Assembly: GCF_002741015.1 (NCBI RefSeq)
Contig: NZ_CP016616.1
Location: 2,265,501-2,329,500, forward strand
Source of the DNA: Microvirga ossetica
Lineage (GTDB): Bacteria > Pseudomonadota > Alphaproteobacteria > Rhizobiales > Beijerinckiaceae
DNA length: 64,000 bases
Direction: 5' to 3'
Part shown: one piece after another, positions 1 through 64,000 of the stretch
Layout: each line of letters begins with the position of its first letter
How positions within the stretch are numbered: the stretch's first letter is position 1
Position numbers and translations under genes: made by a program
The notes under the pieces: generated by a model
What the model was told of the DNA's origin: nothing
What the model saw: only the letters and a program-made list of their open reading frames with translations
The model's database searches: none

Positions 1-1166
1 TGAAGTCGGTGGAGAAGGTCGACGACTACACCGTCCGCGTCACGCTCAATAAGCCGGAGGCTCCGTTCCTGGCCAACCTCGCCATGCAGTGGGCGGGCGT
101 TCAGTCCAAGGAATATGCCGACGCCATGCTGAAGGCCGGCACGCCGGAGAAGATCGACCAAGAGCCGGTCGGCACCGGCCCGTTCTATCTCGTCCAGTAC
201 CAGAAGGACGCCATCATCCGTTATAAGGCGTTCCCCGAGTACTGGGACGGCAAGGCGAAGATCGACGACCTCGTCTTCTCGATCACCCCGGACGCCTCCG
301 TGCGTTGGGCCAAGCTCCAGAAGGGCGAATGCCACGTCATGCCGTATCCGAATCCGGCTGACCTCGACGCCATGAAGAAGGATCCGAACGTCACGGTCAT
401 GGATCAGGCCGGCCTGAACGTCGGCTATCTCGCCTACCAGACCACGAAGAAGCCCTTCGACGACGTGCGCGTCCGCAAGGCCTTCAACATGGCCATGAAC
501 AAGAAGGCGATCGTCGACGCGGTGTTCCTCGGCTCGGGCGTTCCCGCCACGAACCCGATCCCGCCGACCATGTGGTCGTTCAACAAGTCCATCAAGGACG
601 ACGAGTACAACCCGGAAGCGGCCAAGAAGCTCCTGGCCGAGGCCGGCTACCCGAACGGTCTCGAGACCGACCTCTGGGCCATGCCGGTTCAGCGCCCCTA
701 CAACCCGAATGCCCGCCGCATTGCCGAACTCATGCAGGCCGACCTCGCCAAGATCGGCGTGAAGGCCGAGATCAAGAGCTTCGAGTGGGGCGAGTATCGC
801 AAGCGGGCCCAGGCCGGCGAGCACCAGATGGCTCAGCTCGGCTGGACGGGCGACAACGGCGATCCGGACAACTTCCTGCACACCCTGCTCGGCTGCGCCT
901 CGGCGCAGAGCGCTTCGGGCTCGAACATCGCCAAGTGGTGCTACAAGCCCTTCGACGATCTCGTGACGAAGGCGAAGGTCGTGACCAACCAGGCCGAGCG
1001 CACCAAGCTCTACGAGGAAGCTCAGAAGATCTTCAAGGAGCAGGCTCCGTGGTTCACGGTGGCTCACGCCGTGCAGCTGAAGCCGGTCCGCAAGGAAGTC
1101 GTGGATTTCAAGCTCTCGCCGTTCGGCCGCCACACCTTCTATGGCGTCGACATCAAGGGCAAGTAA
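1..1166 (+). CDS. Peptide-type ABC transporter substrate-binding protein (5' partial)
   Basis: This is the C-terminal part (about 387 residues) of a family 5 periplasmic solute-binding protein, the class that delivers di- or oligopeptides to DppBC/OppBC permeases. The frame is open to the left window edge, so the signal peptide and roughly the first 140 residues are outside. The stretch GTGPFYLVQY followed by YWDGKAKID is typical of the family, as is the late Trp-rich ligand-lobe sequence. It precedes two permeases and two ATPases in the same direction, which fits a complete peptide importer. The ligand cannot be deduced; heme, nickel or peptide relatives share the fold. The GTG at position 9 is internal and not a real start. 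Confidence 0.9.
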   Translation, partial: KSVEKVDDYTVRVTLNKPEAPFLANLAMQWAGVQSKEYADAMLKAGTPEKIDQEPVGTGPFYLVQYQKDAIIRYKAFPEYWDGKAKIDDLVFSITPDASVRWAKLQKGECHVMPYPNPADLDAMKKDPNVTVMDQAGLNVGYLAYQTTKKPFDDVRVRKAFNMAMNKKAIVDAVFLGSGVPATNPIPPTMWSFNKSIKDDEYNPEAAKKLLAEAGYPNGLETDLWAMPVQRPYNPNARRIAELMQADLAKIGVKAEIKSFEWGEYRKRAQAGEHQMAQLGWTGDNGDPDNFLHTLLGCASAQSASGSNIAKWCYKPFDDLVTKAKVVTNQAERTKLYEEAQKIFKEQAPWFTVAHAVQLKPVRKEVVDFKLSPFGRHTFYGVDIKGK

Positions 1167-1185
1167 GCTAATCCCTTCAACCTAC

Positions 1186-1220
1186 GGCGGAGCGGCTTAA
1201 AAAAGCCGCTCCGCCTTTTT
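1186..1220 (+). terminator. Intrinsic terminator between binding protein and permease
   Basis: A perfect 13-bp stem (GGCGGAGCGGCTT, 1186-1198, pairing with 1203-1215) closes a 4-nt A loop and is followed by five T residues. It lies in the 65-nt gap after the binding-protein gene. Partial termination or 3'-end protection here would give more binding protein than permease, a common arrangement in ABC importers. Confidence 0.85.
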
Positions 1221-1231
1221 ACGTTCAGACG

Positions 1232-2242
1232 ATGCTCAGATTCATTTTCACCCGTGTCAGCCTGATCATCCCGACCTTCATCGGGATCACGTTGCTGGCT
1301 TTCTTCCTGATCCGCCTCGTACCGGGCGATCCCATCGAAACGCTTGCCGGCGAGCGCGGCATCGATCCCGCCCGCCACGAGCAACTCCGCAAGGAATACG
1401 GCTTCGACAAGCCGGTCATCGTCCAATACGGGATCTATCTGTCCCGCGTCCTCCAGGGCGATCTGGGCAAGTCGATGATCACGCAGGAGCCGGTGCTGAG
1501 CGAGTTCTCGTCGCTGTTCCCGGCGACCATCGAGCTGGCGCTCTGCGCCATCATCTTTGCTCTCGTTCTCGGGCTTCCAGCGGGAATTATCGCGGCGATC
1601 CGACGAAATTCGATCTTCGATCATGGCGTGATGGGCATTTCGCTCGCCGGCTATTCCATGCCGATCTTCTGGTGGGGCCTCATCCTCATCCTGCTGTTTT
1701 CGGTGCAGTTCGACCTGACGCCCGTCTCGGGTCGCATCGACGTGCTCTATTATATCGAGCCCGTCACCGGCTTCCTTCTGATCGACACGCTCCTGTCCGA
1801 TGAGCCGGAGGCGTTCTGGTCCGCCGTCAGGCACCTGATCCTGCCCACCATCGTGCTCGGCACGGTGCCGCTTGCGGTGATCGCCCGCATGACCCGCTCG
1901 GCGATGCTGGAAGTCCTCGGCGAGGATTACATCCGCACCGCCAAGGCCAAGGGCCTCCCCCGGTTCCGCATCGTCGCTCTGCATGCCCTGCGCAATGCGC
2001 TCATTCCGGTCGTGACCGTGATCGGCCTGCAGGTGGGCGTGCTGTTCACGGGCGCGATCCTCACCGAGACCATTTTCTCATGGCCAGGCGTCGGCAAGTG
2101 GCTCATCGATGCCATTTTCCGGCGCGACTATCCCGTGCTGCAGGGCGGTGCGCTCCTGCTCGGCGTTGTCGTGATGGGCGTCAATCTTCTCGTCGATCTT
2201 GCCTACGGTCTCATCAATCCTCGCATCAGGCATACGCGATGA
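1232..2242 (+). CDS. Peptide-type ABC transporter permease (DppB/OppB family)
   Basis: Inner-membrane subunit, 336 aa, one half of the translocation pore of the peptide importer. The N-terminus (residues 1-33) has the family start with a membrane segment ending in LVPGDP. Further hydrophobic segments lie around 98-122, 133-158, 198-220, 244-268 and 300-325. The cytoplasmic EAA loop that docks on the ATPases is at about 225-245 (EDYIRTAKAKG). Length is normal for DppB. The stop overlaps the start of the next permease by ATGA, so the two are probably translationally coupled. Confidence 0.92.
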   Translation: MLRFIFTRVSLIIPTFIGITLLAFFLIRLVPGDPIETLAGERGIDPARHEQLRKEYGFDKPVIVQYGIYLSRVLQGDLGKSMITQEPVLSEFSSLFPATIELALCAIIFALVLGLPAGIIAAIRRNSIFDHGVMGISLAGYSMPIFWWGLILILLFSVQFDLTPVSGRIDVLYYIEPVTGFLLIDTLLSDEPEAFWSAVRHLILPTIVLGTVPLAVIARMTRSAMLEVLGEDYIRTAKAKGLPRFRIVALHALRNALIPVVTVIGLQVGVLFTGAILTETIFSWPGVGKWLIDAIFRRDYPVLQGGALLLGVVVMGVNLLVDLAYGLINPRIRHTR

Positions 2243-3153
2243 CCACTGAAATCATGGAAGCTCCGGCGGTCTCCGTGCCGACGGCCACCCCGCCCCATCC
2301 GCTGCGCGAGTTCTGGAGCTATTTCAGCGCCAACCACGGCGCCGTCGCCGGCCTTGTCGTGATCGTGACCGTGGTGCTCGTAGCGCTCTTGGCCGATGTG
2401 ATCGCCCCGCATTCGCCCTATTTGACCGACACCTCCATCGCCCTGAAGCCACCGTTCTGGCAGGAGGGCGGCTCCTTCGCCTATCCGCTCGGCACCGATC
2501 CCATCGGCCGCGACATCCTCTCGCGCATGATCTACGGCGCACGGCTGTCGCTCCTCATCGGCATCGTGGTGGTGGCGATCTCCATCGTCGTCGGTACGGT
2601 GCTCGGCCTCGTCGCGGGCTTCTTCCGCGGCCTGACCGAAATCTTCATCATGCGCCTGATGGACATCGTCCTCACCCTGCCGAGCCTCCTGCTCGCCATC
2701 GTGATCGTGGCGGTGCTTGGCCCGGGCCTCATGAACGCGATGCTGGCAGTGGCTCTCGTGATCTTGCCGCATTACGTACGTCTCGCCCGCGCGGCGGTGA
2801 TCACCGAAACCTCCAAGGACTACGTCATGGCAGCTCGCGTGAGCGGCGCCGGCACGATGCGCCTGATGTTCAGGGAAGTGCTGCCGAACTGCACCGCTCC
2901 GCTGATCGTGCAGGCCTCTCTCGGCATCTCGACCGCCATCCTCGACGCGGCGGCGCTGGGCTTCCTCGGCCTCGGCGCGCAGCCGCCCTCGCCCGAATGG
3001 GGCACCATGCTGGCCGATGCCCGCGAGTTCGTGCTCCGCGCCTGGTGGGTCGTGACCTTCCCGGGGTTGGCCATCCTCATCACCGTGCTCGCCTTCAATC
3101 TCCTTGGCGACGGCCTCCGCGACGCCCTCGACCCGAAGCTGAAGAGGTCCTGA
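2239..3153 (+). CDS. Peptide-type ABC transporter permease (DppC/OppC family)
   Basis: Second pore subunit, 304 aa. I chose ATG at 2239 because it overlaps the stop of the upstream permease (ATGA) and gives the usual short cytoplasmic N-terminus before the first membrane segment at about 33-54. The open frame extends further upstream but that part is antisense-like low-complexity sequence inside the previous gene. The periplasmic loop contains the family hallmark GTDPIGRDILSR. The EAA loop (AARVSGAG, then a conserved LPN) lies about two thirds along. It pairs with the preceding permease. Confidence 0.92.
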   Translation: MTTEIMEAPAVSVPTATPPHPLREFWSYFSANHGAVAGLVVIVTVVLVALLADVIAPHSPYLTDTSIALKPPFWQEGGSFAYPLGTDPIGRDILSRMIYGARLSLLIGIVVVAISIVVGTVLGLVAGFFRGLTEIFIMRLMDIVLTLPSLLLAIVIVAVLGPGLMNAMLAVALVILPHYVRLARAAVITETSKDYVMAARVSGAGTMRLMFREVLPNCTAPLIVQASLGISTAILDAAALGFLGLGAQPPSPEWGTMLADAREFVLRAWWVVTFPGLAILITVLAFNLLGDGLRDALDPKLKRS

Positions 3154-3155
3154 TC

Positions 3156-4013
3156 ATGGCGCTTCTTGAAATCGAGAATCTCGTCGTCGAATTTCAGACC
3201 TCCACCGGCATGTTCCGCGCGGTCGACGGCGTGTCGCTCAAGGTCGACGAGCGCGAGGTCCTGGCGATCGTCGGAGAATCCGGCTCTGGCAAATCCGTGT
3301 CGATGCTCGCCGTGATGGGCCTTCTGCCGTGGACGGCGAAAGTGACGGCCGACAAGATGACCTTTAACGGCCGCGATCTTCTTGGGCTGTCCGATTCCGA
3401 GCGTCGCAAGATCGTCGGCAAGGACATCGCGATGATCTTTCAGGAGCCGGTGGCAAGCCTCAATCCCTGCTACACGGTCGGCTTCCAGATCGAGGAGGTG
3501 CTGCGCTTCCACCTCGGCCTCGGGCGGGCTCAGCGGCGTGTACGCGCCATCGAGCTTCTGACCGCGGTCGGCATCCCCGATCCCGCCGAGCGTCTGGACT
3601 CGTTCCCGCATCAGATGTCCGGCGGCCAGTGCCAGCGCGTGATGATCGCCATGGCCATCGCCTGCAATCCGAAGCTCCTGATCGCCGACGAGCCGACTAC
3701 GGCGCTCGACGTCACGATCCAGAAGCAGATCCTCGACCTTCTCGTAAAGCTTCAGGCCGAGCACGGGATGGGAATGATCATGATCACCCACAATATGGGC
3801 GTGGTCGCAGAGACCGCCGACCGTGTCGTGGTTCAGTACAAAGGCCGCAAGATGGAAGAGGCGGACGTTCTGTCGTTGTTCGAGAATCCGCGCAGCAACT
3901 ACACGAAGGCCCTGCTGTCTGCATTGCCCGACAACGCGACGGGCGACCGCCTGCCCACCATCGCCGACTATTTCAAGGACGGAAGCGAGATCGCCGGAGC
4001 GGCCGTATCATGA
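3156..4013 (+). CDS. Peptide-type ABC transporter ATP-binding protein (DppD family)
   Basis: Cytoplasmic ATPase of the importer, 285 aa. Walker A GESGSGKS is at 40-47, the Q loop at about 97, the ABC signature SGGQCQR at 156-162 (Cys where Arg is usual), Walker B LLIADE at 175-180 and the switch His at 214. It is about 40 residues shorter than E. coli DppD: the Cys-rich C-terminal oligopeptide-transporter domain with its iron-sulfur motif is lacking. Start ATG 3156 is 2 nt after the permease stop; longer in-frame extension would overlap that gene. It ends in an ATGA overlap with the second ATPase. Confidence 0.9.
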
Positions 4014-4837
4014 GTGTTGTTCTCGAAGCCCGAAATATCGTCCGGGATTATCATTTACCCGGGGGCCTCTTCTCCAAGGGTAAAACTGTCCACGCCGTGA
4101 AGGGCGTGAGCTTCACGGTCGAGAAGGGTAAGACCCTTGCCATCGTCGGCGAAAGCGGCTGCGGGAAATCCACGCTCGCGCGCATTCTCACGCTGATCGA
4201 CCCGGCAACGTCCGGCGATCTCCTCATCCAGGGGAAAAAGGTCGACATCGCGAAGGGAGACCTCACGAAGGATCTCCGGCGCGAAGTGCAGATCGTGTTC
4301 CAGAATCCCTATGGTTCGCTCAACCCCCGCCAGAAGATCGGCGATGTGCTGGCAGCACCGCTGGTGATTCATGGCAACGCGTCAGCTGCCGAGCGCCGCG
4401 ATCGCGCCATGGCGATGTTGAAGAAGGTCGGCCTCGCCGAAGAGCATTTCAACCGTTATCCGCACATGTTCTCCGGCGGTCAGCGCCAGCGTATCGCGAT
4501 TGCCCGTGCCCTGATGCTCAATCCGAGCCTGCTCGTTCTCGACGAGCCGGTGTCGGCGCTCGACCTGTCGGTCCAGGCGCAGGTGCTGAACCTGCTGGCC
4601 GATCTGCAGGATGAGTTCAACCTCACCTATGTCTTCATCAGCCACGACCTGTCGGTGGTTCGCTACATCGCCGATGACGTGATGGTGATGTATTTCGGCG
4701 AAGCGGTCGAATACGGAACCCGCGACCAAGTGTTCTCCGATCCCAAGCACGATTACACCAAGACCCTCTTCGCAGCGACGCCGCGTGCGGACCCTGCGAG
4801 CATCAAGGCGCGGTTGGCGCGGAAGGCGGCCGCCTAA
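4010..4837 (+). CDS. Peptide-type ABC transporter ATP-binding protein (DppF family)
   Basis: Second ATPase, 275 aa, expected to form a heterodimer with the preceding one. Walker A GESGCGKST is at 47-55, signature SGGQRQR at 155-161, Walker B LLVLDE at 174-179 and the switch His near 212. The start overlaps the stop of the upstream gene by ATGA. Like its partner it lacks most of the extended C-terminal domain of E. coli DppF. The gene ends only 6 nt from the convergent end of the AI-2E-type transporter, so no separate terminator is visible. Confidence 0.9.
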   Translation: MSVVLEARNIVRDYHLPGGLFSKGKTVHAVKGVSFTVEKGKTLAIVGESGCGKSTLARILTLIDPATSGDLLIQGKKVDIAKGDLTKDLRREVQIVFQNPYGSLNPRQKIGDVLAAPLVIHGNASAAERRDRAMAMLKKVGLAEEHFNRYPHMFSGGQRQRIAIARALMLNPSLLVLDEPVSALDLSVQAQVLNLLADLQDEFNLTYVFISHDLSVVRYIADDVMVMYFGEAVEYGTRDQVFSDPKHDYTKTLFAATPRADPASIKARLARKAAA

Positions 4838-4843
4838 GAAACC

Positions 4844-6865
4844 TCATGCAGGCAGCGGCAGTCGCTTGGCAGTCGCTGCCTGCTCGACATTCTGCGAATT
4901 AGCCGGCTCCGGCAATTTCTCCTCGCCGCTTGCGACCTTCAGGCACTGCACCACCGCGTCCCTCAGCGACGACACGTAATAATTCGCGCCGAGGGTTGCG
5001 CGCATGGTCTCGCTTTTCAGAACGGCGTCCTCCGCAGGCCAGAGACCGACGAGGGCCGGCGCCTTCGCCTTCTGCTTCAGCCGCCGCAGCAGATAGCGCA
5101 GATGGGCCGGCGTGCCGCTGATCTCGAGGTAGCTGATGCACACCATCTGCACCCCGGTCATGTCGAGACTGAATATCTCCCGGCGTGAGACGGCCGCATG
5201 AGGGACGACACGGGTGCCGAGCCCGTGCTTGCTGAGAAGCTGCGACAGCATCTCGGACGCGGCCTCGTCGAGGGGACCGCGGCCGGCGACGCACAGAATC
5301 GCTCCTTCCGCCTTCCAGGCCTCCGGAATCTCGCGCGCCTGCGGCAGCGGAGCCGCCGCGGCCGGCTGCTTGTTGGCGGGTTTCTCGCTGGCGGGAGGAG
5401 CGACAGGCTCGTCTTCGGTCTCCGCCGGATGAGGCTCGACATCCTCATGACCGCCGAGATCCTGCACGAGGGCCCGGATCACATCCCTGACCTGATCGAG
5501 CTGGCGCTGAGTCAGGACGCCGCGCGTCGCATCGTTGGCGGCAAGCTGCAGGCCTCTGAGAGCAACCTCGTCGTAATAGGACGTGAGGGAGCGCTCTTTC
5601 AGCAGGACTTCCGCCGATTCCAGAGCTTCGTCCGGATCGCCCGCGAGCATGCGCTGATAGAGGTTTTCCGCCGGCGTGAGAGCGGGTCGGTCGCCCAGGA
5701 GGACGTCGAGGAACTCAAGCCGCTCCACATGTCGCCCCAGCACCACGAGGCAGAGCGTCAGGGGCGTGGCGATAAGCAGGCCCACGGGCCCCCAGAGCCA
5801 AGTCCAGAAGATCGCGGAGATGACGACGGCGAAGGGAGAGAGCCCCGTGCTCTGCCCGTAGACGATAGGCTCGACCACATGCCCCATGAGCGGCTCGCCG
5901 ATCAGGAACAGCGCCAGGGTCATGAGAGCCATGGACCAGCCGGGATCGACAGAGGCGGCGAGCAGGATCGGCGGGATGGCTGCAACGAAGGAGCCGATAT
6001 AGGGCACGAAGCGCATCAGGGCTACGAACACTCCCCACAGGATGGGGCTCGGCACCCCGATCAGCCATAAGCCGATGGCGGCCACGACACCGAAGGCGGC
6101 GTTCAGGGCAAGCTGGGTCAGGAAATATCGGCTGAGCCGGCGCGCCGCATCATCCATGGCGACCGTGGTGCGATGAAGGTCGCTCGAACCGAACAGACGG
6201 ATCATTCGGTCGCGCAGATCCTCGCGCTGCATGAGGATGAAGATCAGCACCACGAACACGATGCCCGTGGTTGCCAGCGGCTCGAGCAGCGGCAGCAGAA
6301 AATCTCTGGCCACCTGGACCGGCGTCGGTTCCGGCTCATGGACTTCCACCGGCAAGGGACCCGACGGCTCGGCGGCCGGAGGCGCGGGCGCGCTGGGAGA
6401 TGCCGGCGCCTGCTGCTCCGGCGGCGGCTCGGCGACGGCCTTGTCGAAGCGGCGGCCGAAATCTTTCAGGAGAGCCGGCAGCTTTCCCAGGGTTCCTTCC
6501 CTGAGAGAGCTGATCTTGCTCTCGATGGTGGTCTGATAGCGAGGAATGTCGGAAGCGAGACCGGCGACCTGGAAGCCGATGATCGCGCCCAGGGACAGGA
6601 TGATCCCAAGAGCGACCAGCACCGCAATGATGACGGCCGGTACGCGGCCCATATGCCATTTGCGCATCACATCGACGAACGGCGCCAGCACGAACGCCAG
6701 AAGGATGGCGAGCACCACGGGCAGGAACACGTCCTGCCCCACATAGAGCGCCGCCAGCACGACGACCGCCACGGTCAATGTCAGCAAGCCCGAGAGGCCC
6801 GGAACGCCGGGAGGCTGAATTTCCGTCTCCGGGGGTGGCGTAACAGGGGCTGGCGTGGGACGCAT
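4844..6865 (-). CDS. AI-2E family transporter with long soluble C-terminal region
   Basis: A 673-aa membrane protein of the PerM/AI-2E transporter family. Hydrophobic segments at about 24-100 and 195-376 give the usual eight-helix core. A Pro/Ala/Glu-rich insert lies at about 146-181, in the position of the extracytoplasmic-to-core linker. Family members are usually about 350 aa; here roughly 300 extra residues follow. They contain a helical part (about 388-470), a low-complexity linker (474-510) and an alpha/beta part (511-650) that reads like a B12-binding/Rossmann-type fold (inferred). Start: ATG 6865 is preferred; the frame continues to 6997, so a 44-residue longer form is possible. Substrate unknown; true AI-2 transport is not implied. 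Confidence 0.8.
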   Translation of the reverse strand: MRPTPAPVTPPPETEIQPPGVPGLSGLLTLTVAVVVLAALYVGQDVFLPVVLAILLAFVLAPFVDVMRKWHMGRVPAVIIAVLVALGIILSLGAIIGFQVAGLASDIPRYQTTIESKISSLREGTLGKLPALLKDFGRRFDKAVAEPPPEQQAPASPSAPAPPAAEPSGPLPVEVHEPEPTPVQVARDFLLPLLEPLATTGIVFVVLIFILMQREDLRDRMIRLFGSSDLHRTTVAMDDAARRLSRYFLTQLALNAAFGVVAAIGLWLIGVPSPILWGVFVALMRFVPYIGSFVAAIPPILLAASVDPGWSMALMTLALFLIGEPLMGHVVEPIVYGQSTGLSPFAVVISAIFWTWLWGPVGLLIATPLTLCLVVLGRHVERLEFLDVLLGDRPALTPAENLYQRMLAGDPDEALESAEVLLKERSLTSYYDEVALRGLQLAANDATRGVLTQRQLDQVRDVIRALVQDLGGHEDVEPHPAETEDEPVAPPASEKPANKQPAAAAPLPQAREIPEAWKAEGAILCVAGRGPLDEAASEMLSQLLSKHGLGTRVVPHAAVSRREIFSLDMTGVQMVCISYLEISGTPAHLRYLLRRLKQKAKAPALVGLWPAEDAVLKSETMRATLGANYYVSSLRDAVVQCLKVASGEEKLPEPANSQNVEQAATAKRLPLPA

Positions 6866-7060
6866 ACGGTCGATCTCTGCTGAGCCGCGAGACGATCTCG
6901 CCGACCTGCAAACAACGTGTTCGAAGGCCAAACGATCCTTGAGCGTAGCAGCAAGCTTGTCAGCCTGAGAAACGCTGGGACGTTTTGCCATCTGCAAGCG
7001 CGGGAATCCGATCCCATCTCAGCCGGATCCCGACGATCCCGTCTTCTAAGCTCCGGTCCC

Positions 7061-7852
7061 ATGTCGATCACCAGACGCCATCTCCTGATCGGTGCAGCCC
7101 TTGCTGCCTCCCCGAGCGCCCACGCCCAGCAGGACAGACCCGCTTCGATGCCCATCAAGACCCAGCGCAATTCCTTCAGGAGCGGGGGCAAGACCATTGC
7201 CGTCGAAACCTTCCAGACCGCGGGCGCCTCGCCTCGTCCCGCGGTTCTCATGCTGCATGGCGCGGACGGCCTGAATACCAACACGCAGTACCGCGAGGGC
7301 GCGCGCAACGTGGCTGCCGCCGGCTACCAGGTTCATCTCGTGCACTATCTCGACAGAACGGGCGAGAGACGGGCGTCCTTCAGCACCCTGTTTCAGAACT
7401 TCATGCCCTGGATGAGCACCGTGCAGGATGCGCTGGCCTTCGCAGCCGATCAGCCGGGGGCAGATCCGTACCGCATCGGCATCGTCGGCATTTCGCTGGG
7501 CGCGGCGCTGGGGCTTGCCGTGGCGAGCACGGAACCCCGCGTGAAGGCGCTGGTGAATTATTTCGGGCCTCTGCCGCAGGGTGCGATTGCCGCCACGTCC
7601 AAGCTGCCGCCGACTTTGGTCCTGCACGGCTCGGCCGACCCCATCGTGCCTGTGTCGAACGCCTACGCGGTCGAAGCGCTGCTGCGCCAGCAGAACGTGC
7701 CGCACGAGATCAAGGTCTATCCCGGTCAGGGCCACGGCTTCCGTGGTGCGGCGGAGAGCGATGCCACGGCCAGATCCCTGGCATTCCTGCAACGCCATCT
7801 CTCCGACGTCGCGGCGCCCGCCAAGTCGGGCCCCCTTCCCGCGAACGGCTGA
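7061..7852 (+). CDS. Secreted dienelactone hydrolase family alpha/beta hydrolase
   Basis: 263 aa with a cleavable N-terminal signal (MSITRRHLLIGAALAASPSAHA), twin-arginine-like because of the RR pair. The mature part is an alpha/beta hydrolase: nucleophile elbow GISLG with Ser145, acid Asp193 in SADPIVP and His225 in GQGHGF. These are the triad of dienelactone-hydrolase-like enzymes. Ser rather than the classical Cys nucleophile points to a general esterase or peptidase-like activity rather than true dienelactone cleavage. ATG 7061 is chosen because it yields the signal peptide; the frame upstream overlaps the divergent transporter. The substrate is unknown. Confidence 0.82.
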   Translation: MSITRRHLLIGAALAASPSAHAQQDRPASMPIKTQRNSFRSGGKTIAVETFQTAGASPRPAVLMLHGADGLNTNTQYREGARNVAAAGYQVHLVHYLDRTGERRASFSTLFQNFMPWMSTVQDALAFAADQPGADPYRIGIVGISLGAALGLAVASTEPRVKALVNYFGPLPQGAIAATSKLPPTLVLHGSADPIVPVSNAYAVEALLRQQNVPHEIKVYPGQGHGFRGAAESDATARSLAFLQRHLSDVAAPAKSGPLPANG

Positions 7853-7895
7853 GGCGATTAAGACTAGGCCCCTTCATTCAGACGCAGGAGCGATC

Positions 7896-9974
7896 ATGAC
7901 GGCTTCAGACGCGGCTCTCGCAGGCAATCCTCTTCTCACATCGTGGACGACGCCCTTCGGTCTTCCACCCTTCGAAAGCATCGCGCCGGAGCATTATAAG
8001 CCCGCCTTCGACACGGCGCTCGCCGAGCAGCAGGCCGAGATCGCCGCCATCGCGGACAATGCGGAGGCGCCCACCTTCGCCAACACGATCGAGTCGTTGG
8101 AGACGAGCGGCCGGACGCTGAAGAAGGTCAGCGGCGTGTTCTTCAATCTCGCGGGCTCGCACACCAACGATGCGATCCAGGCGGTCGAGCGCGAGATGGC
8201 GCCGCTCCTCGCTAAGCACCGCAACAGCATCTTCATGAACGAGGCGCTCTACAAGCGCGTGGCGGCGCTCTACGACAAGCGCGACAGCCTCGGTCTTACC
8301 CCCGAGCAATCCCGCGTCCTCGACCGCTACCACACCATTTTCGTGCGCGCCGGCGCGAAGCTCGGGCCGGAGGAGAAGAAGCGTCTCGCCGCGATCACGG
8401 AGCGGCTGGCAAGCCTCGGCACGCAATTCTCGCAGAATGTTCTGGCCGACGAGAAATCCTATCAGCTCGTTCTCGACGGCGAGGCGGATCTCGAAGGCCT
8501 GCCGTCCTTCCTGCGCGAGGCCGCGGCCCAGGCGGCGGAGGAGCGCGGCCTAAAGGGCAAGCATGTCATCACGCTCTCCCGCTCGAGCATCGAGCCGTTC
8601 CTGCAATTCTCCAAGCGGCGCGACCTGCGCGAACAGGCCTTCAAGGCCTGGGCAGCGCGCGGTGATAACGGCAATGCCACCGACAACAAGGCGATCATCG
8701 CCGAGACGGCGGCCCTGCGTTCGGAGCGGGCAAAGCTTCTCGGCTACGAGACCTTCGCCGATTTCAAGCTCGCCGACACGATGGCGAAGACGCCCGGCAA
8801 TGTGCAGAAGCTCTTGGATGATGTCTGGGCGCCGGCGATTGCCCGCGCCGAGGGCGAGCGCGACGACCTGCAGGCCCAGGCGCAATCGGTCGGCGACAAC
8901 ATCGCCATCGAGCCGTGGGACTGGCGCTATTATGCCGATCAGGTGCGCATGGCGCGCCACAATCTCGACGAGGCGACGATCAAGCCGTACTTCCAGCTCG
9001 ACCGCATCATCGAGGCTTCGTTCGAAACGGCGCAAAGACTCTTCGGGCTGAGCTTCGAGGAGCTGAAGGATTTCCCGCGCTATCATCCCGATATCCGCGC
9101 CTGGCAGGTCAAGGATGCGCAAGGCACCCCTGTCGGCACCTTCATCGGCGATTATTTCGCACGCCCATCCAAACGCAGCGGCGCCTGGATGAGCGCCTTC
9201 CGCTCGCAGGAAAAGCTCGGCGGCGACATTCGCCCGATCATCGTCAACGTGATGAACTTCTCGAAGGGCGCGGCGGGCGAGCCGTCACTCCTGAGCTTCG
9301 ACGATGCGCGCACGCTGTTCCACGAATTCGGCCATGGCCTCCACGGCCTGCTTTCGAACGTGACCTATCCGCTTTTGGCCGGCACAGCCGTGTCGACGGA
9401 TTTCGTCGAGCTGCCATCGCAGCTCTACGAGCACTGGCTCTCGCAGCCGGATATCCTGCGCCGCTACGCGACCCATTACCGGACCGGCGAGCCGATTCCC
9501 GAGGCACTGCTCGAACGGCTCATGGCCGCGCGCAACTTCAACCAGGGCTTCGCCACGGTCGAATATCTCGCCTCCGCCTTCGTCGATCTCGCGCTTCATC
9601 GCCGCAAGGATCTTAGTGACCTCGACGTGTCTGCTTTTGAGAAGGAAACGCTGCAGACGATCGGCATGCCGCGCGAGATCATCATGCGCCACCGCACGCC
9701 GCATTTCACGCATGTGTTCTCGGGCGACGGCTATTCGTCAGGCTATTACAGCTATCTCTGGTCGGAGGTGCTCGACGCGGATGCCTTCACCGCCTTCGAA
9801 GAAACGGGCAACGCCTTCGACAAGGGCATGGCGGACAAGCTGAAAGCCTTCATCTACTCCGCCGGCAACCTGCGCGACCCAGCCGAAGCCTATACGGCGT
9901 TCCGCGGACGGCTGCCCACGGCAGACGCGCTTCTTGCCAAGCGCGGATTGGTGGCGGTGGTGGAAGACGCTTGA
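7896..9974 (+). CDS. M3 family metallopeptidase (oligopeptidase A / dipeptidyl carboxypeptidase type)
   Basis: 692 aa, a zinc oligopeptidase acting on short peptides in the cytoplasm; no signal peptide is visible. The zinc-binding HEFGH motif is at 476-480, with the following downstream Glu region expected of M3 enzymes. The N-terminal sequence NPLLTSWTTPFGLPPFE is typical of the Dcp/OpdA group, and the length matches (about 680 aa). Start ATG 7896 has a good CAGGAG ribosome site 5 nt upstream; the longer open frame overlaps the previous gene. It could complete breakdown of peptides imported by the ABC system at the window start, though it is not in that operon. OpdA versus Dcp cannot be decided by eye. 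Confidence 0.93.
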   Translation: MTASDAALAGNPLLTSWTTPFGLPPFESIAPEHYKPAFDTALAEQQAEIAAIADNAEAPTFANTIESLETSGRTLKKVSGVFFNLAGSHTNDAIQAVEREMAPLLAKHRNSIFMNEALYKRVAALYDKRDSLGLTPEQSRVLDRYHTIFVRAGAKLGPEEKKRLAAITERLASLGTQFSQNVLADEKSYQLVLDGEADLEGLPSFLREAAAQAAEERGLKGKHVITLSRSSIEPFLQFSKRRDLREQAFKAWAARGDNGNATDNKAIIAETAALRSERAKLLGYETFADFKLADTMAKTPGNVQKLLDDVWAPAIARAEGERDDLQAQAQSVGDNIAIEPWDWRYYADQVRMARHNLDEATIKPYFQLDRIIEASFETAQRLFGLSFEELKDFPRYHPDIRAWQVKDAQGTPVGTFIGDYFARPSKRSGAWMSAFRSQEKLGGDIRPIIVNVMNFSKGAAGEPSLLSFDDARTLFHEFGHGLHGLLSNVTYPLLAGTAVSTDFVELPSQLYEHWLSQPDILRRYATHYRTGEPIPEALLERLMAARNFNQGFATVEYLASAFVDLALHRRKDLSDLDVSAFEKETLQTIGMPREIIMRHRTPHFTHVFSGDGYSSGYYSYLWSEVLDADAFTAFEETGNAFDKGMADKLKAFIYSAGNLRDPAEAYTAFRGRLPTADALLAKRGLVAVVEDA

Positions 9975-10002
9975 GGTGAACTGGCGGGCCCGAACCGGCC
10001 CG

Positions 10003-10179
10003 TCACGCCGTCCCGGTCGTGAACTCGCGCGAGCGCCTCATCGCGTAGAAGCGGATCTTGCCGATTCGCGGAGTGTCCTTGGGCGAGGCCTGAGTCGTGG
10101 GAAGCGGACGCAGGACGCTCTTCAGGAAAGCCGCACCTTGCGGATCGATCTCCAGGGCTTTCGCGTCGAGCACCGGCAT
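10003..10179 (-). CDS. Small conserved-looking protein, 58 aa
   Basis: Between the M3 peptidase and the aldose epimerase there is a short minus-strand frame starting MPVLDAKALEIDPQGAAFLK and ending in a basic segment (KIRFYAMRRSREF). An AGAAGGGAA ribosome-binding stretch lies about 7-12 nt before the ATG. Codon use has the same strong G/C third-position bias as neighbouring genes, and the frame is not explained by an overlapping gene. No membrane segment or signal is seen. I do not recognise a family; a small cytoplasmic protein is the best description. Confidence 0.6.
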   Translation of the reverse strand: MPVLDAKALEIDPQGAAFLKSVLRPLPTTQASPKDTPRIGKIRFYAMRRSREFTTGTA

Positions 10180-10265
10180 GGGCAGCTTTCCCTTCTGGTT
10201 CGTGTTTGTTCGGAAACGCTACGCCCGCTAAGAAAAACACCTAAGCTTGGGCGAAGTTCCGTCGA

Positions 10266-11267
10266 TCAGCGCGAGAACCGCAACTCGCTGACCTGTTGGG
10301 ACACCCGCCCGGGGCGCACGATAGACTCCGAAAAATGGGCTTTATTGGGGCTGTCGGGAAAACGCTGCGGTTCCAGGCAGAGGCCGCCGTGCCGACCGTA
10401 TCGGGCGCCATCCAACCCTGCCACGGGCATATCGATCAGGTGGCCGTCATAAAACTGGACTCCGGGCTCCGTGGTCCAGAGCTCCATCGAAAGGCCGTTT
10501 CTGCGGGAGGCCAGGGTTGCCGCGTGGCGAAGCTCGCCAGAGGGCCTGCGCAGCACGTAGTTGATGTCGTAGAGAATATGCTGCGCCCCGTGGACCGGGC
10601 GGGCGGCCGTAAAATCGTAGTCCGTGCCGGCCACCGCCACGATCTCGCCGGTGGGGATGAGATCGGGCCGAGTCGGCGTGATGTAATCGCCCACGATCGC
10701 CAGCTCGTGCGCCGAGATATCGGGGCTGCCATCGAGGTTGAAATAGCCGTGGGTGGTGAGGTTGACCGGCGTCGGCCTGTCGCTTGTCGCTTCGAGCGCG
10801 ATCCGCAGCCGGGACGATTCGAGGAGCGTATAGGTGCACGTCGCCACGAGGCGGCCGGGATAGCCCATGTCGCCGTCTTCCGACACGAGCCCCAGGGTCA
10901 GGCTGGAGGGCGTGTGATCGACGATGCTCCACAGGCGCGTGCCGAAGCCCATGCTGCCGCCGTGGAGCTGATTTTTTCCCTCGTTCGCATCGAGTTCGTA
11001 AGTCTCCCCGTCCAGGGTGAACCGCGCCCCGCCGATGCGGTTGCCATAGCGTCCCACGATGGCGCCGAAATAGGGGGAATGGGCGACGTAGTCCTCGATG
11101 GAATTGAGGCCCAGCACCACGCGCTGGGATCCGCCCGCGAGCGGCACGACGAGATCGCGCACCACCGCGCCCCAGGTGAGGATTTTCGCCTCTATCCCGT
11201 CGGGTCCCTTGAGCGAGACCTGCAGGACGTCCTGCCCGTTGAGGGAGCCGAAGCGCTCGATCGTCAT
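10266..11267 (-). CDS. galM: Aldose 1-epimerase (mutarotase)
   Basis: 333 aa. Interconverts alpha and beta anomers of aldoses such as glucose or galactose. Family landmarks are visible: substrate-binding NRIGG (about 76-80), LHGG with His102, the catalytic His173 in TTHGYFNL and the catalytic base Glu299 in CLEPQ. Start ATG 11267 lies 5 nt after the lactonase stop, whose TAA sits inside the presumed ribosome-binding region (GAGGGGTAAGC), so translation is probably coupled. Pairing with an SMP-30 lactonase suggests sugar oxidation: the epimerase supplies the correct anomer or acts on the lactonase pathway sugar. Confidence 0.93.
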   Translation of the reverse strand: MTIERFGSLNGQDVLQVSLKGPDGIEAKILTWGAVVRDLVVPLAGGSQRVVLGLNSIEDYVAHSPYFGAIVGRYGNRIGGARFTLDGETYELDANEGKNQLHGGSMGFGTRLWSIVDHTPSSLTLGLVSEDGDMGYPGRLVATCTYTLLESSRLRIALEATSDRPTPVNLTTHGYFNLDGSPDISAHELAIVGDYITPTRPDLIPTGEIVAVAGTDYDFTAARPVHGAQHILYDINYVLRRPSGELRHAATLASRRNGLSMELWTTEPGVQFYDGHLIDMPVAGLDGARYGRHGGLCLEPQRFPDSPNKAHFSESIVRPGRVSQQVSELRFSR

Positions 11268-11272
11268 GATGC

Positions 11273-12154
11273 TTACCCCTCGAAGAGATGGGTCTTCAGG
11301 CCGCGGATGCCGCCGGTCTCGACCTGGAAGAGATGCCCCGCCATCACGTCGAGATGCGGGTCGTGGCCGATAGCGGCGGTGGTGATGTAGAGCGTGGTCA
11401 GATCCGGCCCGCCGAAGGCGCATTTCGTGACCTGCGCGGTCGGGACGGGCACGACGCGCTCGACCGATCCGTCCGGTGCGAAGCGGGTGATGCGCGAGGC
11501 GCCCCAGTGGCAAACCCAGACATAGCCCTCTGCGTCGACCGCCATGCCGTCCGGATGGCCCCAGGCCTGCTCGAACCGGGCGAAGGGGCGCGGCTCGCCG
11601 ATCCGGCCGCCCTCGGCATCGAGGGCGTAGACCGTCTGCTTCATCGTATCGGTAGCGTAGAGAAGGCGCCCGTCGGGGCTGAAAGCCGGCCCGTTGGTGA
11701 CGACGATGCCGGAATGGAACTGGGTCAGCTCCTTGCCGTCCCAGCGCCAGAAGGCGCCCGATTCGGTCTTCTCCTCGTCGTCCATGGTGCCGAAATAGAT
11801 CGCGCCGTCCGGCCCCACATGCCCGTCGTTGATGCGGTTGTTCGGCTTGTCCTTGTCGGGCGAGACGATGGGCTGCACCGCGCCCGTCCTGAGGTTGAAA
11901 CGGGCGAGGCCCGACTTGAAGCCGGCGATGACCTCATCCTCGTCGGGGGTGAGCGCGATGAAGCCGATCCGCTCGGGCGCATCGATGCGAAAATGCTCCT
12001 TCGCTTCCTGACGGTAGTGCCAGATGCCGGGGTTCTTGATGTCGACCCAGAAGAGCGTGTTCGAGCGGTGGTCCCAGACGGGTCCCTCGCCCAGCATGCA
12101 GGCGCTGGCCACCGCCACATGCGGCGTCTGCGGATGAACGGCTGGATGTGTCAT
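11273..12154 (-). CDS. SMP-30/gluconolactonase/LRE family lactonase
   Basis: 293 aa six-bladed propeller enzyme that opens sugar lactones, using a divalent metal. The N-terminal LGEGPVWD carries the metal-ligand Glu23; NRINDGHVGPDG supplies the Asn and the family turn; a late NGPAFSPDG motif carries the next ligand. Start ATG 12154 has a strong GGGGAGAG ribosome site. It lies between the amidase and the aldose epimerase in the same direction, with 74 nt to the amidase and 5 nt to the epimerase. Likely substrate is an aldonolactone (gluconate, galactonate or arabinonate type); which one is unknown. Confidence 0.9.
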   Translation of the reverse strand: MTHPAVHPQTPHVAVASACMLGEGPVWDHRSNTLFWVDIKNPGIWHYRQEAKEHFRIDAPERIGFIALTPDEDEVIAGFKSGLARFNLRTGAVQPIVSPDKDKPNNRINDGHVGPDGAIYFGTMDDEEKTESGAFWRWDGKELTQFHSGIVVTNGPAFSPDGRLLYATDTMKQTVYALDAEGGRIGEPRPFARFEQAWGHPDGMAVDAEGYVWVCHWGASRITRFAPDGSVERVVPVPTAQVTKCAFGGPDLTTLYITTAAIGHDPHLDVMAGHLFQVETGGIRGLKTHLFEG

Positions 12155-12228
12155 GATCTCTCCCCTTTTAGGGTCATTGGCTGATCCCTCGCTCTGCCGG
12201 TAACTCCGGCGGCGTGGGACGGGGTCCC

Positions 12229-13422
12229 TCACCCTGGTACGCTCTGGGCGATTCGATGCGCCAGGGCGACAAGGCTCATATCGGAGCCGGCTGGCCCCAT
12301 GATCGACAATCCCAGCGGCGCGCCGAGGCGGGAGGCGAGCGGGATCGAGACGTGGGGCAATCCCGACAGCACCGACAGGCAGAGCAGGTTCAGGGCGTTG
12401 TTGCGGTAGTCGTTCAGGGACTCGTCGCTCTCGGAGAGAAGCGGCGCGATGTCGGGCATGGTCGGCAGGACCAGCACCGCGTCGTTGCCAATGAGGGCGC
12501 CGAACCGCTCGCGGAACGAGGCCCGAATCACCTTCGCCTCCGCCACCTGGGCATCGGTGACCGCTTTCGAGAATTCGAACCTGTCGGCCACGCCGGGACC
12601 GAGGGGCGGCCGGTAGCGCTCGATCATCGGCCCGTCGACAATCCAGGCCTCGCGGCTCTGGATGTAGCGCATGGCCCAATAGAGCGCGGTGAATCCTTCC
12701 ACGGCCACATCGACCTTCTCAGCCTGCCCGAGAACGGCCTCCGACTGACGAAGCGCCGGCGCGAGGGCCTCCCGCACATCCCCATGGAGCAGGGCGAAGG
12801 CATCCTGCGCCAGCAGCACCCGGGGATTCTCCGGCAGGGGCGAGCGGTCCGATCCGAGCAGCACCTCGCCGACCCGCACGAAGGTGGCGCCGTCGCGGGT
12901 GAAGTAGCCGCAGGAGTCGAAGGAGGGCGCCAGATCGTGGCAGAGTTCCAGGCTGACCCGGCCATGGGTCGGGCGGATGCCGAAGAGACCGCAATGATTC
13001 GCCGGCGCGCGGACCGAGCCGCCCGTATCGGTGCCGAGCGCAAAGTCGCACAGCCCGTTCGAGACGGCCGCCGCCGAACCGGCGGACGAGCCGCCCGGGA
13101 TCCGGTCGGGCGCGCCTCCGTTCACCGGGGTGCCGAAATGGGCGTTCTTGCCGCTCATGGAAAAGGCGAGCTCGTCGGTGATCGTCTTGCCCACAAGGCG
13201 GGCGCCGGCATCGAGCAGCTTCTGCACGGTCGGAGCCGTCCGCGTCTTGATCCCGGACATGGCGAGCATGTGCGGCGAGCCGCAGCCGGTGGGATAGCCC
13301 GCGACATCGAACAGGTCCTTGGCGGCGAAGGTCAGGCCCGACAAGGGGCCGCTCGGGGCATTGGCCATCGGAACGGCCGGATAGGGCATGAAGGCATGGG
13401 CGGGATCGCGGTCGAGGAGCAT
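12229..13422 (-). CDS. Amidase signature family amidase
   Basis: 397 aa amidohydrolase with the Ser-cisSer-Lys triad: Lys35 in AAKDLFD, cis-Ser at about 112 in GGSSAGS and nucleophile Ser136 in TDTGGSVRAP. Such enzymes hydrolyse carboxamides to acid and ammonia. Start ATG 13422 is taken because it begins a normal amidase N-terminus; upstream in-frame sequence runs through an intergenic palindromic repeat. It is short for GatA (about 490 aa) and stands without gatB/gatC, so tRNA amidation is unlikely. Downstream lie lactonase and epimerase genes in the same direction. Substrate not predictable. Confidence 0.88.
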   Translation of the reverse strand: MLLDRDPAHAFMPYPAVPMANAPSGPLSGLTFAAKDLFDVAGYPTGCGSPHMLAMSGIKTRTAPTVQKLLDAGARLVGKTITDELAFSMSGKNAHFGTPVNGGAPDRIPGGSSAGSAAAVSNGLCDFALGTDTGGSVRAPANHCGLFGIRPTHGRVSLELCHDLAPSFDSCGYFTRDGATFVRVGEVLLGSDRSPLPENPRVLLAQDAFALLHGDVREALAPALRQSEAVLGQAEKVDVAVEGFTALYWAMRYIQSREAWIVDGPMIERYRPPLGPGVADRFEFSKAVTDAQVAEAKVIRASFRERFGALIGNDAVLVLPTMPDIAPLLSESDESLNDYRNNALNLLCLSVLSGLPHVSIPLASRLGAPLGLSIMGPAGSDMSLVALAHRIAQSVPG

Positions 13423-13475
13423 GGATTCACTACACCACGGGGACGAGGGGACGGCGAATGTGTCACTCTCTCCTA

Positions 13476-13583
13476 GCGCATTGTGCGGAAAAGTGGACCC
13501 GGTTTTCAGCCCAAACAATGCGCCAGTTAAAAGATGAGCATCGGCCGATCCCAAAAGTGGTGTCCACTTTTGGGCCGATGCTC
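13476..13583. repeat. Bipartite palindromic intergenic element, copy 1
   Basis: Two adjacent hairpins. The first has arms GCGCATTGT (13476-13484) and ACAATGCGC (13515-13523). The second has arms GAGCATCGG (13536-13544) and CCGATGCTC (13575-13583) with an inner CCCAAAAGTGG / CCACTTTTGGG pair. A related unit with the same order and spacing lies at 49605-49702, which makes this a dispersed REP/BIME-like element. It sits just upstream of the minus-strand amidase and before the plus-strand binding protein, so it could affect either leader. Confidence 0.8.
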
Positions 13584-13690
13584 CAGGCGGGGGCAAGGCA
13601 GGATTTGGGGAAGCTCGACAGTTTCCGGCTTTCTTCTCGGCGCGATTGGCCCTAAATCCACGCAGGTTCTCGTTTGCTAAGGAACGCGCA

Positions 13691-14896
13691 ATGGCGACAA
13701 CATCGACGATCCGCTGGCTGGCCCTTGGAGTGGCGCTCGCCCTCGGATCTCCCGCCGTGCAGGCCCAGCCCGCTCCGATCAAGATCGGGGAGCTGAATTC
13801 CTATGCCCGACAGGCAGCCTTCACCGTGCCTTATCGGGACGGGTGGCAGCTCGCGCTCGACGAGATCAACGCCAAGGGCGGGGTTCTCGGCCGCAAGCTC
13901 GAGATCGTCTCCCGCGAGGATGGCGCGACCACGGGCGATGCCACCCGCGTGGCCGACGAGCTCGTGAGCCGCGAGGGCGTCTCGCTGCTCTTCGGCTCGT
14001 TCCTGTCGAATGTCGGCGTCGCCATGGCGGATTTCGCCAACCAGAAGAAGATCGTCTACATCGCCGCCGAGCCTCTGACCGATGCCATCACCATGGCTCA
14101 GGGCAACCGCTACACCTTCCGCATCCGGCCCAACAACACCATGCAGGTCGGCATGCTGGTGGATCAGGCCAAGGCTTCCGGAGCGAAGCGCTGGGCCATC
14201 GTCGCGCCGAACTACGAATACGGCCAGTCGGCGGCGGCCGCCTTCAAGCGACTGATCCAGGAGCGCGTGCCCGGCGCCCAGATCGTTGCCGAGCAATATC
14301 CGGCCCTCGGCAAGATCGAGGCGGGCCCCACGGTCTCGGCGCTCGAGCAGGCGAAGCCCGACGGCGTCTTCAACGTGCTCTTCGGCCCCGACCTCACCCA
14401 GTTCGTCCGCGAGGGCAATACCCGCGGCCTCTTCGAGGGCAAGACCGTTCTTTCGCTTCTCACCGGCGAGCCCGAATGGCTCCTGCCCCTGAAGGACGAG
14501 GTGCCCGCGGGCTGGACGGTGACGGGCTATCCCTGGGACCAGATCACCGAGCCGAAGCACAAGGCATTCGTTGACGCCTACCGTGCCAAGTACAACGACA
14601 CGCCGCGTCTCGGCTCGCTCCTCGGTTACATGGTCGTCTATATGATCCGCGACACCATCGAGCGCGCCGGCTCCACCGAGACCGAGGCCATCATCAAGGC
14701 ACTCGAGGATGCGAAGTTCGACACCGTCGTCGGCCCCATCACCATGCGCGGCATCGACAACCAATCCTCCATGGGAGCCTGGGTCGGCAAGCTCGTGCTC
14801 AAAGGCGCCGCCGGTGGCATGACCGACTGGGCTTACAAGGACGGCACCTCGTTCATGCCGACCGAGGGCGAGGTGAAGGCGGTGCGGAAGGATTGA
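13691..14896 (+). CDS. Branched-chain amino acid-type ABC transporter substrate-binding protein
   Basis: 401 aa periplasmic binding protein of the Leu/Ile/Val (Peripla_BP_6) type. A signal peptide covers about residues 1-26 with cleavage after AVQA. The mature start IKIGELNSYARQAAF and the later GDATRVADELVSREGV are typical of the family. Start ATG 13691 has an AAGGAA ribosome site. Followed by a DUF559 gene and then fused permease and two ATPases, so it supplies ligand to that importer. Family members bind amino acids but also amides, urea and aromatic compounds; the ligand is open. Confidence 0.9.
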   Translation: MATTSTIRWLALGVALALGSPAVQAQPAPIKIGELNSYARQAAFTVPYRDGWQLALDEINAKGGVLGRKLEIVSREDGATTGDATRVADELVSREGVSLLFGSFLSNVGVAMADFANQKKIVYIAAEPLTDAITMAQGNRYTFRIRPNNTMQVGMLVDQAKASGAKRWAIVAPNYEYGQSAAAAFKRLIQERVPGAQIVAEQYPALGKIEAGPTVSALEQAKPDGVFNVLFGPDLTQFVREGNTRGLFEGKTVLSLLTGEPEWLLPLKDEVPAGWTVTGYPWDQITEPKHKAFVDAYRAKYNDTPRLGSLLGYMVVYMIRDTIERAGSTETEAIIKALEDAKFDTVVGPITMRGIDNQSSMGAWVGKLVLKGAAGGMTDWAYKDGTSFMPTEGEVKAVRKD

Positions 14897-14905
14897 CGCG
14901 CTTTC

Positions 14906-14955
14906 ACCCTCCCCTTGAGGGGGAGGGTCGGCGCTTCAGCGCCGGGGTGGGGTGG
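14906..14955. repeat. Left inverted repeat flanking the DUF559 gene
   Basis: A 50-nt segment containing two short hairpins (ACCCTCCCC/GGGGAGGGT and a CGGCGC/GCGCCG stem) followed by GGGGTGGGGTGG. The reverse complement of 15355-15402 matches it almost exactly; only the apex of the second hairpin differs. It begins 10 nt after the binding-protein stop codon and could also act as a weak terminator or mRNA stabiliser for that gene. Confidence 0.9.
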
Positions 14956-14975
14956 CACCGCAACAGAAACCGATC

Positions 14976-15404
14976 ATGTCCGATATCAGCCGCTTCAGAC
15001 GCGAAAGAGCAAAACAACTTCGCTCAAGCACTACCGTGCCGGAGCGGGCCCTCTGGCGCGCCCTGAAGCGCATTCCCGTCTACGGTAGCCATTTCCGCCG
15101 CCAAGTCCCCATCGGCCCCTATGTCGCCGATTTCGCCTGCCTGAAGGCTCGCCTTCTCATCGAACTCGACGGCGGTCACCATTCGCAGGACGATGTTGCC
15201 AGCAAGGATGAAGCCCGGACCCGCTGGCTCGAAAAAGAAGGCTATCGCGTCGTCCGGTTCTGGAATGCCGAGCTGATCAAGAACATGAACGGCGTTCTCG
15301 ACACCATTTACGCGGCCTTATATGGCTCGCCGCAATCGGAAGCGCTGGTGCTTCCCACCCCACCCCGGCCTGACGGCCGACCCTCCCCCTCAAGGGGAGG
15401 GTAA
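14976..15404 (+). CDS. DUF559 domain-containing protein (predicted endonuclease-like)
   Basis: 142 aa. The family has a restriction-endonuclease-like fold related to very-short-patch repair nucleases. The core is seen here: VPERALWRALKRIP, then FRRQVPIGPYVADFAC, IELDGGHH and GYRVVRFWNAEL, with Asp and Glu/Asp positions fitting a PD-(D/E)XK-type site. The last about 20 residues (LPTPPRPDGRPSPSRGG) are read from the right inverted repeat. ATG 14976 is preferred; a GTG at 14952 lies inside the left repeat. It interrupts the order binding protein - permease - ATPases, so insertion is likely. Family function is unproven; a role in repair, restriction or element mobility is inference. Confidence 0.85.
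   Translation: MSDISRFRRERAKQLRSSTTVPERALWRALKRIPVYGSHFRRQVPIGPYVADFACLKARLLIELDGGHHSQDDVASKDEARTRWLEKEGYRVVRFWNAELIKNMNGVLDTIYAALYGSPQSEALVLPTPPRPDGRPSPSRGG
15355..15402. repeat. Right inverted repeat flanking the DUF559 gene; supplies the ribosome site of the next gene
   Basis: 48 nt, reverse-complementary to 14906-14955 except at one hairpin apex. It encodes the C-terminus of the DUF559 protein up to its stop. Its terminal AGGGGAGGGT is placed 8-16 nt before the ATG of the permease at 15410, so it appears to serve as that gene's Shine-Dalgarno sequence. Confidence 0.9.
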
Positions 15405-15409
15405 CCGCG

Positions 15410-17257
15410 ATGGATCCCTCCTTCCTCGCCGTTCAGGCGCTGAGCGGCCTCTCCAGCGCTTCATCGCTTTTCATCGCTGCCTGCGGCCTGACGATCGTTT
15501 TCGGCGTCACGCGGATCGTGAACTTCGCGCACGGTTCGCTCTACATGATCGGCGCCTACACGGCCGCGACCCTGGTGCCGCGGCTGCTCGAACTCTCCTT
15601 CGGACCCGTCACCTTCTGGGTCGGCATCCTGCTCTCGGCGCTCATCGTCGGCATCATCGGAGTCATCATCGAAGTTCTGCTCCTGCGGCGCATCTACGGC
15701 GCGCCGGAGCTTTTTCAGCTGCTCGCCACCTTCGGCGTGGTGCTGGTTGTGCAGGATCTCGTGATCCAGGTCTTCGGTCCGGAGGATATTCTCGGACCCC
15801 GCGCTCCCGGCCTGCGCGCGCCGGTGGAAATCCTCGGACGGCGCTTTCCTTCTTATGAGCTCGTGCTGATCGCCGCCGGCCCCGTCGTGCTGGGGCTCGT
15901 CTGGCTTCTCCTGCGCCGGACCCGTTTCGGCGTTTTGGTGCGGGCGGCGACGCAGGATCGCGACATGGTGGCCTCGCTCGGCGTCAACCAGGCGATGCTG
16001 TTCACCGGCACGCTGTTTCTCGGCGCCTTTCTCGCCGGCCTCGGCGGCGCGCTCCAGATCCCGCGCGTCTCGGCCCATGCGGGCATGGACCTGTCGATCA
16101 TCGCCGAGGCCTTCGTCGTCACCGTGGTCGGCGGCATGGGCAGCGTGCCGGGAGCCTTTCTCGCGGCGCTCATCATCGGGCAGCTTCAGGCCTTCGGCAT
16201 CCTGATCTTCCCGAAGAGCACCCTCGTCGTGGTGTTCCTGCTCATGGCCGTGGTGCTGGCGATCCGGCCCTACGGCTTCTTCGGGCGCGCCGAAACCGTT
16301 GGCGGCACCCACGCGATCGGCATCGCCAGCCACAAGCCCCTGCCCGGCCGGACCTATATCCTGCTCGTCGTCATTGCGGCTCTCGCCGCCTTCCCGCTGG
16401 TGGCGGATGCCTATCTCCTGAAGGTCGCGACCGAGATCCTGATCTTCGCGCTCTTCGCCTTCAGCCTGCAGCTTCTCATCGGCGTCGGCGGGCTCGTGAG
16501 CTTCGGCCATGCGGCCTTCTTCGGCCTCGGCGCCTATGGCGCGGCACTTGCCGTGAAATGGTACGGCGCCTCGATGGAGGCAGCGCTGCCCCTCGGACTC
16601 GCATTGGCGGCCTTGGGCGCGATGCTGATCGGCGCCTTCGTGGTGCGTCTCTCCGGCATCTATCTCGCCATGATGACCCTCGCCGCCGCGCAGATCCTCT
16701 ACGCGGTCGCCTTCCAATGGGTCGACGTGACCGGCGGCGACAACGGCATCGTCGGGGTATGGCCGTCGGGCTGGGCGAGCGGACCTGTCCCGTATTACGC
16801 CCTGACTGCGGCGCTGACGCTCGTGACGGTGCTGCTTCTGAAGCGCGTCATCGACGCGCCCTTCGGCTACGCCCTGCGTGCCGCCCGCGACTCGGAGGCC
16901 CGTGCGGAAGCGATCGGATTGAGCGTCCGCCGGCAGCGCTGGCTCGCCTTCATGATCGCGGGCGCTGCCGCCGGGCTCGCGGGCGGCCTCTATGCCTTCT
17001 CCCGCGGCTCGGTGGACCCGAGCCTTCTCGGCATCTCGACCTCGGTGGATGCCCTGACCATGCTGCTGCTGGGCGGCATCCAGACCGTAACCGGCCCGCT
17101 CGTCGGCGCCGGTGTCCTGCATTTCCTGCGCGACCAGATCATGCCGCTGACGCCGCTCTGGCGCCTGATGCTGGGCCTGAGCATCATCGCCATGGTGCTG
17201 CTCTTCCCCCGCGGACTCGTGGGCACGCTCCGGCACTGGCAGGAGCAGCGGGCATGA
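15410..17257 (+). CDS. Fused branched-chain amino acid-type ABC permease (LivH-LivM)
   Basis: 615 aa with two permease halves in one chain. Residues 1 to about 285 correspond to LivH (VNFAHGSLYMIGAY near the N-terminus, then GGMGSVPGAFLAALIIGQ). Residues about 300-610 correspond to LivM (VSFGHAAFFGLGAYGAA, then AARDSEARAEAIG and a final GGIQTVTGPLVGAG). Most importers of this class have two separate genes, so this is a natural fusion seen in some alphaproteobacteria. About 16-18 hydrophobic segments are visible. Starts 5 nt after the DUF559 stop. Ends in an ATGA overlap with the first ATPase. Confidence 0.92.
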   Translation: MDPSFLAVQALSGLSSASSLFIAACGLTIVFGVTRIVNFAHGSLYMIGAYTAATLVPRLLELSFGPVTFWVGILLSALIVGIIGVIIEVLLLRRIYGAPELFQLLATFGVVLVVQDLVIQVFGPEDILGPRAPGLRAPVEILGRRFPSYELVLIAAGPVVLGLVWLLLRRTRFGVLVRAATQDRDMVASLGVNQAMLFTGTLFLGAFLAGLGGALQIPRVSAHAGMDLSIIAEAFVVTVVGGMGSVPGAFLAALIIGQLQAFGILIFPKSTLVVVFLLMAVVLAIRPYGFFGRAETVGGTHAIGIASHKPLPGRTYILLVVIAALAAFPLVADAYLLKVATEILIFALFAFSLQLLIGVGGLVSFGHAAFFGLGAYGAALAVKWYGASMEAALPLGLALAALGAMLIGAFVVRLSGIYLAMMTLAAAQILYAVAFQWVDVTGGDNGIVGVWPSGWASGPVPYYALTAALTLVTVLLLKRVIDAPFGYALRAARDSEARAEAIGLSVRRQRWLAFMIAGAAAGLAGGLYAFSRGSVDPSLLGISTSVDALTMLLLGGIQTVTGPLVGAGVLHFLRDQIMPLTPLWRLMLGLSIIAMVLLFPRGLVGTLRHWQEQRA

Positions 17258-18030
17258 CGCTTCTCACCGTCACGGGCCTGCACAAATCCTTCGGCGGTGT
17301 CGTGGCGGCGCGGGACGTGACGTTCTCGCTCGAGCGCGGCGAGATGCTGGCGATCATCGGCCCGAACGGGGCCGGCAAGTCGACGGTGTTCAACATGGTC
17401 GGCGGACAGCTCAAGGCCGATCGCGGCCGGGTCCTGCTCGACGGGCTGGACATCACCCATGCCTCGCCGCAGACGCGGTTTCGGCGCGGCGTGGGGCGCA
17501 CTTTCCAGGTGGCGCAGGCCTTCCTCTCCATGAGCACCGCCGAGAACGTGCAGATGGCGCTGATCAGCGCCAGGCGGCAAAGCGGCAGGCTCTGGACGCC
17601 GGCCCGGGAGCGCCATCGCGACAAGGCCATGGAACTGCTCGCCAAGGTCGGCATGGCGGAGGCGGCGGACATGCCCTGCTCGGCCCTGGCCTATGGCGAC
17701 GTGAAGCGGGTGGAGCTTGCCGTGGCGCTGGCCGGCGAGCCCAAGCTCCTTCTCATGGACGAGCCCACCGCCGGCATGGCCCCGCGCGAACGGGCAGCGC
17801 TGATGGACCTGACCGCGGACATCGCCGCCTCGCGCGGAATCGGCGTCCTCTTCACCGAGCACGACATGGACGTGGTCTTCGGCCATGCGGCCCGGGTGCT
17901 CGTACTCCTGCGCGGCCAGATCATCGCCGCGGGCTCACCCGACGAGATCCGCCAGGATCCGCAGGTGCGGCGCGCCTATCTCGGCGACGCGCATGCCCTG
18001 GAGCGGCCGAAAGGGGCGGCCCCCGCATGA
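17254..18030 (+). CDS. livG: Branched-chain amino acid-type ABC transporter ATP-binding protein LivG
   Basis: 258 aa cytoplasmic ATPase. Walker A GPNGAGKST at 36-44, a LivG-type Q loop with GRTFQVAQAF, a signature region reading LAYGDVKRVELAVALA (degenerate relative to LSGGQ but normal in LivG), Walker B LLLMDEP, and switch His in FTEHDMDVV. Start ATG 17254 overlaps the permease stop, and the end overlaps livF, both by ATGA. Acts with LivF on the fused permease. Confidence 0.92.
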   Translation: MTLLTVTGLHKSFGGVVAARDVTFSLERGEMLAIIGPNGAGKSTVFNMVGGQLKADRGRVLLDGLDITHASPQTRFRRGVGRTFQVAQAFLSMSTAENVQMALISARRQSGRLWTPARERHRDKAMELLAKVGMAEAADMPCSALAYGDVKRVELAVALAGEPKLLLMDEPTAGMAPRERAALMDLTADIAASRGIGVLFTEHDMDVVFGHAARVLVLLRGQIIAAGSPDEIRQDPQVRRAYLGDAHALERPKGAAPA

Positions 18031-18743
18031 AACGCGATGTGCTTCTCGACGTCAGGAACCTCAACGCCTTCTACGGCCGGGCGCAGGTGCTGTTCGACCT
18101 ATCGATCCATCTCTATCCCGGCGAGGTCGTGGCGCTTCTCGGCCGCAACGGGGCCGGCAAGACCACGACGCTGAAGGCGATCATGGGCCTGATCTCGGCC
18201 ACCGCCACCCATGCCACCTTCAAGGGGCACACCCTCGGCAAGCTCCCGACTTACAAAATCGCCCGGCTCGGGCTCGGCTACGTGCCCGAGGACCGGCGCA
18301 TCTTCACCGACCTCACCGTCGACGAGAACCTGGAGACCGGGCGCCGAGAGGCGGTGGCCGGCCGTGCCCCCTGGACGCCGGAGCGGCTCTTCCGGCTCTT
18401 TCCCAACCTTGCCGAGATGCGCGGGCGGCGCGGCAACCAGATGTCCGGCGGCGAGCAGCAGATGCTGACGATCGCGCGCACCCTCATGGGCAACCCGGAT
18501 GCGATCCTGCTCGATGAGCCCTCCGAGGGCATCGCCCCGGTCATCGTCCAGATGATGGCCGATGCGATCCGGGCCATGAAGGCGGAGGGGGTAGCCGTGC
18601 TTCTCTCCGAGCAGAACTGGGCCTTCGCCGCCGGGATCGGCGACCGGGCCTGCGTCATCGAGCGCGGGGAGATCCGGTTCCAGGGCTCCATGGCCGAGCT
18701 TGTCGCCGACGAGGCGCTGCGGGCGGAAACCCTCGGGGTTTGA
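18027..18743 (+). CDS. livF: Branched-chain amino acid-type ABC transporter ATP-binding protein LivF
   Basis: 238 aa ATPase, the second of the pair. Walker A GRNGAGKTT at 39-47, signature MSGGEQQML, Walker B AILLDEPSEG and the LivF-typical GYVPEDRRIFTDLTV segment. Translationally coupled to livG by ATGA. It is the last gene of the importer operon; a ferredoxin gene follows 104 nt downstream in the same direction and no clear intrinsic terminator lies between. Confidence 0.92.
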   Translation: MKRDVLLDVRNLNAFYGRAQVLFDLSIHLYPGEVVALLGRNGAGKTTTLKAIMGLISATATHATFKGHTLGKLPTYKIARLGLGYVPEDRRIFTDLTVDENLETGRREAVAGRAPWTPERLFRLFPNLAEMRGRRGNQMSGGEQQMLTIARTLMGNPDAILLDEPSEGIAPVIVQMMADAIRAMKAEGVAVLLSEQNWAFAAGIGDRACVIERGEIRFQGSMAELVADEALRAETLGV

Positions 18744-18847
18744 TACGCCAAACCGTTGACGGAACGGGCCGAAAGGACGATATGCAGCCATCCGGCGCCC
18801 CGTCCGCGCCACATCCCAGAATAGATGTAAAGAGGAACTCCCGCTTC

Positions 18848-20276
<1,429 letters not shown>

Positions 20277-20304
20277 CCGGGCCGGCGGCGATGATCGCCG
20301 CCGC

Positions 20305-23300
20305 TCAGAGCAGGATGTTGTTGTTCGTGCCCCAGATGATGCCGAGCCCAACCGTAATCGCGAAATTGGGAGCTGCGCTGGTGCCGGCATCTCCGACGAA
20401 GCCGTAAAGGATTCCGTTGCTGAAATCGTAGCACAGACTCCCGGCAGCAAGTATGGCGGGGGCACCCAAACTGATCGTGATGGTCGACGAGAAGGCATCG
20501 TCTGCGCCGCCGTTGATCGCGTCGATTTTGGAGAGGTCGAGCACATCCTGGCTGCCGTTGAAATCGGCGATGACATCGCCCGCCACCTCCTGGGTCGTGG
20601 CGAAGACGAAGGTGTCGTGGTCCTCGCCCCCGATGAGCCTGTCCGCACCGGTGCCGCCCTCGAGCGTATCGTTGTCGTCGCCTCCGTCCAGGGTATCGGC
20701 TCCGTCGAGGCCATGGAGCTTGTCGGCACCGATCAGGCCGATGAGGGTGTTGCCGGCATCGTTGCCCCAGATGGAGTCCGCCCGGATGGTGCCCCGAACG
20801 CCCTCGATCGAAGTGAACTCATCCGTGCCGAATCCACCCGTTCCGGTCTGCACCTTGTTTCGAAGGTCGATCGAGATCGCTGAGGTGGCCAGAAGGTAGT
20901 CGACGATATCGTGTCCGGGGCGACCATTGAGAATGTCGTCGCCTTGTCCGCCATCTAGGTAGTCGTTCCCGGTACTGCCGTTCAGCGTATCGTCGAACGC
21001 GCTTCCGGTAAGGCCCTCGATGCTCTCGAAGACGTCGCGGGTCGACGACTCGACGCCGTCACCGAGAACCACATTGACGCCGGCCCCGGCACGACGGTAA
21101 TCGACGATGTCCATGCCGGCGCCGCCTTTGAAGGTGTTGCCGACAATCCGATCCACGCCGGTGAATCCACTGACGAAGCGGTCGTCGAAGGCCGTTCCGA
21201 TGACGCCCTCGATGCTGATCAGCTGATCGGAGAGGCCTCCGAGCGCAACGCCGGTATTGATCGCATATTGCTTGCCTTCGGCGAGATCGACGAAGACGCC
21301 TCCGCCGAACACTCCCGATGAGGGATGCTTGGAGTAATCCGCGTAGTCGTACCCGCCCCCTCCATTGATGACGTCCACAATGCTGCCCAGGCCATTCACG
21401 TCGTATCCGCCGTCGAGCGTGTCGTCTCCCTCGAGACCCTCAAGCCTGTTCTCGGTGTTGGTGGCCGTGACCGCGATGTAGTTGTTCAGGCTATTTCCGT
21501 TCAAGATCATGAAAAGATCGCGTCTGACGATCAGGTTCTCGACATGGTCGGCGAGGAGGTACTCGCGCAGCGCGAAACTTCGGGCGATCTCGATGGTGTC
21601 GATTCCCTCACCCGCCTGCTCGATCGCCACATCCATTTCGTTGTTGGAGGTATAGGCGTCGAAGATATAGGTGTCGTCGCCGGCGCCGCCGATCAGTGTA
21701 TCCGCGCCCTTGCCGCCATCGAGCGTGTTGGCGAGAGCGTTGCCCGTCCCCCGCGTCGCGGCGCCGGTCAGCGTCAGGTTCTCGAGGTTGTCGCCCAGCG
21801 TGTAATCGACGGCGCTCACGACGGTATCGGTGAAGCCGTCGCCGGTGCCCACCGCCTCGCCAATGATCGTGTCGCCGGTCTCGTCTACGATATAGGTGTC
21901 GTTGCCGGCGCCGCCGATCAGCGTGTCCACGCCGGCACCGCCGTCGAGCGTATTGGCGAGGCCGTTGCCCGCGATCCGGTTCGCGAGAGCGTTGCCCGTC
22001 CCCCGCATCGCGGCGCCGGTCAGCGACAGGTATTCGAGATTGGCTGCCAGCGTATAGTCCACGGATGCCCACACCAGGTCGAGGGCGTCTCCGCCGGTCC
22101 CCTCCGCCTCCCCCTCGATGACGTCCCCGACATCGTCCACCACATAAGCGTCACTTCCCGCACCCCCGATGAGGCGATCGGCGCCCATCCCGCCATCGAG
22201 ACTGTCGGTACCCGCGCCGCCGACGATGACGTCGCTGCCGCCTCCGCCGAGGAGGGTGTCCGCTCCCTCGCCGCCATCCAGGTTGTCATCACCTTCACCG
22301 CCCGCGATGTTGTCGGCCCCGAGCCCTCCGATCAGCGTATCGTTGCCGGCTCCGCCGTCGAGAGCGTCGGCTCCCTCGCCGCCATCGAGCATGTCCGAGC
22401 CCGTCCCACCCTCGACCCAGTCGTTGCCGTCCTCACCGAAAAGCCGGTCGGCTCCACCGCCGGCGCGGATCGTGTCGAAGCCGGCGCCGCCCCGGACGAT
22501 ATTGGCAAAATCGTCCGCGTCCGTACCGATCTCGATGAGATCGCCGAAACCGCCGGCCTCGACGATCTCGAAGCCGCTCAAGGTGTCGTTGCCCTGGCCG
22601 GTCGCCGTTCCGCTGCCGGTGGAATCGAGGCGGATGACGAGTGCCGATCCGGCGAAGGAAAAGATCGCCCTGTCCGCGCTGCCGAGACCGCCTGCGAGCC
22701 TATCGTCGCCTGCATCGCCATGCACCGCGTCATCGCCCGCACCGCCGTCGAGCGAGTCGTTGCCCGCACCGCCGAAAAGCGTGTCCCCGCCGTCGGCGCC
22801 GAGGAGCGTATCGTTGCCGTCGAGGCCATGAAGGGTGCTGTGCTGCGCGCTGCTCGCCGTGATGACGTTTGCAAGCTCGTTGCCGGTGCCGATCGCGGCT
22901 GCACCGGCAAGCCTGAGATTCTCGACGTTCGCACCGAGGGTATAATCGATGCTCGATTCGACCGTGTCGATTCCTGCGCCCGGGGCCTCCACGACGACAT
23001 CGTTCTGATTATCGACGGAATAGAGATCGTTGCCCGCGCCGCCGTCGAGCTTGTCACTGCCGCTTCCCCCGATCAGCGTATCGTCGCCGCCGCCGCCGAA
23101 AAGCACGTCATTGCCGCCGCTTCCGTCGAGCCGGTTGGCGGTGAGGATGCTATCGGCGCCGCCCGTAAGCGTGTCGCCGAACGACGAACCGATCGCATTC
23201 TCGATGCCTGAGAGCCGATCGGTTCCCGCGCCCATCGTGTTCTGCGCCGTCGTCCTGGACAGATCGACCGACACTCCCTTGGCAGCGCTCGCATAGCTCG

Positions 23301-24024
23301 CCGTGTCGCTGCCCGTGCCGCCGATCAGCCTGTCGCTGCCGGCGCCGCCGTTGAGCGTGTCGTCGCCGGCAGCACCGTCGAGCGTGTTGGCGGCGCTGTT
23401 GCCGGTGATCACGTTGGCGAGCGCGTTGCCTTTTCCCTTGGCGATCCGCCCGCCGAGGATGAGATTCTCGATTCCCGATGCAAGCGTGTATCTGCTTACT
23501 CGCGCCTCGACCGTGTCAAGGCCGCCATTCGTCGTCTCCCGGACTCGGTCGCGCAGGGAATCCACCATATAGCGATCGTCGCCCGAACCGCCCACGAGCG
23601 AGTCGTTGCCGCTGCCGCCGATCAGCGTGTCGCTCCCCGCGCCGCCCAGCAATGTGTCGTTGCCGCCGCCGCCATTCAGCCTGTCGCTGCCTGCGCCGCC
23701 GGAGAGCCTGTTGGCGGCATCGTCGCCCGTCACCGTCTTCGCAGACGGCTTGCTCATCCCTCCGGCGATCGCCGCGTCTTTCGGAAGCGTCGGGCTCTCC
23801 ACTTTGAATGGCCGGGAAGGGCCGGGAAGCGGAAAGGAGAACGACGCCGACATCGCAGCCGGGCCGGACACGGGGGGAAGGGCGTCGGTATAGGCCTGAT
23901 CGGCCGGCGCGCTGAAGAGCACGTCGAGGCCGGGCCAGATGATCGGGCGAATGGGGGTGCTCCAGCGGTCCGAGCCCGGCTCGCCCGGGTCGGTCCGAAC
24001 CGGCAACCTGATGGAATCGGGCAT
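20305..24024 (-). CDS. Large RTX (hemolysin-type calcium-binding repeat) secreted protein
   Basis: 1239 aa. Residues 1-100 are a non-repetitive Pro-rich N-terminus without a signal peptide. Residues about 100-1145 hold many GGxGxDxLx nonapeptides that bind calcium in a beta roll. They are interleaved with spacer modules containing YTLxxNxENLxLxG (about 179, 361, 657 and 741). The last 90 residues, beginning DVIADFNGSQDVLDLSKIDA, resemble the C-terminal uncleaved secretion region of serralysin/NodO-type proteins. No catalytic motif is seen. Expected to leave the cell through a type I exporter, none of which is encoded here. ATG 24024 has CAGGAGAG upstream. Function could be adhesion, surface layer or matrix; unknown. 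Confidence 0.92.
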   Translation of the reverse strand: MPDSIRLPVRTDPGEPGSDRWSTPIRPIIWPGLDVLFSAPADQAYTDALPPVSGPAAMSASFSFPLPGPSRPFKVESPTLPKDAAIAGGMSKPSAKTVTGDDAANRLSGGAGSDRLNGGGGNDTLLGGAGSDTLIGGSGNDSLVGGSGDDRYMVDSLRDRVRETTNGGLDTVEARVSRYTLASGIENLILGGRIAKGKGNALANVITGNSAANTLDGAAGDDTLNGGAGSDRLIGGTGSDTASYASAAKGVSVDLSRTTAQNTMGAGTDRLSGIENAIGSSFGDTLTGGADSILTANRLDGSGGNDVLFGGGGDDTLIGGSGSDKLDGGAGNDLYSVDNQNDVVVEAPGAGIDTVESSIDYTLGANVENLRLAGAAAIGTGNELANVITASSAQHSTLHGLDGNDTLLGADGGDTLFGGAGNDSLDGGAGDDAVHGDAGDDRLAGGLGSADRAIFSFAGSALVIRLDSTGSGTATGQGNDTLSGFEIVEAGGFGDLIEIGTDADDFANIVRGGAGFDTIRAGGGADRLFGEDGNDWVEGGTGSDMLDGGEGADALDGGAGNDTLIGGLGADNIAGGEGDDNLDGGEGADTLLGGGGSDVIVGGAGTDSLDGGMGADRLIGGAGSDAYVVDDVGDVIEGEAEGTGGDALDLVWASVDYTLAANLEYLSLTGAAMRGTGNALANRIAGNGLANTLDGGAGVDTLIGGAGNDTYIVDETGDTIIGEAVGTGDGFTDTVVSAVDYTLGDNLENLTLTGAATRGTGNALANTLDGGKGADTLIGGAGDDTYIFDAYTSNNEMDVAIEQAGEGIDTIEIARSFALREYLLADHVENLIVRRDLFMILNGNSLNNYIAVTATNTENRLEGLEGDDTLDGGYDVNGLGSIVDVINGGGGYDYADYSKHPSSGVFGGGVFVDLAEGKQYAINTGVALGGLSDQLISIEGVIGTAFDDRFVSGFTGVDRIVGNTFKGGAGMDIVDYRRAGAGVNVVLGDGVESSTRDVFESIEGLTGSAFDDTLNGSTGNDYLDGGQGDDILNGRPGHDIVDYLLATSAISIDLRNKVQTGTGGFGTDEFTSIEGVRGTIRADSIWGNDAGNTLIGLIGADKLHGLDGADTLDGGDDNDTLEGGTGADRLIGGEDHDTFVFATTQEVAGDVIADFNGSQDVLDLSKIDAINGGADDAFSSTITISLGAPAILAAGSLCYDFSNGILYGFVGDAGTSAAPNFAITVGLGIIWGTNNNILL
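21731..22025. repeat. Near-identical direct repeats inside the RTX gene
   Basis: A 43-nt stretch at 21731-21773 recurs at 21983-22025 with a single base difference. Flanking sequence is also similar at the protein level (the YTLxxNLExLxLTGAA...GTGNALAN module). This indicates a recent duplication or gene conversion of one RTX spacer module. Confidence 0.85.
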
Positions 24025-24068
24025 GGCCTAACTCTCCTGATAAGGACAAGCTTCCCAAAGCTTTATTA

Positions 24069-24080
24069 TAACATATGTTA
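24069..24080. promoter_or_regulatory. AT-rich palindrome in the divergent RTX / amidohydrolase promoter region
   Basis: The 138-nt gap between the divergent genes contains the perfect 12-bp palindrome TAACATATGTTA within an unusually AT-rich patch (24056-24085), 45 nt from the RTX start. It is placed where a regulator of the RTX gene could bind. No matching regulator gene is adjacent, so this is only a candidate operator. Confidence 0.4.
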
Positions 24081-24162
24081 ATCGACAAGGCCCGGGATGG
24101 TGTGCCGATACCGGAACCGTTGGCCCTTGCGGCGAATCTGCCTTTCTGAAACTCTCCGGCCC

Positions 24163-25401
24163 ATGACGCTCACGACAGATCTCACCCTCGGCCGCCGCGC
24201 GATGGCGATGATCGAGGATCTCGCCCGGCATACAGACGAGCCCGGCCGCCTCACCCGCCTCTATCTCTCCGACGCGCACCGCAAAGCGGCAGACGCCACG
24301 CTCCAGCTGATGCTGGAGGTGGGCTTAAACGCCCATATCGACGCGCTCGGCTCCGTGATCGGCCGCATCGAAGGCGCCGATCCCGACGCACCCGCCCTCC
24401 TCATCGGCTCGCATATCGATTCCGTCGTCGATGCCGGCCGCTACGACGGCAATCTCGGCGTGGTGCTCGGCATCGTCGCGGTCGAGGCTTTGACGCGGCA
24501 GGGCATCAAGCCCGCATGTCCCATCGAGATCGTGGCTTTCGGGGATGAGGAGAATGTGCGCTTCCCGACCAATCTCTCCACGTCCCAGGCGCTGGCCGGC
24601 CGCTTCAATCCGGCCTGGCTCGACGGCAGGGATCAGGATGGCATCGCGCTTCGCGATGCGCTGATCCGCTTCGGCGGCGATCCGGATGGTGCGGCGGCGC
24701 TCGCCCGCGACCCGGCGCGCTATCGCGGCTATCTCGAGGTTCACATCGAGCAGGGACCGCTCCTGGAAGCGAAGGACCTGCCCGTCGGAATCGTCTCCGC
24801 CATCAACGGCATCACACGGGCCCGCGCCACCGCCCTCGGCGAGGCGGGCCATGCCGGCACGGTGCCGATGGCCATGCGCCGCGACGCGCTTGCGGCGGTC
24901 GCCGAGATGATCAGCATCGTGGAGCGCGCAGGCTCCACCCGCACCGATACGGTGGCGACCGTCGGCGTGGCGCAGGTGCAGCCCGGCGCAATCAACGTCA
25001 TTCCCGCACGGGTCGATTTCACTCTCGACGCGCGCTCGCCGGACGATGCAGTGCGCCTCGCCATGGTGGAGGACATCGTGACCGAGTGCCATGCGGCGGC
25101 GCAGCGGCGCGGTGTGGCCTTCACCATCGAGCCGTTCATGGAATCGCCCGCGACGCCCATGGACAAGACCCTGATCGGACAGCTCGAGGATGCTGCGCGG
25201 AGCCTCGGCATCGCGCCGCTGCATCTTTCCTCCGGGGCCGGGCACGATGCGGTGGCCATGGCCAATCTCTGCCCCTCCGCCATGCTCTTCGTGCGCTGCA
25301 AGGGCGGCATCAGCCACAACCCGGCGGAATCGATCACGGTCGAGGACGCGGATGTGGCGGCCCGCGTGCTGATCGAAGCGGTCAGGCGGATCGCGGCGTG
25401 A
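24163..25401 (+). CDS. M20 family Zn-dependent amidohydrolase (allantoate amidohydrolase / N-carbamoylase type)
   Basis: 412 aa. The metal-binding sequence is clear: GSHIDSVVDAGRYDGNLG, then AFGDEENVRFP with the two Glu residues, and late GGISHNPAES with a His ligand. The mid-domain GEAGHAGTVPMAMRRD is typical of AllC/HyuC-type enzymes, which hydrolyse allantoate, ureidoglycolate or N-carbamoyl-amino acids. Start ATG 24163 is preferred; a 22-residue longer version lacks family character. Divergent from the RTX gene and 10 nt upstream of a GNAT gene. No purine catabolism genes are adjacent, so the precise substrate is undecided. Confidence 0.88.
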   Translation: MTLTTDLTLGRRAMAMIEDLARHTDEPGRLTRLYLSDAHRKAADATLQLMLEVGLNAHIDALGSVIGRIEGADPDAPALLIGSHIDSVVDAGRYDGNLGVVLGIVAVEALTRQGIKPACPIEIVAFGDEENVRFPTNLSTSQALAGRFNPAWLDGRDQDGIALRDALIRFGGDPDGAAALARDPARYRGYLEVHIEQGPLLEAKDLPVGIVSAINGITRARATALGEAGHAGTVPMAMRRDALAAVAEMISIVERAGSTRTDTVATVGVAQVQPGAINVIPARVDFTLDARSPDDAVRLAMVEDIVTECHAAAQRRGVAFTIEPFMESPATPMDKTLIGQLEDAARSLGIAPLHLSSGAGHDAVAMANLCPSAMLFVRCKGGISHNPAESITVEDADVAARVLIEAVRRIAA

Positions 25402-25411
25402 GAGTCGTTCG

Positions 25412-25852
25412 ATGACGCCGACACCGACAATCGAATTCGTCGACGACGAGCCCGCGCTCCACGACGTCGTGCTCAACGGCGTGCGAGCCTTCAACGCAAC
25501 GCTCTTTGCCGGTCATCCGCCGGGCCTGGATCTTGCCATCGCCATTCGCGATCCGGACAGCAATATGCCCGTCGGAGGGCTTCTGGGCCGCACGGCCGGC
25601 GGCTGGCTCGGAATCGAACTGCTCTTCGTGCCCGAGGCGCTTCGCGGAATGGGCCTTGCGACGACGCTCGTCGCGGTGGCCGAGGAGGAGGCTACACGGC
25701 GGGGCTGCCATTCGGCCTGGATCGACACGCTCAATCCCAAGGCGTGCGGCCTCTATCGGCGTCTCGGCTACGAGGTCTTCGGCGAGCTCAAGGATTATCC
25801 GGTCGGCGGCAGCCGCGTCTTCCTGCAGAAGAAGCTCGGTGCGGTGACCTGA
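25412..25852 (+). CDS. GNAT family N-acetyltransferase
   Basis: 146 aa single-domain acetyltransferase. The acetyl-CoA pyrophosphate loop is LRGMGLATTL at about 74-83, followed by the family helix and the late strand NPKACGLYRRLGYEVFGEL. Starts 10 nt after the amidohydrolase and is likely co-transcribed. The acceptor could be a small molecule or N-terminus; nothing nearby settles it. Confidence 0.85.
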   Translation: MTPTPTIEFVDDEPALHDVVLNGVRAFNATLFAGHPPGLDLAIAIRDPDSNMPVGGLLGRTAGGWLGIELLFVPEALRGMGLATTLVAVAEEEATRRGCHSAWIDTLNPKACGLYRRLGYEVFGELKDYPVGGSRVFLQKKLGAVT

Positions 25853-25858
25853 ACATCG

Positions 25859-26383
25859 TCAGCCGCGCCACTCGTCCGCGAGCACGGCCCAGCGCTCATG
25901 ATCGCGCCATTCGCCGTCGATCTTCAGATAGCGCGGCGAATAGCCCTCCTGACGGAAACCCAGTCTTTTGGCGAGTGCGCGCGACGGCTCGTTGCCGGGC
26001 TGGATGTTCGCCTCCAGCCGATGCAGGCCGAGCCCATGGAAGGCATGCGTCACGGTAAGCCTCACCGCCTCGCCCATCAGGCCGCGCCCGTTCATGCCGG
26101 CCATGCCGTAATAGCCCATATAGGCGCTCTGAAAGAAGCCGCGCACGATCTCGCTCACGTTCACCACGCCGACGATTCGTCCGCTCTCCCGCTCGCGGGC
26201 GATGAAGCCGAAGGAGCGATCCCCGTCGCAGCGCGCGAGATAGCCGAGAAAGCTCGCCTGATCGCGGCAGGGAGACACCCAGGGTTCGTGCAGGCCGATG
26301 CTCGCCAGATTGGCAGCGACCAGCTCGACCGCATCGGAAGCCTGAACGGGACGAATGACAACGCGTGACACCATGGAGTTCAT
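25859..26383 (-). CDS. GNAT family N-acetyltransferase, RimJ/RimL type
   Basis: About 174 aa. RimJ/RimL-like order is seen: VVIRPVQASDA at the start, a central GYYGMAGMNGRGLMGEAV with the CoA loop, and LHRLEANIQPGNEPSRALAK with RLGFRQEG near the end. These enzymes acetylate ribosomal protein N-termini or antibiotics and amino acids. Three in-frame starts compete (26401, 26383, 26374); I chose ATG 26383 with GAAGCTGGA upstream. It converges with the preceding GNAT gene with 6 nt between stops. Confidence 0.83.
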   Translation of the reverse strand: MNSMVSRVVIRPVQASDAVELVAANLASIGLHEPWVSPCRDQASFLGYLARCDGDRSFGFIARERESGRIVGVVNVSEIVRGFFQSAYMGYYGMAGMNGRGLMGEAVRLTVTHAFHGLGLHRLEANIQPGNEPSRALAKRLGFRQEGYSPRYLKIDGEWRDHERWAVLADEWRG

Positions 26384-26452
26384 TCCAGCTTCAGGAACCA
26401 TGGCATAGACATGCCGTTGTCGTCAGCCCCTTAAAGACGCAAGGAATGGACC

Positions 26453-26758
26453 ATGCGAGCCATCATTCTCCCCGCCTTCGCTCTCGCTCTTAGTGCCGGC
26501 TTCCTCGCTGCACCGCACGAGGCTCGGGCGCGCTTCAGCCCCGAGCAGGTGCATGCGCCTTCGCTCGTCGACAATGTGCAATGCATCACGCGGCGGGTGC
26601 GCACCGTGCGGCCGAACGGCAGGGTGGTCTATCGCACCGTCCGCGATTGCGGCGTGCGGCCGGGCTGGAACCGTCCGAATCGCTGCCGCTGGGTGCGCGA
26701 GCGCATCGTGCAACCCAACGGACGTATCGTGTTTCGCGACGTCCGCCGCTGCCGGTGA
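26453..26758 (+). CDS. Small secreted protein with an internal duplication, 101 aa
   Basis: Signal peptide at about 1-26 (hydrophobic core IILPAFALALSAGFLAA, then ARA). The mature part contains two copies of a basic module: RRVRTVRPNGRVVYRTVRDC and RWVRERIVQPNGRIVFRDVR, each ending near a Cys. Four Cys in the mature region could form disulfides in the periplasm. AGGA ribosome-like sequence precedes ATG 26453. I do not recognise a named family. The Arg-rich repeated hairpins suggest a compact beta structure binding an anionic surface, but that is inference. Confidence 0.78.
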   Translation: MRAIILPAFALALSAGFLAAPHEARARFSPEQVHAPSLVDNVQCITRRVRTVRPNGRVVYRTVRDCGVRPGWNRPNRCRWVRERIVQPNGRIVFRDVRRCR

Positions 26759-26781
26759 GCCATCGCAGCTTAAAGCATTTC

Positions 26782-26807
26782 AGGGCCCGGCATCGCCGGG
26801 CCCTTTT
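26782..26807 (+). terminator. Intrinsic terminator between convergent genes
   Basis: Stem AGGGCCCGG (26782-26790) pairs with CCGGGCCCT (26796-26804) around a CATCG loop, followed by TTTT on the plus strand. It lies between the 101-aa secreted protein gene and the 3' end of the histidine ammonia-lyase gene, so it may serve both directions. Confidence 0.85.
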
Positions 26808-26810
26808 CGT

Positions 26811-28442
26811 TTATTCCAGCTCGCCGATGGCGCTCTCGACCGCCGCGACGACCGCGCCGGAGCGCACGAGATCGAGCGCCTGGCGCATCTCGATGGCATA
26901 CCAGCGGTCACCGTCGAGGGCTGGCGGGATGACGGCGCGGATCGCCTCCATCGCCGCACGCGAGCCTTTTCCGAGCGGATAATCCTTGGCGATCGGTTCG
27001 ACGAGGGTGAGCGCCTGCGCCGCCATCAGCAATTCGCCTGCCACGATCTGCTCCACGTTCTCGACGATGGTGCGCGCCTTGCGCCCACTCCAGGTCGAGT
27101 TGGAGACGTGATCCTCCGCATTGGACTTGCCGGGAATCGAATCGACCGAGCCCGGCGTCGCAAGGCCACGATTTTCCATCACGAGCGCCGACATCGAGCA
27201 TTGCACCGTGGCGAAGCCGGTATTGAGACCGCGCTTGCCCGCGAGCAGGTTGCGGGGCAGGCCGTAGGACATGGTGGGATCGATCAGGCGCGCGAGGCGC
27301 CGCTCGGAAACCGCGCCGAGGTCGGCGATGGCGATGGCGAGAAAGTCCATCGCCTGCGCCATGTATTGGCCGTGGAAATGGCCGCCCGAGATCGACACGT
27401 AGCCGCCCTTGCCGTCGTCGAAGATCAGCGGATTGTCGGTGGCGGAATTCATCTCCGTTCCGACGATGCGCTCGACATATTCGATCGCCTCGACAGCGGG
27501 CCCGTGAACCTGCGGCGTGCAGCGCAGGGAATAGACGTCCTGCACGCGCGGGCTCGCGGGCTGGCCGGGCTGGCGCGGCTCGTCGGGGAAGACGACATCG
27601 CGCGCTTCCTGCGAGCAGCGCTTCGTGCCCTCGAGTATGCGCAGCAGGTTGCGCGCCACGCGGGCCTGGCCGGGATGCGGGCGCGCCTTGTGCACGCGCG
27701 GATCGAAGGCGGCAAGCTCCCCGCGCATGGCTTCCAGCGATAGGCACATGGCGATGTCGGCCTGCTTGAGCAGACGGCGCGCATCGTGCGTGGCGAGCGC
27801 GGCGAGGGCGAGCGAGGTGGTCGAGCCGTTGATGAGGGCCGAGGCATCCTTCGCGCCGAGGTCGAAATCGGGATCGAAGCCGGCAGCGTGAATAGCCTCG
27901 CGCGCCGGCATGAGTTTTCCGCGATAGACCATTTCGGCTTCCTCGAAGCCGCAGACGGAGCCTGCCATATGGGCGAGCGGCGCGAGATCGCCCGAGGCGC
28001 CGACCGAGCCCTTCTGCGGAATCACCGGATGCAGACCGGCATTGAGGAAGGCGAGAAGCCGCTCGACGAGCTCGACGCGCGGACCGGAATAATTCGACGC
28101 GAAGGCATTGGCCCGCAGCAGCATCATCGCCCGGGTGACGTCCTCGGAAAATGCCTCGCCGACGCCCGTCGCATGGGCATAGACGGTCTTGCGCTGGTAG
28201 GCCGCCATGTCACTGATGAGCACGCGCTGATCCTTGAACAGGCCGACGCCGGTGTTGAAGGCATACATGAGCGGCGCATCGTCGTGCATCCAGGTGCGGT
28301 CGATATAGTCGCGCGTCGCCGCGATCCGCTCGCGCGCTTCCGGCGCCAGGGCCGCCTGCGCGTAATTGCCTTGCGCGTCCGGGCGGGCGACCCGCACCGT
28401 ATCCTCAATGCGGAGTGTCGCCCCGTCGAGCTTGACCGTCAT
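26811..28442 (-). CDS. hutH: Histidine ammonia-lyase (aromatic amino acid lyase family)
   Basis: 543 aa. Deaminates L-histidine to urocanate using an MIO prosthetic group formed from Ala149-Ser150-Gly151 in GSVGASGDLAPLAHMA. The catalytic Tyr60 is in MYAFNTGVG. The selectivity pair before ATG (VYAHATG) has His, as in histidine lyases (S-H) and unlike phenylalanine lyases (F-L), but Ala instead of Ser. The protein is 30 residues longer than typical HutH. No hutU, hutI, hutG or hutC is in the window. Start ATG 28442 gives a normal N-terminus. Another aromatic amino acid cannot be excluded. Confidence 0.85.
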   Translation of the reverse strand: MTVKLDGATLRIEDTVRVARPDAQGNYAQAALAPEARERIAATRDYIDRTWMHDDAPLMYAFNTGVGLFKDQRVLISDMAAYQRKTVYAHATGVGEAFSEDVTRAMMLLRANAFASNYSGPRVELVERLLAFLNAGLHPVIPQKGSVGASGDLAPLAHMAGSVCGFEEAEMVYRGKLMPAREAIHAAGFDPDFDLGAKDASALINGSTTSLALAALATHDARRLLKQADIAMCLSLEAMRGELAAFDPRVHKARPHPGQARVARNLLRILEGTKRCSQEARDVVFPDEPRQPGQPASPRVQDVYSLRCTPQVHGPAVEAIEYVERIVGTEMNSATDNPLIFDDGKGGYVSISGGHFHGQYMAQAMDFLAIAIADLGAVSERRLARLIDPTMSYGLPRNLLAGKRGLNTGFATVQCSMSALVMENRGLATPGSVDSIPGKSNAEDHVSNSTWSGRKARTIVENVEQIVAGELLMAAQALTLVEPIAKDYPLGKGSRAAMEAIRAVIPPALDGDRWYAIEMRQALDLVRSGAVVAAVESAIGELE

Positions 28443-28867
28443 CGCTGTTCCTCACGTTGATGGACAAGGGATACCGAGGCTTCCGACCCGGTGCAACCGC
28501 TCCTCCGGGTCTGTGTGTCGAAGAGCCAGCACCTGTGGGCCCGGAGCCGTTGGGCTCCGAGCCTTGTGGAGAGCGAGGGTGGCGCGAAGGGCGGCCCGGC
28601 TCGCTGATGCATGGTGTGAAATGGAAGAGCCGGGAGGCCGCTTCGCGCACGGCTTTTTTAGGCGGACAGGCGGTGCCGGTTCGGTGACTGCGCCAGGCGG
28701 GAACCGCAACGTCAGCGGGGGCCTGGGACCAATCCCTATTCAGCAGCACACAGCCTGGGCCTCCCGTCACACGCACCTGCGTACCGGCACATGCACGGGA
28801 CCGTGCCTGCTCCCACACTGCGACGCCTCGCGAGCGCGCCCCTCGTCAGGAGCAGATCTTGCGCAAG

Positions 28868-28911
28868 TGTATAGCCGAGGTTGGGACTATTGTCAAGAAC
28901 AAAGTGAGAAC
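28868..28911 (-). promoter_or_regulatory. Sigma-70 promoter with abutting LexA (SOS) box
   Basis: On the minus strand, TTGACA (28896-28891) and TATACA (28873-28868) are separated by exactly 17 nt, a near-consensus housekeeping promoter. Directly upstream, GAAC-N7-GAAC (28897-28911 on the plus strand; GTTC-N7-GTTC on the promoter strand) matches the alphaproteobacterial LexA box. Transcription would begin near 28861 and run toward hutH, 420 nt away. No gene of the known SOS regulon follows. Confidence 0.8.
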
Positions 28912-28937
28912 ATAACGTTGCTCTCCGTCCATCTCCG

Positions 28938-29077
28938 CTGTCATCCCGGGACTGCGCAGCAGGGCCCGGGATCCATAGCCACGACATCCCCGCAGAGGGT
29001 GATCGACCTCACACCTCTTTCTGCGCCATTGGCGGTTATGGATCCCGGACTCCGCTGCGCGGCTCCGGGATGACAGT
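28938..29077. repeat. Palindromic repeat family 1, copy A
   Basis: Arms CTGTCATCCCGGG and CCGGGATGACAG enclose inner arms CCGGGATCCATAGCC and GGTTATGGATCCCGG. The loop, read on the minus strand, shares CCATAACCGC and GCAGAAAGAGG with copies at 40725-40829 and 63003-63138. This copy is inverted relative to them. Confidence 0.85.
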
Positions 29078-29099
29078 GGGTGACTTCGCGCTTCACCGT

Positions 29100-29134
29100 A
29101 TCGGGATCACCGGCACGAGGCCGGTGATGACGTG
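29100..29134. repeat. 35-bp dispersed repeat (family 3 half element)
   Basis: This 35-bp sequence, beginning ATCGGGATCACCGGCACGAG, is identical to 42049-42083, where it forms the right arm of a larger palindrome. A shortened version is at about 48230-48250. It contains its own small hairpin (ATCACCGG...CCGGTGAT). Confidence 0.85.
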
Positions 29135-29155
29135 AGTGGATGGCATGAAGGACGG

Positions 29156-29261
29156 TGTCATTCCCGGCCGGAGATGGCGCAGCCATCGGAGGGGAAGGGA
29201 ATCCACCCACACGCTCGGCGCCATGGGTCCCCTTCCCTCGCTTCGCTCGCCGGGGATGACA
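29156..29261. repeat. Palindromic repeat family 2, copy 1
   Basis: Terminal TGTCATTCCCGGC and GCCGGGGATGACA arms, inner GGGGAAGGGAATCCA against TGGGTCCCCTTCCC, and a loop containing CCACCCACACGCTC. A second copy with the same loop sequence and orientation is at 48127-48225. Confidence 0.85.
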
Positions 29262-29432
29262 CGCGGATCTCCCCTCTCCCGTGCGGGCGTAAGGGCGGGG
29301 CTTTCCATCGGCAAAGCGCCCGTCCACCTTCTCCTGCAGCGCGTCCCGCTCAGTGCCTCATCCGGCACCGGCCTTCCCTCACCCCGACCCTCTCCCAAAC
29401 AGGAGAGGGAGACGGACAGGGTCATCTCAACG

Positions 29433-29460
29433 AAAAAGGCCCCGGCGATGCCGGGGCCTT
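29433..29460 (-). terminator. Intrinsic terminator of the ugp operon
   Basis: Read on the minus strand, AAGGCCCCGG and CCGGGGCCTT pair around a short loop and are followed by five T residues. It lies 34 nt beyond the stop codon of ugpC and closes the ugpBAEC operon. Confidence 0.88.
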
Positions 29461-29493
29461 GATGAACGGGTATTCCGGACCGGCGGGCCGCGA

Positions 29494-30570
<1,077 letters not shown>

Positions 30571-30663
30571 CGATTCATTCCTTTTGACCGCTGCCCGCGC
30601 CGCTTAAGGGGCGCCGGGCATGAATTCCATTGTTGTGAGAAGGCGCTGCGCAACTTTTGCGCG

Positions 30664-31509
30664 TCACTTCTCCGTTTCGACGAGACCCTTCACGAAGAGC
30701 CTCTGCATGAAGACCACCACCAGCACCGGCGGCAGCATGGCAAGCACCGCGGTAGTCATCGCGATCTGCCATTCGGTGAGCGCGTCGGTCGTCGTGATCA
30801 TCTTCTTGATGCCGATGACGATGGTCTGCATCGAGCTCTTGGTCGTGATCAGCAGCGGCCAGAGATACTGGTTCCAGCCGTAGATGAACTGGATCACGAA
30901 CAGGGCCGCGATCGTCGTGATCGACAGGGGAAGGAGCGTATCCTTGAAGAAGCGGAACGCGCCCGCGCCGTCGATCTTGGAGGCCTCCAGCAGCTCGTCC
31001 GGAATCGTCATGAAGAACTGGCGGAAGAGCAGCGTGCCGGTGGCAGAGGCGATGAGCGGCATGATCAGGCCGGTATAGGTGTCGAGCAGGCCGAGATCGG
31101 CGACGATCTTGTAGGTCGGGTAGATGCGCACCTCGACGGGCAGCATCAGCGTGATGAAGATGACCCAGAACGCCGTCTTGCGGAACGGGAACTTGAAATA
31201 GACCACCGCATAGGCCGAGAGGATCGAGATCAGGATTTTTCCGAGTGCTATTCCTAAGGCCATGATCATGGAGTTGACCATCATCATGCCGACAGGCTCG
31301 CGGGCGAGCGCGCCGCCATAGAACAGCGCGCGCGAATAGTTCACGCCGGCCTGATCGCCCGGCGTGAGCGGCATGTTGCCGTTGACGATCGTGGCGGCAT
31401 CGAAGGTCGAGGCCATGACGGCCAGATAGACCGGGAAGACCACGATGACGATGCCCAGCGCGAGCGTCAGATAGGCCATGAATTGGGTGAAGGGACGATT
31501 CTCGACCAT
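30664..31509 (-). CDS. ugpE: sn-glycerol-3-phosphate ABC transporter permease UgpE
   Basis: 281 aa, same length as E. coli UgpE. Six membrane segments are seen, the first at about 13-35 (LTLALGIVIVVFPVYLAVMA). The EAA loop is DELLEASKIDGAGAFRFFKD. A TGATG junction couples it to ugpA: its ATG (31509) shares the final A of the ugpA stop. Forms the channel with UgpA. Confidence 0.92.
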   Translation of the reverse strand: MVENRPFTQFMAYLTLALGIVIVVFPVYLAVMASTFDAATIVNGNMPLTPGDQAGVNYSRALFYGGALAREPVGMMMVNSMIMALGIALGKILISILSAYAVVYFKFPFRKTAFWVIFITLMLPVEVRIYPTYKIVADLGLLDTYTGLIMPLIASATGTLLFRQFFMTIPDELLEASKIDGAGAFRFFKDTLLPLSITTIAALFVIQFIYGWNQYLWPLLITTKSSMQTIVIGIKKMITTTDALTEWQIAMTTAVLAMLPPVLVVVFMQRLFVKGLVETEK

Positions 31510-32390
31510 CAGTACTGCACCTTGCGCTCGACATAACGGAACTGGATGGCGGTGAGCGCGATCACGATGATCATCAGGATCACCGACTGCGCGGCCGAGC
31601 CGCCGAGATCGCCGCCGAGGCGGCCGTCCGCATAGACCTTGTAGACGAGAGTCGTCGTCGTTCCGGCGGGACCGCCGCCGGTCACGGCATCGATGATGCC
31701 GAAGGTGTCGAAGAACACGTAGACGATGTTGACCACGAGCAGGAAGAACGTGGTCGGCGACAGGAGCGGGAAGATGACCGTCCAGAACCGGCGCATGGGA
31801 CCCGCGCCGTCGATGGCCGCGGCCTCGATCACGCTCTTCGGGATCGCCTGAAGCCCGGCGAGGAAGAACAGGAAGTTGTAGCTGATCTGCTTCCAGGTCG
31901 CGGAGAGCACGAGCAGCGTCATGGCGTGGTTGCCGTTGAGCATCGGGTTCCAGTCGATGCCGATCGCCTTGATCGGCTTCGACAGGGTGCCGAGCGTCGG
32001 ATGGAACATGAAGATCCACAGCACGCCGGCGATGGCCGGGGCGACCGCATAGGGCCAGATCAGCAGGGTCTTGAAGGCCTGTCCACCGCGCAGGTTCTTG
32101 TCGGCCTGCGTCGCCAGCAGCAGCGAGCAGGCGAGCGAGAAGAAGGCGACGAGGGACGAGAAGATCGCCGTCGTGACCATGGCCCGGTAATATTCCGGCT
32201 GCTGGAACAGGTGGACGTAATTTTCGAAGCCGATGAATTCCGAGGAGAGGCCGAAGGCGTCCTCGCGCAGGAAGGACTGCCAGATCGCCTGCGAGGCCGG
32301 CCAGTAGAAGAAGATGAGGGTGATCGCCATCTGCGGAACGATCAGCAGAAGCGGCAGTGTCCAACCTGAAAAATGAGCTCGTTTTTCCAT
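31509..32390 (-). CDS. ugpA: sn-glycerol-3-phosphate ABC transporter permease UgpA
   Basis: 293 aa, close to the E. coli length. Start ATG 32390 ([10 protein letters not shown]) is preferred over an upstream in-frame start, because it gives the normal short N-terminus before the first membrane segment at about 12-32. The EAA loop is [20 protein letters not shown]. Ends in a one-base stop/start overlap with ugpE. Separated from ugpB by 129 nt that contain a hairpin. Confidence 0.92.
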
Positions 32391-32461
32391 CGCGATTACG
32401 GCTGTCCGGGGATGGGAGGCAGATGACGGCGGCAACCGGTCTGCGAAGGTTATCTATAAGA

Positions 32462-32497
32462 TCATCCCGGACAGCTTATCGAAGCCGCCCGGGATGA
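32462..32497. repeat. Hairpin after ugpB (REP-like)
   Basis: TCATCCCGG (32462-32470) and CCGGGATGA (32489-32497) form a 9-bp stem between ugpB and ugpA. The arm sequence belongs to the same TCATCCCGG repeat type found elsewhere in the window. There is no T run, so mRNA 3' protection of ugpB is more likely than full termination. Confidence 0.7.
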
Positions 32498-32519
32498 CAG
32501 AAGCACAGATCGGTTCAGT

Positions 32520-33827
32520 TTAGCGAACGGTGCGCTCGAACTGACGCAGGATCTGGTTGGAACGGTTCACGGCGGAGTCGAGAGCGTCCTTGGCCGGCTT
32601 CTGGCCGGCGAGCGCCGCCTCGATCTCCTCAGAGACCACGTCGCGGATCTGGACCATGTTGCCGAAGCGCAGACCGCGGGAATTCTCGGTCGGCTCCTTG
32701 TTGGTCAGCTCCAGCAGCGGAGTCTGCAGGACGGGGTTCTTCTCGTAGAAGCCCGAAGCCTTGGTCTTCTCGTAGGCCGCCTTGGTGATCGGGAGGTAGC
32801 CCGATTCCTGGTGCAGTTTGGCCTGGCGATCCGTGTCCGACAGGAAGGCGAAGAACTTGGCCACGCCCTTGTACTCGTCGGCTTTCTTGCCGCCCATGAC
32901 CCACAGCGAAGCGCCGCCGATGATGGAGTTCTGCGGAGCGCCCTGGACGTCCGGGTAATACGGCATCGGCACGGAGGTGAAGTCGAACTTCGCGTTGGCC
33001 TTCACGTTGCCGTAGAAGCCCGACGAGGTCAGGAAGATCGCGCATTCGCCCGAGGTGAAACGGCCCTCGGAGCGGCTGTCGCGGCCCGAGTAATCGTAGG
33101 TCTTGTCCTTCTGCAGGTCGACGAGGTTCTGCAGATGCTTCACATGGGCCGGAGAGTTGAACTTCATCTCCGTGTCGAAGCCGTTGAGGCCGTTGGCCTT
33201 GGTGGCCATCGGAATGTTGTGCCAGGCCGAGAACTGCTCGATGTTGGCCCAGGGAGCCCAGGCATTCGAGAAGCCGCAGGTCTCGTGGCCAGCGGCCTTC
33301 AGCTTCTTGCCGGCTTCGAACACCTGCGGCCAGGTCTTCGGGATCTCGGCGATGCCGGCCTTCTTCAGCTCGTCCTTGTTGATCCACATGACCATCGAGG
33401 AGGAGTTGAACGGGAAGGAGAGCATCTCGCCCTTGGCGGTCGAGTAGTAGCCGGTGATGGCCGGCAGGTAGGCCTGCGGATCGAACTTCTCGCCCGCTTC
33501 CTTCATCATCTCGTGGACCGGCTTCACCGCGCCGCGGGCGCCCATCATGGTCGCCGTACCGACTTCGAAGACCTGCAGGATGTGGGGAGCGTTGCCGGCG
33601 CGGAAGGCGGCGATGCCGGCGTTCAGCGTGTCGGCATACTGGCCCTTGTAGCTGACGACGACCTTGTAGTCCTTCTGCGAATTGTTGAACTCTTCTGCCA
33701 GCTTGTTGACGACCTCGTTGTTGGCGCCGGTCATCGCATGCCACCACTGGATCTCCGTCTGTGCGAAGGCGGAGGTGCTCGTCGCCAGGCCGAGGGCCAG
33801 TGCGCCGAGAAGGGACTTCTTCATCAT
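32520..33827 (-). CDS. ugpB: sn-glycerol-3-phosphate-binding periplasmic protein UgpB
   Basis: 435 aa. Signal peptide at about 1-23 (KKSLLGALALGLATSTSAFA). The mature N-terminus TEIQWWHAMTGANNEVVNKL is characteristic of UgpB, and YKGQYADTLNAGIAAFRAGN follows as in E. coli. Binds glycerol-3-phosphate or glycerophosphodiesters in the periplasm and hands them to UgpAE. Start ATG 33827 has GGGAGAG upstream. First gene of the operon. Three tandem PHO half-sites lie 68-96 nt before the start, so phosphate starvation should induce it. Confidence 0.93.
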   Translation of the reverse strand: MMKKSLLGALALGLATSTSAFAQTEIQWWHAMTGANNEVVNKLAEEFNNSQKDYKVVVSYKGQYADTLNAGIAAFRAGNAPHILQVFEVGTATMMGARGAVKPVHEMMKEAGEKFDPQAYLPAITGYYSTAKGEMLSFPFNSSSMVMWINKDELKKAGIAEIPKTWPQVFEAGKKLKAAGHETCGFSNAWAPWANIEQFSAWHNIPMATKANGLNGFDTEMKFNSPAHVKHLQNLVDLQKDKTYDYSGRDSRSEGRFTSGECAIFLTSSGFYGNVKANAKFDFTSVPMPYYPDVQGAPQNSIIGGASLWVMGGKKADEYKGVAKFFAFLSDTDRQAKLHQESGYLPITKAAYEKTKASGFYEKNPVLQTPLLELTNKEPTENSRGLRFGNMVQIRDVVSEEIEAALAGQKPAKDALDSAVNRSNQILRQFERTVR

Positions 33828-33894
33828 CGTGATCTCTCCCAAGTCATCCCGTCGGGGACGTTATTGTCGTTCATCACCCATGCGTTAAGGCCGA

Positions 33895-33923
33895 GTGACG
33901 TTTCTATGACGAAAATATGACAA
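33895..33923 (-). promoter_or_regulatory. PHO box (three PhoB half-sites) upstream of ugpB
   Basis: On the minus strand the units TTGTCAT, TCGTCAT and ACGTCAC follow one another with 4-nt AT-rich spacers (ATTT, AGAA), giving the 11-bp period of PhoB binding sites. It lies 68-96 nt upstream of the ugpB start, oriented toward it. The remaining intergenic DNA (33924-34129) shows nothing I can assign. Confidence 0.8.
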
Positions 33924-34129
33924 TCATAGCCGGCTTCAAAATGGAAGCCCCTTCCTCCAAAAGACTTAACGCCGGCCACCGGGAATGAGCCTGGGCGCCT
34001 CCTCGTTGGGGGGAGTACCCGAACGGAAGAAACCCCGGAGCAGCGACGAACCGGGACGCGGGGACCGGCTCAAGGCCAAGCTTGACCGTGTCGCGTAAAC
34101 GCGAATCGCCCGTGAAGGGCCGCGACGCG

Positions 34130-35338
34130 CTAAATCACGTTGCGCTCGAGGAGCGGCCTGTTGGCGAGCACGCGCTCGTAGCCGAGTTCGGACAGGTCGA
34201 GCGTCCTGTATCCGCCATGGACGATCAGCTCGGCAAGGCCGCGTCCGACGGCCGGCGCCTGCTGCAGCCCGTGGCCCGAGAAGCCGTTGCAGAGATAGAA
34301 ATTTTTCATCTCGCCCGCGGTGCCGACGATGGCGTTGTGGTCGAGCAGGCACATGTCGTAGGGCCCCGACCAGGCGCGGCCCGGCCGGATCGCCTCGAAA
34401 GCGGGCACGCGATGGGCAAGCGAGGGCCAGATGAACTCCTCGAAGAAGGCGTGATCGATCTCCTGCGACGCCGGATCCTCGTCGGACCAGTCGGGATCGA
34501 GATCGGCCTCCGGCGAGGCGCCGCAGATGAAATGCCCCTCCCCTTCCGGACGCACATAAGCGCCCGACGTGTCGATGAGCAGCGGGCAGTTCTCCACAGG
34601 CCCCCGGCACGAGAACGTGAAGACGTAGCGGCGCTTGGCCTGGACCGGGATCGCAAGGCCGGCCATCGCCGCGATCGCCCGGCCGCCGGAGCCGGCGCAG
34701 TTGACGAGCGCTCCGCAGGCGATGCGCGTGCCGTCCTTCAGACGCACGGCGACGATGGCGGTGCCGTCGCGTTCGATCGCGGCCACCTCGCCCTTCACGT
34801 ATTCGGCGCCGAGCGCGCGCGCCTTCTTGCGGAAGGCCTGGAGCAGGCCCCAGCCGTCGAACCAGCCTTCGCCCGAGCGGCCCCAGGTGCCGGCGGCGAG
34901 ATCCTCCGTGTTGAGCCAGGGGAAGCGCTCCTTCAGCGCGGCAGGATCGAGATAGAGAATGTCGGCGCCCTCGGCCGTCTGGAGCGCGTGGTTCTCGGCG
35001 AGGATCGACGCGCCAGCCTCCGACGCGCAATAGAGATAGCCGCCTTCCTTGAGCCCGATCTCCGGACGCTCGCCATCGACCGCGAGACGGTCGCCGATGC
35101 TGCGCAGGAAATCGATTCCGTAGAGCGAGATGCGGATGTTCACCGCGCTCGAATATTGCTGGCGGATCGAGGCCGCCGACAGGGCCGAGGCCGAGAGCTG
35201 GTAGGTGGGATCCTTCTCGACGACGACGACGCGCCCCTTGAAGCCGGAATCGGCGAGCAAATGATAGGCCGCGGAAGAACCCATGACGGCGCCGCCGACG
35301 ATCACGACATCGGCTTGGAGAGAAGGTGCTGAGGTCAT
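34130..35338 (-). CDS. FAD-dependent oxidoreductase (DAO/glycine oxidase-like family)
   Basis: 402 aa. Dinucleotide-binding VVIVGGAVMGSSAAYHL is at 11-27, and the C-terminal GHGLQQAPAVGRGLAELI closes the FAD site as in sarcosine/D-amino-acid/L-pipecolate oxidases. Such enzymes oxidise secondary or primary amines of amino acids. The start overlaps the stop of the Lrp-type regulator gene by ATGA, so regulator and enzyme are one unit. With a saccharopine-dehydrogenase-like gene and an ALDH7 gene divergently beside it, an imino acid of lysine catabolism (L-pipecolate or a related compound) is a plausible substrate, but this is context only. Confidence 0.85.
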   Translation of the reverse strand: MTSAPSLQADVVIVGGAVMGSSAAYHLLADSGFKGRVVVVEKDPTYQLSASALSAASIRQQYSSAVNIRISLYGIDFLRSIGDRLAVDGERPEIGLKEGGYLYCASEAGASILAENHALQTAEGADILYLDPAALKERFPWLNTEDLAAGTWGRSGEGWFDGWGLLQAFRKKARALGAEYVKGEVAAIERDGTAIVAVRLKDGTRIACGALVNCAGSGGRAIAAMAGLAIPVQAKRRYVFTFSCRGPVENCPLLIDTSGAYVRPEGEGHFICGASPEADLDPDWSDEDPASQEIDHAFFEEFIWPSLAHRVPAFEAIRPGRAWSGPYDMCLLDHNAIVGTAGEMKNFYLCNGFSGHGLQQAPAVGRGLAELIVHGGYRTLDLSELGYERVLANRPLLERNVI

Positions 35339-35763
35339 CGTTCGAATTTCGTTGAGAGGATGATGGAGGACTGGGTGCGCTCCACCCCATCGAGCGCACC
35401 GATCTTGTCGATGGCGGCGTCGAGGGAGGGAACGTCCTGAGCCTCTACCACCGCCAGGAGATCGAAGACACCCGCGACCGAATGAAGCGCGCGCAATTCA
35501 GGCATGCGCTGCAGCGCGGCCACGACGCCGCCCGAGGCCTTGGGCGCCACGACGATGGTCACATGCGCGCGCACCATCCGGCTCGCGACCTCCTCGGCGA
35601 GGCGCAAGGTATAGCCGGCGATGACCCCGCGGCGCTCAAGGCTTTCCACCCGCGCCTGCACCGTGGTGCGCGACAGCTTCAGGCGCCGCGCCGCCTCCGC
35701 ATGGCCGATGCGGGCATTCTCCCGCAGCAGGGCGATCAGGGCACGGTCCGTGGCATCCAGCAT
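35335..35763 (-). CDS. Lrp/AsnC family transcriptional regulator
   Basis: 142 aa. N-terminal helix-turn-helix at about 15-60 (LDATDRALIALLRENARIGHAEAARRL, shortened, then LSRTTVQARVESLERRGVI) and a C-terminal effector-binding domain with HSVAGVFDLLAVVEA. Lrp/AsnC proteins sense amino acids. Start ATG 35763; a TTG four codons upstream is possible. It is divergent from the saccharopine-dehydrogenase-like gene across a 114-nt gap holding an inverted repeat. It probably controls both directions in response to lysine or a degradation product. Confidence 0.9.
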   Translation of the reverse strand: MLDATDRALIALLRENARIGHAEAARRLKLSRTTVQARVESLERRGVIAGYTLRLAEEVASRMVRAHVTIVVAPKASGGVVAALQRMPELRALHSVAGVFDLLAVVEAQDVPSLDAAIDKIGALDGVERTQSSIILSTKFER

Positions 35764-35780
35764 CGATATGACCAATCAAC

Positions 35781-35795
35781 TCGGCAATCTGCCGA
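35781..35795. promoter_or_regulatory. Candidate operator of the Lrp/AsnC regulator
   Basis: Perfect inverted repeat TCGGCA-ATC-TGCCGA, 18 nt upstream of the regulator start and in the shared divergent promoter region. A further CTCGGCTTTCCG-like half-site follows around 35803-35815. Placement fits autoregulation and control of the divergent catabolic genes. Assignment is by position only. Confidence 0.5.
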
Positions 35796-35877
35796 AAACT
35801 ACTCGGCTTTCCGTCGGTTTGTCCATGGCGCTTTGCACGGATTTGCCTTTTTCTAGAGGCAACACAGGGAGGTTTTC

Positions 35878-37011
35878 ATGCACTCGATCCTCGTCATCGG
35901 CGCCGGCAAGATCGGCTCCACCATCGCCGACATGCTCCACGAGACCGGCGATTACCGGGTCACCGTCGCGGATTCCTCTGCCGAGGCGCTCGAAGCGGTC
36001 GCCAAGGACGGCGTCAAGACGGTCCAACTCGACTTCAGCGACGCGGTCGCCCTGCAGAATGCCCTGAAGGGTCATTACGCCGTGCTCAGCGCCGCGCCCT
36101 ACCACCTGACCGGCCATGTGGCGAAGGCGGCGCGGCTGACGGGCGTCAACTATTTCGACCTGACCGAGGACGTCGCCACCACCCGCATGGTGAAGGAGCT
36201 GGCCGATGGCGCCGAGACGGCGTTCATTCCCCAATGCGGCCTCGCTCCCGGCTTCATCTCCATCGTCGCCCACGACATCGCGAGCCGCTTCGACAAGCTC
36301 GACACGGTGCGCCTGCGCGTCGGCGCGCTGCCGCAATACCCGTCGAACGCCCTGTCCTACAACCTCACCTGGAGCACGGACGGCGTCATCAACGAGTATA
36401 TCGAGCGCTGCGAGGCCGTGGTCGACGGTACCCTACGCGAAGTCCCGGCCATGGAAGAGCTGGAGGAATTTTCCCTCGACGGCACCCGCTACGAGGCCTT
36501 CAACACCTCCGGCGGCCTCGGCACGCTGTGCGAGACGCTTCAAGGCAAGGTGCGCAACCTGAACTACAAGACGATCCGCTATCCCGGCCATTGCGCCCTC
36601 ATGCGGGTGCTGCTCAACGACCTGCAGCTGCGCAACCGCCGCGAGGTTCTCAAGGACATCCTGGAGAACGCGGTTCCGGCCACCATGCAGGACATGGTCA
36701 TCGTCTTCGTCACCGTGACCGGCGAGCGCGCCGGCCGCTTCGTGCAGGAAACCTATGCCCGCAGCATCTACGGCCAGAACGTGGCAGGCACCCAGCGCAC
36801 CGCGATCCAGGTGACCACCGCCGCCGGCATCTGCGCCATGCTCGACCTGCTGGTCGCTGGCCAACTGCCGAAACAGGGCTTCGTGCGCCAGGAGGAGATC
36901 GACCTCGACACCTTTCTCGCCAACCGCTTCGGCCGGGTCTATGCCGGCGAGCGCCTGGACAAGGGCCACGAGCCGGCGGTCAAGAACATCCGCCTCGACG
37001 CGGTGGCGTGA
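35878..37011 (+). CDS. Saccharopine dehydrogenase-like / lysine dehydrogenase-like oxidoreductase
   Basis: 377 aa. N-terminal Rossmann motif VIGAGKIGSTIADML, followed by DVATTRMVKELADGAETAFIPQCGLAPGF, the last part being characteristic of the saccharopine-dehydrogenase NADP domain and of lysine 6-dehydrogenases. Catalyses NAD(P)-dependent oxidation at the epsilon amino carbon, giving alpha-aminoadipate semialdehyde from saccharopine or lysine. A strong AGGGAGG ribosome site precedes ATG 35878. The ALDH7 gene downstream would take the semialdehyde on. Whether it is the saccharopine or the lysine enzyme cannot be resolved by eye; no lysine-ketoglutarate reductase gene is present. Confidence 0.82.
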   Translation: MHSILVIGAGKIGSTIADMLHETGDYRVTVADSSAEALEAVAKDGVKTVQLDFSDAVALQNALKGHYAVLSAAPYHLTGHVAKAARLTGVNYFDLTEDVATTRMVKELADGAETAFIPQCGLAPGFISIVAHDIASRFDKLDTVRLRVGALPQYPSNALSYNLTWSTDGVINEYIERCEAVVDGTLREVPAMEELEEFSLDGTRYEAFNTSGGLGTLCETLQGKVRNLNYKTIRYPGHCALMRVLLNDLQLRNRREVLKDILENAVPATMQDMVIVFVTVTGERAGRFVQETYARSIYGQNVAGTQRTAIQVTTAAGICAMLDLLVAGQLPKQGFVRQEEIDLDTFLANRFGRVYAGERLDKGHEPAVKNIRLDAVA

Positions 37012-37047
37012 GGAAGGTCTCCAGTTAGGCCGGGTGCAAAGCTCTTT

Positions 37048-37150
37048 CCCTCCCCCTTGTGGGGAGGGCCCAGGGTGGGGGTGCCGGCGCCAGACCTTCA
37101 TAGGCTATCGCTCACACCCCCACCTCCAACTCCTCCCCACAAGGGGGAGG
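37048..37150. repeat. Palindromic element without a gene inside
   Basis: Left arm 37048-37084 has a CCTCCCCCTTGTGGGGAGG hairpin followed by a GGGTGGGGGTG tract; right arm 37113-37150 is its imperfect reverse complement. The spacer is about 28 nt. The architecture (C/G hairpin plus G-rich tract, in inverted pairs) is the same as the repeats flanking the DUF559 gene. The 324-nt gap 37012-37335 holds nothing else recognisable. Confidence 0.75.
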
Positions 37151-37335
37151 AGGGCCGGTCGAGCCAAGCTTTTGGGTTCTTTACAAAATGGCATGACCCT
37201 ATTCGGGAAAAGCAGTTCCCAGGCTTCCCGGTCATGCATTAAGACGGTGGCATGAAAGCCGCCGTCGTTTCGTTCCAAGGACAAGCGAGGGTGGCAGGCT
37301 CCATGAGCCTCACGCCCGCATTCAGGGAGACCAAC

Positions 37336-38886
37336 ATGACCGCGAGCCTGAAACCCGTATCCGCCGCACCCGCCTCCGTTGCGGACGAGGCCCGCGCCAT
37401 TCTCGCGCGCCTCGGCGTGCCGGAGAGCGCCTTCGCCGCCGGCGGCCGTCCGGCCCGGTCCCCGATCACCGGCGAGGTGATCGCCCATGTGCGCGAGACG
37501 ACGCCCGACGAGGCCAAGGCCGCCATCGGCCGGGCCGACGCCGCCTTCAAGGCCTGGCGCAAGATCCCGGCGCCCCGGCGCGGCGAGTTCATCCGGCTGC
37601 TGGGCGAGGAGCTGCGCGCCGCCAAGGACGATCTCGGCCGCCTCGTGACGCTCGAAGCCGGTAAGATCGTCTCGGAAGGCCTCGGCGAGGTGCAGGAGAT
37701 GATCGACATCTGCGACTTCGCGGTCGGTCTGTCGCGCCAGCTCTACGGCCTGACCATCGCCACCGAGCGCGCCGACCACCGCATGATGGAGACCTGGCAT
37801 CCGCTGGGCGTCTGCGGTGTCATCTCCGCCTTCAACTTCCCCGTCGCCGTGTGGTCGTGGAATGCGGCGCTCGCGCTCGTCTGCGGCGACAGCGTGGTGT
37901 GGAAGCCCTCCGAGAAGACCCTGCTGACCGCGCTCGCCACCCACGCCATCGTCGAGCGCGCGGCCAAGCGCTTCGGCGGCGTGCCGGAAGGTCTCTGCGA
38001 GGTGCTGCTCGGCGGCCGCGAGGTCGGCGAGATCCTCGTCGAGGACACCCGTGTGCCGATTCTCTCCGCCACCGGCTCCACCGCCATGGGCCGTCAGGTC
38101 GGCCCGAAGCTCGCGGAGCGCTTCGCCCGCGCGATCCTCGAGCTCGGCGGCAACAACGCCGCCATCGTCGCGCCTTCCGCCGATCTCGATCTGGCGCTCC
38201 GCGGCATCGCCTTTGCCGCCATGGGCACGGCGGGCCAGCGCTGCACGACGCTTCGCCGTCTCTTCGTGCACGAGAGCGTCTACGACCAGCTCGTGCCGCG
38301 TCTCGCCAAGGTCTATTCGAGCGTCAAGATCGGCGACCCGCGCGCGGAAGGGACGCTCGTCGGCCCGCTGATCGACAAGGCCGCTTTCGACGGCATGGAG
38401 CGCGCCCTCGACGAGGCCCGCGCGGCCGGCGGCAAGGTGCATGGCGGCGGACGCTATACGGACGTGGCCAATGACGGCGTCTATGCGCGCCCGGCGCTCG
38501 TCGAGATGCCGAGCCAGACCGGCCCGGTGACCCGCGAGACCTTCGCGCCGATCCTCTACGTGATGCGCTACTCCGACTTCGACGAGGCGATCGCGCTGCA
38601 CAACGCGGTCGGCGCCGGCCTTTCCTCCTCGATCTTCACGCTCAACCTGCGCGAGGCCGAGGCCTTCGTCTCGGTCGTGGGCTCCGATTGCGGCATCGCC
38701 AATGTCAATATCGGCCCCTCGGGCGCCGAGATCGGCGGTGCCTTCGGCGGCGAGAAGGAGACGGGCGGCGGCCGTGAATCGGGCTCGGACGCCTGGAAGG
38801 CCTATATGCGCCGTGCCACCAACACGATCAATTACGGCGCGACGCTTCCGCTCGCCCAGGGCGTGAAGTTCGACGTCGACGCCTGA
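37336..38886 (+). CDS. ALDH7-type aldehyde dehydrogenase (alpha-aminoadipic semialdehyde / piperideine-6-carboxylate dehydrogenase)
   Basis: 516 aa NAD-dependent aldehyde dehydrogenase. General base Glu269 in LELGGNN and nucleophile Cys303 in GQRCTTLRR. ALDH7 features include NFPVAVWSWNAALALVCGD and the C-terminal FGGEKETGGGRESGSDAWK. In lysine degradation this family oxidises alpha-aminoadipate semialdehyde to alpha-aminoadipate. Start ATG 37336 has GGGAGA upstream; the longer in-frame start at 37252 lacks family sequence. Lies downstream of the saccharopine-dehydrogenase-like gene, which would supply its substrate. Followed by a terminator. Confidence 0.9.
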   Translation: MTASLKPVSAAPASVADEARAILARLGVPESAFAAGGRPARSPITGEVIAHVRETTPDEAKAAIGRADAAFKAWRKIPAPRRGEFIRLLGEELRAAKDDLGRLVTLEAGKIVSEGLGEVQEMIDICDFAVGLSRQLYGLTIATERADHRMMETWHPLGVCGVISAFNFPVAVWSWNAALALVCGDSVVWKPSEKTLLTALATHAIVERAAKRFGGVPEGLCEVLLGGREVGEILVEDTRVPILSATGSTAMGRQVGPKLAERFARAILELGGNNAAIVAPSADLDLALRGIAFAAMGTAGQRCTTLRRLFVHESVYDQLVPRLAKVYSSVKIGDPRAEGTLVGPLIDKAAFDGMERALDEARAAGGKVHGGGRYTDVANDGVYARPALVEMPSQTGPVTRETFAPILYVMRYSDFDEAIALHNAVGAGLSSSIFTLNLREAEAFVSVVGSDCGIANVNIGPSGAEIGGAFGGEKETGGGRESGSDAWKAYMRRATNTINYGATLPLAQGVKFDVDA

Positions 38887-38902
38887 TCGTTGCACGTTAG
38901 TC

Positions 38903-38932
38903 AAACGGAGGGCCAACGCCCTCCGTTTTGTT
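38903..38932 (+). terminator. Intrinsic terminator after the ALDH7 gene
   Basis: AAACGGAGGGC (38903-38913) pairs perfectly with GCCCTCCGTTT (38918-38928) around a CAAC loop, followed by a T-rich tract. It separates the aldehyde dehydrogenase gene from the ThDP enzyme gene starting at 38962, which therefore probably has its own promoter or depends on read-through. Confidence 0.88.
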
Positions 38933-38961
38933 ATCGACACTCTTAACAATGCGAGCCTTTC

Positions 38962-40641
38962 ATGACAGCGCCCTCCCGCACCGGCGGCCAGATCCTTGTC
39001 GATCAGCTTCTCATCCACGGAGTCGATCACATCTTCTGCGTTCCGGGCGAGAGTTATCTCGCGGCCCTCGATGCGCTGCATGATGCGAGCATCGAGGTCA
39101 CGATCTGCCGCCAGGAAGGCGGCGCGGCGATGATGGCGGAGGCCTACGGCAAGCTCACTGGCCGCCCCGGCATCTGCTTCGTCACGCGCGGCCCCGGCGC
39201 GACCAACGCCTCACCCGGAATCCACATCGCCAAGCAGGATTCGACACCGATGATCCTGTTCGTCGGCCAGATCGAACGCGGCATGCGCGAGCGCGAGGCG
39301 TTCCAGGAGCTCGATTACCGCGCCGCGTTCGGCCCGCTCGCCAAATGGGCGACGGAGGTGGACGATCCGGCGCGCTTTCCGGAGATCGTGTCGCGCGCCT
39401 TCTACGTCGCGACGTCCGGCCGTCCCGGTCCCGTCGTGATCGCGCTGCCGGAAGATGTGCTCACCGAGATGGCCGCGGTCGCCGACGCGCCGCGCTACCA
39501 GATCGTCGAGACGCATCCGGGCCTGACGCAGATGGCGGAGCTGCAGAAGCTGCTGCACAATGCCAAGAATCCGATTGCGCTTCTCGGCGGCAGCCGCTGG
39601 TCCGAGGTCGCGGTGCAGCGCATCAAACGCTTCGCGGAACGCTTCGAATTGCCGGTCGCCTGCACCTTCCGCCGTCAGATGCTGTTTCCCGCCGATCACG
39701 CGTCCTATATCGGCGATCTCGGGCTTGGCGTGAATCCGAAGCTGCTTGCGCGCATCAAGGACGCGGACCTCGTCCTGCTCGTCGGCGGGCGCCTCTCCGA
39801 GGTTCCGAGCCAGGCTTATACGCTGCTCGACATTCCGGCGCCGCAGCAGAAACTGGTGCATGTCTATCCCGATCCGAGCGAGATCGGCCGGGTCTATGCC
39901 CCGCATCTTTCCATCAACGCCTCGCCCATCGCCTTCACGGCGGCGTTGGAGGCCGTGCATCCGCCGGTCTCGCTGCCCTGGAGCGAGGGCACGAAGACGG
40001 CGCATGCTGATTATCTGGCCTGGAGCGATCCGACCGCCGTCCGTCACGCCGGCGCGCTGCAGATGGGCGAGGTGATGGCCTATCTTCGCAAGACGCTGCC
40101 GTCCGACACGATCTTCTGCAACGGCGCGGGCAACTTCGCCACCTGGGTCCACCGGTTCTGGCCGTTCCGCGACTACGGCACGCAATTGGCTCCGACCTCC
40201 GGCTCCATGGGCTACGGCGTGCCGGCAGGCGTCGGCGCCAAGCGCATCCAGCCAGACAGCCCCGTGGTGGTGTTCGCCGGCGACGGCGACTTCCTCATGA
40301 ACGGACAGGAATTCGCCACCGCCGTGCAATACGACCTGCCGATCCTGGTGATCCTGCTCGACAACGGCATGTACGGCACGATCCGCATGCACCAGGAGCG
40401 CGAATATCCCGGCCGCGTCTCGGCGACGATGCTGAAGAACCCGGATTTCGCCGCCTACGCCAAGGCCTTCGGCGGCTATGGCGAGCGCGTGACGACAACG
40501 GAAGAATTCGCGCCGGCCCTGCAGCGGGCGCTCACCTCCAGCAAGCCGGCGATCCTGCATTGCATGATCGACCCGGAAGCGATCACGCCAAGCATGTCGC
40601 TCTCGGCGATCCGCGAGAAGGCGCTGGCGGGGAAGAAGTGA
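38962..40641 (+). CDS. Thiamine diphosphate-dependent enzyme, acetolactate synthase-like
   Basis: 559 aa with the three-domain order of ThDP decarboxylases. The catalytic Glu52 is in CRQEGGAAMMAEAYG, the central domain is at about 200-330, and the cofactor motif begins GDGDFLMNG (about 440) with the Asn ligand in ILLDNGMYGT. It resembles acetolactate synthase large subunits, but the regulatory subunit is absent and the genes around are catabolic. A 2-keto acid decarboxylase or carboligase role is therefore as likely as branched-chain amino acid synthesis. Same direction as the lysine-type genes; actual substrate unknown. Confidence 0.85.
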   Translation: MTAPSRTGGQILVDQLLIHGVDHIFCVPGESYLAALDALHDASIEVTICRQEGGAAMMAEAYGKLTGRPGICFVTRGPGATNASPGIHIAKQDSTPMILFVGQIERGMREREAFQELDYRAAFGPLAKWATEVDDPARFPEIVSRAFYVATSGRPGPVVIALPEDVLTEMAAVADAPRYQIVETHPGLTQMAELQKLLHNAKNPIALLGGSRWSEVAVQRIKRFAERFELPVACTFRRQMLFPADHASYIGDLGLGVNPKLLARIKDADLVLLVGGRLSEVPSQAYTLLDIPAPQQKLVHVYPDPSEIGRVYAPHLSINASPIAFTAALEAVHPPVSLPWSEGTKTAHADYLAWSDPTAVRHAGALQMGEVMAYLRKTLPSDTIFCNGAGNFATWVHRFWPFRDYGTQLAPTSGSMGYGVPAGVGAKRIQPDSPVVVFAGDGDFLMNGQEFATAVQYDLPILVILLDNGMYGTIRMHQEREYPGRVSATMLKNPDFAAYAKAFGGYGERVTTTEEFAPALQRALTSSKPAILHCMIDPEAITPSMSLSAIREKALAGKK

Positions 40642-40658
40642 AGACGCGCTGACGCGAA

Positions 40659-40880
40659 CGTCATCCCGGACGAAGCGCAGCGAAGATCCGGGATCGTTTG
40701 GCGAGGATGGCACTTGAACCACCACTGTCATCCCCGCGCAGGCGGGGATCCATAACCGCTAACGGTGCAAGACTGGTTTAAGGTCGTGGTTATGGATCCC
40801 GGGTTCCGCTGCGCGGCCCCGGGATGACCGTGCTTTATTCTGATGGCGATCCCGGATCGCCTGCGGCGTCCGGGATGACG
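40659..40880. repeat. Nested palindromic repeats between convergent genes
   Basis: Outer arms CGTCATCCCGGACGAAGCGC (40659-) and its imperfect complement ending TCCGGGATGACG (40847-40880) enclose a complete family 1 palindrome, copy B (40725-40829). Copy B has arms around CCATAACCGCT and GTGGTTATGG and its loop matches the copy at 63003-63138. The gap lies between the 3' ends of the ThDP enzyme and the transaldolase, so it may act as a bidirectional terminator. Confidence 0.85.
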
Positions 40881-40891
40881 TTTCTTCGCTT

Positions 40892-41863
40892 TTAAGCCGC
40901 CTTCGCCTCGTCGAGCCGCTGCGCCACAAGCGTACGCAAGCTGCGCAAGTCCTTCACGAAGGAGCGGATGCCCTCGGCGAGCTTTTCGGTCGCCATCGCG
41001 TCTTCGTTCAATGCGAAGCGGAAGCTCTTCTCGTCCATGCGCGGCAGGGGCTGGATCGTCTCGACATTGTCGGGCGAGAGCTTGCGCGGCAGGTCGCCTT
41101 CGGCCTTCGCCAGTTCGTCGAGGAGCGCGGGCGAGATGGTGAGGCGGTCGCAGCCGGCGAGCGCCTCAATCTCTCCGATGTTGCGGAAGGAGGCGCCCAT
41201 CACCACGGTCTTGATCCCTTGCGCCTTGTAGGAGGCGTAGATCTTGCGCACGGAGAGCACGCCCGGATCGGTCTCGCCCGTATAGGGTCCGCCGCCGGCT
41301 TTCACGTGCCAGTCAAGGATGCGGCCGACGAAGGGCGAGATCAGGAACACGCCCGCCTCCGCACAGGCCTGGGCCTGAACCTGGCTGAACAGGAGCGTGA
41401 GGTTGCAGTCAATGCCCTCCTTCTGAAGGATCTCCGCCGCGCGGATGCCCTCCCAGGTCGATGCGGTCTTGATCAGGATCTGCTCGCGCCCGACGCCGCG
41501 CTCCTCATAATCTTTGACGATGCTCCGCGCCGTCTTCACGGTCGCTTCCGTGTCGAAGGAGAGATCGGCATCCACCTCCGTCGAGACACGGCCCGGCACG
41601 ATGCCGGCAAGCTCGGCGCCGAAGGCGACCGCGAGCCGGTCGCAGATCGCTGCCACCACGCCCTCGCGGGAGCCGCCCTGCTTGCGGCCCCAGGTGAGCG
41701 CCTCTTCGAGGAGGTGTCCGTAGGCCGGGATCTCGACAGCTTTCAGGAGCAGGGTCGGGTTGGTGGTGCAGTCCTGGGGCTTCAGGCGGCGGACCGCGTC
41801 GAGGTCGCCGGTATCGGCCACGACGACCGTCATGGCGCGCAATTGGTCGAGCTTGGAGGGCAT
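40892..41863 (-). CDS. tal: Transaldolase
   Basis: 323 aa. Transfers a dihydroxyacetone unit between sugar phosphates in the non-oxidative pentose phosphate pathway. The Schiff-base Lys132 lies in [13 protein letters not shown], the same number as in E. coli TalB; Asp20 (VADTGD) and the Glu in [11 protein letters not shown] complete the site. Length is slightly above TalB. Start ATG 41863 is preceded by CGGAGAT; a longer frame to 41953 adds an unlikely N-terminus. It stands alone, without transketolase or other pentose genes nearby. Confidence 0.95.
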
Positions 41864-42180
41864 GAGGATCTCCGTGGGTTTTCTTGACGCCTGACTTAGT
41901 CCCATAAGGCGGCCGCGTGAAGGGCAAAGCGACGAATGCGGCTTTGTTGTCATTCCTGGCGATCGGGTGCACGCTTCCCATCACACTCGCCACGTCATGG
42001 CCGGGCTCGTCCCGGCCATCCCGATCGGAAGAACGTTGCGCCTTTCGCATCGGGATCACCGGCACGAGGCCGGTGATGACGTGGTAGGGACAGCGGCGCC
42101 CGAATTCATCGAGTGTAGCGCTCTGACGTTTCGACCCCCACCCTCGGCCCCTCCCCGCAAGGGGGAGGGAAGAGGCGCCT
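41864..42180. other. 317-nt gap with palindromic repeats
   Basis: Divergence is absent here: both flanking genes are on the minus strand, so the promoter of the transaldolase gene should lie in 41864-41990. The rest is repeats: a family 3 palindrome at 41993-42083 and a single C/G-rich arm at about 42132-42172 (ACCCCCACCCTCGG, then CTCCCCGCAAGGGGGAG). No small gene is apparent. Confidence 0.7.
41993..42083. repeat. Palindromic repeat family 3, complete copy
   Basis: Left arm CGTCATGGCCGGGCTCGTCC... (41993-42025) pairs imperfectly with the right arm 42049-42083; each arm also contains a small hairpin. The right arm is identical over 35 bp with 29100-29134. Confidence 0.85.
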
Positions 42181-43071
42181 TCACACAAACAATCCCCGGT
42201 TGGCCCGGACCCGGCTCAGGATGAAGGAATAGACCTCCTCCACACGGCGCAAGGAGCGCACATCCGCGTGGGTGACGAGCCAGTAGGTGCGAAGATACGA
42301 GATGTCCGGCAGCACGACCTGAAGCTCCGGGAACTGCCGCACCGCGTAGTCGTGCAGGATGCCGATGCCGATTCCGGCCCGCACCGCCTCGGCCTGGGCC
42401 ACCACGCTGGCGCATTCAAAGCGGCGCGCGGTGTGTTTCTCGAGGGCCGAGAAATAGTCGAGCACCGGGCTGTAGAGAAGGTCGGCCACATAGGTGACGA
42501 GAGTTTTGCCCGCGAGATCCGAGAGGTCCGCCACCGGCCCGTGGCGGTTGAGATAATCCTGCGAGGCGTAGAGCCGGAGGCGGTAATCGGTGAGCTTGCG
42601 CGAGACGAGGCGCCCTTCCGTCGGCTGCTCCAGGGTGACCGCGATGTCGGCCTCGCGCTTGGAGAGCGAGAAGGTGCGCGGCAAGGCCACGAGCTGCAGC
42701 GTGAGGCCAGGGTGCCGTTCGGCGAGCGCCCCGAGCTCAGGCGCGAGGAAATAGGTGCCGATCCCGTCCGGCGCGCCGATGCGCACGGTGCCGGAGAGCG
42801 CGAGGTCCGCGCCGCCGAGCTCGCTTGCCACGGCAAGCGCCTGGGTCTCCATCGCCTCCGCCTTGGCCAGCAGCCGCTCGCCCTGCTCGGTCAGGGTGTA
42901 GCCCTGAGGGCTCCTCTCGAACAGCTTGGCCTTGAGGGCGGCCTCAAGCGCTGAGATGCGGCGCGAAACGGTGGTATGATCGGCCTCGAGCTGGCGAGCG
43001 GCCGCCGTCAAGCGCCCGGCGCGGGCGACGGCGAGGAAAAAGCGGAGATCGTCCCAGTCGAATGCACTCAT
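42181..43071 (-). CDS. LysR family transcriptional regulator
   Basis: 296 aa. N-terminal winged helix-turn-helix at about 3-62 (WDDLRFFLAVARAGRLTAAARQL, shortened, then HTTVSRRISALEA) and a LysR substrate-binding domain from about 90. Start ATG 43071 gives the standard LysR beginning. Divergent from mmsA with 108 nt between, so it most likely controls the valine catabolism genes. The gap contains facing CGCAC and GTGCG elements (about 43085 and 43126), possible parts of its binding site. Confidence 0.9.
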   Translation of the reverse strand: MSAFDWDDLRFFLAVARAGRLTAAARQLEADHTTVSRRISALEAALKAKLFERSPQGYTLTEQGERLLAKAEAMETQALAVASELGGADLALSGTVRIGAPDGIGTYFLAPELGALAERHPGLTLQLVALPRTFSLSKREADIAVTLEQPTEGRLVSRKLTDYRLRLYASQDYLNRHGPVADLSDLAGKTLVTYVADLLYSPVLDYFSALEKHTARRFECASVVAQAEAVRAGIGIGILHDYAVRQFPELQVVLPDISYLRTYWLVTHADVRSLRRVEEVYSFILSRVRANRGLFV

Positions 43072-43179
43072 GGTATTGGTATTTTCGCACAACGGTGCCT
43101 CGGTTTCACCCATAGTCGTGCGATTTCAACAATGATAGAACGGGGACACTAAAAACACCCTCAGGAGGAGACAGACGCC

Positions 43180-44676
43180 ATGCGCGAGGTCGGACATTTC
43201 ATCGGCGGCAAGCAGGTTCCGGGCAAATCGGGCCGCACCACCGAATTCTTCCAGCCCATGACCGGCGAGGTTCTCGGCCGCGTCGCGCTCGCCTCCAAGG
43301 ACGAGCTGCACCAGGCGGTGGAGAACGCCAAAGCCGCCCAGCCCGCCTGGGCCGCCACCAACCCGCAGCGCCGCGCCCGCGTGATGATGAAGTTCCTCGA
43401 ACTCATCGCCAAGGAGATGGATTCGCTGGCCGACATCCTCGCCCGCGAGCACGGCAAGACCATCGTCGACGCCAAGGGCGACATCCAGCGCGGCGTCGAG
43501 GTGGCGGAGTTCTGCACCGGCATCCCGCACCTGCTCAAAGGCGAGTTCACGGAAGGCGCCGGCCCGGGCATCGACATGTACTCGATCCGCCAGCCGCTGG
43601 GCGTCGTCGCCGGCATCACGCCGTTCAATTTCCCGGCCATGATCCCGCTGTGGAAGCTCTCGCCGGCGATTGCCTGCGGCAACGCCTTCATCCTCAAGCC
43701 CTCCGAGCGCGATCCGGGCGTGCCGATGCGGCTTGCCGAGCTGATGATGGAAGCGGGCCTTCCCGCCGGCATCCTCAACGTGGTCAACGGCGACAAGGAA
43801 GTGGTGGACGCGATCCTCGACGATCCGGACGTCAAGGCGGTCGGCTTCGTCGGCTCCTCGCCGATCGCGCAATACGTCTATTCCCGCGCCACCGCGCACG
43901 GAAAGCGCGCCCAGTGCTTCGGCGGCGCGAAGAACCACATGATCATCATGCCCGATGCCGATCTCGATCAGGCGGCGGACGCGCTCATCGGCGCCGGCTA
44001 CGGCTCGGCAGGCGAGCGCTGCATGGCGATCTCGGTCGCGGTGCCGGTCGGCAAGGCCACCGCCGACGCGCTCATGGACAAGCTGATCCCGCGGGTCGAG
44101 ACCCTGAAGGTCGGCCCCTCCACCGATCCTTCCGCCGATTTCGGCCCGATGATCACCAGGGCGCATATGGAGAAGGTGCGCTCCTACGTCGATATCGGCG
44201 TCCAGGAAGGCGCCAAGCTCGTGGTCGACGGCCGCGACTTCAGGATGCAGGGCTACGAGAACGGCTTCTACATGGGCGGCTGCCTCTTCGACGAGGTGAA
44301 GACCGACATGCGCATCTACAAGGAAGAGATCTTCGGGCCCGTGCTCTCCGTGGTCCGCGCCAAGGATTACGAGGATGCGCTGCGTCTTCCCTCGGATCAC
44401 GAATACGGCAACGGCGTCGCGATCTACACCCGCGACGGCGACGCCGCCCGCGATTTCGCCTCGCGCGTCAACGTGGGCATGGTCGGCATCAACGTGCCGA
44501 TCCCGGTGCCGCTCGCCTATTACACCTTCGGCGGCTGGAAGGCCTCCGGCTTCGGCGACCTGAACCAGCACGGCCCGGACGCGGTGCGCTTCTATACGAA
44601 GACCAAGACCGTCACCTCCCGCTGGCCGTCCGGAATCAAGGAAGGCGCGGAATTCTCCATTCCGACCATGAAGTAA
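43180..44676 (+). CDS. mmsA: CoA-acylating methylmalonate-semialdehyde dehydrogenase
   Basis: 498 aa. Converts methylmalonate semialdehyde to propionyl-CoA in valine (and inositol) breakdown. Nucleophile Cys281 in GERCMAISVAV. The region that carries the general-base Glu in hydrolytic aldehyde dehydrogenases reads CFGGAKNH here, without Glu, as expected for the CoA-dependent class. The family start REVGHFIGGKQVPGKSGR is intact. AGGAGGAG precedes ATG 43180. Acyl-CoA dehydrogenase and mmsB lie downstream after a toxin-antitoxin-like insertion, which supports the valine role over inositol. Confidence 0.95.
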   Translation: MREVGHFIGGKQVPGKSGRTTEFFQPMTGEVLGRVALASKDELHQAVENAKAAQPAWAATNPQRRARVMMKFLELIAKEMDSLADILAREHGKTIVDAKGDIQRGVEVAEFCTGIPHLLKGEFTEGAGPGIDMYSIRQPLGVVAGITPFNFPAMIPLWKLSPAIACGNAFILKPSERDPGVPMRLAELMMEAGLPAGILNVVNGDKEVVDAILDDPDVKAVGFVGSSPIAQYVYSRATAHGKRAQCFGGAKNHMIIMPDADLDQAADALIGAGYGSAGERCMAISVAVPVGKATADALMDKLIPRVETLKVGPSTDPSADFGPMITRAHMEKVRSYVDIGVQEGAKLVVDGRDFRMQGYENGFYMGGCLFDEVKTDMRIYKEEIFGPVLSVVRAKDYEDALRLPSDHEYGNGVAIYTRDGDAARDFASRVNVGMVGINVPIPVPLAYYTFGGWKASGFGDLNQHGPDAVRFYTKTKTVTSRWPSGIKEGAEFSIPTMK

Positions 44677-44689
44677 CTTCTTCCTGGAA

Positions 44690-44749
44690 GTAACTATTCT
44701 TGACGGGTTAGTAACTATGTGTAACTATTGTTGCTAACCCGTCAGGAGG
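44690..44749 (+). promoter_or_regulatory. Operator region and ribosome site of the DUF/PIN gene pair
   Basis: A perfect 11-bp inverted repeat, TGACGGGTTAG (44701-44711) and CTAACCCGTCA (44734-44744), encloses direct copies of GTAACTAT at 44711 and 44721, with a further copy at 44690. The Shine-Dalgarno AGGAGG (44744-44749) begins at the last base of the right arm, so protein bound to the palindrome would also affect translation initiation sites. This layout is typical of autoregulated toxin-antitoxin operons. Confidence 0.75.
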
Positions 44750-44754
44750 CCGTC

Positions 44755-45162
44755 TTGTCCAAGTACGAGCCGTTGAAGCATCACCTCGCCACGCTGCATG
44801 TTCCGACGTGGCGAGCCAGCTTCAAGGAGATCGAGCGTATCCTCGGTTTCGGGTTGCCCCCGTCCTCGCGCCGGCACCGGGCCCTGTGGTCGAACAATGC
44901 GCAAAACCATGTCATGACCCAAGCTTGGCTGAGCGCGGGCTGGCGGACGGAGCAGGTCGATCTCGAAAAGGAGGAACTGGTCTTTCGCAAGATCGGTCCC
45001 GGCGACGACGAGGGCTCACCGGCGAAATCGCCTCCGCATGCCAAGTCTCCCTCCGTCAAATCTCCCTTTGCCGGGCTCAAGGGAACAGTGCGCATCAACA
45101 TCGAATTCGACATCACCTCTCCGACCGGGGAAGACTGGGCCGCCGAGCGAGGAGCCCTCTAG
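44755..45162 (+). CDS. Putative antitoxin partner of the PIN protein, unfamiliar N-terminal domain
   Basis: 135 aa from a TTG start, chosen because an ideal AGGAGG lies 5 nt upstream; another in-frame start at 44728 lies inside the operator. The N-terminal about 75 residues (SKYEPLKHHLATLHVPTWRA, IERILGFGLPPSSRRHRALW) form a compact helical, DNA-binding-like domain that I think belongs to a DUF (DUF7662 from memory, unverified). A Lys/Ser/Pro-rich linker follows (about 88-112). The end, NIEFDITSPTGEDWAAER, resembles short C-terminal toxin-binding tails. No gap to the PIN gene. Antitoxin role inferred from order, operator and partner. Confidence 0.7.
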   Translation: MSKYEPLKHHLATLHVPTWRASFKEIERILGFGLPPSSRRHRALWSNNAQNHVMTQAWLSAGWRTEQVDLEKEELVFRKIGPGDDEGSPAKSPPHAKSPSVKSPFAGLKGTVRINIEFDITSPTGEDWAAERGAL

Positions 45163-45573
45163 GTGGCTCCCCTTCTTCTCGACACCTGCGCCGTTCTCTG
45201 GATCGCCAACGGCGAAGAGATATCGGAGGATTGCCGCCGGGCCGTCGATGAAGCCGCTCCGTCAGATCGGATCCTGATCTCCCCGATCACGGCGTGGGAA
45301 ATCGGAACGCTTGTCCGAAAAGGGAGAATCGCCTTGAGTATGCCGCCTGAAGCATGGTTCGATGCGGCCTTAGCCCTGCCCGGCGTGAGGTTGGCTCCCA
45401 TGCCTCCGCGGACTCTGATCGCGTCGGCATTTCTACCAGGCATGCCTCCGGCAGACCCCGCAGACCGGATTATCGCCGCAACGGCTCGAACAGAGGGTTT
45501 CGTCCTAGTGACCCGCGACCGGAAGCTTCTATCTTATGGTAACGAAGGACATGTTCGCGTCCTTGCGTGCTGA
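45163..45573 (+). CDS. PIN domain ribonuclease, VapC-like toxin
   Basis: 136 aa. The four acidic residues of the PIN nuclease are visible: Asp7 (LLDTCAVLW), Glu46 (ITAWEIGTL), Asp101 (PADPADRII) and Asp119 (TRDRKLL). Such toxins cleave tRNA or other RNA and are held inactive by the upstream-encoded antitoxin. Starts with GTG directly after the TAG of the upstream gene, with GAGGAG 8 nt before. Sits with its partner between mmsA and the acyl-CoA dehydrogenase gene, most simply as an insertion. Confidence 0.9.
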   Translation: MAPLLLDTCAVLWIANGEEISEDCRRAVDEAAPSDRILISPITAWEIGTLVRKGRIALSMPPEAWFDAALALPGVRLAPMPPRTLIASAFLPGMPPADPADRIIAATARTEGFVLVTRDRKLLSYGNEGHVRVLAC

Positions 45574-45618
45574 CCGAACGATGCATACGCGGCTGCCACT
45601 CCAACTGCGCTGGATTCC

Positions 45619-46770
45619 ATGACCCAGTTTTCCCTCACAGACGATCAAATCGCCGTCCGCGACATGGCGCTCGCCTTCGCGGCGGAGAACCTCGCTCCTC
45701 ACGCCCTCGAATGGGACGAGAAGAAGCATTTTCCCGTGGATGTGATGCGCGAGGCGGCCGCGCTTGGCATGGCCGCGATCTACACCCGCGACGATGTGGG
45801 CGGATCGGGCATGACGCGGCTCGACGCGGCGCTGATCTTCGAGGCGCTGGCCACCGGCTGCCCCGCCGTCTCGGCCTATCTGTCGATCCACAACATGGCC
45901 ACATGGATGATCGACCGCTACGGCTCCGACGAGCAGCGCCAACGCTACATCCCGCGCCTCGTCACCATGGAGCTGATCGCGAGCTATTGCCTGACCGAGC
46001 CGGGCTCCGGCTCGGATGCGGCGGCGCTCAAGACCAAGGCCGTGCGCGACGGCGATCATTACATCGTCAACGGCGTCAAGCAGTTCATCTCCGGCGCCGG
46101 CACGTCCGACGTCTACGTGACGATGGTGCGCACCGGTGGGGACGGTCCCTCCGGCATCTCGACGCTGGTGATCGAGAAGGACATGCCCGGCGTGTCCTTC
46201 GGCGCGCAGGAGAAGAAGATGGGCTGGAACGCGCAGCCCACCGCCGCGGTGATCTTCGAGGATGCGCGCGTGCCCGTCGCCAATCTTCTCTCCGACGAGG
46301 GCATGGGCTTCAAGATCGCCATGTCCGGCCTCGATGGCGGGCGCATCAATATCGGCGCCTGCTCGCTCGGCGGCGCGCAATCCGCCCTCGACAAGGCGCT
46401 GTCTTACGCGAACGACCGCAAGGCCTTCGGCAAGCGCATCTCGGATTTCCAGGCGCTGCAGTTCAAGCTCGCCGACATGGCGACCGAGCTCGAATGCGCA
46501 CGCACCTTCCTATGGCGCGCGGCCGCCGCCCTCGACGCCAAGGCGCTCGATGCGACGAGGCTCTGCGCCATGGCCAAGCGCATGGCGACCGATGTGGGCT
46601 TCCAGGTGGCGAACGACGCGCTGCAGATCCACGGCGGCTACGGCTATCTCGCCGATTACGGGGTCGAGAAGATCGTGCGCGACCTGCGCGTGCACCAGAT
46701 TCTCGAGGGCACCAACGAGATCATGCGCCTGATCGTGGCGCGCGATCTGGTGGGGCGCGGCAATCGATGA
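45619..46770 (+). CDS. Acyl-CoA dehydrogenase, probable isobutyryl-CoA dehydrogenase
   Basis: 383 aa flavoenzyme. Family features: AIYTRDDVGGSGMTRLDAALIFE, the FAD-binding YCLTEPGSGSDAAALKT, and the catalytic base Glu363 in HQILEGTNEIMR. Placed between mmsA and mmsB, it most likely oxidises isobutyryl-CoA to methacrylyl-CoA in valine degradation. No obvious Shine-Dalgarno precedes ATG 45619. The stop overlaps the next start by ATGA. An enoyl-CoA hydratase and the 3-hydroxyisobutyryl-CoA hydrolase needed for the complete route are not in the window. Confidence 0.9.
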   Translation: MTQFSLTDDQIAVRDMALAFAAENLAPHALEWDEKKHFPVDVMREAAALGMAAIYTRDDVGGSGMTRLDAALIFEALATGCPAVSAYLSIHNMATWMIDRYGSDEQRQRYIPRLVTMELIASYCLTEPGSGSDAAALKTKAVRDGDHYIVNGVKQFISGAGTSDVYVTMVRTGGDGPSGISTLVIEKDMPGVSFGAQEKKMGWNAQPTAAVIFEDARVPVANLLSDEGMGFKIAMSGLDGGRINIGACSLGGAQSALDKALSYANDRKAFGKRISDFQALQFKLADMATELECARTFLWRAAAALDAKALDATRLCAMAKRMATDVGFQVANDALQIHGGYGYLADYGVEKIVRDLRVHQILEGTNEIMRLIVARDLVGRGNR

Positions 46771-47138
46771 TGCTCAGGTCGCTCGGCCTCGGCCTGGCCC
46801 TGACCGCAGCGATCTTCGCGCTGTTCCTGTGGGCCGGCCCGTGGTTCTTCCTGGATGGGCGGCGGCCGTTCCAGCTCAACTTCGCGGCCGGCGCCGTGCT
46901 CGGCCTGATGCTCGGCCTGTCGGTCGGCCGCATCCTGCGCGCGCCCGGACAGGACACGGCCCGGGCGATGGGCTTCGTCGCCGTTCCGGGCATGCTGATC
47001 CTGGCCGCCATAGGCTCGCATTTCGCCGTGTTCTTTCCGCGGCTCGACCCCGCCCTCGACAAGGTGTTCGGATCGCTGATGCTGTGGTTCTACGGCTTCG
47101 CGCTCACCGGAGCTCTCTGGAAGGCGCGCAACGCATGA
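46767..47138 (+). CDS. Small membrane protein, 123 aa, coupled to valine catabolism genes
   Basis: Starts MMLRSLGLGL with ATGA overlap to the acyl-CoA dehydrogenase. Four hydrophobic segments at about 5-25, 36-56, 69-89 and 100-117 make it an integral inner-membrane protein. No motif identifies a function. Its tight coupling between the acyl-CoA dehydrogenase and mmsB suggests it is part of the operon, but its role is unknown. Confidence 0.8.
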   Translation: MMLRSLGLGLALTAAIFALFLWAGPWFFLDGRRPFQLNFAAGAVLGLMLGLSVGRILRAPGQDTARAMGFVAVPGMLILAAIGSHFAVFFPRLDPALDKVFGSLMLWFYGFALTGALWKARNA

Positions 47139-47196
47139 TTGCGGCCCTCATCGACACGTTGGCTTAAAGAATCGCACGACAAAAGGGAGGATTCTC

Positions 47197-48087
47197 ATGA
47201 CCCAAATCGCCTTCATCGGCCTCGGCAACATGGGCGGGCCCATGGCCGCCAATCTCGTCAAGGCGGGGCACAACGTCATCGGCTTCGACCTGTCGCCGGC
47301 CTCCTGCGATCAGGCGCGCTCGGAAGGCGCGAGCATCGCCGCCTCGACCGCCGAGGCCGTTCGGGACGCGGAGGTGGTGATCACCATGCTGCCCGCCGGC
47401 AAGCATGTGCTCTCGGTCTGGACCGACATCCTGCCCTCGGTGAAGGACGGCGCGCTGCTGATCGACTGCTCCACCATCGATGTGGAGAGCGCCCGCAAGG
47501 CGCATGGGCTGGCGCGCGAGCGGGGCGGCAGCCTGGCAAGCCTCGATGCGCCGGTCTCCGGCGGCGTCGGCGGCGCGAAGGGCGCCACGCTGACCTTCAT
47601 GGCGGGCGGCGCGAGGCAAGCTTTCGACCGGGCCGAGCCGATCCTGTCCAAGATGGGCAAGAAGGTCGTCCATTGCGGCGAGGCCGGTGCCGGCCAGGCG
47701 GCGAAGATCTGCAACAACATGATCCTCGGCATCTCGATGATCGGCGTGGCGGAGGCCTTCGTCCTGGGTGAAAAGCTCGGGCTTTCGCATCAGGCGCTGT
47801 TCGATGTCGCGTCCACCTCCTCGGGCCAGTGCTGGTCGCTCACCACCTATTGCCCGGTGCCGGGCCCGGTCCCGGCCTCCCCCGCCAATAACGGCTACAA
47901 GCCGGGCTTCGCGGCGGCTTTGATGCTCAAGGACCTGAAGCTGGCGCAGGAGGCTGCGCTCGCCTCCGGCGCCGCGACGCCGCTGGGTGCCGAGGCCGCG
48001 CAGCTGTATTCGCTCTTTGCCAATGCCGGCCACGAGGGCGACGATTTCTCCGGCATCGTCAATTTCATCCGGGGGCAGAAGGGCTGA
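47197..48087 (+). CDS. mmsB: 3-hydroxyisobutyrate dehydrogenase
   Basis: 296 aa NAD-dependent dehydrogenase that makes methylmalonate semialdehyde, the substrate of MmsA. NAD-binding FIGLGNMGGPMAANL at 6-20, substrate-binding DAPVSGGVGGA at 117-127 and catalytic Lys170 in GAGQAAKICNNM. Full family length. AGGGAGG lies before ATG 47197. Last visible gene of the valine cluster; a family 2 palindromic repeat follows 40 nt downstream. Confidence 0.95.
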   Translation: MTQIAFIGLGNMGGPMAANLVKAGHNVIGFDLSPASCDQARSEGASIAASTAEAVRDAEVVITMLPAGKHVLSVWTDILPSVKDGALLIDCSTIDVESARKAHGLARERGGSLASLDAPVSGGVGGAKGATLTFMAGGARQAFDRAEPILSKMGKKVVHCGEAGAGQAAKICNNMILGISMIGVAEAFVLGEKLGLSHQALFDVASTSSGQCWSLTTYCPVPGPVPASPANNGYKPGFAAALMLKDLKLAQEAALASGAATPLGAEAAQLYSLFANAGHEGDDFSGIVNFIRGQKG

Positions 48088-48126
48088 TCCGCATTCCTGC
48101 CGCTACCCCGAACCTGTGAACGCCGC

Positions 48127-48225
48127 TGTCATCCCCGGCGGCCGCAGGCCGGGAAGGGGATCCACCCACACGCTCAGCACTATGGATTCCCTTCCCCTCC
48201 GCTGACGCTCCGGCCGGGAATGACA
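48127..48225. repeat. Palindromic repeat family 2, copy 2
   Basis: Arms TGTCATCCCCGGC and GCCGGGAATGACA with inner GGGAAGGGGATCCA against TGGATTCCCTTCCC. The loop CCACCCACACGCTCAGC matches copy 1 at 29156-29261. It is followed at 48230-48250 by a short piece of family 3, just as copy 1 is preceded by one. Confidence 0.85.
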
Positions 48226-48380
48226 CCAAGGCACAAGGCCGGTGATGACGCTAGGAGAGCAGCGTTATGCCGAGAGTGCTGCACAGGACCGAGATGTGTT
48301 GCATTGCACCTACAGCTTTTGGTGCACGGCTCCGTTACGCTTGCCCTCCCTGACCGCTCAATTCCCGGTTGCCCGCCTGC

Positions 48381-49592
48381 ATGATCCGCTCGATTTCCCA
48401 AACGGCAAATCCATCCGCCGATGCCGCCGCCATCTTGCGGCGTCTCGGTTTCGCGATCCTGTTCTTCGCCGTGCCCCTGGCGGCGCTGTTCACGCGGCGG
48501 GCCCTGGTGGCCATGGCGCCGCTGGCGGTCATTCTCCTCGTCCTTGCCTCGGTGCTCGACGGCAGCGCCAGGAACGCCCGGGAAAAGCTGACCGCCCTGA
48601 TGGTGTCGCCGGGCGGCGTCGCCGGCATGGTCCTGCTGCTCTGGGCCGGCCTGTCGCTGGTCTGGACGCCGTTCCTGCCCCAGGCTTCGGAGAGGCTTCT
48701 GAACATCACCGGCATGGCCCTCATGGCGCTTGGCGGCTATCTCGCGGTGCCCGAGCGGATGCGCTCGGCCAATCTCTATCTCCTGCCCATCGGCGTCGGC
48801 CTGGCCGCCCTGATCGCGATCGGCCTGTCGATCACAGGCGGCAGCGCGCTCGACCCGGAGGGCCTGAGCCTCGAGCGCGGCATGCTGATGCTCGTCGTGC
48901 TGCTCTGGCCGGCGCTGGCCTGGCTCCATTCCCGCGGACGCAATCTGGAGGCCATCGGCCTCGCCCTGGCCGTGGCCGTCTGCTCTCTTCTCACCCGTGA
49001 GGGCCTGCCTCTCTACGGGCTGATCGCCGGTACCCTCGCCTTCGTCGTCACCGCCTGGAGTCCCGCCCTCGGATCGCGGCTGACGGGCCTCGTCATGGCA
49101 GGCCTGCTGCTGTTTGCGCCGCTCCTGCCTTTCGTGCTGAAGCCTCTGGCGATCGGCCTCTTCGGCCCCAAGGCACCGGTGGTGGTGAGCCTGGACGCCT
49201 GGCGCCAGATCGTCCTCAGCGAGCCCCTGCGCCTCGTGACCGGGCACGGCCTGGAAACCGCCCTGCGCGGCCGCTTCTTCGGCCTGATTCCGCCGACCGC
49301 GCCGTCCACGCTCCTGTTCGAGATCTGGTACGAGCTCGGGCTGGTAGGCGCCGCGGCGGGCAGCATCATTCTCTATCAGGCCGCCACCCGGGCGAGAATC
49401 CAGCGCGCCACGGTGGAGCCCGGCATCATGGCCGCCTTCGCCTGCACCTTCACCCTGGGCTGTCTCGGCATCGGCACCGCGCAGGTCTGGTGGTTCACCA
49501 CCCTCGTGGTCCTGGTGCTGATCTTCGTCGCCATCGAGCGCGGCCAGTTCCGCACCAAGCGCCCCAAGGCCGTGTTGCGCAGAAAAGTTTGA
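48381..49592 (+). CDS. O-antigen ligase/polymerase-like membrane protein
   Basis: 403 aa, about 10-11 hydrophobic segments with a larger periplasmic loop near 235-315. The sequence GHGLETALRGRF followed by PPTAPSTLLFEIWYELGLVG matches the conserved late loop of O-antigen ligase/Wzy family proteins. They join or polymerise surface polysaccharide units on the periplasmic side of the inner membrane. Start ATG 48381; no clear ribosome site. No glycosyltransferase or export genes are adjacent, so the polymer is unknown. Confidence 0.82.
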   Translation: MIRSISQTANPSADAAAILRRLGFAILFFAVPLAALFTRRALVAMAPLAVILLVLASVLDGSARNAREKLTALMVSPGGVAGMVLLLWAGLSLVWTPFLPQASERLLNITGMALMALGGYLAVPERMRSANLYLLPIGVGLAALIAIGLSITGGSALDPEGLSLERGMLMLVVLLWPALAWLHSRGRNLEAIGLALAVAVCSLLTREGLPLYGLIAGTLAFVVTAWSPALGSRLTGLVMAGLLLFAPLLPFVLKPLAIGLFGPKAPVVVSLDAWRQIVLSEPLRLVTGHGLETALRGRFFGLIPPTAPSTLLFEIWYELGLVGAAAGSIILYQAATRARIQRATVEPGIMAAFACTFTLGCLGIGTAQVWWFTTLVVLVLIFVAIERGQFRTKRPKAVLRRKV

Positions 49593-49604
49593 GACCTCCC
49601 ACGA

Positions 49605-49702
49605 GCGCATCGTGTGGACCCAGAGGGCTGCCAAGAACGATGCGCCAGCCAAGAGAAGGAGCATCGGACCCAAAACTGGACCCACTTTTGGGTCCGATGC
49701 TC
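49605..49702. repeat. Bipartite palindromic intergenic element, copy 2
   Basis: First hairpin GCGCATCGT (49605-49613) and ACGATGCGC (49637-49645); second hairpin with a 17-bp arm beginning GAGCATCGGACCCAAAA (49659-49675) paired to 49686-49702. Same two-hairpin order as copy 1 at 13476-13583. It begins 12 nt after the O-antigen-ligase-like gene and lies before the M20D gene. Confidence 0.85.
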
Positions 49703-49789
49703 TAGCCGGATATCCTGTAACGGTTGACGCGGTGGCACCGCCTCTGCTTGGCTGGTGCTTTCCGGATTCTCCCAACCCGAGGACTTCCC

Positions 49790-50959
49790 ATGCCGATCAT
49801 CAACCGCGTCGCCGATCTCGCCGATGAAATCACCGCGTGGCGCCGCGACTTCCACGAAAACCCCGAACTTCTGTTCGACGTTCACCGCACGGCGGGAATC
49901 GTAGCGGACAAGCTCAAGAGCTTCGGCTGCGACGAGGTCGTGACCGGTCTCGGGCGGACGGGCGTGGTGGGCGTCATCAAGGGCCGCACGAACAATTCCG
50001 GAAAGGTGATCGGCCTGCGCGCCGACATGGACGCGCTGCCCATCGAGGAGGCGACGGACGTTGCCCACAAGTCCAAGGTCCCCGGCAAGATGCATGCCTG
50101 CGGCCATGACGGGCACACCGCCATGCTGCTGGGTGCTGCGAAATATCTGGCCGAGACGCGCAATTTCGACGGCACAGCGGTGGTGATCTTCCAGCCGGCG
50201 GAGGAAGGCGGCGGCGGCGGCAACGAGATGCTGAAGGACGGCCTCATGGAGCGTTTCGGCGTGCACGAGGTTTATGGCATGCACAACATGCCGGGCATTC
50301 CCGTGGGCCAGTTCGCCATCCGTCCCGGCGCGATGATGGCCGCTGCCGACCGCTTCACCATCACCATCGAAGGCAAGGGCGGCCATGCGGCGCGCCCGCA
50401 TGACTGCATCGATCCCGTCGTCGTGTCGGCGCATGTGATCACGGCTCTGCAGACCATCGCCTCGCGCAGTGCCGATCCGCTCGATTCCGTAGTGGTGTCC
50501 GTCTGCACCGTGAAGGCGGGCGACGCCTACAACGTCATTCCGCAGACCGCGATGCTGCTCGGCACCGTGCGCACCCTTGCGCCCGAAGTCCGCGATCTCG
50601 CCGAGAACCGTATCCGTGCCATCGTCGAGAATGTCTGCGCCGCGTTCGACGCCAAGGCCACGATCGACTACGACCGCGGCTATCCGGTGACCATCAACGA
50701 TCCCGACAAGACCGAGTTCATGGCCAGCATTGCCCGGGCCGTCGGCGGCGAGAACGCCGTCGACACCGCCATCCTGCCGCTCATGGGCGCTGAAGATTTC
50801 TCCTACATGCTGGAGCAGCGTCCCGGCGCCTACATCTTCCTCGGGAACGGCGACACCGCCGGCGTCCATCACCCGGCCTACGACTTCAACGACGAGGCCA
50901 GCCCCTATGGCGTCTCTCTCTGGGCGAAGATCGTGGAGACGGGCATGCCGGCTCGATAA
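49790..50959 (+). CDS. M20D family amidohydrolase (hippurate/N-acyl-amino acid hydrolase-like)
   Basis: 389 aa. Metal-binding motifs are complete: RADMDALPIEE, HACGHDGHTAML, FQPAEEGGGG and, near the end, HHPAYDFND. The dimerisation domain is between about 185 and 300. Enzymes of this group remove acyl groups from amino acids (hippurate, N-acetyl amino acids, indole-acetyl amino acids). Start ATG 49790 gives a normal family beginning; the longer frame to 49724 does not. Followed by its own terminator. Confidence 0.92.
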   Translation: MPIINRVADLADEITAWRRDFHENPELLFDVHRTAGIVADKLKSFGCDEVVTGLGRTGVVGVIKGRTNNSGKVIGLRADMDALPIEEATDVAHKSKVPGKMHACGHDGHTAMLLGAAKYLAETRNFDGTAVVIFQPAEEGGGGGNEMLKDGLMERFGVHEVYGMHNMPGIPVGQFAIRPGAMMAAADRFTITIEGKGGHAARPHDCIDPVVVSAHVITALQTIASRSADPLDSVVVSVCTVKAGDAYNVIPQTAMLLGTVRTLAPEVRDLAENRIRAIVENVCAAFDAKATIDYDRGYPVTINDPDKTEFMASIARAVGGENAVDTAILPLMGAEDFSYMLEQRPGAYIFLGNGDTAGVHHPAYDFNDEASPYGVSLWAKIVETGMPAR

Positions 50960-50975
50960 ATCCCCTCATCAAGCC

Positions 50976-51010
50976 AACGCCGTCGGATCGTCTCCGGCGG
51001 CGTTTTCTTT
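50976..51010 (+). terminator. Intrinsic terminator after the M20D gene
   Basis: AACGCCG (50976-50982) pairs with CGGCGTT (50998-51004), with additional inner pairing, and is followed by TTTTCTTTT. It stands between the convergent M20D and lactate permease genes. Confidence 0.8.
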
Positions 51011-51023
51011 TGTCGTATGTCCA

Positions 51024-52706
51024 TCAATGCAGGACCATCTGCGTGAAGGGATGGACATAGGCCTGCAGCATCACGAGGCCGCCGACGAGGCAGGCCAACG
51101 CGATGGAATGCCAGAACACGAAGCGCAGGATGCTTCCCTCGTGGCCGAACCAGTTCGTCGCCGTCGATGCCACGACGATGGATTGGGCATCGATCATCTT
51201 GCCCATCACGCCGCCGGAGGAATTCGCCGCCGCCATGAGGATGGGGGACAGCCCAAGCTGTTCGGACGTGATCTTCTGCAAACCGCCGAACAGGACGTTG
51301 GATGCGGTGTCCGAGCCCGTCAGCGCCACGCCGAGCCAGCCGAGCAGCGTGCCGAAGAACGGGTAGAGGATTCCCGTCCCTGCGAAGGCAAGACCCAGAG
51401 TCGCATCGACGCCTGAGAAGCGCGTCAGCGTGCCGATCGCCAGCATCGCGGCGATGGTGATGAGCGAGTAGCGCAGCACCCAGATGGTTTCGAACCAGGC
51501 TGTGATGAGCCGCAAGGGCGAAAATCCCATGACGAAGCCCGCGATGATGGCCGCGATCAGCACGCCCGTGCCGGTATAGGACATGTAGGTGAAGGCGAAG
51601 ACGGCAGGCTCCGCCGTCGGAGTGGCGACGATGGGCGCAACCTTCTGCACCATGTTGTGCAGGCCGGGAATCGGATAGCTCCAGGTGAAGATCGGGTTCA
51701 CGAGAGCCTTGAACCAGCCGGTGCCCCAGATCGCGACGATGATGGACAGGATGATCCACGGCACCCACGCCCACATGACGTCCTCACGGCTCGCCCGGGG
51801 CGAAACATTGGCCGTGCCGGCGCCCAGCGGCGCGGGCCGTGTCAGGGTGCCAGCGGAAATGTCGTGCGTGCGCAGGGCGGGAGAGGTCCAGACCTCCTTC
51901 GGGCGCCAGATCCGCATGAAGCCGACGAGGCAGGCCATCGAGATCAGGGACGCCCCGATATCGACGATCCAGGGATTGATGTAGTTGGAAATCAGGAATT
52001 GCGGGATCGCGAAGGACACGGCGCAGACGAGAATGGCCGGCCAGACTTGGAGCATGCCGCGAAAGCCCGCGAAGACCCAGATCAGCCAGAAGGGCACGAT
52101 GACCGAGAAGAAGGGCAGCTGGCGCCCGACCATCGCGCCGAGGACGTAAGGATCGAAGCCCGTGACAGAGGCCAGGCCCTGGATCGGGGCACCGAGCGCG
52201 CCATAGGCCACCGGTGCCGTATTGGCGATGAGCGAGAGACCGGACGCCGCGAGCGGCGAGAATCCGAGCCCGATGAGGATGGCGCCGGTCACGGCAACGG
52301 GCGTACCGAATCCGCCCGCCCCTTCGAAGAAGGCTCCGAAGGAGAAGGCGACGAGGAGCAGCTGGAGGCGACGATCCGTCGTGAGGTCGCCGACGGATTG
52401 CTGAAGCGTGGCGAACCATCCTTTCTCCACCGTCAGCCGGTAGAGGAAAATCACGTTCAGGATGATCCAGCCGATGGGAAACATGCCTGTGACGACGCCG
52501 AAGAGCGCCGCGCGGATGGCAAGCCCAGCAGGCATGGTGAACAGGAAGACGGAGACCGCGATCGCCGCCACCAGGGCGACGACGGCGGCAATATGGGCCT
52601 TCACCTTGCCGGATGCGATCATCGCCAGAAGAAGGACGACGGGAATGGCGGCAGCGACGGTGGACAAAGCTGCGCTGCCGAAGGGATTATAGACCTGACT
52701 CCACAT
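51024..52706 (-). CDS. lldP: L-lactate permease
   Basis: 560 aa, 12-14 membrane segments throughout. Family-specific sequences include GAFFEGAGGFGTPVAVTGAI, NTAPVAYGALGAPI and late ANSSGGVMGKMIDAQSIVVA. Imports lactate or glycolate with protons. Start ATG 52706 has AGGGGAA upstream. No lactate dehydrogenase gene is adjacent. The length and motifs match LldP/GlcA; glycolate use cannot be separated by eye. Confidence 0.95.
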   Translation of the reverse strand: MWSQVYNPFGSAALSTVAAAIPVVLLLAMIASGKVKAHIAAVVALVAAIAVSVFLFTMPAGLAIRAALFGVVTGMFPIGWIILNVIFLYRLTVEKGWFATLQQSVGDLTTDRRLQLLLVAFSFGAFFEGAGGFGTPVAVTGAILIGLGFSPLAASGLSLIANTAPVAYGALGAPIQGLASVTGFDPYVLGAMVGRQLPFFSVIVPFWLIWVFAGFRGMLQVWPAILVCAVSFAIPQFLISNYINPWIVDIGASLISMACLVGFMRIWRPKEVWTSPALRTHDISAGTLTRPAPLGAGTANVSPRASREDVMWAWVPWIILSIIVAIWGTGWFKALVNPIFTWSYPIPGLHNMVQKVAPIVATPTAEPAVFAFTYMSYTGTGVLIAAIIAGFVMGFSPLRLITAWFETIWVLRYSLITIAAMLAIGTLTRFSGVDATLGLAFAGTGILYPFFGTLLGWLGVALTGSDTASNVLFGGLQKITSEQLGLSPILMAAANSSGGVMGKMIDAQSIVVASTATNWFGHEGSILRFVFWHSIALACLVGGLVMLQAYVHPFTQMVLH

Positions 52707-52837
52707 GATGATTCCCCTGATCCCGCCGGCATGCGCCGGCGATGAGAACTCGGGCGGTCGGGCGAAAGACGGCCGCCTTAGGGGAAGCTAAGGGGATGAT
52801 GAAATGTGGCAATACCGGATGTGAGAAGAGACGCGTC

Positions 52838-53953
52838 TCAATCCTTGCTACACGAGGCCAGCATGCCCTCGATATCGATGTAATGCCCGGCCCGGTCGCG
52901 CTTGGCGGCGAGGTAGCTGACATTCTCCGCGGTCGGGCGGCCGAGCACGCGATGGTCCGAGATCACCTCGAGACCGGCCCTGGCGAGCGCGGCGATCTTT
53001 TCCGGATTGTTGGTCATGAGGCGCACCGTGCCGATGCCGAGTTCTTTCAGCATCGCGGCGGCGAAATCGAAGCGGCGCTGATCCGCCTCGAAGCCCAGAA
53101 CCTCGTCGGCGTCGTAGGTGTCATACCCTTGCGACTGGAGCTTGTAGGCGCGGATCTTGTTGGCGATGCCGTTCCCGCGTCCTTCCTGATCGAGATAGAG
53201 CAGGATGCCGCCCTCGTTCTGCGCCATGAAGCGCACGGTCTCGCGCAGCTGGTCGCCGCAATCGCATTTCAGGCTGCCGAAGAGATCGCCGGTGAGGCAG
53301 GCGGAATGCAGCCGCACGGTCACGGGCCTGGAGAGATCGGGCTTTCCGACGACGATCGCCACCTGATCGCGCAGGCCCTCGCCGCCGCGGAACACCACGA
53401 ACTCGCTGGTCGGTGCGCCCTCCAGCGGCACCGGCGCCCGGCTGACGATCTTCAGGCCCAGAGCCTGGGCATGCCGGTAATCGCGAACCGCTTCGCCAGG
53501 CACCCGCAACAGGGACGGCGCGATCTCGACGCCCTCCGCCAGGGGCACGACGATGACCGCCGGCAGGACGAGGGACAGGCGGGCGAGTTCCAGCGCCTCT
53601 TCGTCCAGGGCATCGGCGGGCCGGACCGGCGCATCGATGCGCCCGTCGACCTTGAGGGCTAGGTTTTCCACGCGTACCCGGTCGATCACGGGCAGGGCGA
53701 GCCGGCCGGGTCCTTCGCGCTCGAGGCCGAGGCGGCGCAGCCGCGCCGCCGGCAGGACGAGATGAGCATGACCCTCGGCCGCGGCGTCGATCTCGGCCGC
53801 CGCTGCATCGTCCAAATCCTCGACGCCGATCACGAGCGCGCGGCCTTCCGCGCCGTCGATCACCACGGGGCGGGCGCTGCGGAACTCCATGATCGCCCGC
53901 TCGACCAGGGTCGTGGCGGGATTGTCGGACAGGCTCAAACTCAGGCGCATCAT
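52838..53953 (-). CDS. ribA: GTP cyclohydrolase II with degenerate N-terminal domain
   Basis: 371 aa. The C-terminal half is GTP cyclohydrolase II, first step of riboflavin synthesis. Zinc ligands Cys219, Cys230 and Cys232 lie in HSACLTGDLFGSLKCDCG; YLDQEGRGNGIANKIRAYKL and TNNPEKIAAL follow. The N-terminal about 170 residues occupy the place of a dihydroxybutanone-phosphate synthase domain but I see none of its acidic metal-binding motifs, so it is probably non-functional for that step. Start ATG 53953 or 53950; a TTG at 53968 is also in frame. No other rib genes and no FMN riboswitch are apparent nearby. Confidence 0.92.
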   Translation of the reverse strand: MMRLSLSLSDNPATTLVERAIMEFRSARPVVIDGAEGRALVIGVEDLDDAAAAEIDAAAEGHAHLVLPAARLRRLGLEREGPGRLALPVIDRVRVENLALKVDGRIDAPVRPADALDEEALELARLSLVLPAVIVVPLAEGVEIAPSLLRVPGEAVRDYRHAQALGLKIVSRAPVPLEGAPTSEFVVFRGGEGLRDQVAIVVGKPDLSRPVTVRLHSACLTGDLFGSLKCDCGDQLRETVRFMAQNEGGILLYLDQEGRGNGIANKIRAYKLQSQGYDTYDADEVLGFEADQRRFDFAAAMLKELGIGTVRLMTNNPEKIAALARAGLEVISDHRVLGRPTAENVSYLAAKRDRAGHYIDIEGMLASCSKD

Positions 53954-54204
53954 CAATAACTCAGGCAAACCGCTTCAAATCCGGAGGGAGAAGGAGGTCA
54001 TTTGGGGCGAAACGCCCCCAAAGCCACGCTTCAGGATTGTTTTCACCCTATCACAGGGCACTCCCGATCCCCAATTCCATAGATGCGATGGCAGCCATGC
54101 CGGATCAATGGGTTTGCCTGCAAAGGTCTCTTGGCTCGACGGCATAGATCCAGCACGCTATCTGTGCCGCCACGCTTCCACGACGACAATCCGGACGATT
54201 CTCC

Positions 54205-55158
54205 ATGCTCCTTTCCCGGCTCATTGGCTTCGGTTTCCTCGGTCTTGCCACGACGGCCCATGCCGCGTCCCTCGACGGCCTTGCCGTGGAGATGACCAAC
54301 ACCAGCGAGCCGGTGCTCTGCGCCGAAAAGGACAACGTGGCGGTCAATTTCGCCTCGCCCGAGGTGCGGCACTTCCAGATCGAGGCCGTGCATCCGGCCT
54401 ATATGGGCTCCCTGCGCCAGGACCGCTGGGAGCCGGACTGGACCGCCTGCGAGGACATTTCGGAGGAAACCTCGGCCAAGCCGCATCCGACCATGGCGAC
54501 CCTCTACGAGGATGACAGCCTGCGCATCATGGGCCTGTCCTTCACCGAGTTCTGGCGCCCGAGCGATGTCACGGTGACGATCGGCGACAAGGTCACGCCC
54601 AGGATCCATCTCCTCCAGCTCCTCAAGAAGCGGGGCGACAAGGCGGTGGAGGTGCTCGTGATCTATCCCGGCGACGGCTACTGGCGCATCAAGCCGCTGC
54701 CGCCTGAGCATCTGGACTGGACCTCCTACGGCTCGTCCTTCCTCGTCGGTCCAGTGGAATTCGACCAGCGGCCGGTGGTGAACCTGAAGGACGTGGCCTT
54801 CGACCCCAAGACCATGACCTTCACGCTCACCCTGGCGAAGGGCGGCAAGGCCAGCGTCGCGGTCAAGGCGCTCAACGAGGAGCGCATGACCCTCGACGTC
54901 GCCTTCGACCGGGGCGTCTCTGGCCTGCCCTTCGCGGGGCTGCGCTCCATGTACGTGACCGAGTTCAATGCGGATGTGGCGCGCATCGCCGTGCGCGAGG
55001 AAGGCGCCCGCTCCTGGCGCGAGGAGCCGATCATGAACTTCCCCGGCGCCAAGGCGACCGATGCCTGGATGGGGCGCCTCGTGCCCTCGCGCCACAACAC
55101 CAGCGCGCCGGACATGATGTTCAACCGTTTCCGCGCGTCGCCAGCCCCTTCGCGCTGA
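54205..55158 (+). CDS. Secreted protein of unknown function, 317 aa
   Basis: Signal peptide at about 1-20 (LIGFGFLGLATTAHA). The mature part is soluble with many beta-type stretches and two Cys (VLCAEKDN and WTACEDI) that may pair. It ends PSRHNTSAPDMMFNRFRASP. I do not recognise a family. The 3' end overlaps the convergent exporter gene by 38 nt. Expected location is periplasm or outside; role unknown. Confidence 0.75.
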   Translation: MLLSRLIGFGFLGLATTAHAASLDGLAVEMTNTSEPVLCAEKDNVAVNFASPEVRHFQIEAVHPAYMGSLRQDRWEPDWTACEDISEETSAKPHPTMATLYEDDSLRIMGLSFTEFWRPSDVTVTIGDKVTPRIHLLQLLKKRGDKAVEVLVIYPGDGYWRIKPLPPEHLDWTSYGSSFLVGPVEFDQRPVVNLKDVAFDPKTMTFTLTLAKGGKASVAVKALNEERMTLDVAFDRGVSGLPFAGLRSMYVTEFNADVARIAVREEGARSWREEPIMNFPGAKATDAWMGRLVPSRHNTSAPDMMFNRFRASPAPSR

Positions 55159-56080
55159 GCCGGGCATTCAGCGCGGACACGATGCGGCCGTCGATCAGGA
55201 TGAGCCCTGCTCCGATCAGGGCCATGCCGGCCACATGCCGGATCGCCAATGTCTCGCCCAGAATGAACACGCCGAGCAGGATGGCGCTGACCGGGATGAG
55301 GAAGGTCACGAGACCGACATTCGTGGCCCCGGCCCGCGCCAGCAGGCGGAAGAAGATCAGATAGGCGAAGGCCGTCGAGACGAGGCCGAGGGCCACGAGC
55401 GACACGATGGTCGCGGTACCAGGCATCGCCAATGTCCAGGGCCGATCGATGAGGAGGGCTGCCGGCAGCAGAAGCGCGCTCGAGACCGTCACCTGCCCGG
55501 CGGCCGTCGCGAGCGGCGGAATGCCCATGGTCTTGAAGCGCCGCCCGAACACGCCGGAAAAGCCGTAGGACAGGGCCGCGCCGAGAATGGCCAGCTGTGC
55601 CAGGATGCTCGTGTCCAGAGAAACGAAAGCGGCGGCGCCAATCATCACTGCAACGCCGACGAAGCCCACGATGACGCCGGCGAATTTCTGCCCCGTGAGG
55701 CGCTCGTCGACCGTCAGGTAATGCGCCACGATCACCGTGAAGAGCGGCGTCGTGGCATTGAGAATCGAGGCCAACCCGCTGGCGATATGGCTCTGTCCCC
55801 AGACGATGAGCGTGAAGGGGATCACGTTGTTGAGGATCGACATGCCCAAGAAGGCCGCCCAGGCCTGACGGGTGCGCGGAAGCGCCACCCCCACCAGCCT
55901 CAAGGTCACGAGAAGAGCCAGGGCAGCCGTCACCACCCGAACCGCCACGATGGTCAGCGGCGGCAATTCACGCACGGCGACGCCGATGAAAAGAAAAGAC
56001 CCTCCCCAGACAATGGAAAGCACGGCCAGCAGCGCCCAATCGGACACCGCCATGGTCTTCTGAATGGGCGCTTGTGTCAT
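55121..56080 (-). CDS. DMT superfamily transporter (EamA domains)
   Basis: 319 aa, ten membrane segments arranged as two EamA halves (about 12-145 and 160-295). The first half begins WALLAVLSIVWGGSFLFIG and the second contains ILGAALSYGFSGVFGRRF. Such proteins usually export metabolites or amino acids. Start ATG 56080 is chosen as the normal beginning of the first segment; the frame extends to 56167 without family character. Converges on and overlaps the 317-aa secreted protein gene by 38 nt. Confidence 0.9.
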   Translation of the reverse strand: MTQAPIQKTMAVSDWALLAVLSIVWGGSFLFIGVAVRELPPLTIVAVRVVTAALALLVTLRLVGVALPRTRQAWAAFLGMSILNNVIPFTLIVWGQSHIASGLASILNATTPLFTVIVAHYLTVDERLTGQKFAGVIVGFVGVAVMIGAAAFVSLDTSILAQLAILGAALSYGFSGVFGRRFKTMGIPPLATAAGQVTVSSALLLPAALLIDRPWTLAMPGTATIVSLVALGLVSTAFAYLIFFRLLARAGATNVGLVTFLIPVSAILLGVFILGETLAIRHVAGMALIGAGLILIDGRIVSALNARLSAKGLATRGNG

Positions 56081-56173
56081 CTCAACGAATCCAGGTTTCG
56101 AGCCTGAATGCCACGAAATGAGACGCCGAACGACCCGTTTCCTGTGGGGAAAGGAAGTCCCCGTCAATCTTCT

Positions 56174-56281
56174 TCCTCATCCTGAGGAGCAGCGAAGCTG
56201 CGTCTCGAAGGAGGTTCCAGAGAGCACTGGAGGCGCCCTCGTCCTTCGAGACGCCGCCTGCGGCGGCCCTCAGGATGAGGG
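56174..56281. repeat. Palindromic intergenic element with CCTCATCCTGAGG ends
   Basis: Left arm TCCTCATCCTGAGGAGC... with CGTCTCGAAGGA and right arm TCCTTCGAGACG ... CCTCAGGATGAGG form a long imperfect inverted repeat around a short spacer. One copy only in this window. It lies between the start of the DMT transporter gene and the end of the next minus-strand gene. Confidence 0.8.
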
Positions 56282-56311
56282 CTTAGGGGACTGCCTGTCG
56301 GGCCGGGACTC

Positions 56312-56953
56312 TCACGACAGAGCGTACCACTCGCCGTTGGACCGGCAGGCGACCATGTCGCCTTTCCGCGCTTTGCCGCCGCCGCGCCATTCGCGCTGCA
56401 CCAGGCGGCAATCCTGACCCTTGAAGCTGCCCTTCACGACCGGTCGGATCGTGACCCGTCCGGAGGCGCCCGTCTGCGGATTCTGCCAGGGGGCGCCGCT
56501 GCCATAGCCTTTCTCAATGACCGACAGGATGGCCTGCGCCTCGGCGGGGCGGTCGGGATCGGGCACGGGCTGGCTGGCGGCACGCTCGGCTTGGCCCCGT
56601 GCCCTGGCCGAGTTCACGATGTTTTGCGAGGCCTGCACTTGGGCGGCCATGCCGGCCTGCATCGCCATGTAGGGAACCGACGTCATGAGGCTTCTGCCGC
56701 CCGAGAAAATGGCGTCGATGGTGGATTGCGTGGCCGTCATGCCTATGGTGGCCGCCTGGGAGGCCGCAACCTGGTTCATCTGGCTCTGATAGGCGGCAGC
56801 ATGATCCGGCCCTGCAACATTGCCGGCCGCGATATCGGAAAGGCGCGGCGCGAAGGCGGCGAAGTTGATTTTCGAAGCGCCCTGGGCATGAGCCTGCCAT
56901 GTCCCGAGAATCACGGCTGCGGCCGCAAGGCCTGCCCGGCAAAAGCTCCTCAT
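56312..56953 (-). CDS. Secreted protein with surface-antigen-like C-terminus, 213 aa
   Basis: Signal peptide at about 1-23 (AAAAVILGTWQAHA). The middle is Ala/Gln/Ser-rich and helical. The last 65 residues contain GASGRVTIRPVVKGSFKGQD with two Cys in CRLVQREW and ACRSNGEWYAL, similar in layout to the C-terminus of 17-kDa-type surface antigens. GAGGGAG precedes ATG 56953. Probably periplasmic or outer-membrane associated; function unknown. Confidence 0.72.
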   Translation of the reverse strand: MRSFCRAGLAAAAVILGTWQAHAQGASKINFAAFAPRLSDIAAGNVAGPDHAAAYQSQMNQVAASQAATIGMTATQSTIDAIFSGGRSLMTSVPYMAMQAGMAAQVQASQNIVNSARARGQAERAASQPVPDPDRPAEAQAILSVIEKGYGSGAPWQNPQTGASGRVTIRPVVKGSFKGQDCRLVQREWRGGGKARKGDMVACRSNGEWYALS

Positions 56954-57145
56954 CGCGACAACTCCCTCGTTTCCCGTAACGGCATATCATGACAAGTACA
57001 CCGCGGGAAGCGTCAGCAAGGGCGACAGGGGGCCGCGTCAAGACTTCGTTCACGACGATGGGGAGAAGTCTTAGGCCTTTACCTCTCCTTCACAGGTTCC
57101 GGGCGAGCCTCTCGCTCACGATCTCGTCCCCTGTAGCGTCACGCC

Positions 57146-57409
57146 ATGAACCCGCCGATCTCCCGCGAGCCTTCCTACGGCATCCGCCATGAGCCCATGC
57201 GCTCCGTGGTGCGGTCGAGCTTTTGCGTGATGCCCCACGATCCGCGGCCGGCGCGGAACACCAGTTTCATCTTCGGCCGCTCGGATTCGCGCTATCGCCC
57301 CCTTCTGAACCAGGAGGAGCGGGACCGGCTTCACATCTGGGCCATGATCGTCGCGCTGTCCTCGTCCATCGTCGGCACGACTCTTCTCCTCATGGCCATT
57401 CTGGGCTGA
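57146..57409 (+). CDS. Small single-pass membrane protein, 87 aa
   Basis: Residues 1-62 are polar, with Pro/Arg-rich sequence (FCVMPHDPRPARNTSFIFGR); one hydrophobic segment at about 64-86 ends the protein (MIVALSSSIVGTTLLLMAIL). This suggests a C-terminal membrane anchor with a cytoplasmic N-terminus. No strong ribosome site. Codon use matches its neighbours. Unknown function. Confidence 0.65.
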   Translation: MNPPISREPSYGIRHEPMRSVVRSSFCVMPHDPRPARNTSFIFGRSDSRYRPLLNQEERDRLHIWAMIVALSSSIVGTTLLLMAILG

Positions 57410-57418
57410 CGCGGCCGT

Positions 57419-59194
57419 TCACAGCGGCCAGACCAGCATGATCAGCGGCACCCCGATCACCACCACGAGAATCGAAAGCGGCAGACCGAGTCGCCAGTAA
57501 TCGCCGAAGCGGTAGCCTCCCGGCCCCATCACCAGGGTGTTGCACTGGTGGCCGATGGGCGTGAGGAAATCGCAGGCCGCGCCGATCGCCACGGCCATGA
57601 GGAAGGCATCGGGCCTGAAGCCGAGCTGGCTGGCGAAGCTCGCCGCGATGGGCGCCATGACGAGCACCGTCGCGGCGTTGTTGAGGAACGGCGTCACCGC
57701 CATCGCCGCCACCATGATCAGCACGAGGGCGCCGGTCGGCGGCAGCATGTTGGCGGCCGAGGAGAGCCAGCCGGCGATCAGGTCCGTGCCGCCGGTGGTG
57801 CGGATCGATTCGCTGACCGGGATGAGCGCCCCGAGCATCACGATGATTGGCCACTCGATGGTCTCGTAGGCCTCGCGCAAGGTCAGCGAGCCGAACAGCA
57901 CCAGCAGGACCCCAGCCCCGAAGAAGGCGATGGCGACAGGCAGGATGTTGAAGGCGACGAGCCCCATCGTAACAGCCAGGATCGCGGCGGGCAGGAGGCT
58001 CCGGCGCGCGCTGCCGAGGCGGATCTCGCGCGTGGCCAGGGGCAGGCAGCCGAGATCGCGCAGGGTATCCGGCAGTCGCCTGAAATTGCCCTGGAGCACG
58101 ATGACGTCCCCGGAGCGCAGGGGGATGGTGCGCAGCCTTTCCTTGAAGCGCTCCCCGCTGCGGCTGACCGCGATGAGGTTGACGCCGTGGCGCTCATAGA
58201 GGCCGATATCCCCGGCCGAGACGCCGGTCAGGGCGGAGTTCGGCCCGACGATGGCCTCGATGACGCCGATCTCGTCCGTGGCCTCCTCGGTCTCGGGCAG
58301 GCGATGCTCGCGGCTGAGCCGCAGGCCCGCCCGGGCGACGGCGCTCTCGAGCGCGTCGGATTCGCCCTCCAGCATGAGCAGGTCGTTTTCCCGAAGCGTC
58401 ACGTCCGGGAGCGGGCTGGAACTGCGGGTCTCGTTGCGGATGATGGCGGAGACCTTGACCTCGCCGTTGGCGAGCCGGTGCAGATCCGCCACCGTCTGCC
58501 CGACCACATCCGATTCCGCCGTGACGCGGGCCTCGGTGACGTAGTCCTTGATGTCGAGCGCGGCGTCGAGGGAGGCAGCACCCTTGCGCCCCTGCGGCAG
58601 CAGGCGATAGCCGAAGGCGAGGAAGACGACGCCTGCGAGCGCGATGCCGATGCCGACGGGCGTGAAGTCGAACATGCCGAAAGGCTCGCCCAGAAGCTCT
58701 TCCCTGACCCGCGAGACGATGATGTTGGGCGAGGTGCCGACCAGGGTGACGATGCCGCCGAGGAGCGAGCCGAAGGCCATCGGCATGAGAAAGCTCGAAG
58801 GCGGCGTGTTGGTGCGCCGGGCGATCTGGAACGCGACAGGAATCATCATCGCGAGCGCGCCGATGTTCTTCACGAAGGCGGACAGCACCGTCACGACGGT
58901 CACGAGCACGACGATCTGGATCTGCGTTGTGCGCAGATAGGGTCCGACCCGGTTCAGGCCCGCCTCGAGAATCCCGGATTTCGCCACCGCAGCGCTGACG
59001 AGAAGGGCGCTCGCGACGATGATGACGATGTCGTCGCTGAAGCCCTCGAACGCCTTGTCGGCAGGCACGATGCCCACCAGCACCGCCGCCAGAAGGGAGA
59101 GAACCGCGACGAGATCGTAGCGCAGACGGCCCCAGACGAAGAGCGCCATCATCCCGGCGACGATGGCGAAGGAAAGCATTTGCTGATGGGTCAT
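57419..59194 (-). CDS. SLC13-type permease with two TrkA-C regulatory domains
   Basis: 591 aa. Membrane parts at about 5-185 and 385-591 surround a central cytoplasmic region with two RCK-C/TrkA-C-like units (about 200-280 and 290-370; VKVSAIIRNETRS and GVNLIAVSRSGERFKERL). Hairpin signature sequences VTLVGTSPNIIVS and LTPIGHQCNTLVMGPGGY fit the divalent anion:Na+ symporter fold. Substrate may be sulfate, a dicarboxylate or another anion. Start ATG 59194; a TTG at 59221 preceded by TTAGGA is an alternative. The SNT/GHQC motifs are intact. Confidence 0.88.
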   Translation of the reverse strand: MTHQQMLSFAIVAGMMALFVWGRLRYDLVAVLSLLAAVLVGIVPADKAFEGFSDDIVIIVASALLVSAAVAKSGILEAGLNRVGPYLRTTQIQIVVLVTVVTVLSAFVKNIGALAMMIPVAFQIARRTNTPPSSFLMPMAFGSLLGGIVTLVGTSPNIIVSRVREELLGEPFGMFDFTPVGIGIALAGVVFLAFGYRLLPQGRKGAASLDAALDIKDYVTEARVTAESDVVGQTVADLHRLANGEVKVSAIIRNETRSSSPLPDVTLRENDLLMLEGESDALESAVARAGLRLSREHRLPETEEATDEIGVIEAIVGPNSALTGVSAGDIGLYERHGVNLIAVSRSGERFKERLRTIPLRSGDVIVLQGNFRRLPDTLRDLGCLPLATREIRLGSARRSLLPAAILAVTMGLVAFNILPVAIAFFGAGVLLVLFGSLTLREAYETIEWPIIVMLGALIPVSESIRTTGGTDLIAGWLSSAANMLPPTGALVLIMVAAMAVTPFLNNAATVLVMAPIAASFASQLGFRPDAFLMAVAIGAACDFLTPIGHQCNTLVMGPGGYRFGDYWRLGLPLSILVVVIGVPLIMLVWPL

Positions 59195-59254
59195 GGGGAA
59201 CGCGAGCGAGAGGAACTTCAATCCTAACGCGGCGCGGCCCCGTTGGTGCCTTCG

Positions 59255-59719
59255 CTATTGCCCGAGGACGAGCGCCCAGTAGCGGCCGTAGCGGTTGTTG
59301 GCATCGGCGCGGGCGAGGCCGATCTTGCGCGCCTGGGGCATCAGGAGATTGCTGTTGTGACCGGGAGAGGCCTTCCAGCGCCCGATGGCGCCGTCGACGG
59401 AATCCGATCCGGCCGACAGGTTCTCGGCCGAATAGCCGATGACGCCGTAATCATCCATGCGGCTGGCGAAGCGGCCGTGGCTGAGCCGGCCGGCAGCAGC
59501 GACCGCCCGAGCCTGATGCTCGGCCGCCTTGTTGAGATTCGTGTCGACCGTCACGGGGCTCAGACCCTTCGAGACGCGGTAGGCCGAAATCAATCGGGCG
59601 GCCGCGGCGGCATCGTTCGTGGAACTCGCCAGGACAGCATCCTTGGGAGTCAGGGCCCAATCACCGGCGCAGCCGGCGAGACCGAGCGCAAGGAAGGCCG
59701 AGATGAAAAGAGCGCGCAT
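59255..59719 (-). CDS. CAP/SCP domain lipoprotein
   Basis: 154 aa. Lipobox LAGC places a lipidated Cys at about residue 17 after a short signal. The CAP domain is visible from LISAYRVSKGLSPVTVDTNL through HQARAVAAAGRLSHG and YSAENLSAG to WKASPGHNSNLLMP, with the two conserved His (in LSHG and PGHN). AAGGGGA precedes ATG 59719. Bacterial CAP proteins are extracytoplasmic and mostly uncharacterised. Confidence 0.88.
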   Translation of the reverse strand: MRALFISAFLALGLAGCAGDWALTPKDAVLASSTNDAAAAARLISAYRVSKGLSPVTVDTNLNKAAEHQARAVAAAGRLSHGRFASRMDDYGVIGYSAENLSAGSDSVDGAIGRWKASPGHNSNLLMPQARKIGLARADANNRYGRYWALVLGQ

Positions 59720-59870
59720 CGCAATCCCCTTCGGGCGGCGTTCAGGCGCCGCTCCCCTTGAAAAAACAACCCGTGGCGTTCATGTGCAAAAGCCATGAAC
59801 CCGATGCCGCTGCATGCCATGCCGCTGCCTAAGGGTCCAGTTTCCTTGCCCTCCCGCGTCAGCTGACCGC

Positions 59871-61135
59871 ATGCCCTCGTACCCCTCCTCCCCTGAAGTC
59901 GCCATCGTCGGCGCCGGCCCTGCCGGCCTGATCGCCGCGGAGGTTTTGGGACGCGCGGGCGTCTCCGTCACCGTCTACGACCAGATGCCCTCGGTCGGCC
60001 GCAAGCTGCTCATGGCGGGCCGGGGCGGGTTGAACCTCACGCATTCGGAAGAGTTTGAGCGCTTTATCACCCGCTATGCCGAGGCCGCGCCGCAGCTGCG
60101 GCCCCCGATCGAGGCCTTCCGTCCGGAGGACCTGCGCGTCTGGTGCGAGGGCCTGGGGCAGGAGACCTTCGTGGGATCGAGCGGGCGCGTGTTCCCCAAG
60201 GCCTTCAAGGCCTCTCCGCTCCTGCGCGCCTGGCTGTCGCGGCTGGAGGGCCTCGGTGTCCGCTTCGCCCTGCGCCATCGCTGGCAGGGTTTTGACGACG
60301 GCTCCCTCGCCTTCACCGATGCGGCCGGCGAGCCGGTGCGGGTGAAGCCCGACGCCACAATCCTGGCGCTCGGCGGCGGAAGCTGGCCGCGGCTCGGCTC
60401 GGACGGGACCTGGGTCGACCTGCTGGCCCGGCGCGGCGTCGCCGTCTCGCCCCTCCGGCCGGCCAATATGGGCTTCACCTATCCGTGGTCGGAGGTCATG
60501 CGCAGCCGCTTCGAGGGCGAGCCCCTGAAGCGGATCGCACTCGCCTTCGAGGGCAGGATTGTGAAGGGCGAGGCCATCGTCACGGCGGACGGGATCGAGG
60601 GCGGCGCCGTCTACGCGCTCTCGGCACGGCTCCGCGACGCCATCGGGGAGCGTGGGTCCGCCCTTCTCCACATCGATCTCAGGCCCGATCTGCCCAAAGA
60701 TGCTCTGGCGAAGCGCCTGAGCGCACCGAGAAAAGGCCAATCCGCCTCGACATTCCTGCGCAAGAGCGCCGGACTGAGCCCGGTCGGAATTGCCCTGCTG
60801 CGGGAGGCTTCCCCTGCCCTGCCGGTAGAGCCCGATTCGCTCGCCCGTCTCATCAAGGCCGTGCCCTTGAGGCTGACCGGCACGAAATCCCTGGAGCGGG
60901 CCATTTCCAGCGCCGGCGGCGTGCCGTTCACGGAGCTGGACGAACACCTGATGCTGCGGCGGCTGCCCGGAATCTTCGTCGCCGGCGAGATGCTGGACTG
61001 GGAGGCGCCCACCGGCGGCTACCTGCTGCAGGCCAGCTTCGCCACCGGCATTGCCGCAGCGAAAGGCGTCTTGAGCCGGCTGGGGATTCCCGATGCCGCA
61101 TTGACGGAAAGCCTGTCCTCGGCCACACGGCAGAC

Positions 61136-61139
<4 letters not shown>
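59871..61139 (+). CDS. NAD(P)/FAD-dependent flavoprotein of the HI0933/YhiN type
   Basis: 422 aa. FAD motif VAIVGAGPAGLIAAEVLG near residues 10-27, then GRKLLMAGRGGLNLTHSE, typical for HI0933-like flavoproteins, and the final FAD contact IFVAGEMLDWEAPTGGYLLQ. It is the shorter variant I associate with TIGR03862 (family recall). Start ATG 59871 gives a normal N-terminus. Its stop overlaps the GTG start of recQ (GTGA). Reaction unknown for the whole family. Confidence 0.88.
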
Positions 61140-62938
<1,799 letters not shown>

Positions 62939-63002
62939 GTTCTGGTTATCATCCGCGTAACGGCTGGGCTTGCACCGGTTATGACGTAGGACAAAGGCCC
63001 AC

Positions 63003-63138
63003 CGTCATTCCGGGGCGCGGCAGGCGATCCGGAATCCATAACCGCTGACAGTGCAGAAAGAGGCGAAACGTGACTCGTTCTTCCTTCTGACGTCGTGATT
63101 ATGGATTCCGGGCTCCGCTACGCGCCCCGGAATGACAG
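63003..63138. repeat. Palindromic repeat family 1, copy C
   Basis: Outer arms GTCATTCCGGGGCGCG and CGCGCCCCGGAATGAC, inner GGAATCCATAACCGC and GTGATTATGGATTCC. The loop contains GTGCAGAAAGAGG, shared with copy A (inverted there). It lies between the convergent ends of recQ and the START-like gene, where it may terminate both. Confidence 0.85.
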
Positions 63139-63159
63139 CGGCGGTTCCAAGCTGGCTCT

Positions 63160-63600
63160 CTAACGCCCCAGATAAGCCTCGAGATTCCGCAGATGGTGAT
63201 GCCAGCCCGCCGCGTGCTGCTCGATCAGCTGCTGGCGCCTGTCGGCCGGCAGGACCGACCAGCCGCGGTGATCGAGCCGGAGCACCGTCTTGGCATCCGC
63301 TACGGGCTCGACATTCATGGACACCTGCGTGGCCTGCGGCCAGTCCTCGTCGGCCCAGCTGAGCTCGAGAAGCTCGGGCGGCTCGAAGCGGCTGACGGTG
63401 CCGATGGTGACGACCTTGCGTCCGGTCCCGTCGATCCATTCCTCGCGGAAGGCGCCGCCAGCCTTCGGCTCCAGGCGCACAGTGCCGCCCCACCAGGTGC
63501 CGATGGCCTCGGGCGACGTCAGCGCCGCCCAGACATCCCTGGAGTTCCTCCTGAAATCGTACTCGATGACAATCCGATCCGCTGTCGTCCCGACTTTCAT
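63160..63600 (-). CDS. SRPBCC/START-like domain protein (AHSA1 type)
   Basis: 146 aa. Typical AHSA1-type sequence: RIVIEYDFRRNSRDVWAALT, shortened, then GTWWGGTVRLEPKAGGAFRE and WADEDWPQATQVSM, ending HHHLRNLEAYLG. The fold binds hydrophobic ligands; family roles are mostly unknown. Strong GAGGAGG before ATG 63600. It lies 27 nt downstream of the oxidoreductase gene in the same direction and is likely co-transcribed with it. Confidence 0.85.
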   Translation of the reverse strand: MKVGTTADRIVIEYDFRRNSRDVWAALTSPEAIGTWWGGTVRLEPKAGGAFREEWIDGTGRKVVTIGTVSRFEPPELLELSWADEDWPQATQVSMNVEPVADAKTVLRLDHRGWSVLPADRRQQLIEQHAAGWHHHLRNLEAYLGR

Positions 63601-63627
63601 GGTCGTTCCTCCTCAGGCCGTCTGTCG

Positions 63628-64000
63628 TCACCCGCCTGCTGTCACGTCCACCCAGGCGCCTTCACGGGCGCTCCTGGCAATCGCATCCACTGTTCGCTCG
63701 ATGCGGATGCCGTCTTCGAATGCGATCAGATGCGCGCGCTCGCCCTCGATGCGGCGGATCAACTCGCGGCATTCGACGATCTTCAGATCGTTGAAGCCGA
63801 GCCCATGGCCTGGCGCCGGAATGAATTTATCATAAGGCGGATGATGCGGGGAGGCGAGAATGGTGCAAAAGCCCTGGCTCTCCTTCGGCCCGTCCGCGGT
63901 GTAGAGCTGCACCTCGTTCATGCGCTCCTGGTCGTAGACGATGGAGCCCTTCGCGCCGAAGAGCTGCACGAAGATGCGGCCCTTGCGGCCCCAGGCGGAG
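63628..64000 (-). CDS. Gfo/Idh/MocA family oxidoreductase (5' part outside the window)
   Basis: The C-terminal 123 or so residues of an NAD(P)-dependent sugar/inositol-type dehydrogenase. The frame is open to the right window edge (SAWGRKGRIFVQLFGAKGS). The end, GLGFNDLKIVECRELIRRI followed by a final helix with TVDAIARSAREGAWVDV, is characteristic of the family C-terminal domain. The N-terminal NAD domain is outside, so the substrate group cannot be judged. The apparent start at 63969 is internal. Confidence 0.85.
   Translation of the reverse strand, partial: SAWGRKGRIFVQLFGAKGSIVYDQERMNEVQLYTADGPKESQGFCTILASPHHPPYDKFIPAPGHGLGFNDLKIVECRELIRRIEGERAHLIAFEDGIRIERTVDAIARSAREGAWVDVTAGG

Follow-up and report, generated by a model that had tools for sequence, protein, structure and literature searches.

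A DUF559 nuclease gene that interrupts an importer operon in the window, the 64,000-nt stretch of DNA analysed here, is framed by two inverted copies of a repeat whose layout is, judged from its base pattern, that of the published intrastrand-triplex motif of the purine type (class II, Y-loop-R-loop-R'). Comparison of gene flanks shows that inverted pairs of such repeats frame DUF559 genes much more often than they frame other genes, and we consider it probable, from the sequence patterns described below, that the window unit belongs to a widespread partnership between DUF559 nucleases and hairpin-plus-third-strand repeats, with the nuclease driving the spread of the repeats. The best reading is that of a second repeat-associated nuclease system unrelated to RAYTs, in which cutting and mobilisation would be the inferred activities of the protein.

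At the window locus, the left neighbour is the substrate-binding protein gene of a branched-chain amino-acid-type ABC importer (ORF 13646–14896, + strand; PF13458, E = 6e-67) and the right neighbour its permease gene (ORF 15410–17257, + strand; PF02653, BPD_transp_2 in two stretches, E = 4e-72), bearing out the original prediction that a single gene splits the operon between the two. This gene (14976–15404, + strand), recognised from its ORF and its match to the DUF559 profile PF04480, encodes a Vsr-like nuclease. It likely starts at ATG 14976 rather than at GTG 14952, the start given in the ORF list, since several orthologues at the same site conserve the sequence from there. The left arm (14904–14955, + strand), an intrastrand-triplex-type motif, reads TCACCCTCCCCTTGAGGGGGAGGGT-CGGCGCTTCAGCGCC-GGGGTGGGGTGG and comprises hairpin 1 (ACCCTCCCC/GGGGAGGGT), hairpin 2 (CGGCGC/GCGCCG) and the G-rich tail GGGGTGGGGTGG, which points inward to the gene; the right arm (15355–15404, − strand), found by motif scan and folding, is its inverted counterpart, TTACCCTCCCCTTGAGGGGGAGGGT-CGGCCGTCAGGCC-GGGGTGGGGTGG, likewise with the tail toward the gene. 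The two had been described as near-perfect inverted repeats that differ at one hairpin apex only. The first half of this description holds; the second does not, as the arms differ in the inner part of hairpin 2 (a 6-bp versus a 5-bp stem) and in one outer base. Despite these differences, hairpin 2 pairs in both arms, and each arm folds as anticipated into a double hairpin, with the G-rich tract as a free 3' tail (left, −18.6 kcal/mol, z = −4.35; right, −17.3 kcal/mol, z = −4.27; none of 200 shuffles as stable in either case). Also as read originally, the right arm supplies the C-terminal codons and the stop (TAA, 15402–15404) of the nuclease gene and carries a GGAGGG (15396–15401) 8 nt ahead of the permease ATG at 15410, a putative Shine-Dalgarno-like element for the permease gene, so that the operon can apparently remain readable. 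The inverted flank match at this locus scored 36.5, compared to a maximum of 17.5 at 264 pseudo-gene control positions, and is beyond chance. The strict arm pattern occurs five times in the 9.63-Mb genome, three of these copies flanking DUF559 genes, while the reversed-pattern control yielded none.

The window protein matched only two domain profiles, PF04480 (E = 4e-36; 123.5 bits, with a curated cut-off of 20.6) and PF18741 (REase_MTES_1575). Its candidate catalytic residues E15, D44, E55, D57, H61 and D70 are invariant among 11 representatives and invariant or at least 90% conserved in 40 proteins; it appears to share family and candidate residues with Vsr, the YcjD/DUF559 nucleases and VsrA. 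While Vsr acts in mismatch repair, the window gene is linked to repeats, and no cytosine methyltransferase is among its immediate neighbours, which are liv-type genes. Against structures, the protein gave a weak profile match to Vsr (1cw0, E = 0.54) and a better one to the mobile-intron protein PDB 3r3p (E = 7e-5); other PDB matches with E above 0.5 were disregarded as being at chance level. We take 3r3p to be an intron homing endonuclease of the EDxHD type, thus likewise a small nuclease tied to mobility, but the window gene has no intron and its repeats are not a homing site. An earlier study linked the YcjD and Vsr profiles at 1e-5 and, in 2005, already handled YcjD as a PD-(D/E)XK protein (PMC1189080). 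The AlphaFold2 model of the window protein has a mean pLDDT of 77.6; a solved structure exists for a relative, 3hrl. None of the anti-phage defence families in PADLOC-DB matched it, and an identity as a defence gene was dropped for this reason.

The original prediction had missed that each arm consists of a hairpin and a G-rich tail that mirrors the purine strand of this hairpin, and it is this feature that identifies the arms as repeats of the published intrastrand-triplex kind. Antiparallel triplexes of the purine motif are built from G*G.C, T*A.T and A*A.T triads. The flanks of DUF559 genes provided 293 distinct purine-pyrimidine hairpins in which the mirror rule, scored accordingly with G opposite G and T or A opposite A, was compared with a direct repeat. 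Among the 220 with an asymmetric purine strand, the mirror fitted better in 128, worse in 18 and equally well in 74, and perfect tail fits numbered 143 for the mirror versus 36 for the direct repeat. Counted by protein cluster, the mirror was better in 21, worse in one and tied in 6 (p = 1.1e-5); for the most telling cores, those asymmetric in A, it prevailed in 7 clusters versus none, with 3 ties. With only G positions used to place the tails, A was faced by A in 228 cases, by T in 159, by C in 10 and by G in 6. The window arms follow the rule at eight of nine positions. An alternative pairing, of the C-half with the tail at the cost of one T.T mismatch, was given up for the mirror reading because asymmetric arms mostly fit the mirror only. 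In arms of the window type (type A, see below), hairpin 2 has a stem of at least 5 bp in 36 of 62 distinct interiors versus 7.6% of shuffles, indicating that its pairing is kept through sequence change.

According to Holder et al. (2015; PMC4666352), intrastrand-triplex motifs of this class are found in over 260 genomes. The TM and TM-ECO motifs described there, and the earlier PIT elements of Hoyne and Maher cited therein, share with our arms the pyrimidine-loop-purine-loop-purine layout, the occurrence in inverted pairs, the intergenic location and the high copy number; inverted motif pairs are reported for E. coli K-12, and no mobility gene is reported there as associated with the E. coli motif. 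In many of our arms the second loop contains a hairpin, unlike in the E. coli TM motif.

To quantify the association, the 300 nt upstream of a gene were compared in inverted orientation with the 300 nt downstream, a score of at least 20 being counted as a pass. A profile search found PF04480 in 43 of the 48 Microvirga genomes, and 46 of 70 DUF559 loci of this genus passed, compared to none of 264 pseudo-gene positions taken from these loci; with the flanks compared in direct orientation, 3 of the 70 reached a score of 20. In a database-wide scan, 80 loci were retained from a larger number of matches and, leaving out four with an N run or a short flank (L225, L235, L256, L258), 51 of the 76 usable loci among these matches kept passed, compared to 5 of 782 other ORFs in the same loci. 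A phylum-wide sample contained the family in 112 of 299 genomes, with 41 of 70 fetched loci passing versus 2 of 280 controls; among the best hits taken one per genome, 12 of 30 loci passed, the 40 extra loci coming from multi-copy genomes that were picked by copy number, independently of arms. At least three loci are duplicates (L179 = L080, L198 = L104, L223 = L063), such that pooled totals overcount slightly. A plasmid collection held 45 records matching DUF559; two of 11 fetched loci passed, from Sphingomonas and from the cyanobacterium Pseudanabaena. Clustering of the proteins at 60% identity gave 41 clusters, of which 30 had at least one armed member and 24 an armed majority. The armed state is common but not universal: 24 of the 70 genus loci failed, including an armless clade of seven genes and most of a second clade, E. 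The two arms of a gene, moreover, belong together. In the 20 genomes from which at least three loci were fetched, the best downstream match to an upstream arm was the gene's own in 55 of 76 cases, where 20 were expected and none of 20,000 permutations reached 55, indicating that, where a genome has several copies, the two arms of one gene usually match more closely than they do the arms of its paralogues. The placement of arms is thus non-random relative to DUF559 genes, as the original prediction supposed.

Arm typing along a tree of 70 genus proteins yielded five arm types that mostly track clades A to E, suggesting that arm type largely follows protein clade; with these further types, the notion that the strict type A motif was the whole story was abandoned. 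The window genome has six matches to PF04480; of the four strong ones, two have type A arms, on both sides at the window locus and downstream only at another (L002). A further gene (L004) is framed by an inverted pair of another type, and yet another (L001) has a further arm type on one side, facing the other way. With the exception of five motifs of type E and two of type C, all lying downstream of genes, tails point inward. In clade E, most genes have one motif or none, and five have a downstream motif facing the other way; type E arms also occur on a gene outside this clade (L064). Of the clade A genes, five at a second site lack a type A pair; a type C motif lies upstream of four of them, and in four of the five typing found a type A arm, on the downstream side only. 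The arm tests applied found no arms in the clade of seven genes at one conserved site (L060, L061, L063, L065, L068, L074, L106), which is perhaps a domesticated branch or one of different function.

The few sites shared within each clade (two for A, two for B, four for C, one for D and three for E) suggest that DUF559 genes mostly stay put. One site holds a clade A gene in eight genomes (L002, L059, L076, L105, L111, L113, L120, L127) and a clade C gene in five (L070, L081, L085, L109, L116), as would result from type replacement or neighbouring insertion; it presumably adjoins glycyl-tRNA synthetase genes. At the liv site, the permease is present in all 48 genus genomes, and the gene with its arms in 13, whereas 35 lack the gene, so that orthologous operons without it exist, as anticipated. 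Five of the gene-less gaps bear a motif and thirty have, by the label used, neither gene nor motif, although one of the latter (L051) still contains a short hairpin of the same kind; nine of the 35 measure 16 nt. On a tree of the binding protein, which leaves out G007 owing to a contig break, accounting for this pattern takes six or more changes on branches with good support, and the site has thus apparently changed state repeatedly. Neither a target-site duplication nor a clean boundary could be defined at the liv sites, where filled and empty flanks have diverged, and no clean insertion boundary was found in a 190-kb comparison of two congeners of about 90% identity, over which several motif-bearing stretches differ.

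Types A, B, C and D all occur dispersed in the genus, with no reversed-pattern matches, and motif scans show that gene-less copies and doublets of the same types differ between related genomes. Six inward doublets of type A were read, with spacings of 70–71 nt in five and 37 nt in one, and three of type B, with 23 or 52–53 nt; in cross-type doublets, D and E motifs lie 24 nt apart (L168, 923–1027; L177, 2281–2389). Motif scanning of the window itself located a gene-less, REPIN-like inward doublet at 37048–37152 (37048–37080 on the + and 37118–37152 on the − strand), composed of type C and its CTCCTCCCC variant, as well as two single motifs on the − strand, one type C-like (42136–42169) and one of the GGGAGAGGG/GGGTGAGGG form (29376–29409). 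The minimal mobile element originally proposed is thus borne out in part: gene-less copies are scattered and differ between genomes, while the gene itself would seldom move, given the one to four shared sites per armed clade within the genus.

Dispersed type A copies occur in 14 of 18 genomes with a cognate gene versus 8 of 30 without; the corresponding figures are 7 of 8 versus 15 of 40 for type B, 6 of 7 versus 10 of 41 for type D and, with gene-flanking arms still counted, 16 of 16 versus 21 of 32 for type C. The lowest uncorrected p in each row belongs to the cognate type, and several non-cognate pairs also fall below 0.05. When corrected on the tree (47 genomes), the values for the same way and the other way were 1.8/1.5 for A, 1.4/0.1 for B, 4.9/0.3 for C and 2.4/0.0 for D, with no median p reaching 0.05 and no trend for type A. 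Independent pairs are too few, and phylogeny-corrected co-occurrence of gene and motif is weak and would lend support rather than proof; simple co-occurrence, significant before correction, was discarded as proof. The window genome is the sharpest exception, having 83 type C motifs, yet no clade C gene among its PF04480 matches. It also has type D motifs without a gene, which a decayed type D DUF559 gene in this genome would explain (L167, 1694–1994; G000:C1:4103000-4107000): what is left of it are its two arms and 15 initial codons (87% identical), and between the arms lies a type C motif together with an inverted partner that was read by eye.

In E. coli, the annotated DUF559 gene is ycjD; a 940-nt stretch including it is covered to at least 80% in 3361 of 5426 genomes. 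K-12 has a motif of the TM form 167 nt downstream of ycjD; its mirror tail is complete and its stem contains one mismatch. Two further strains (L357, L365) have a second, inverted motif that overlaps the 3' end of the gene. This second motif was not recognised in K-12 when the sapF-ycjD-fabI loci (L360, L357, L365) were scanned, and no motif was seen upstream of ycjD in the E. coli loci scanned. Where efflux genes take the place of ycjD (L361, L363), the 6.2 kb scanned contained no motif of the kind found at its 3' end. Genomes with any copy of the E. coli motif (5369 of 5426) carry 1 to 27. We rejected ycjD as a clean insertion, since the four ycjD-less strains fetched have efflux genes there, described as the eef operon (PMC12817139). 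The main text of Holder et al. (PMC4666352) does not mention ycjD, and we found no report in the open-licence PMC literature that joins the DUF559 family to these repeats; a prior report elsewhere is possible.

The original prediction had compared the unit with REP/RAYT pairs, and the parallel is well supported by association, the family having its own palindromes and dispersed gene-less copies. In REP/REPIN systems with their RAYT (TnpA-REP), the gene is likewise framed by its own inverted palindromes, inward doublets without a gene are dispersed, the gene is mostly immobile and repeat type is linked to protein clade (compare PMC8266576). The DUF559/repeat unit would work like RAYT/REPIN, yet is not a member: RAYTs have a HuH Y1 transposase domain, for which profile search gave no match in the window protein, a PD-(D/E)XK Vsr-like nuclease, and their repeats have a GTAG box, which on inspection is absent from both window arms, whereas the repeats here have a mirror third strand. 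The CGTC REPs of alphaproteobacteria, reported to be unassociated with transposase genes (PMC3733652), differ from the window arms in stem sequence and tail, and this identity was rejected.

We infer that the nuclease recognises, cuts and spreads its repeats. Recognition could take place once a cognate repeat has one of its strands exposed and folded, as might happen on the lagging-strand template; the enzyme would then nick the DNA in or next to the hairpin, after which doublets might be copied or excised in trans through repair or strand transfer. The gene would be a mostly resident driver and the doublets the travelling part, as for RAYTs and REPINs. It is conceivable, however, that the nuclease processes the repeats instead of spreading them, as a repair or fork-clearing cutter of triplex or hairpin obstacles that is retained close to the sites it acts on, with the arms having an autoregulatory role. 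Such a role would suit a Vsr-like family found mostly at shared sites, given that in Caulobacter the DUF559 protein VsrA is the driver of a DNA damage response when cells lack a methyltransferase (PMC12907096) and that the E. coli motifs have been tied to local instability (PMC4666352), but processing alone explains neither the many motif types per genome that match individual genes nor the dispersed gene-less doublets of the same architecture, and we regard it as unlikely, though by no means negligible. That a host enzyme or unrelated transposase spreads the repeats, with DUF559 genes as passengers caught between copies in composite units, we consider improbable: copies and doublets without a gene and abundant orphan motifs are what one would expect, but so are many framed gene families, where the ORF-matched controls gave only 5 in 782, and specificity is called for both by the way arm type matches clade and by the own-pair result.

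Two further explanations concern the arms themselves. As strong hairpins, they might be mere transcription terminators or mRNA-stability elements around a small gene; yet mirror tails, an inward orientation at either end, types linked to clades and dispersal are not what marks a terminator, Rfam families gave no match in window positions 14500–15800, and Holder et al., citing earlier work, state that PIT/TM motifs have neither promoter nor terminator activity (PMC4666352), leaving this very improbable. The G-rich half could alternatively form a G-quadruplex that, in place of the triplex, is the target of the protein. Most arms have four G-tracts, and possible competition from a quadruplex is noted by Holder et al. 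However, mirrored A positions, as in the A-rich stem AAAGAGGGG with its tail GGGGAGATT (L287), fit the triads and are unneeded for a quadruplex, and imino NMR supports the E. coli triplex in vitro, although DMS footprinting in vivo did not (PMC4666352), so that we see little likelihood in a quadruplex target.

For the favoured reading, a nuclease that spreads its own repeats, the implications reach beyond the window. We see evenly balanced prospects for the broader view that DUF559 proteins are the missing mobilisers of intrastrand-triplex repeats from Alphaproteobacteria to Cyanobacteria, similar to RAYT/REPIN but unrelated, with YcjD of E. coli K-12 as their representative in the laboratory. 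The origin of these repeats was previously unexplained, and the DUF559 family provides a candidate spreader that is also present in E. coli K-12, while the clade-linked association suggests what a large domain of unknown function may do. If true, the partnership of repeat and nuclease would have arisen a second time independently, with another enzyme fold and another shape of target DNA, and a nuclease of the mismatch-repair type would be reading a folded triplex.

Two observations stand apart from this argument. In one genome, palindromic elements lie inside type C-like palindromes at two places (L260, about 18300–18740, and L261, about 8950–9190; G047:C224 near 38.3–38.7 kb and 49.0–49.2 kb), where other short palindromic elements appear inserted at the palindrome loop, separating the stem halves; at the L261 place, the other genome compared has an unsplit motif. 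Hairpin tips may thus be insertion targets. In the window, an ORF of 1239 residues (20305–24024, − strand) contains glycine/aspartate-rich repeats that look, by eye, like those of calcium-binding RTX proteins.
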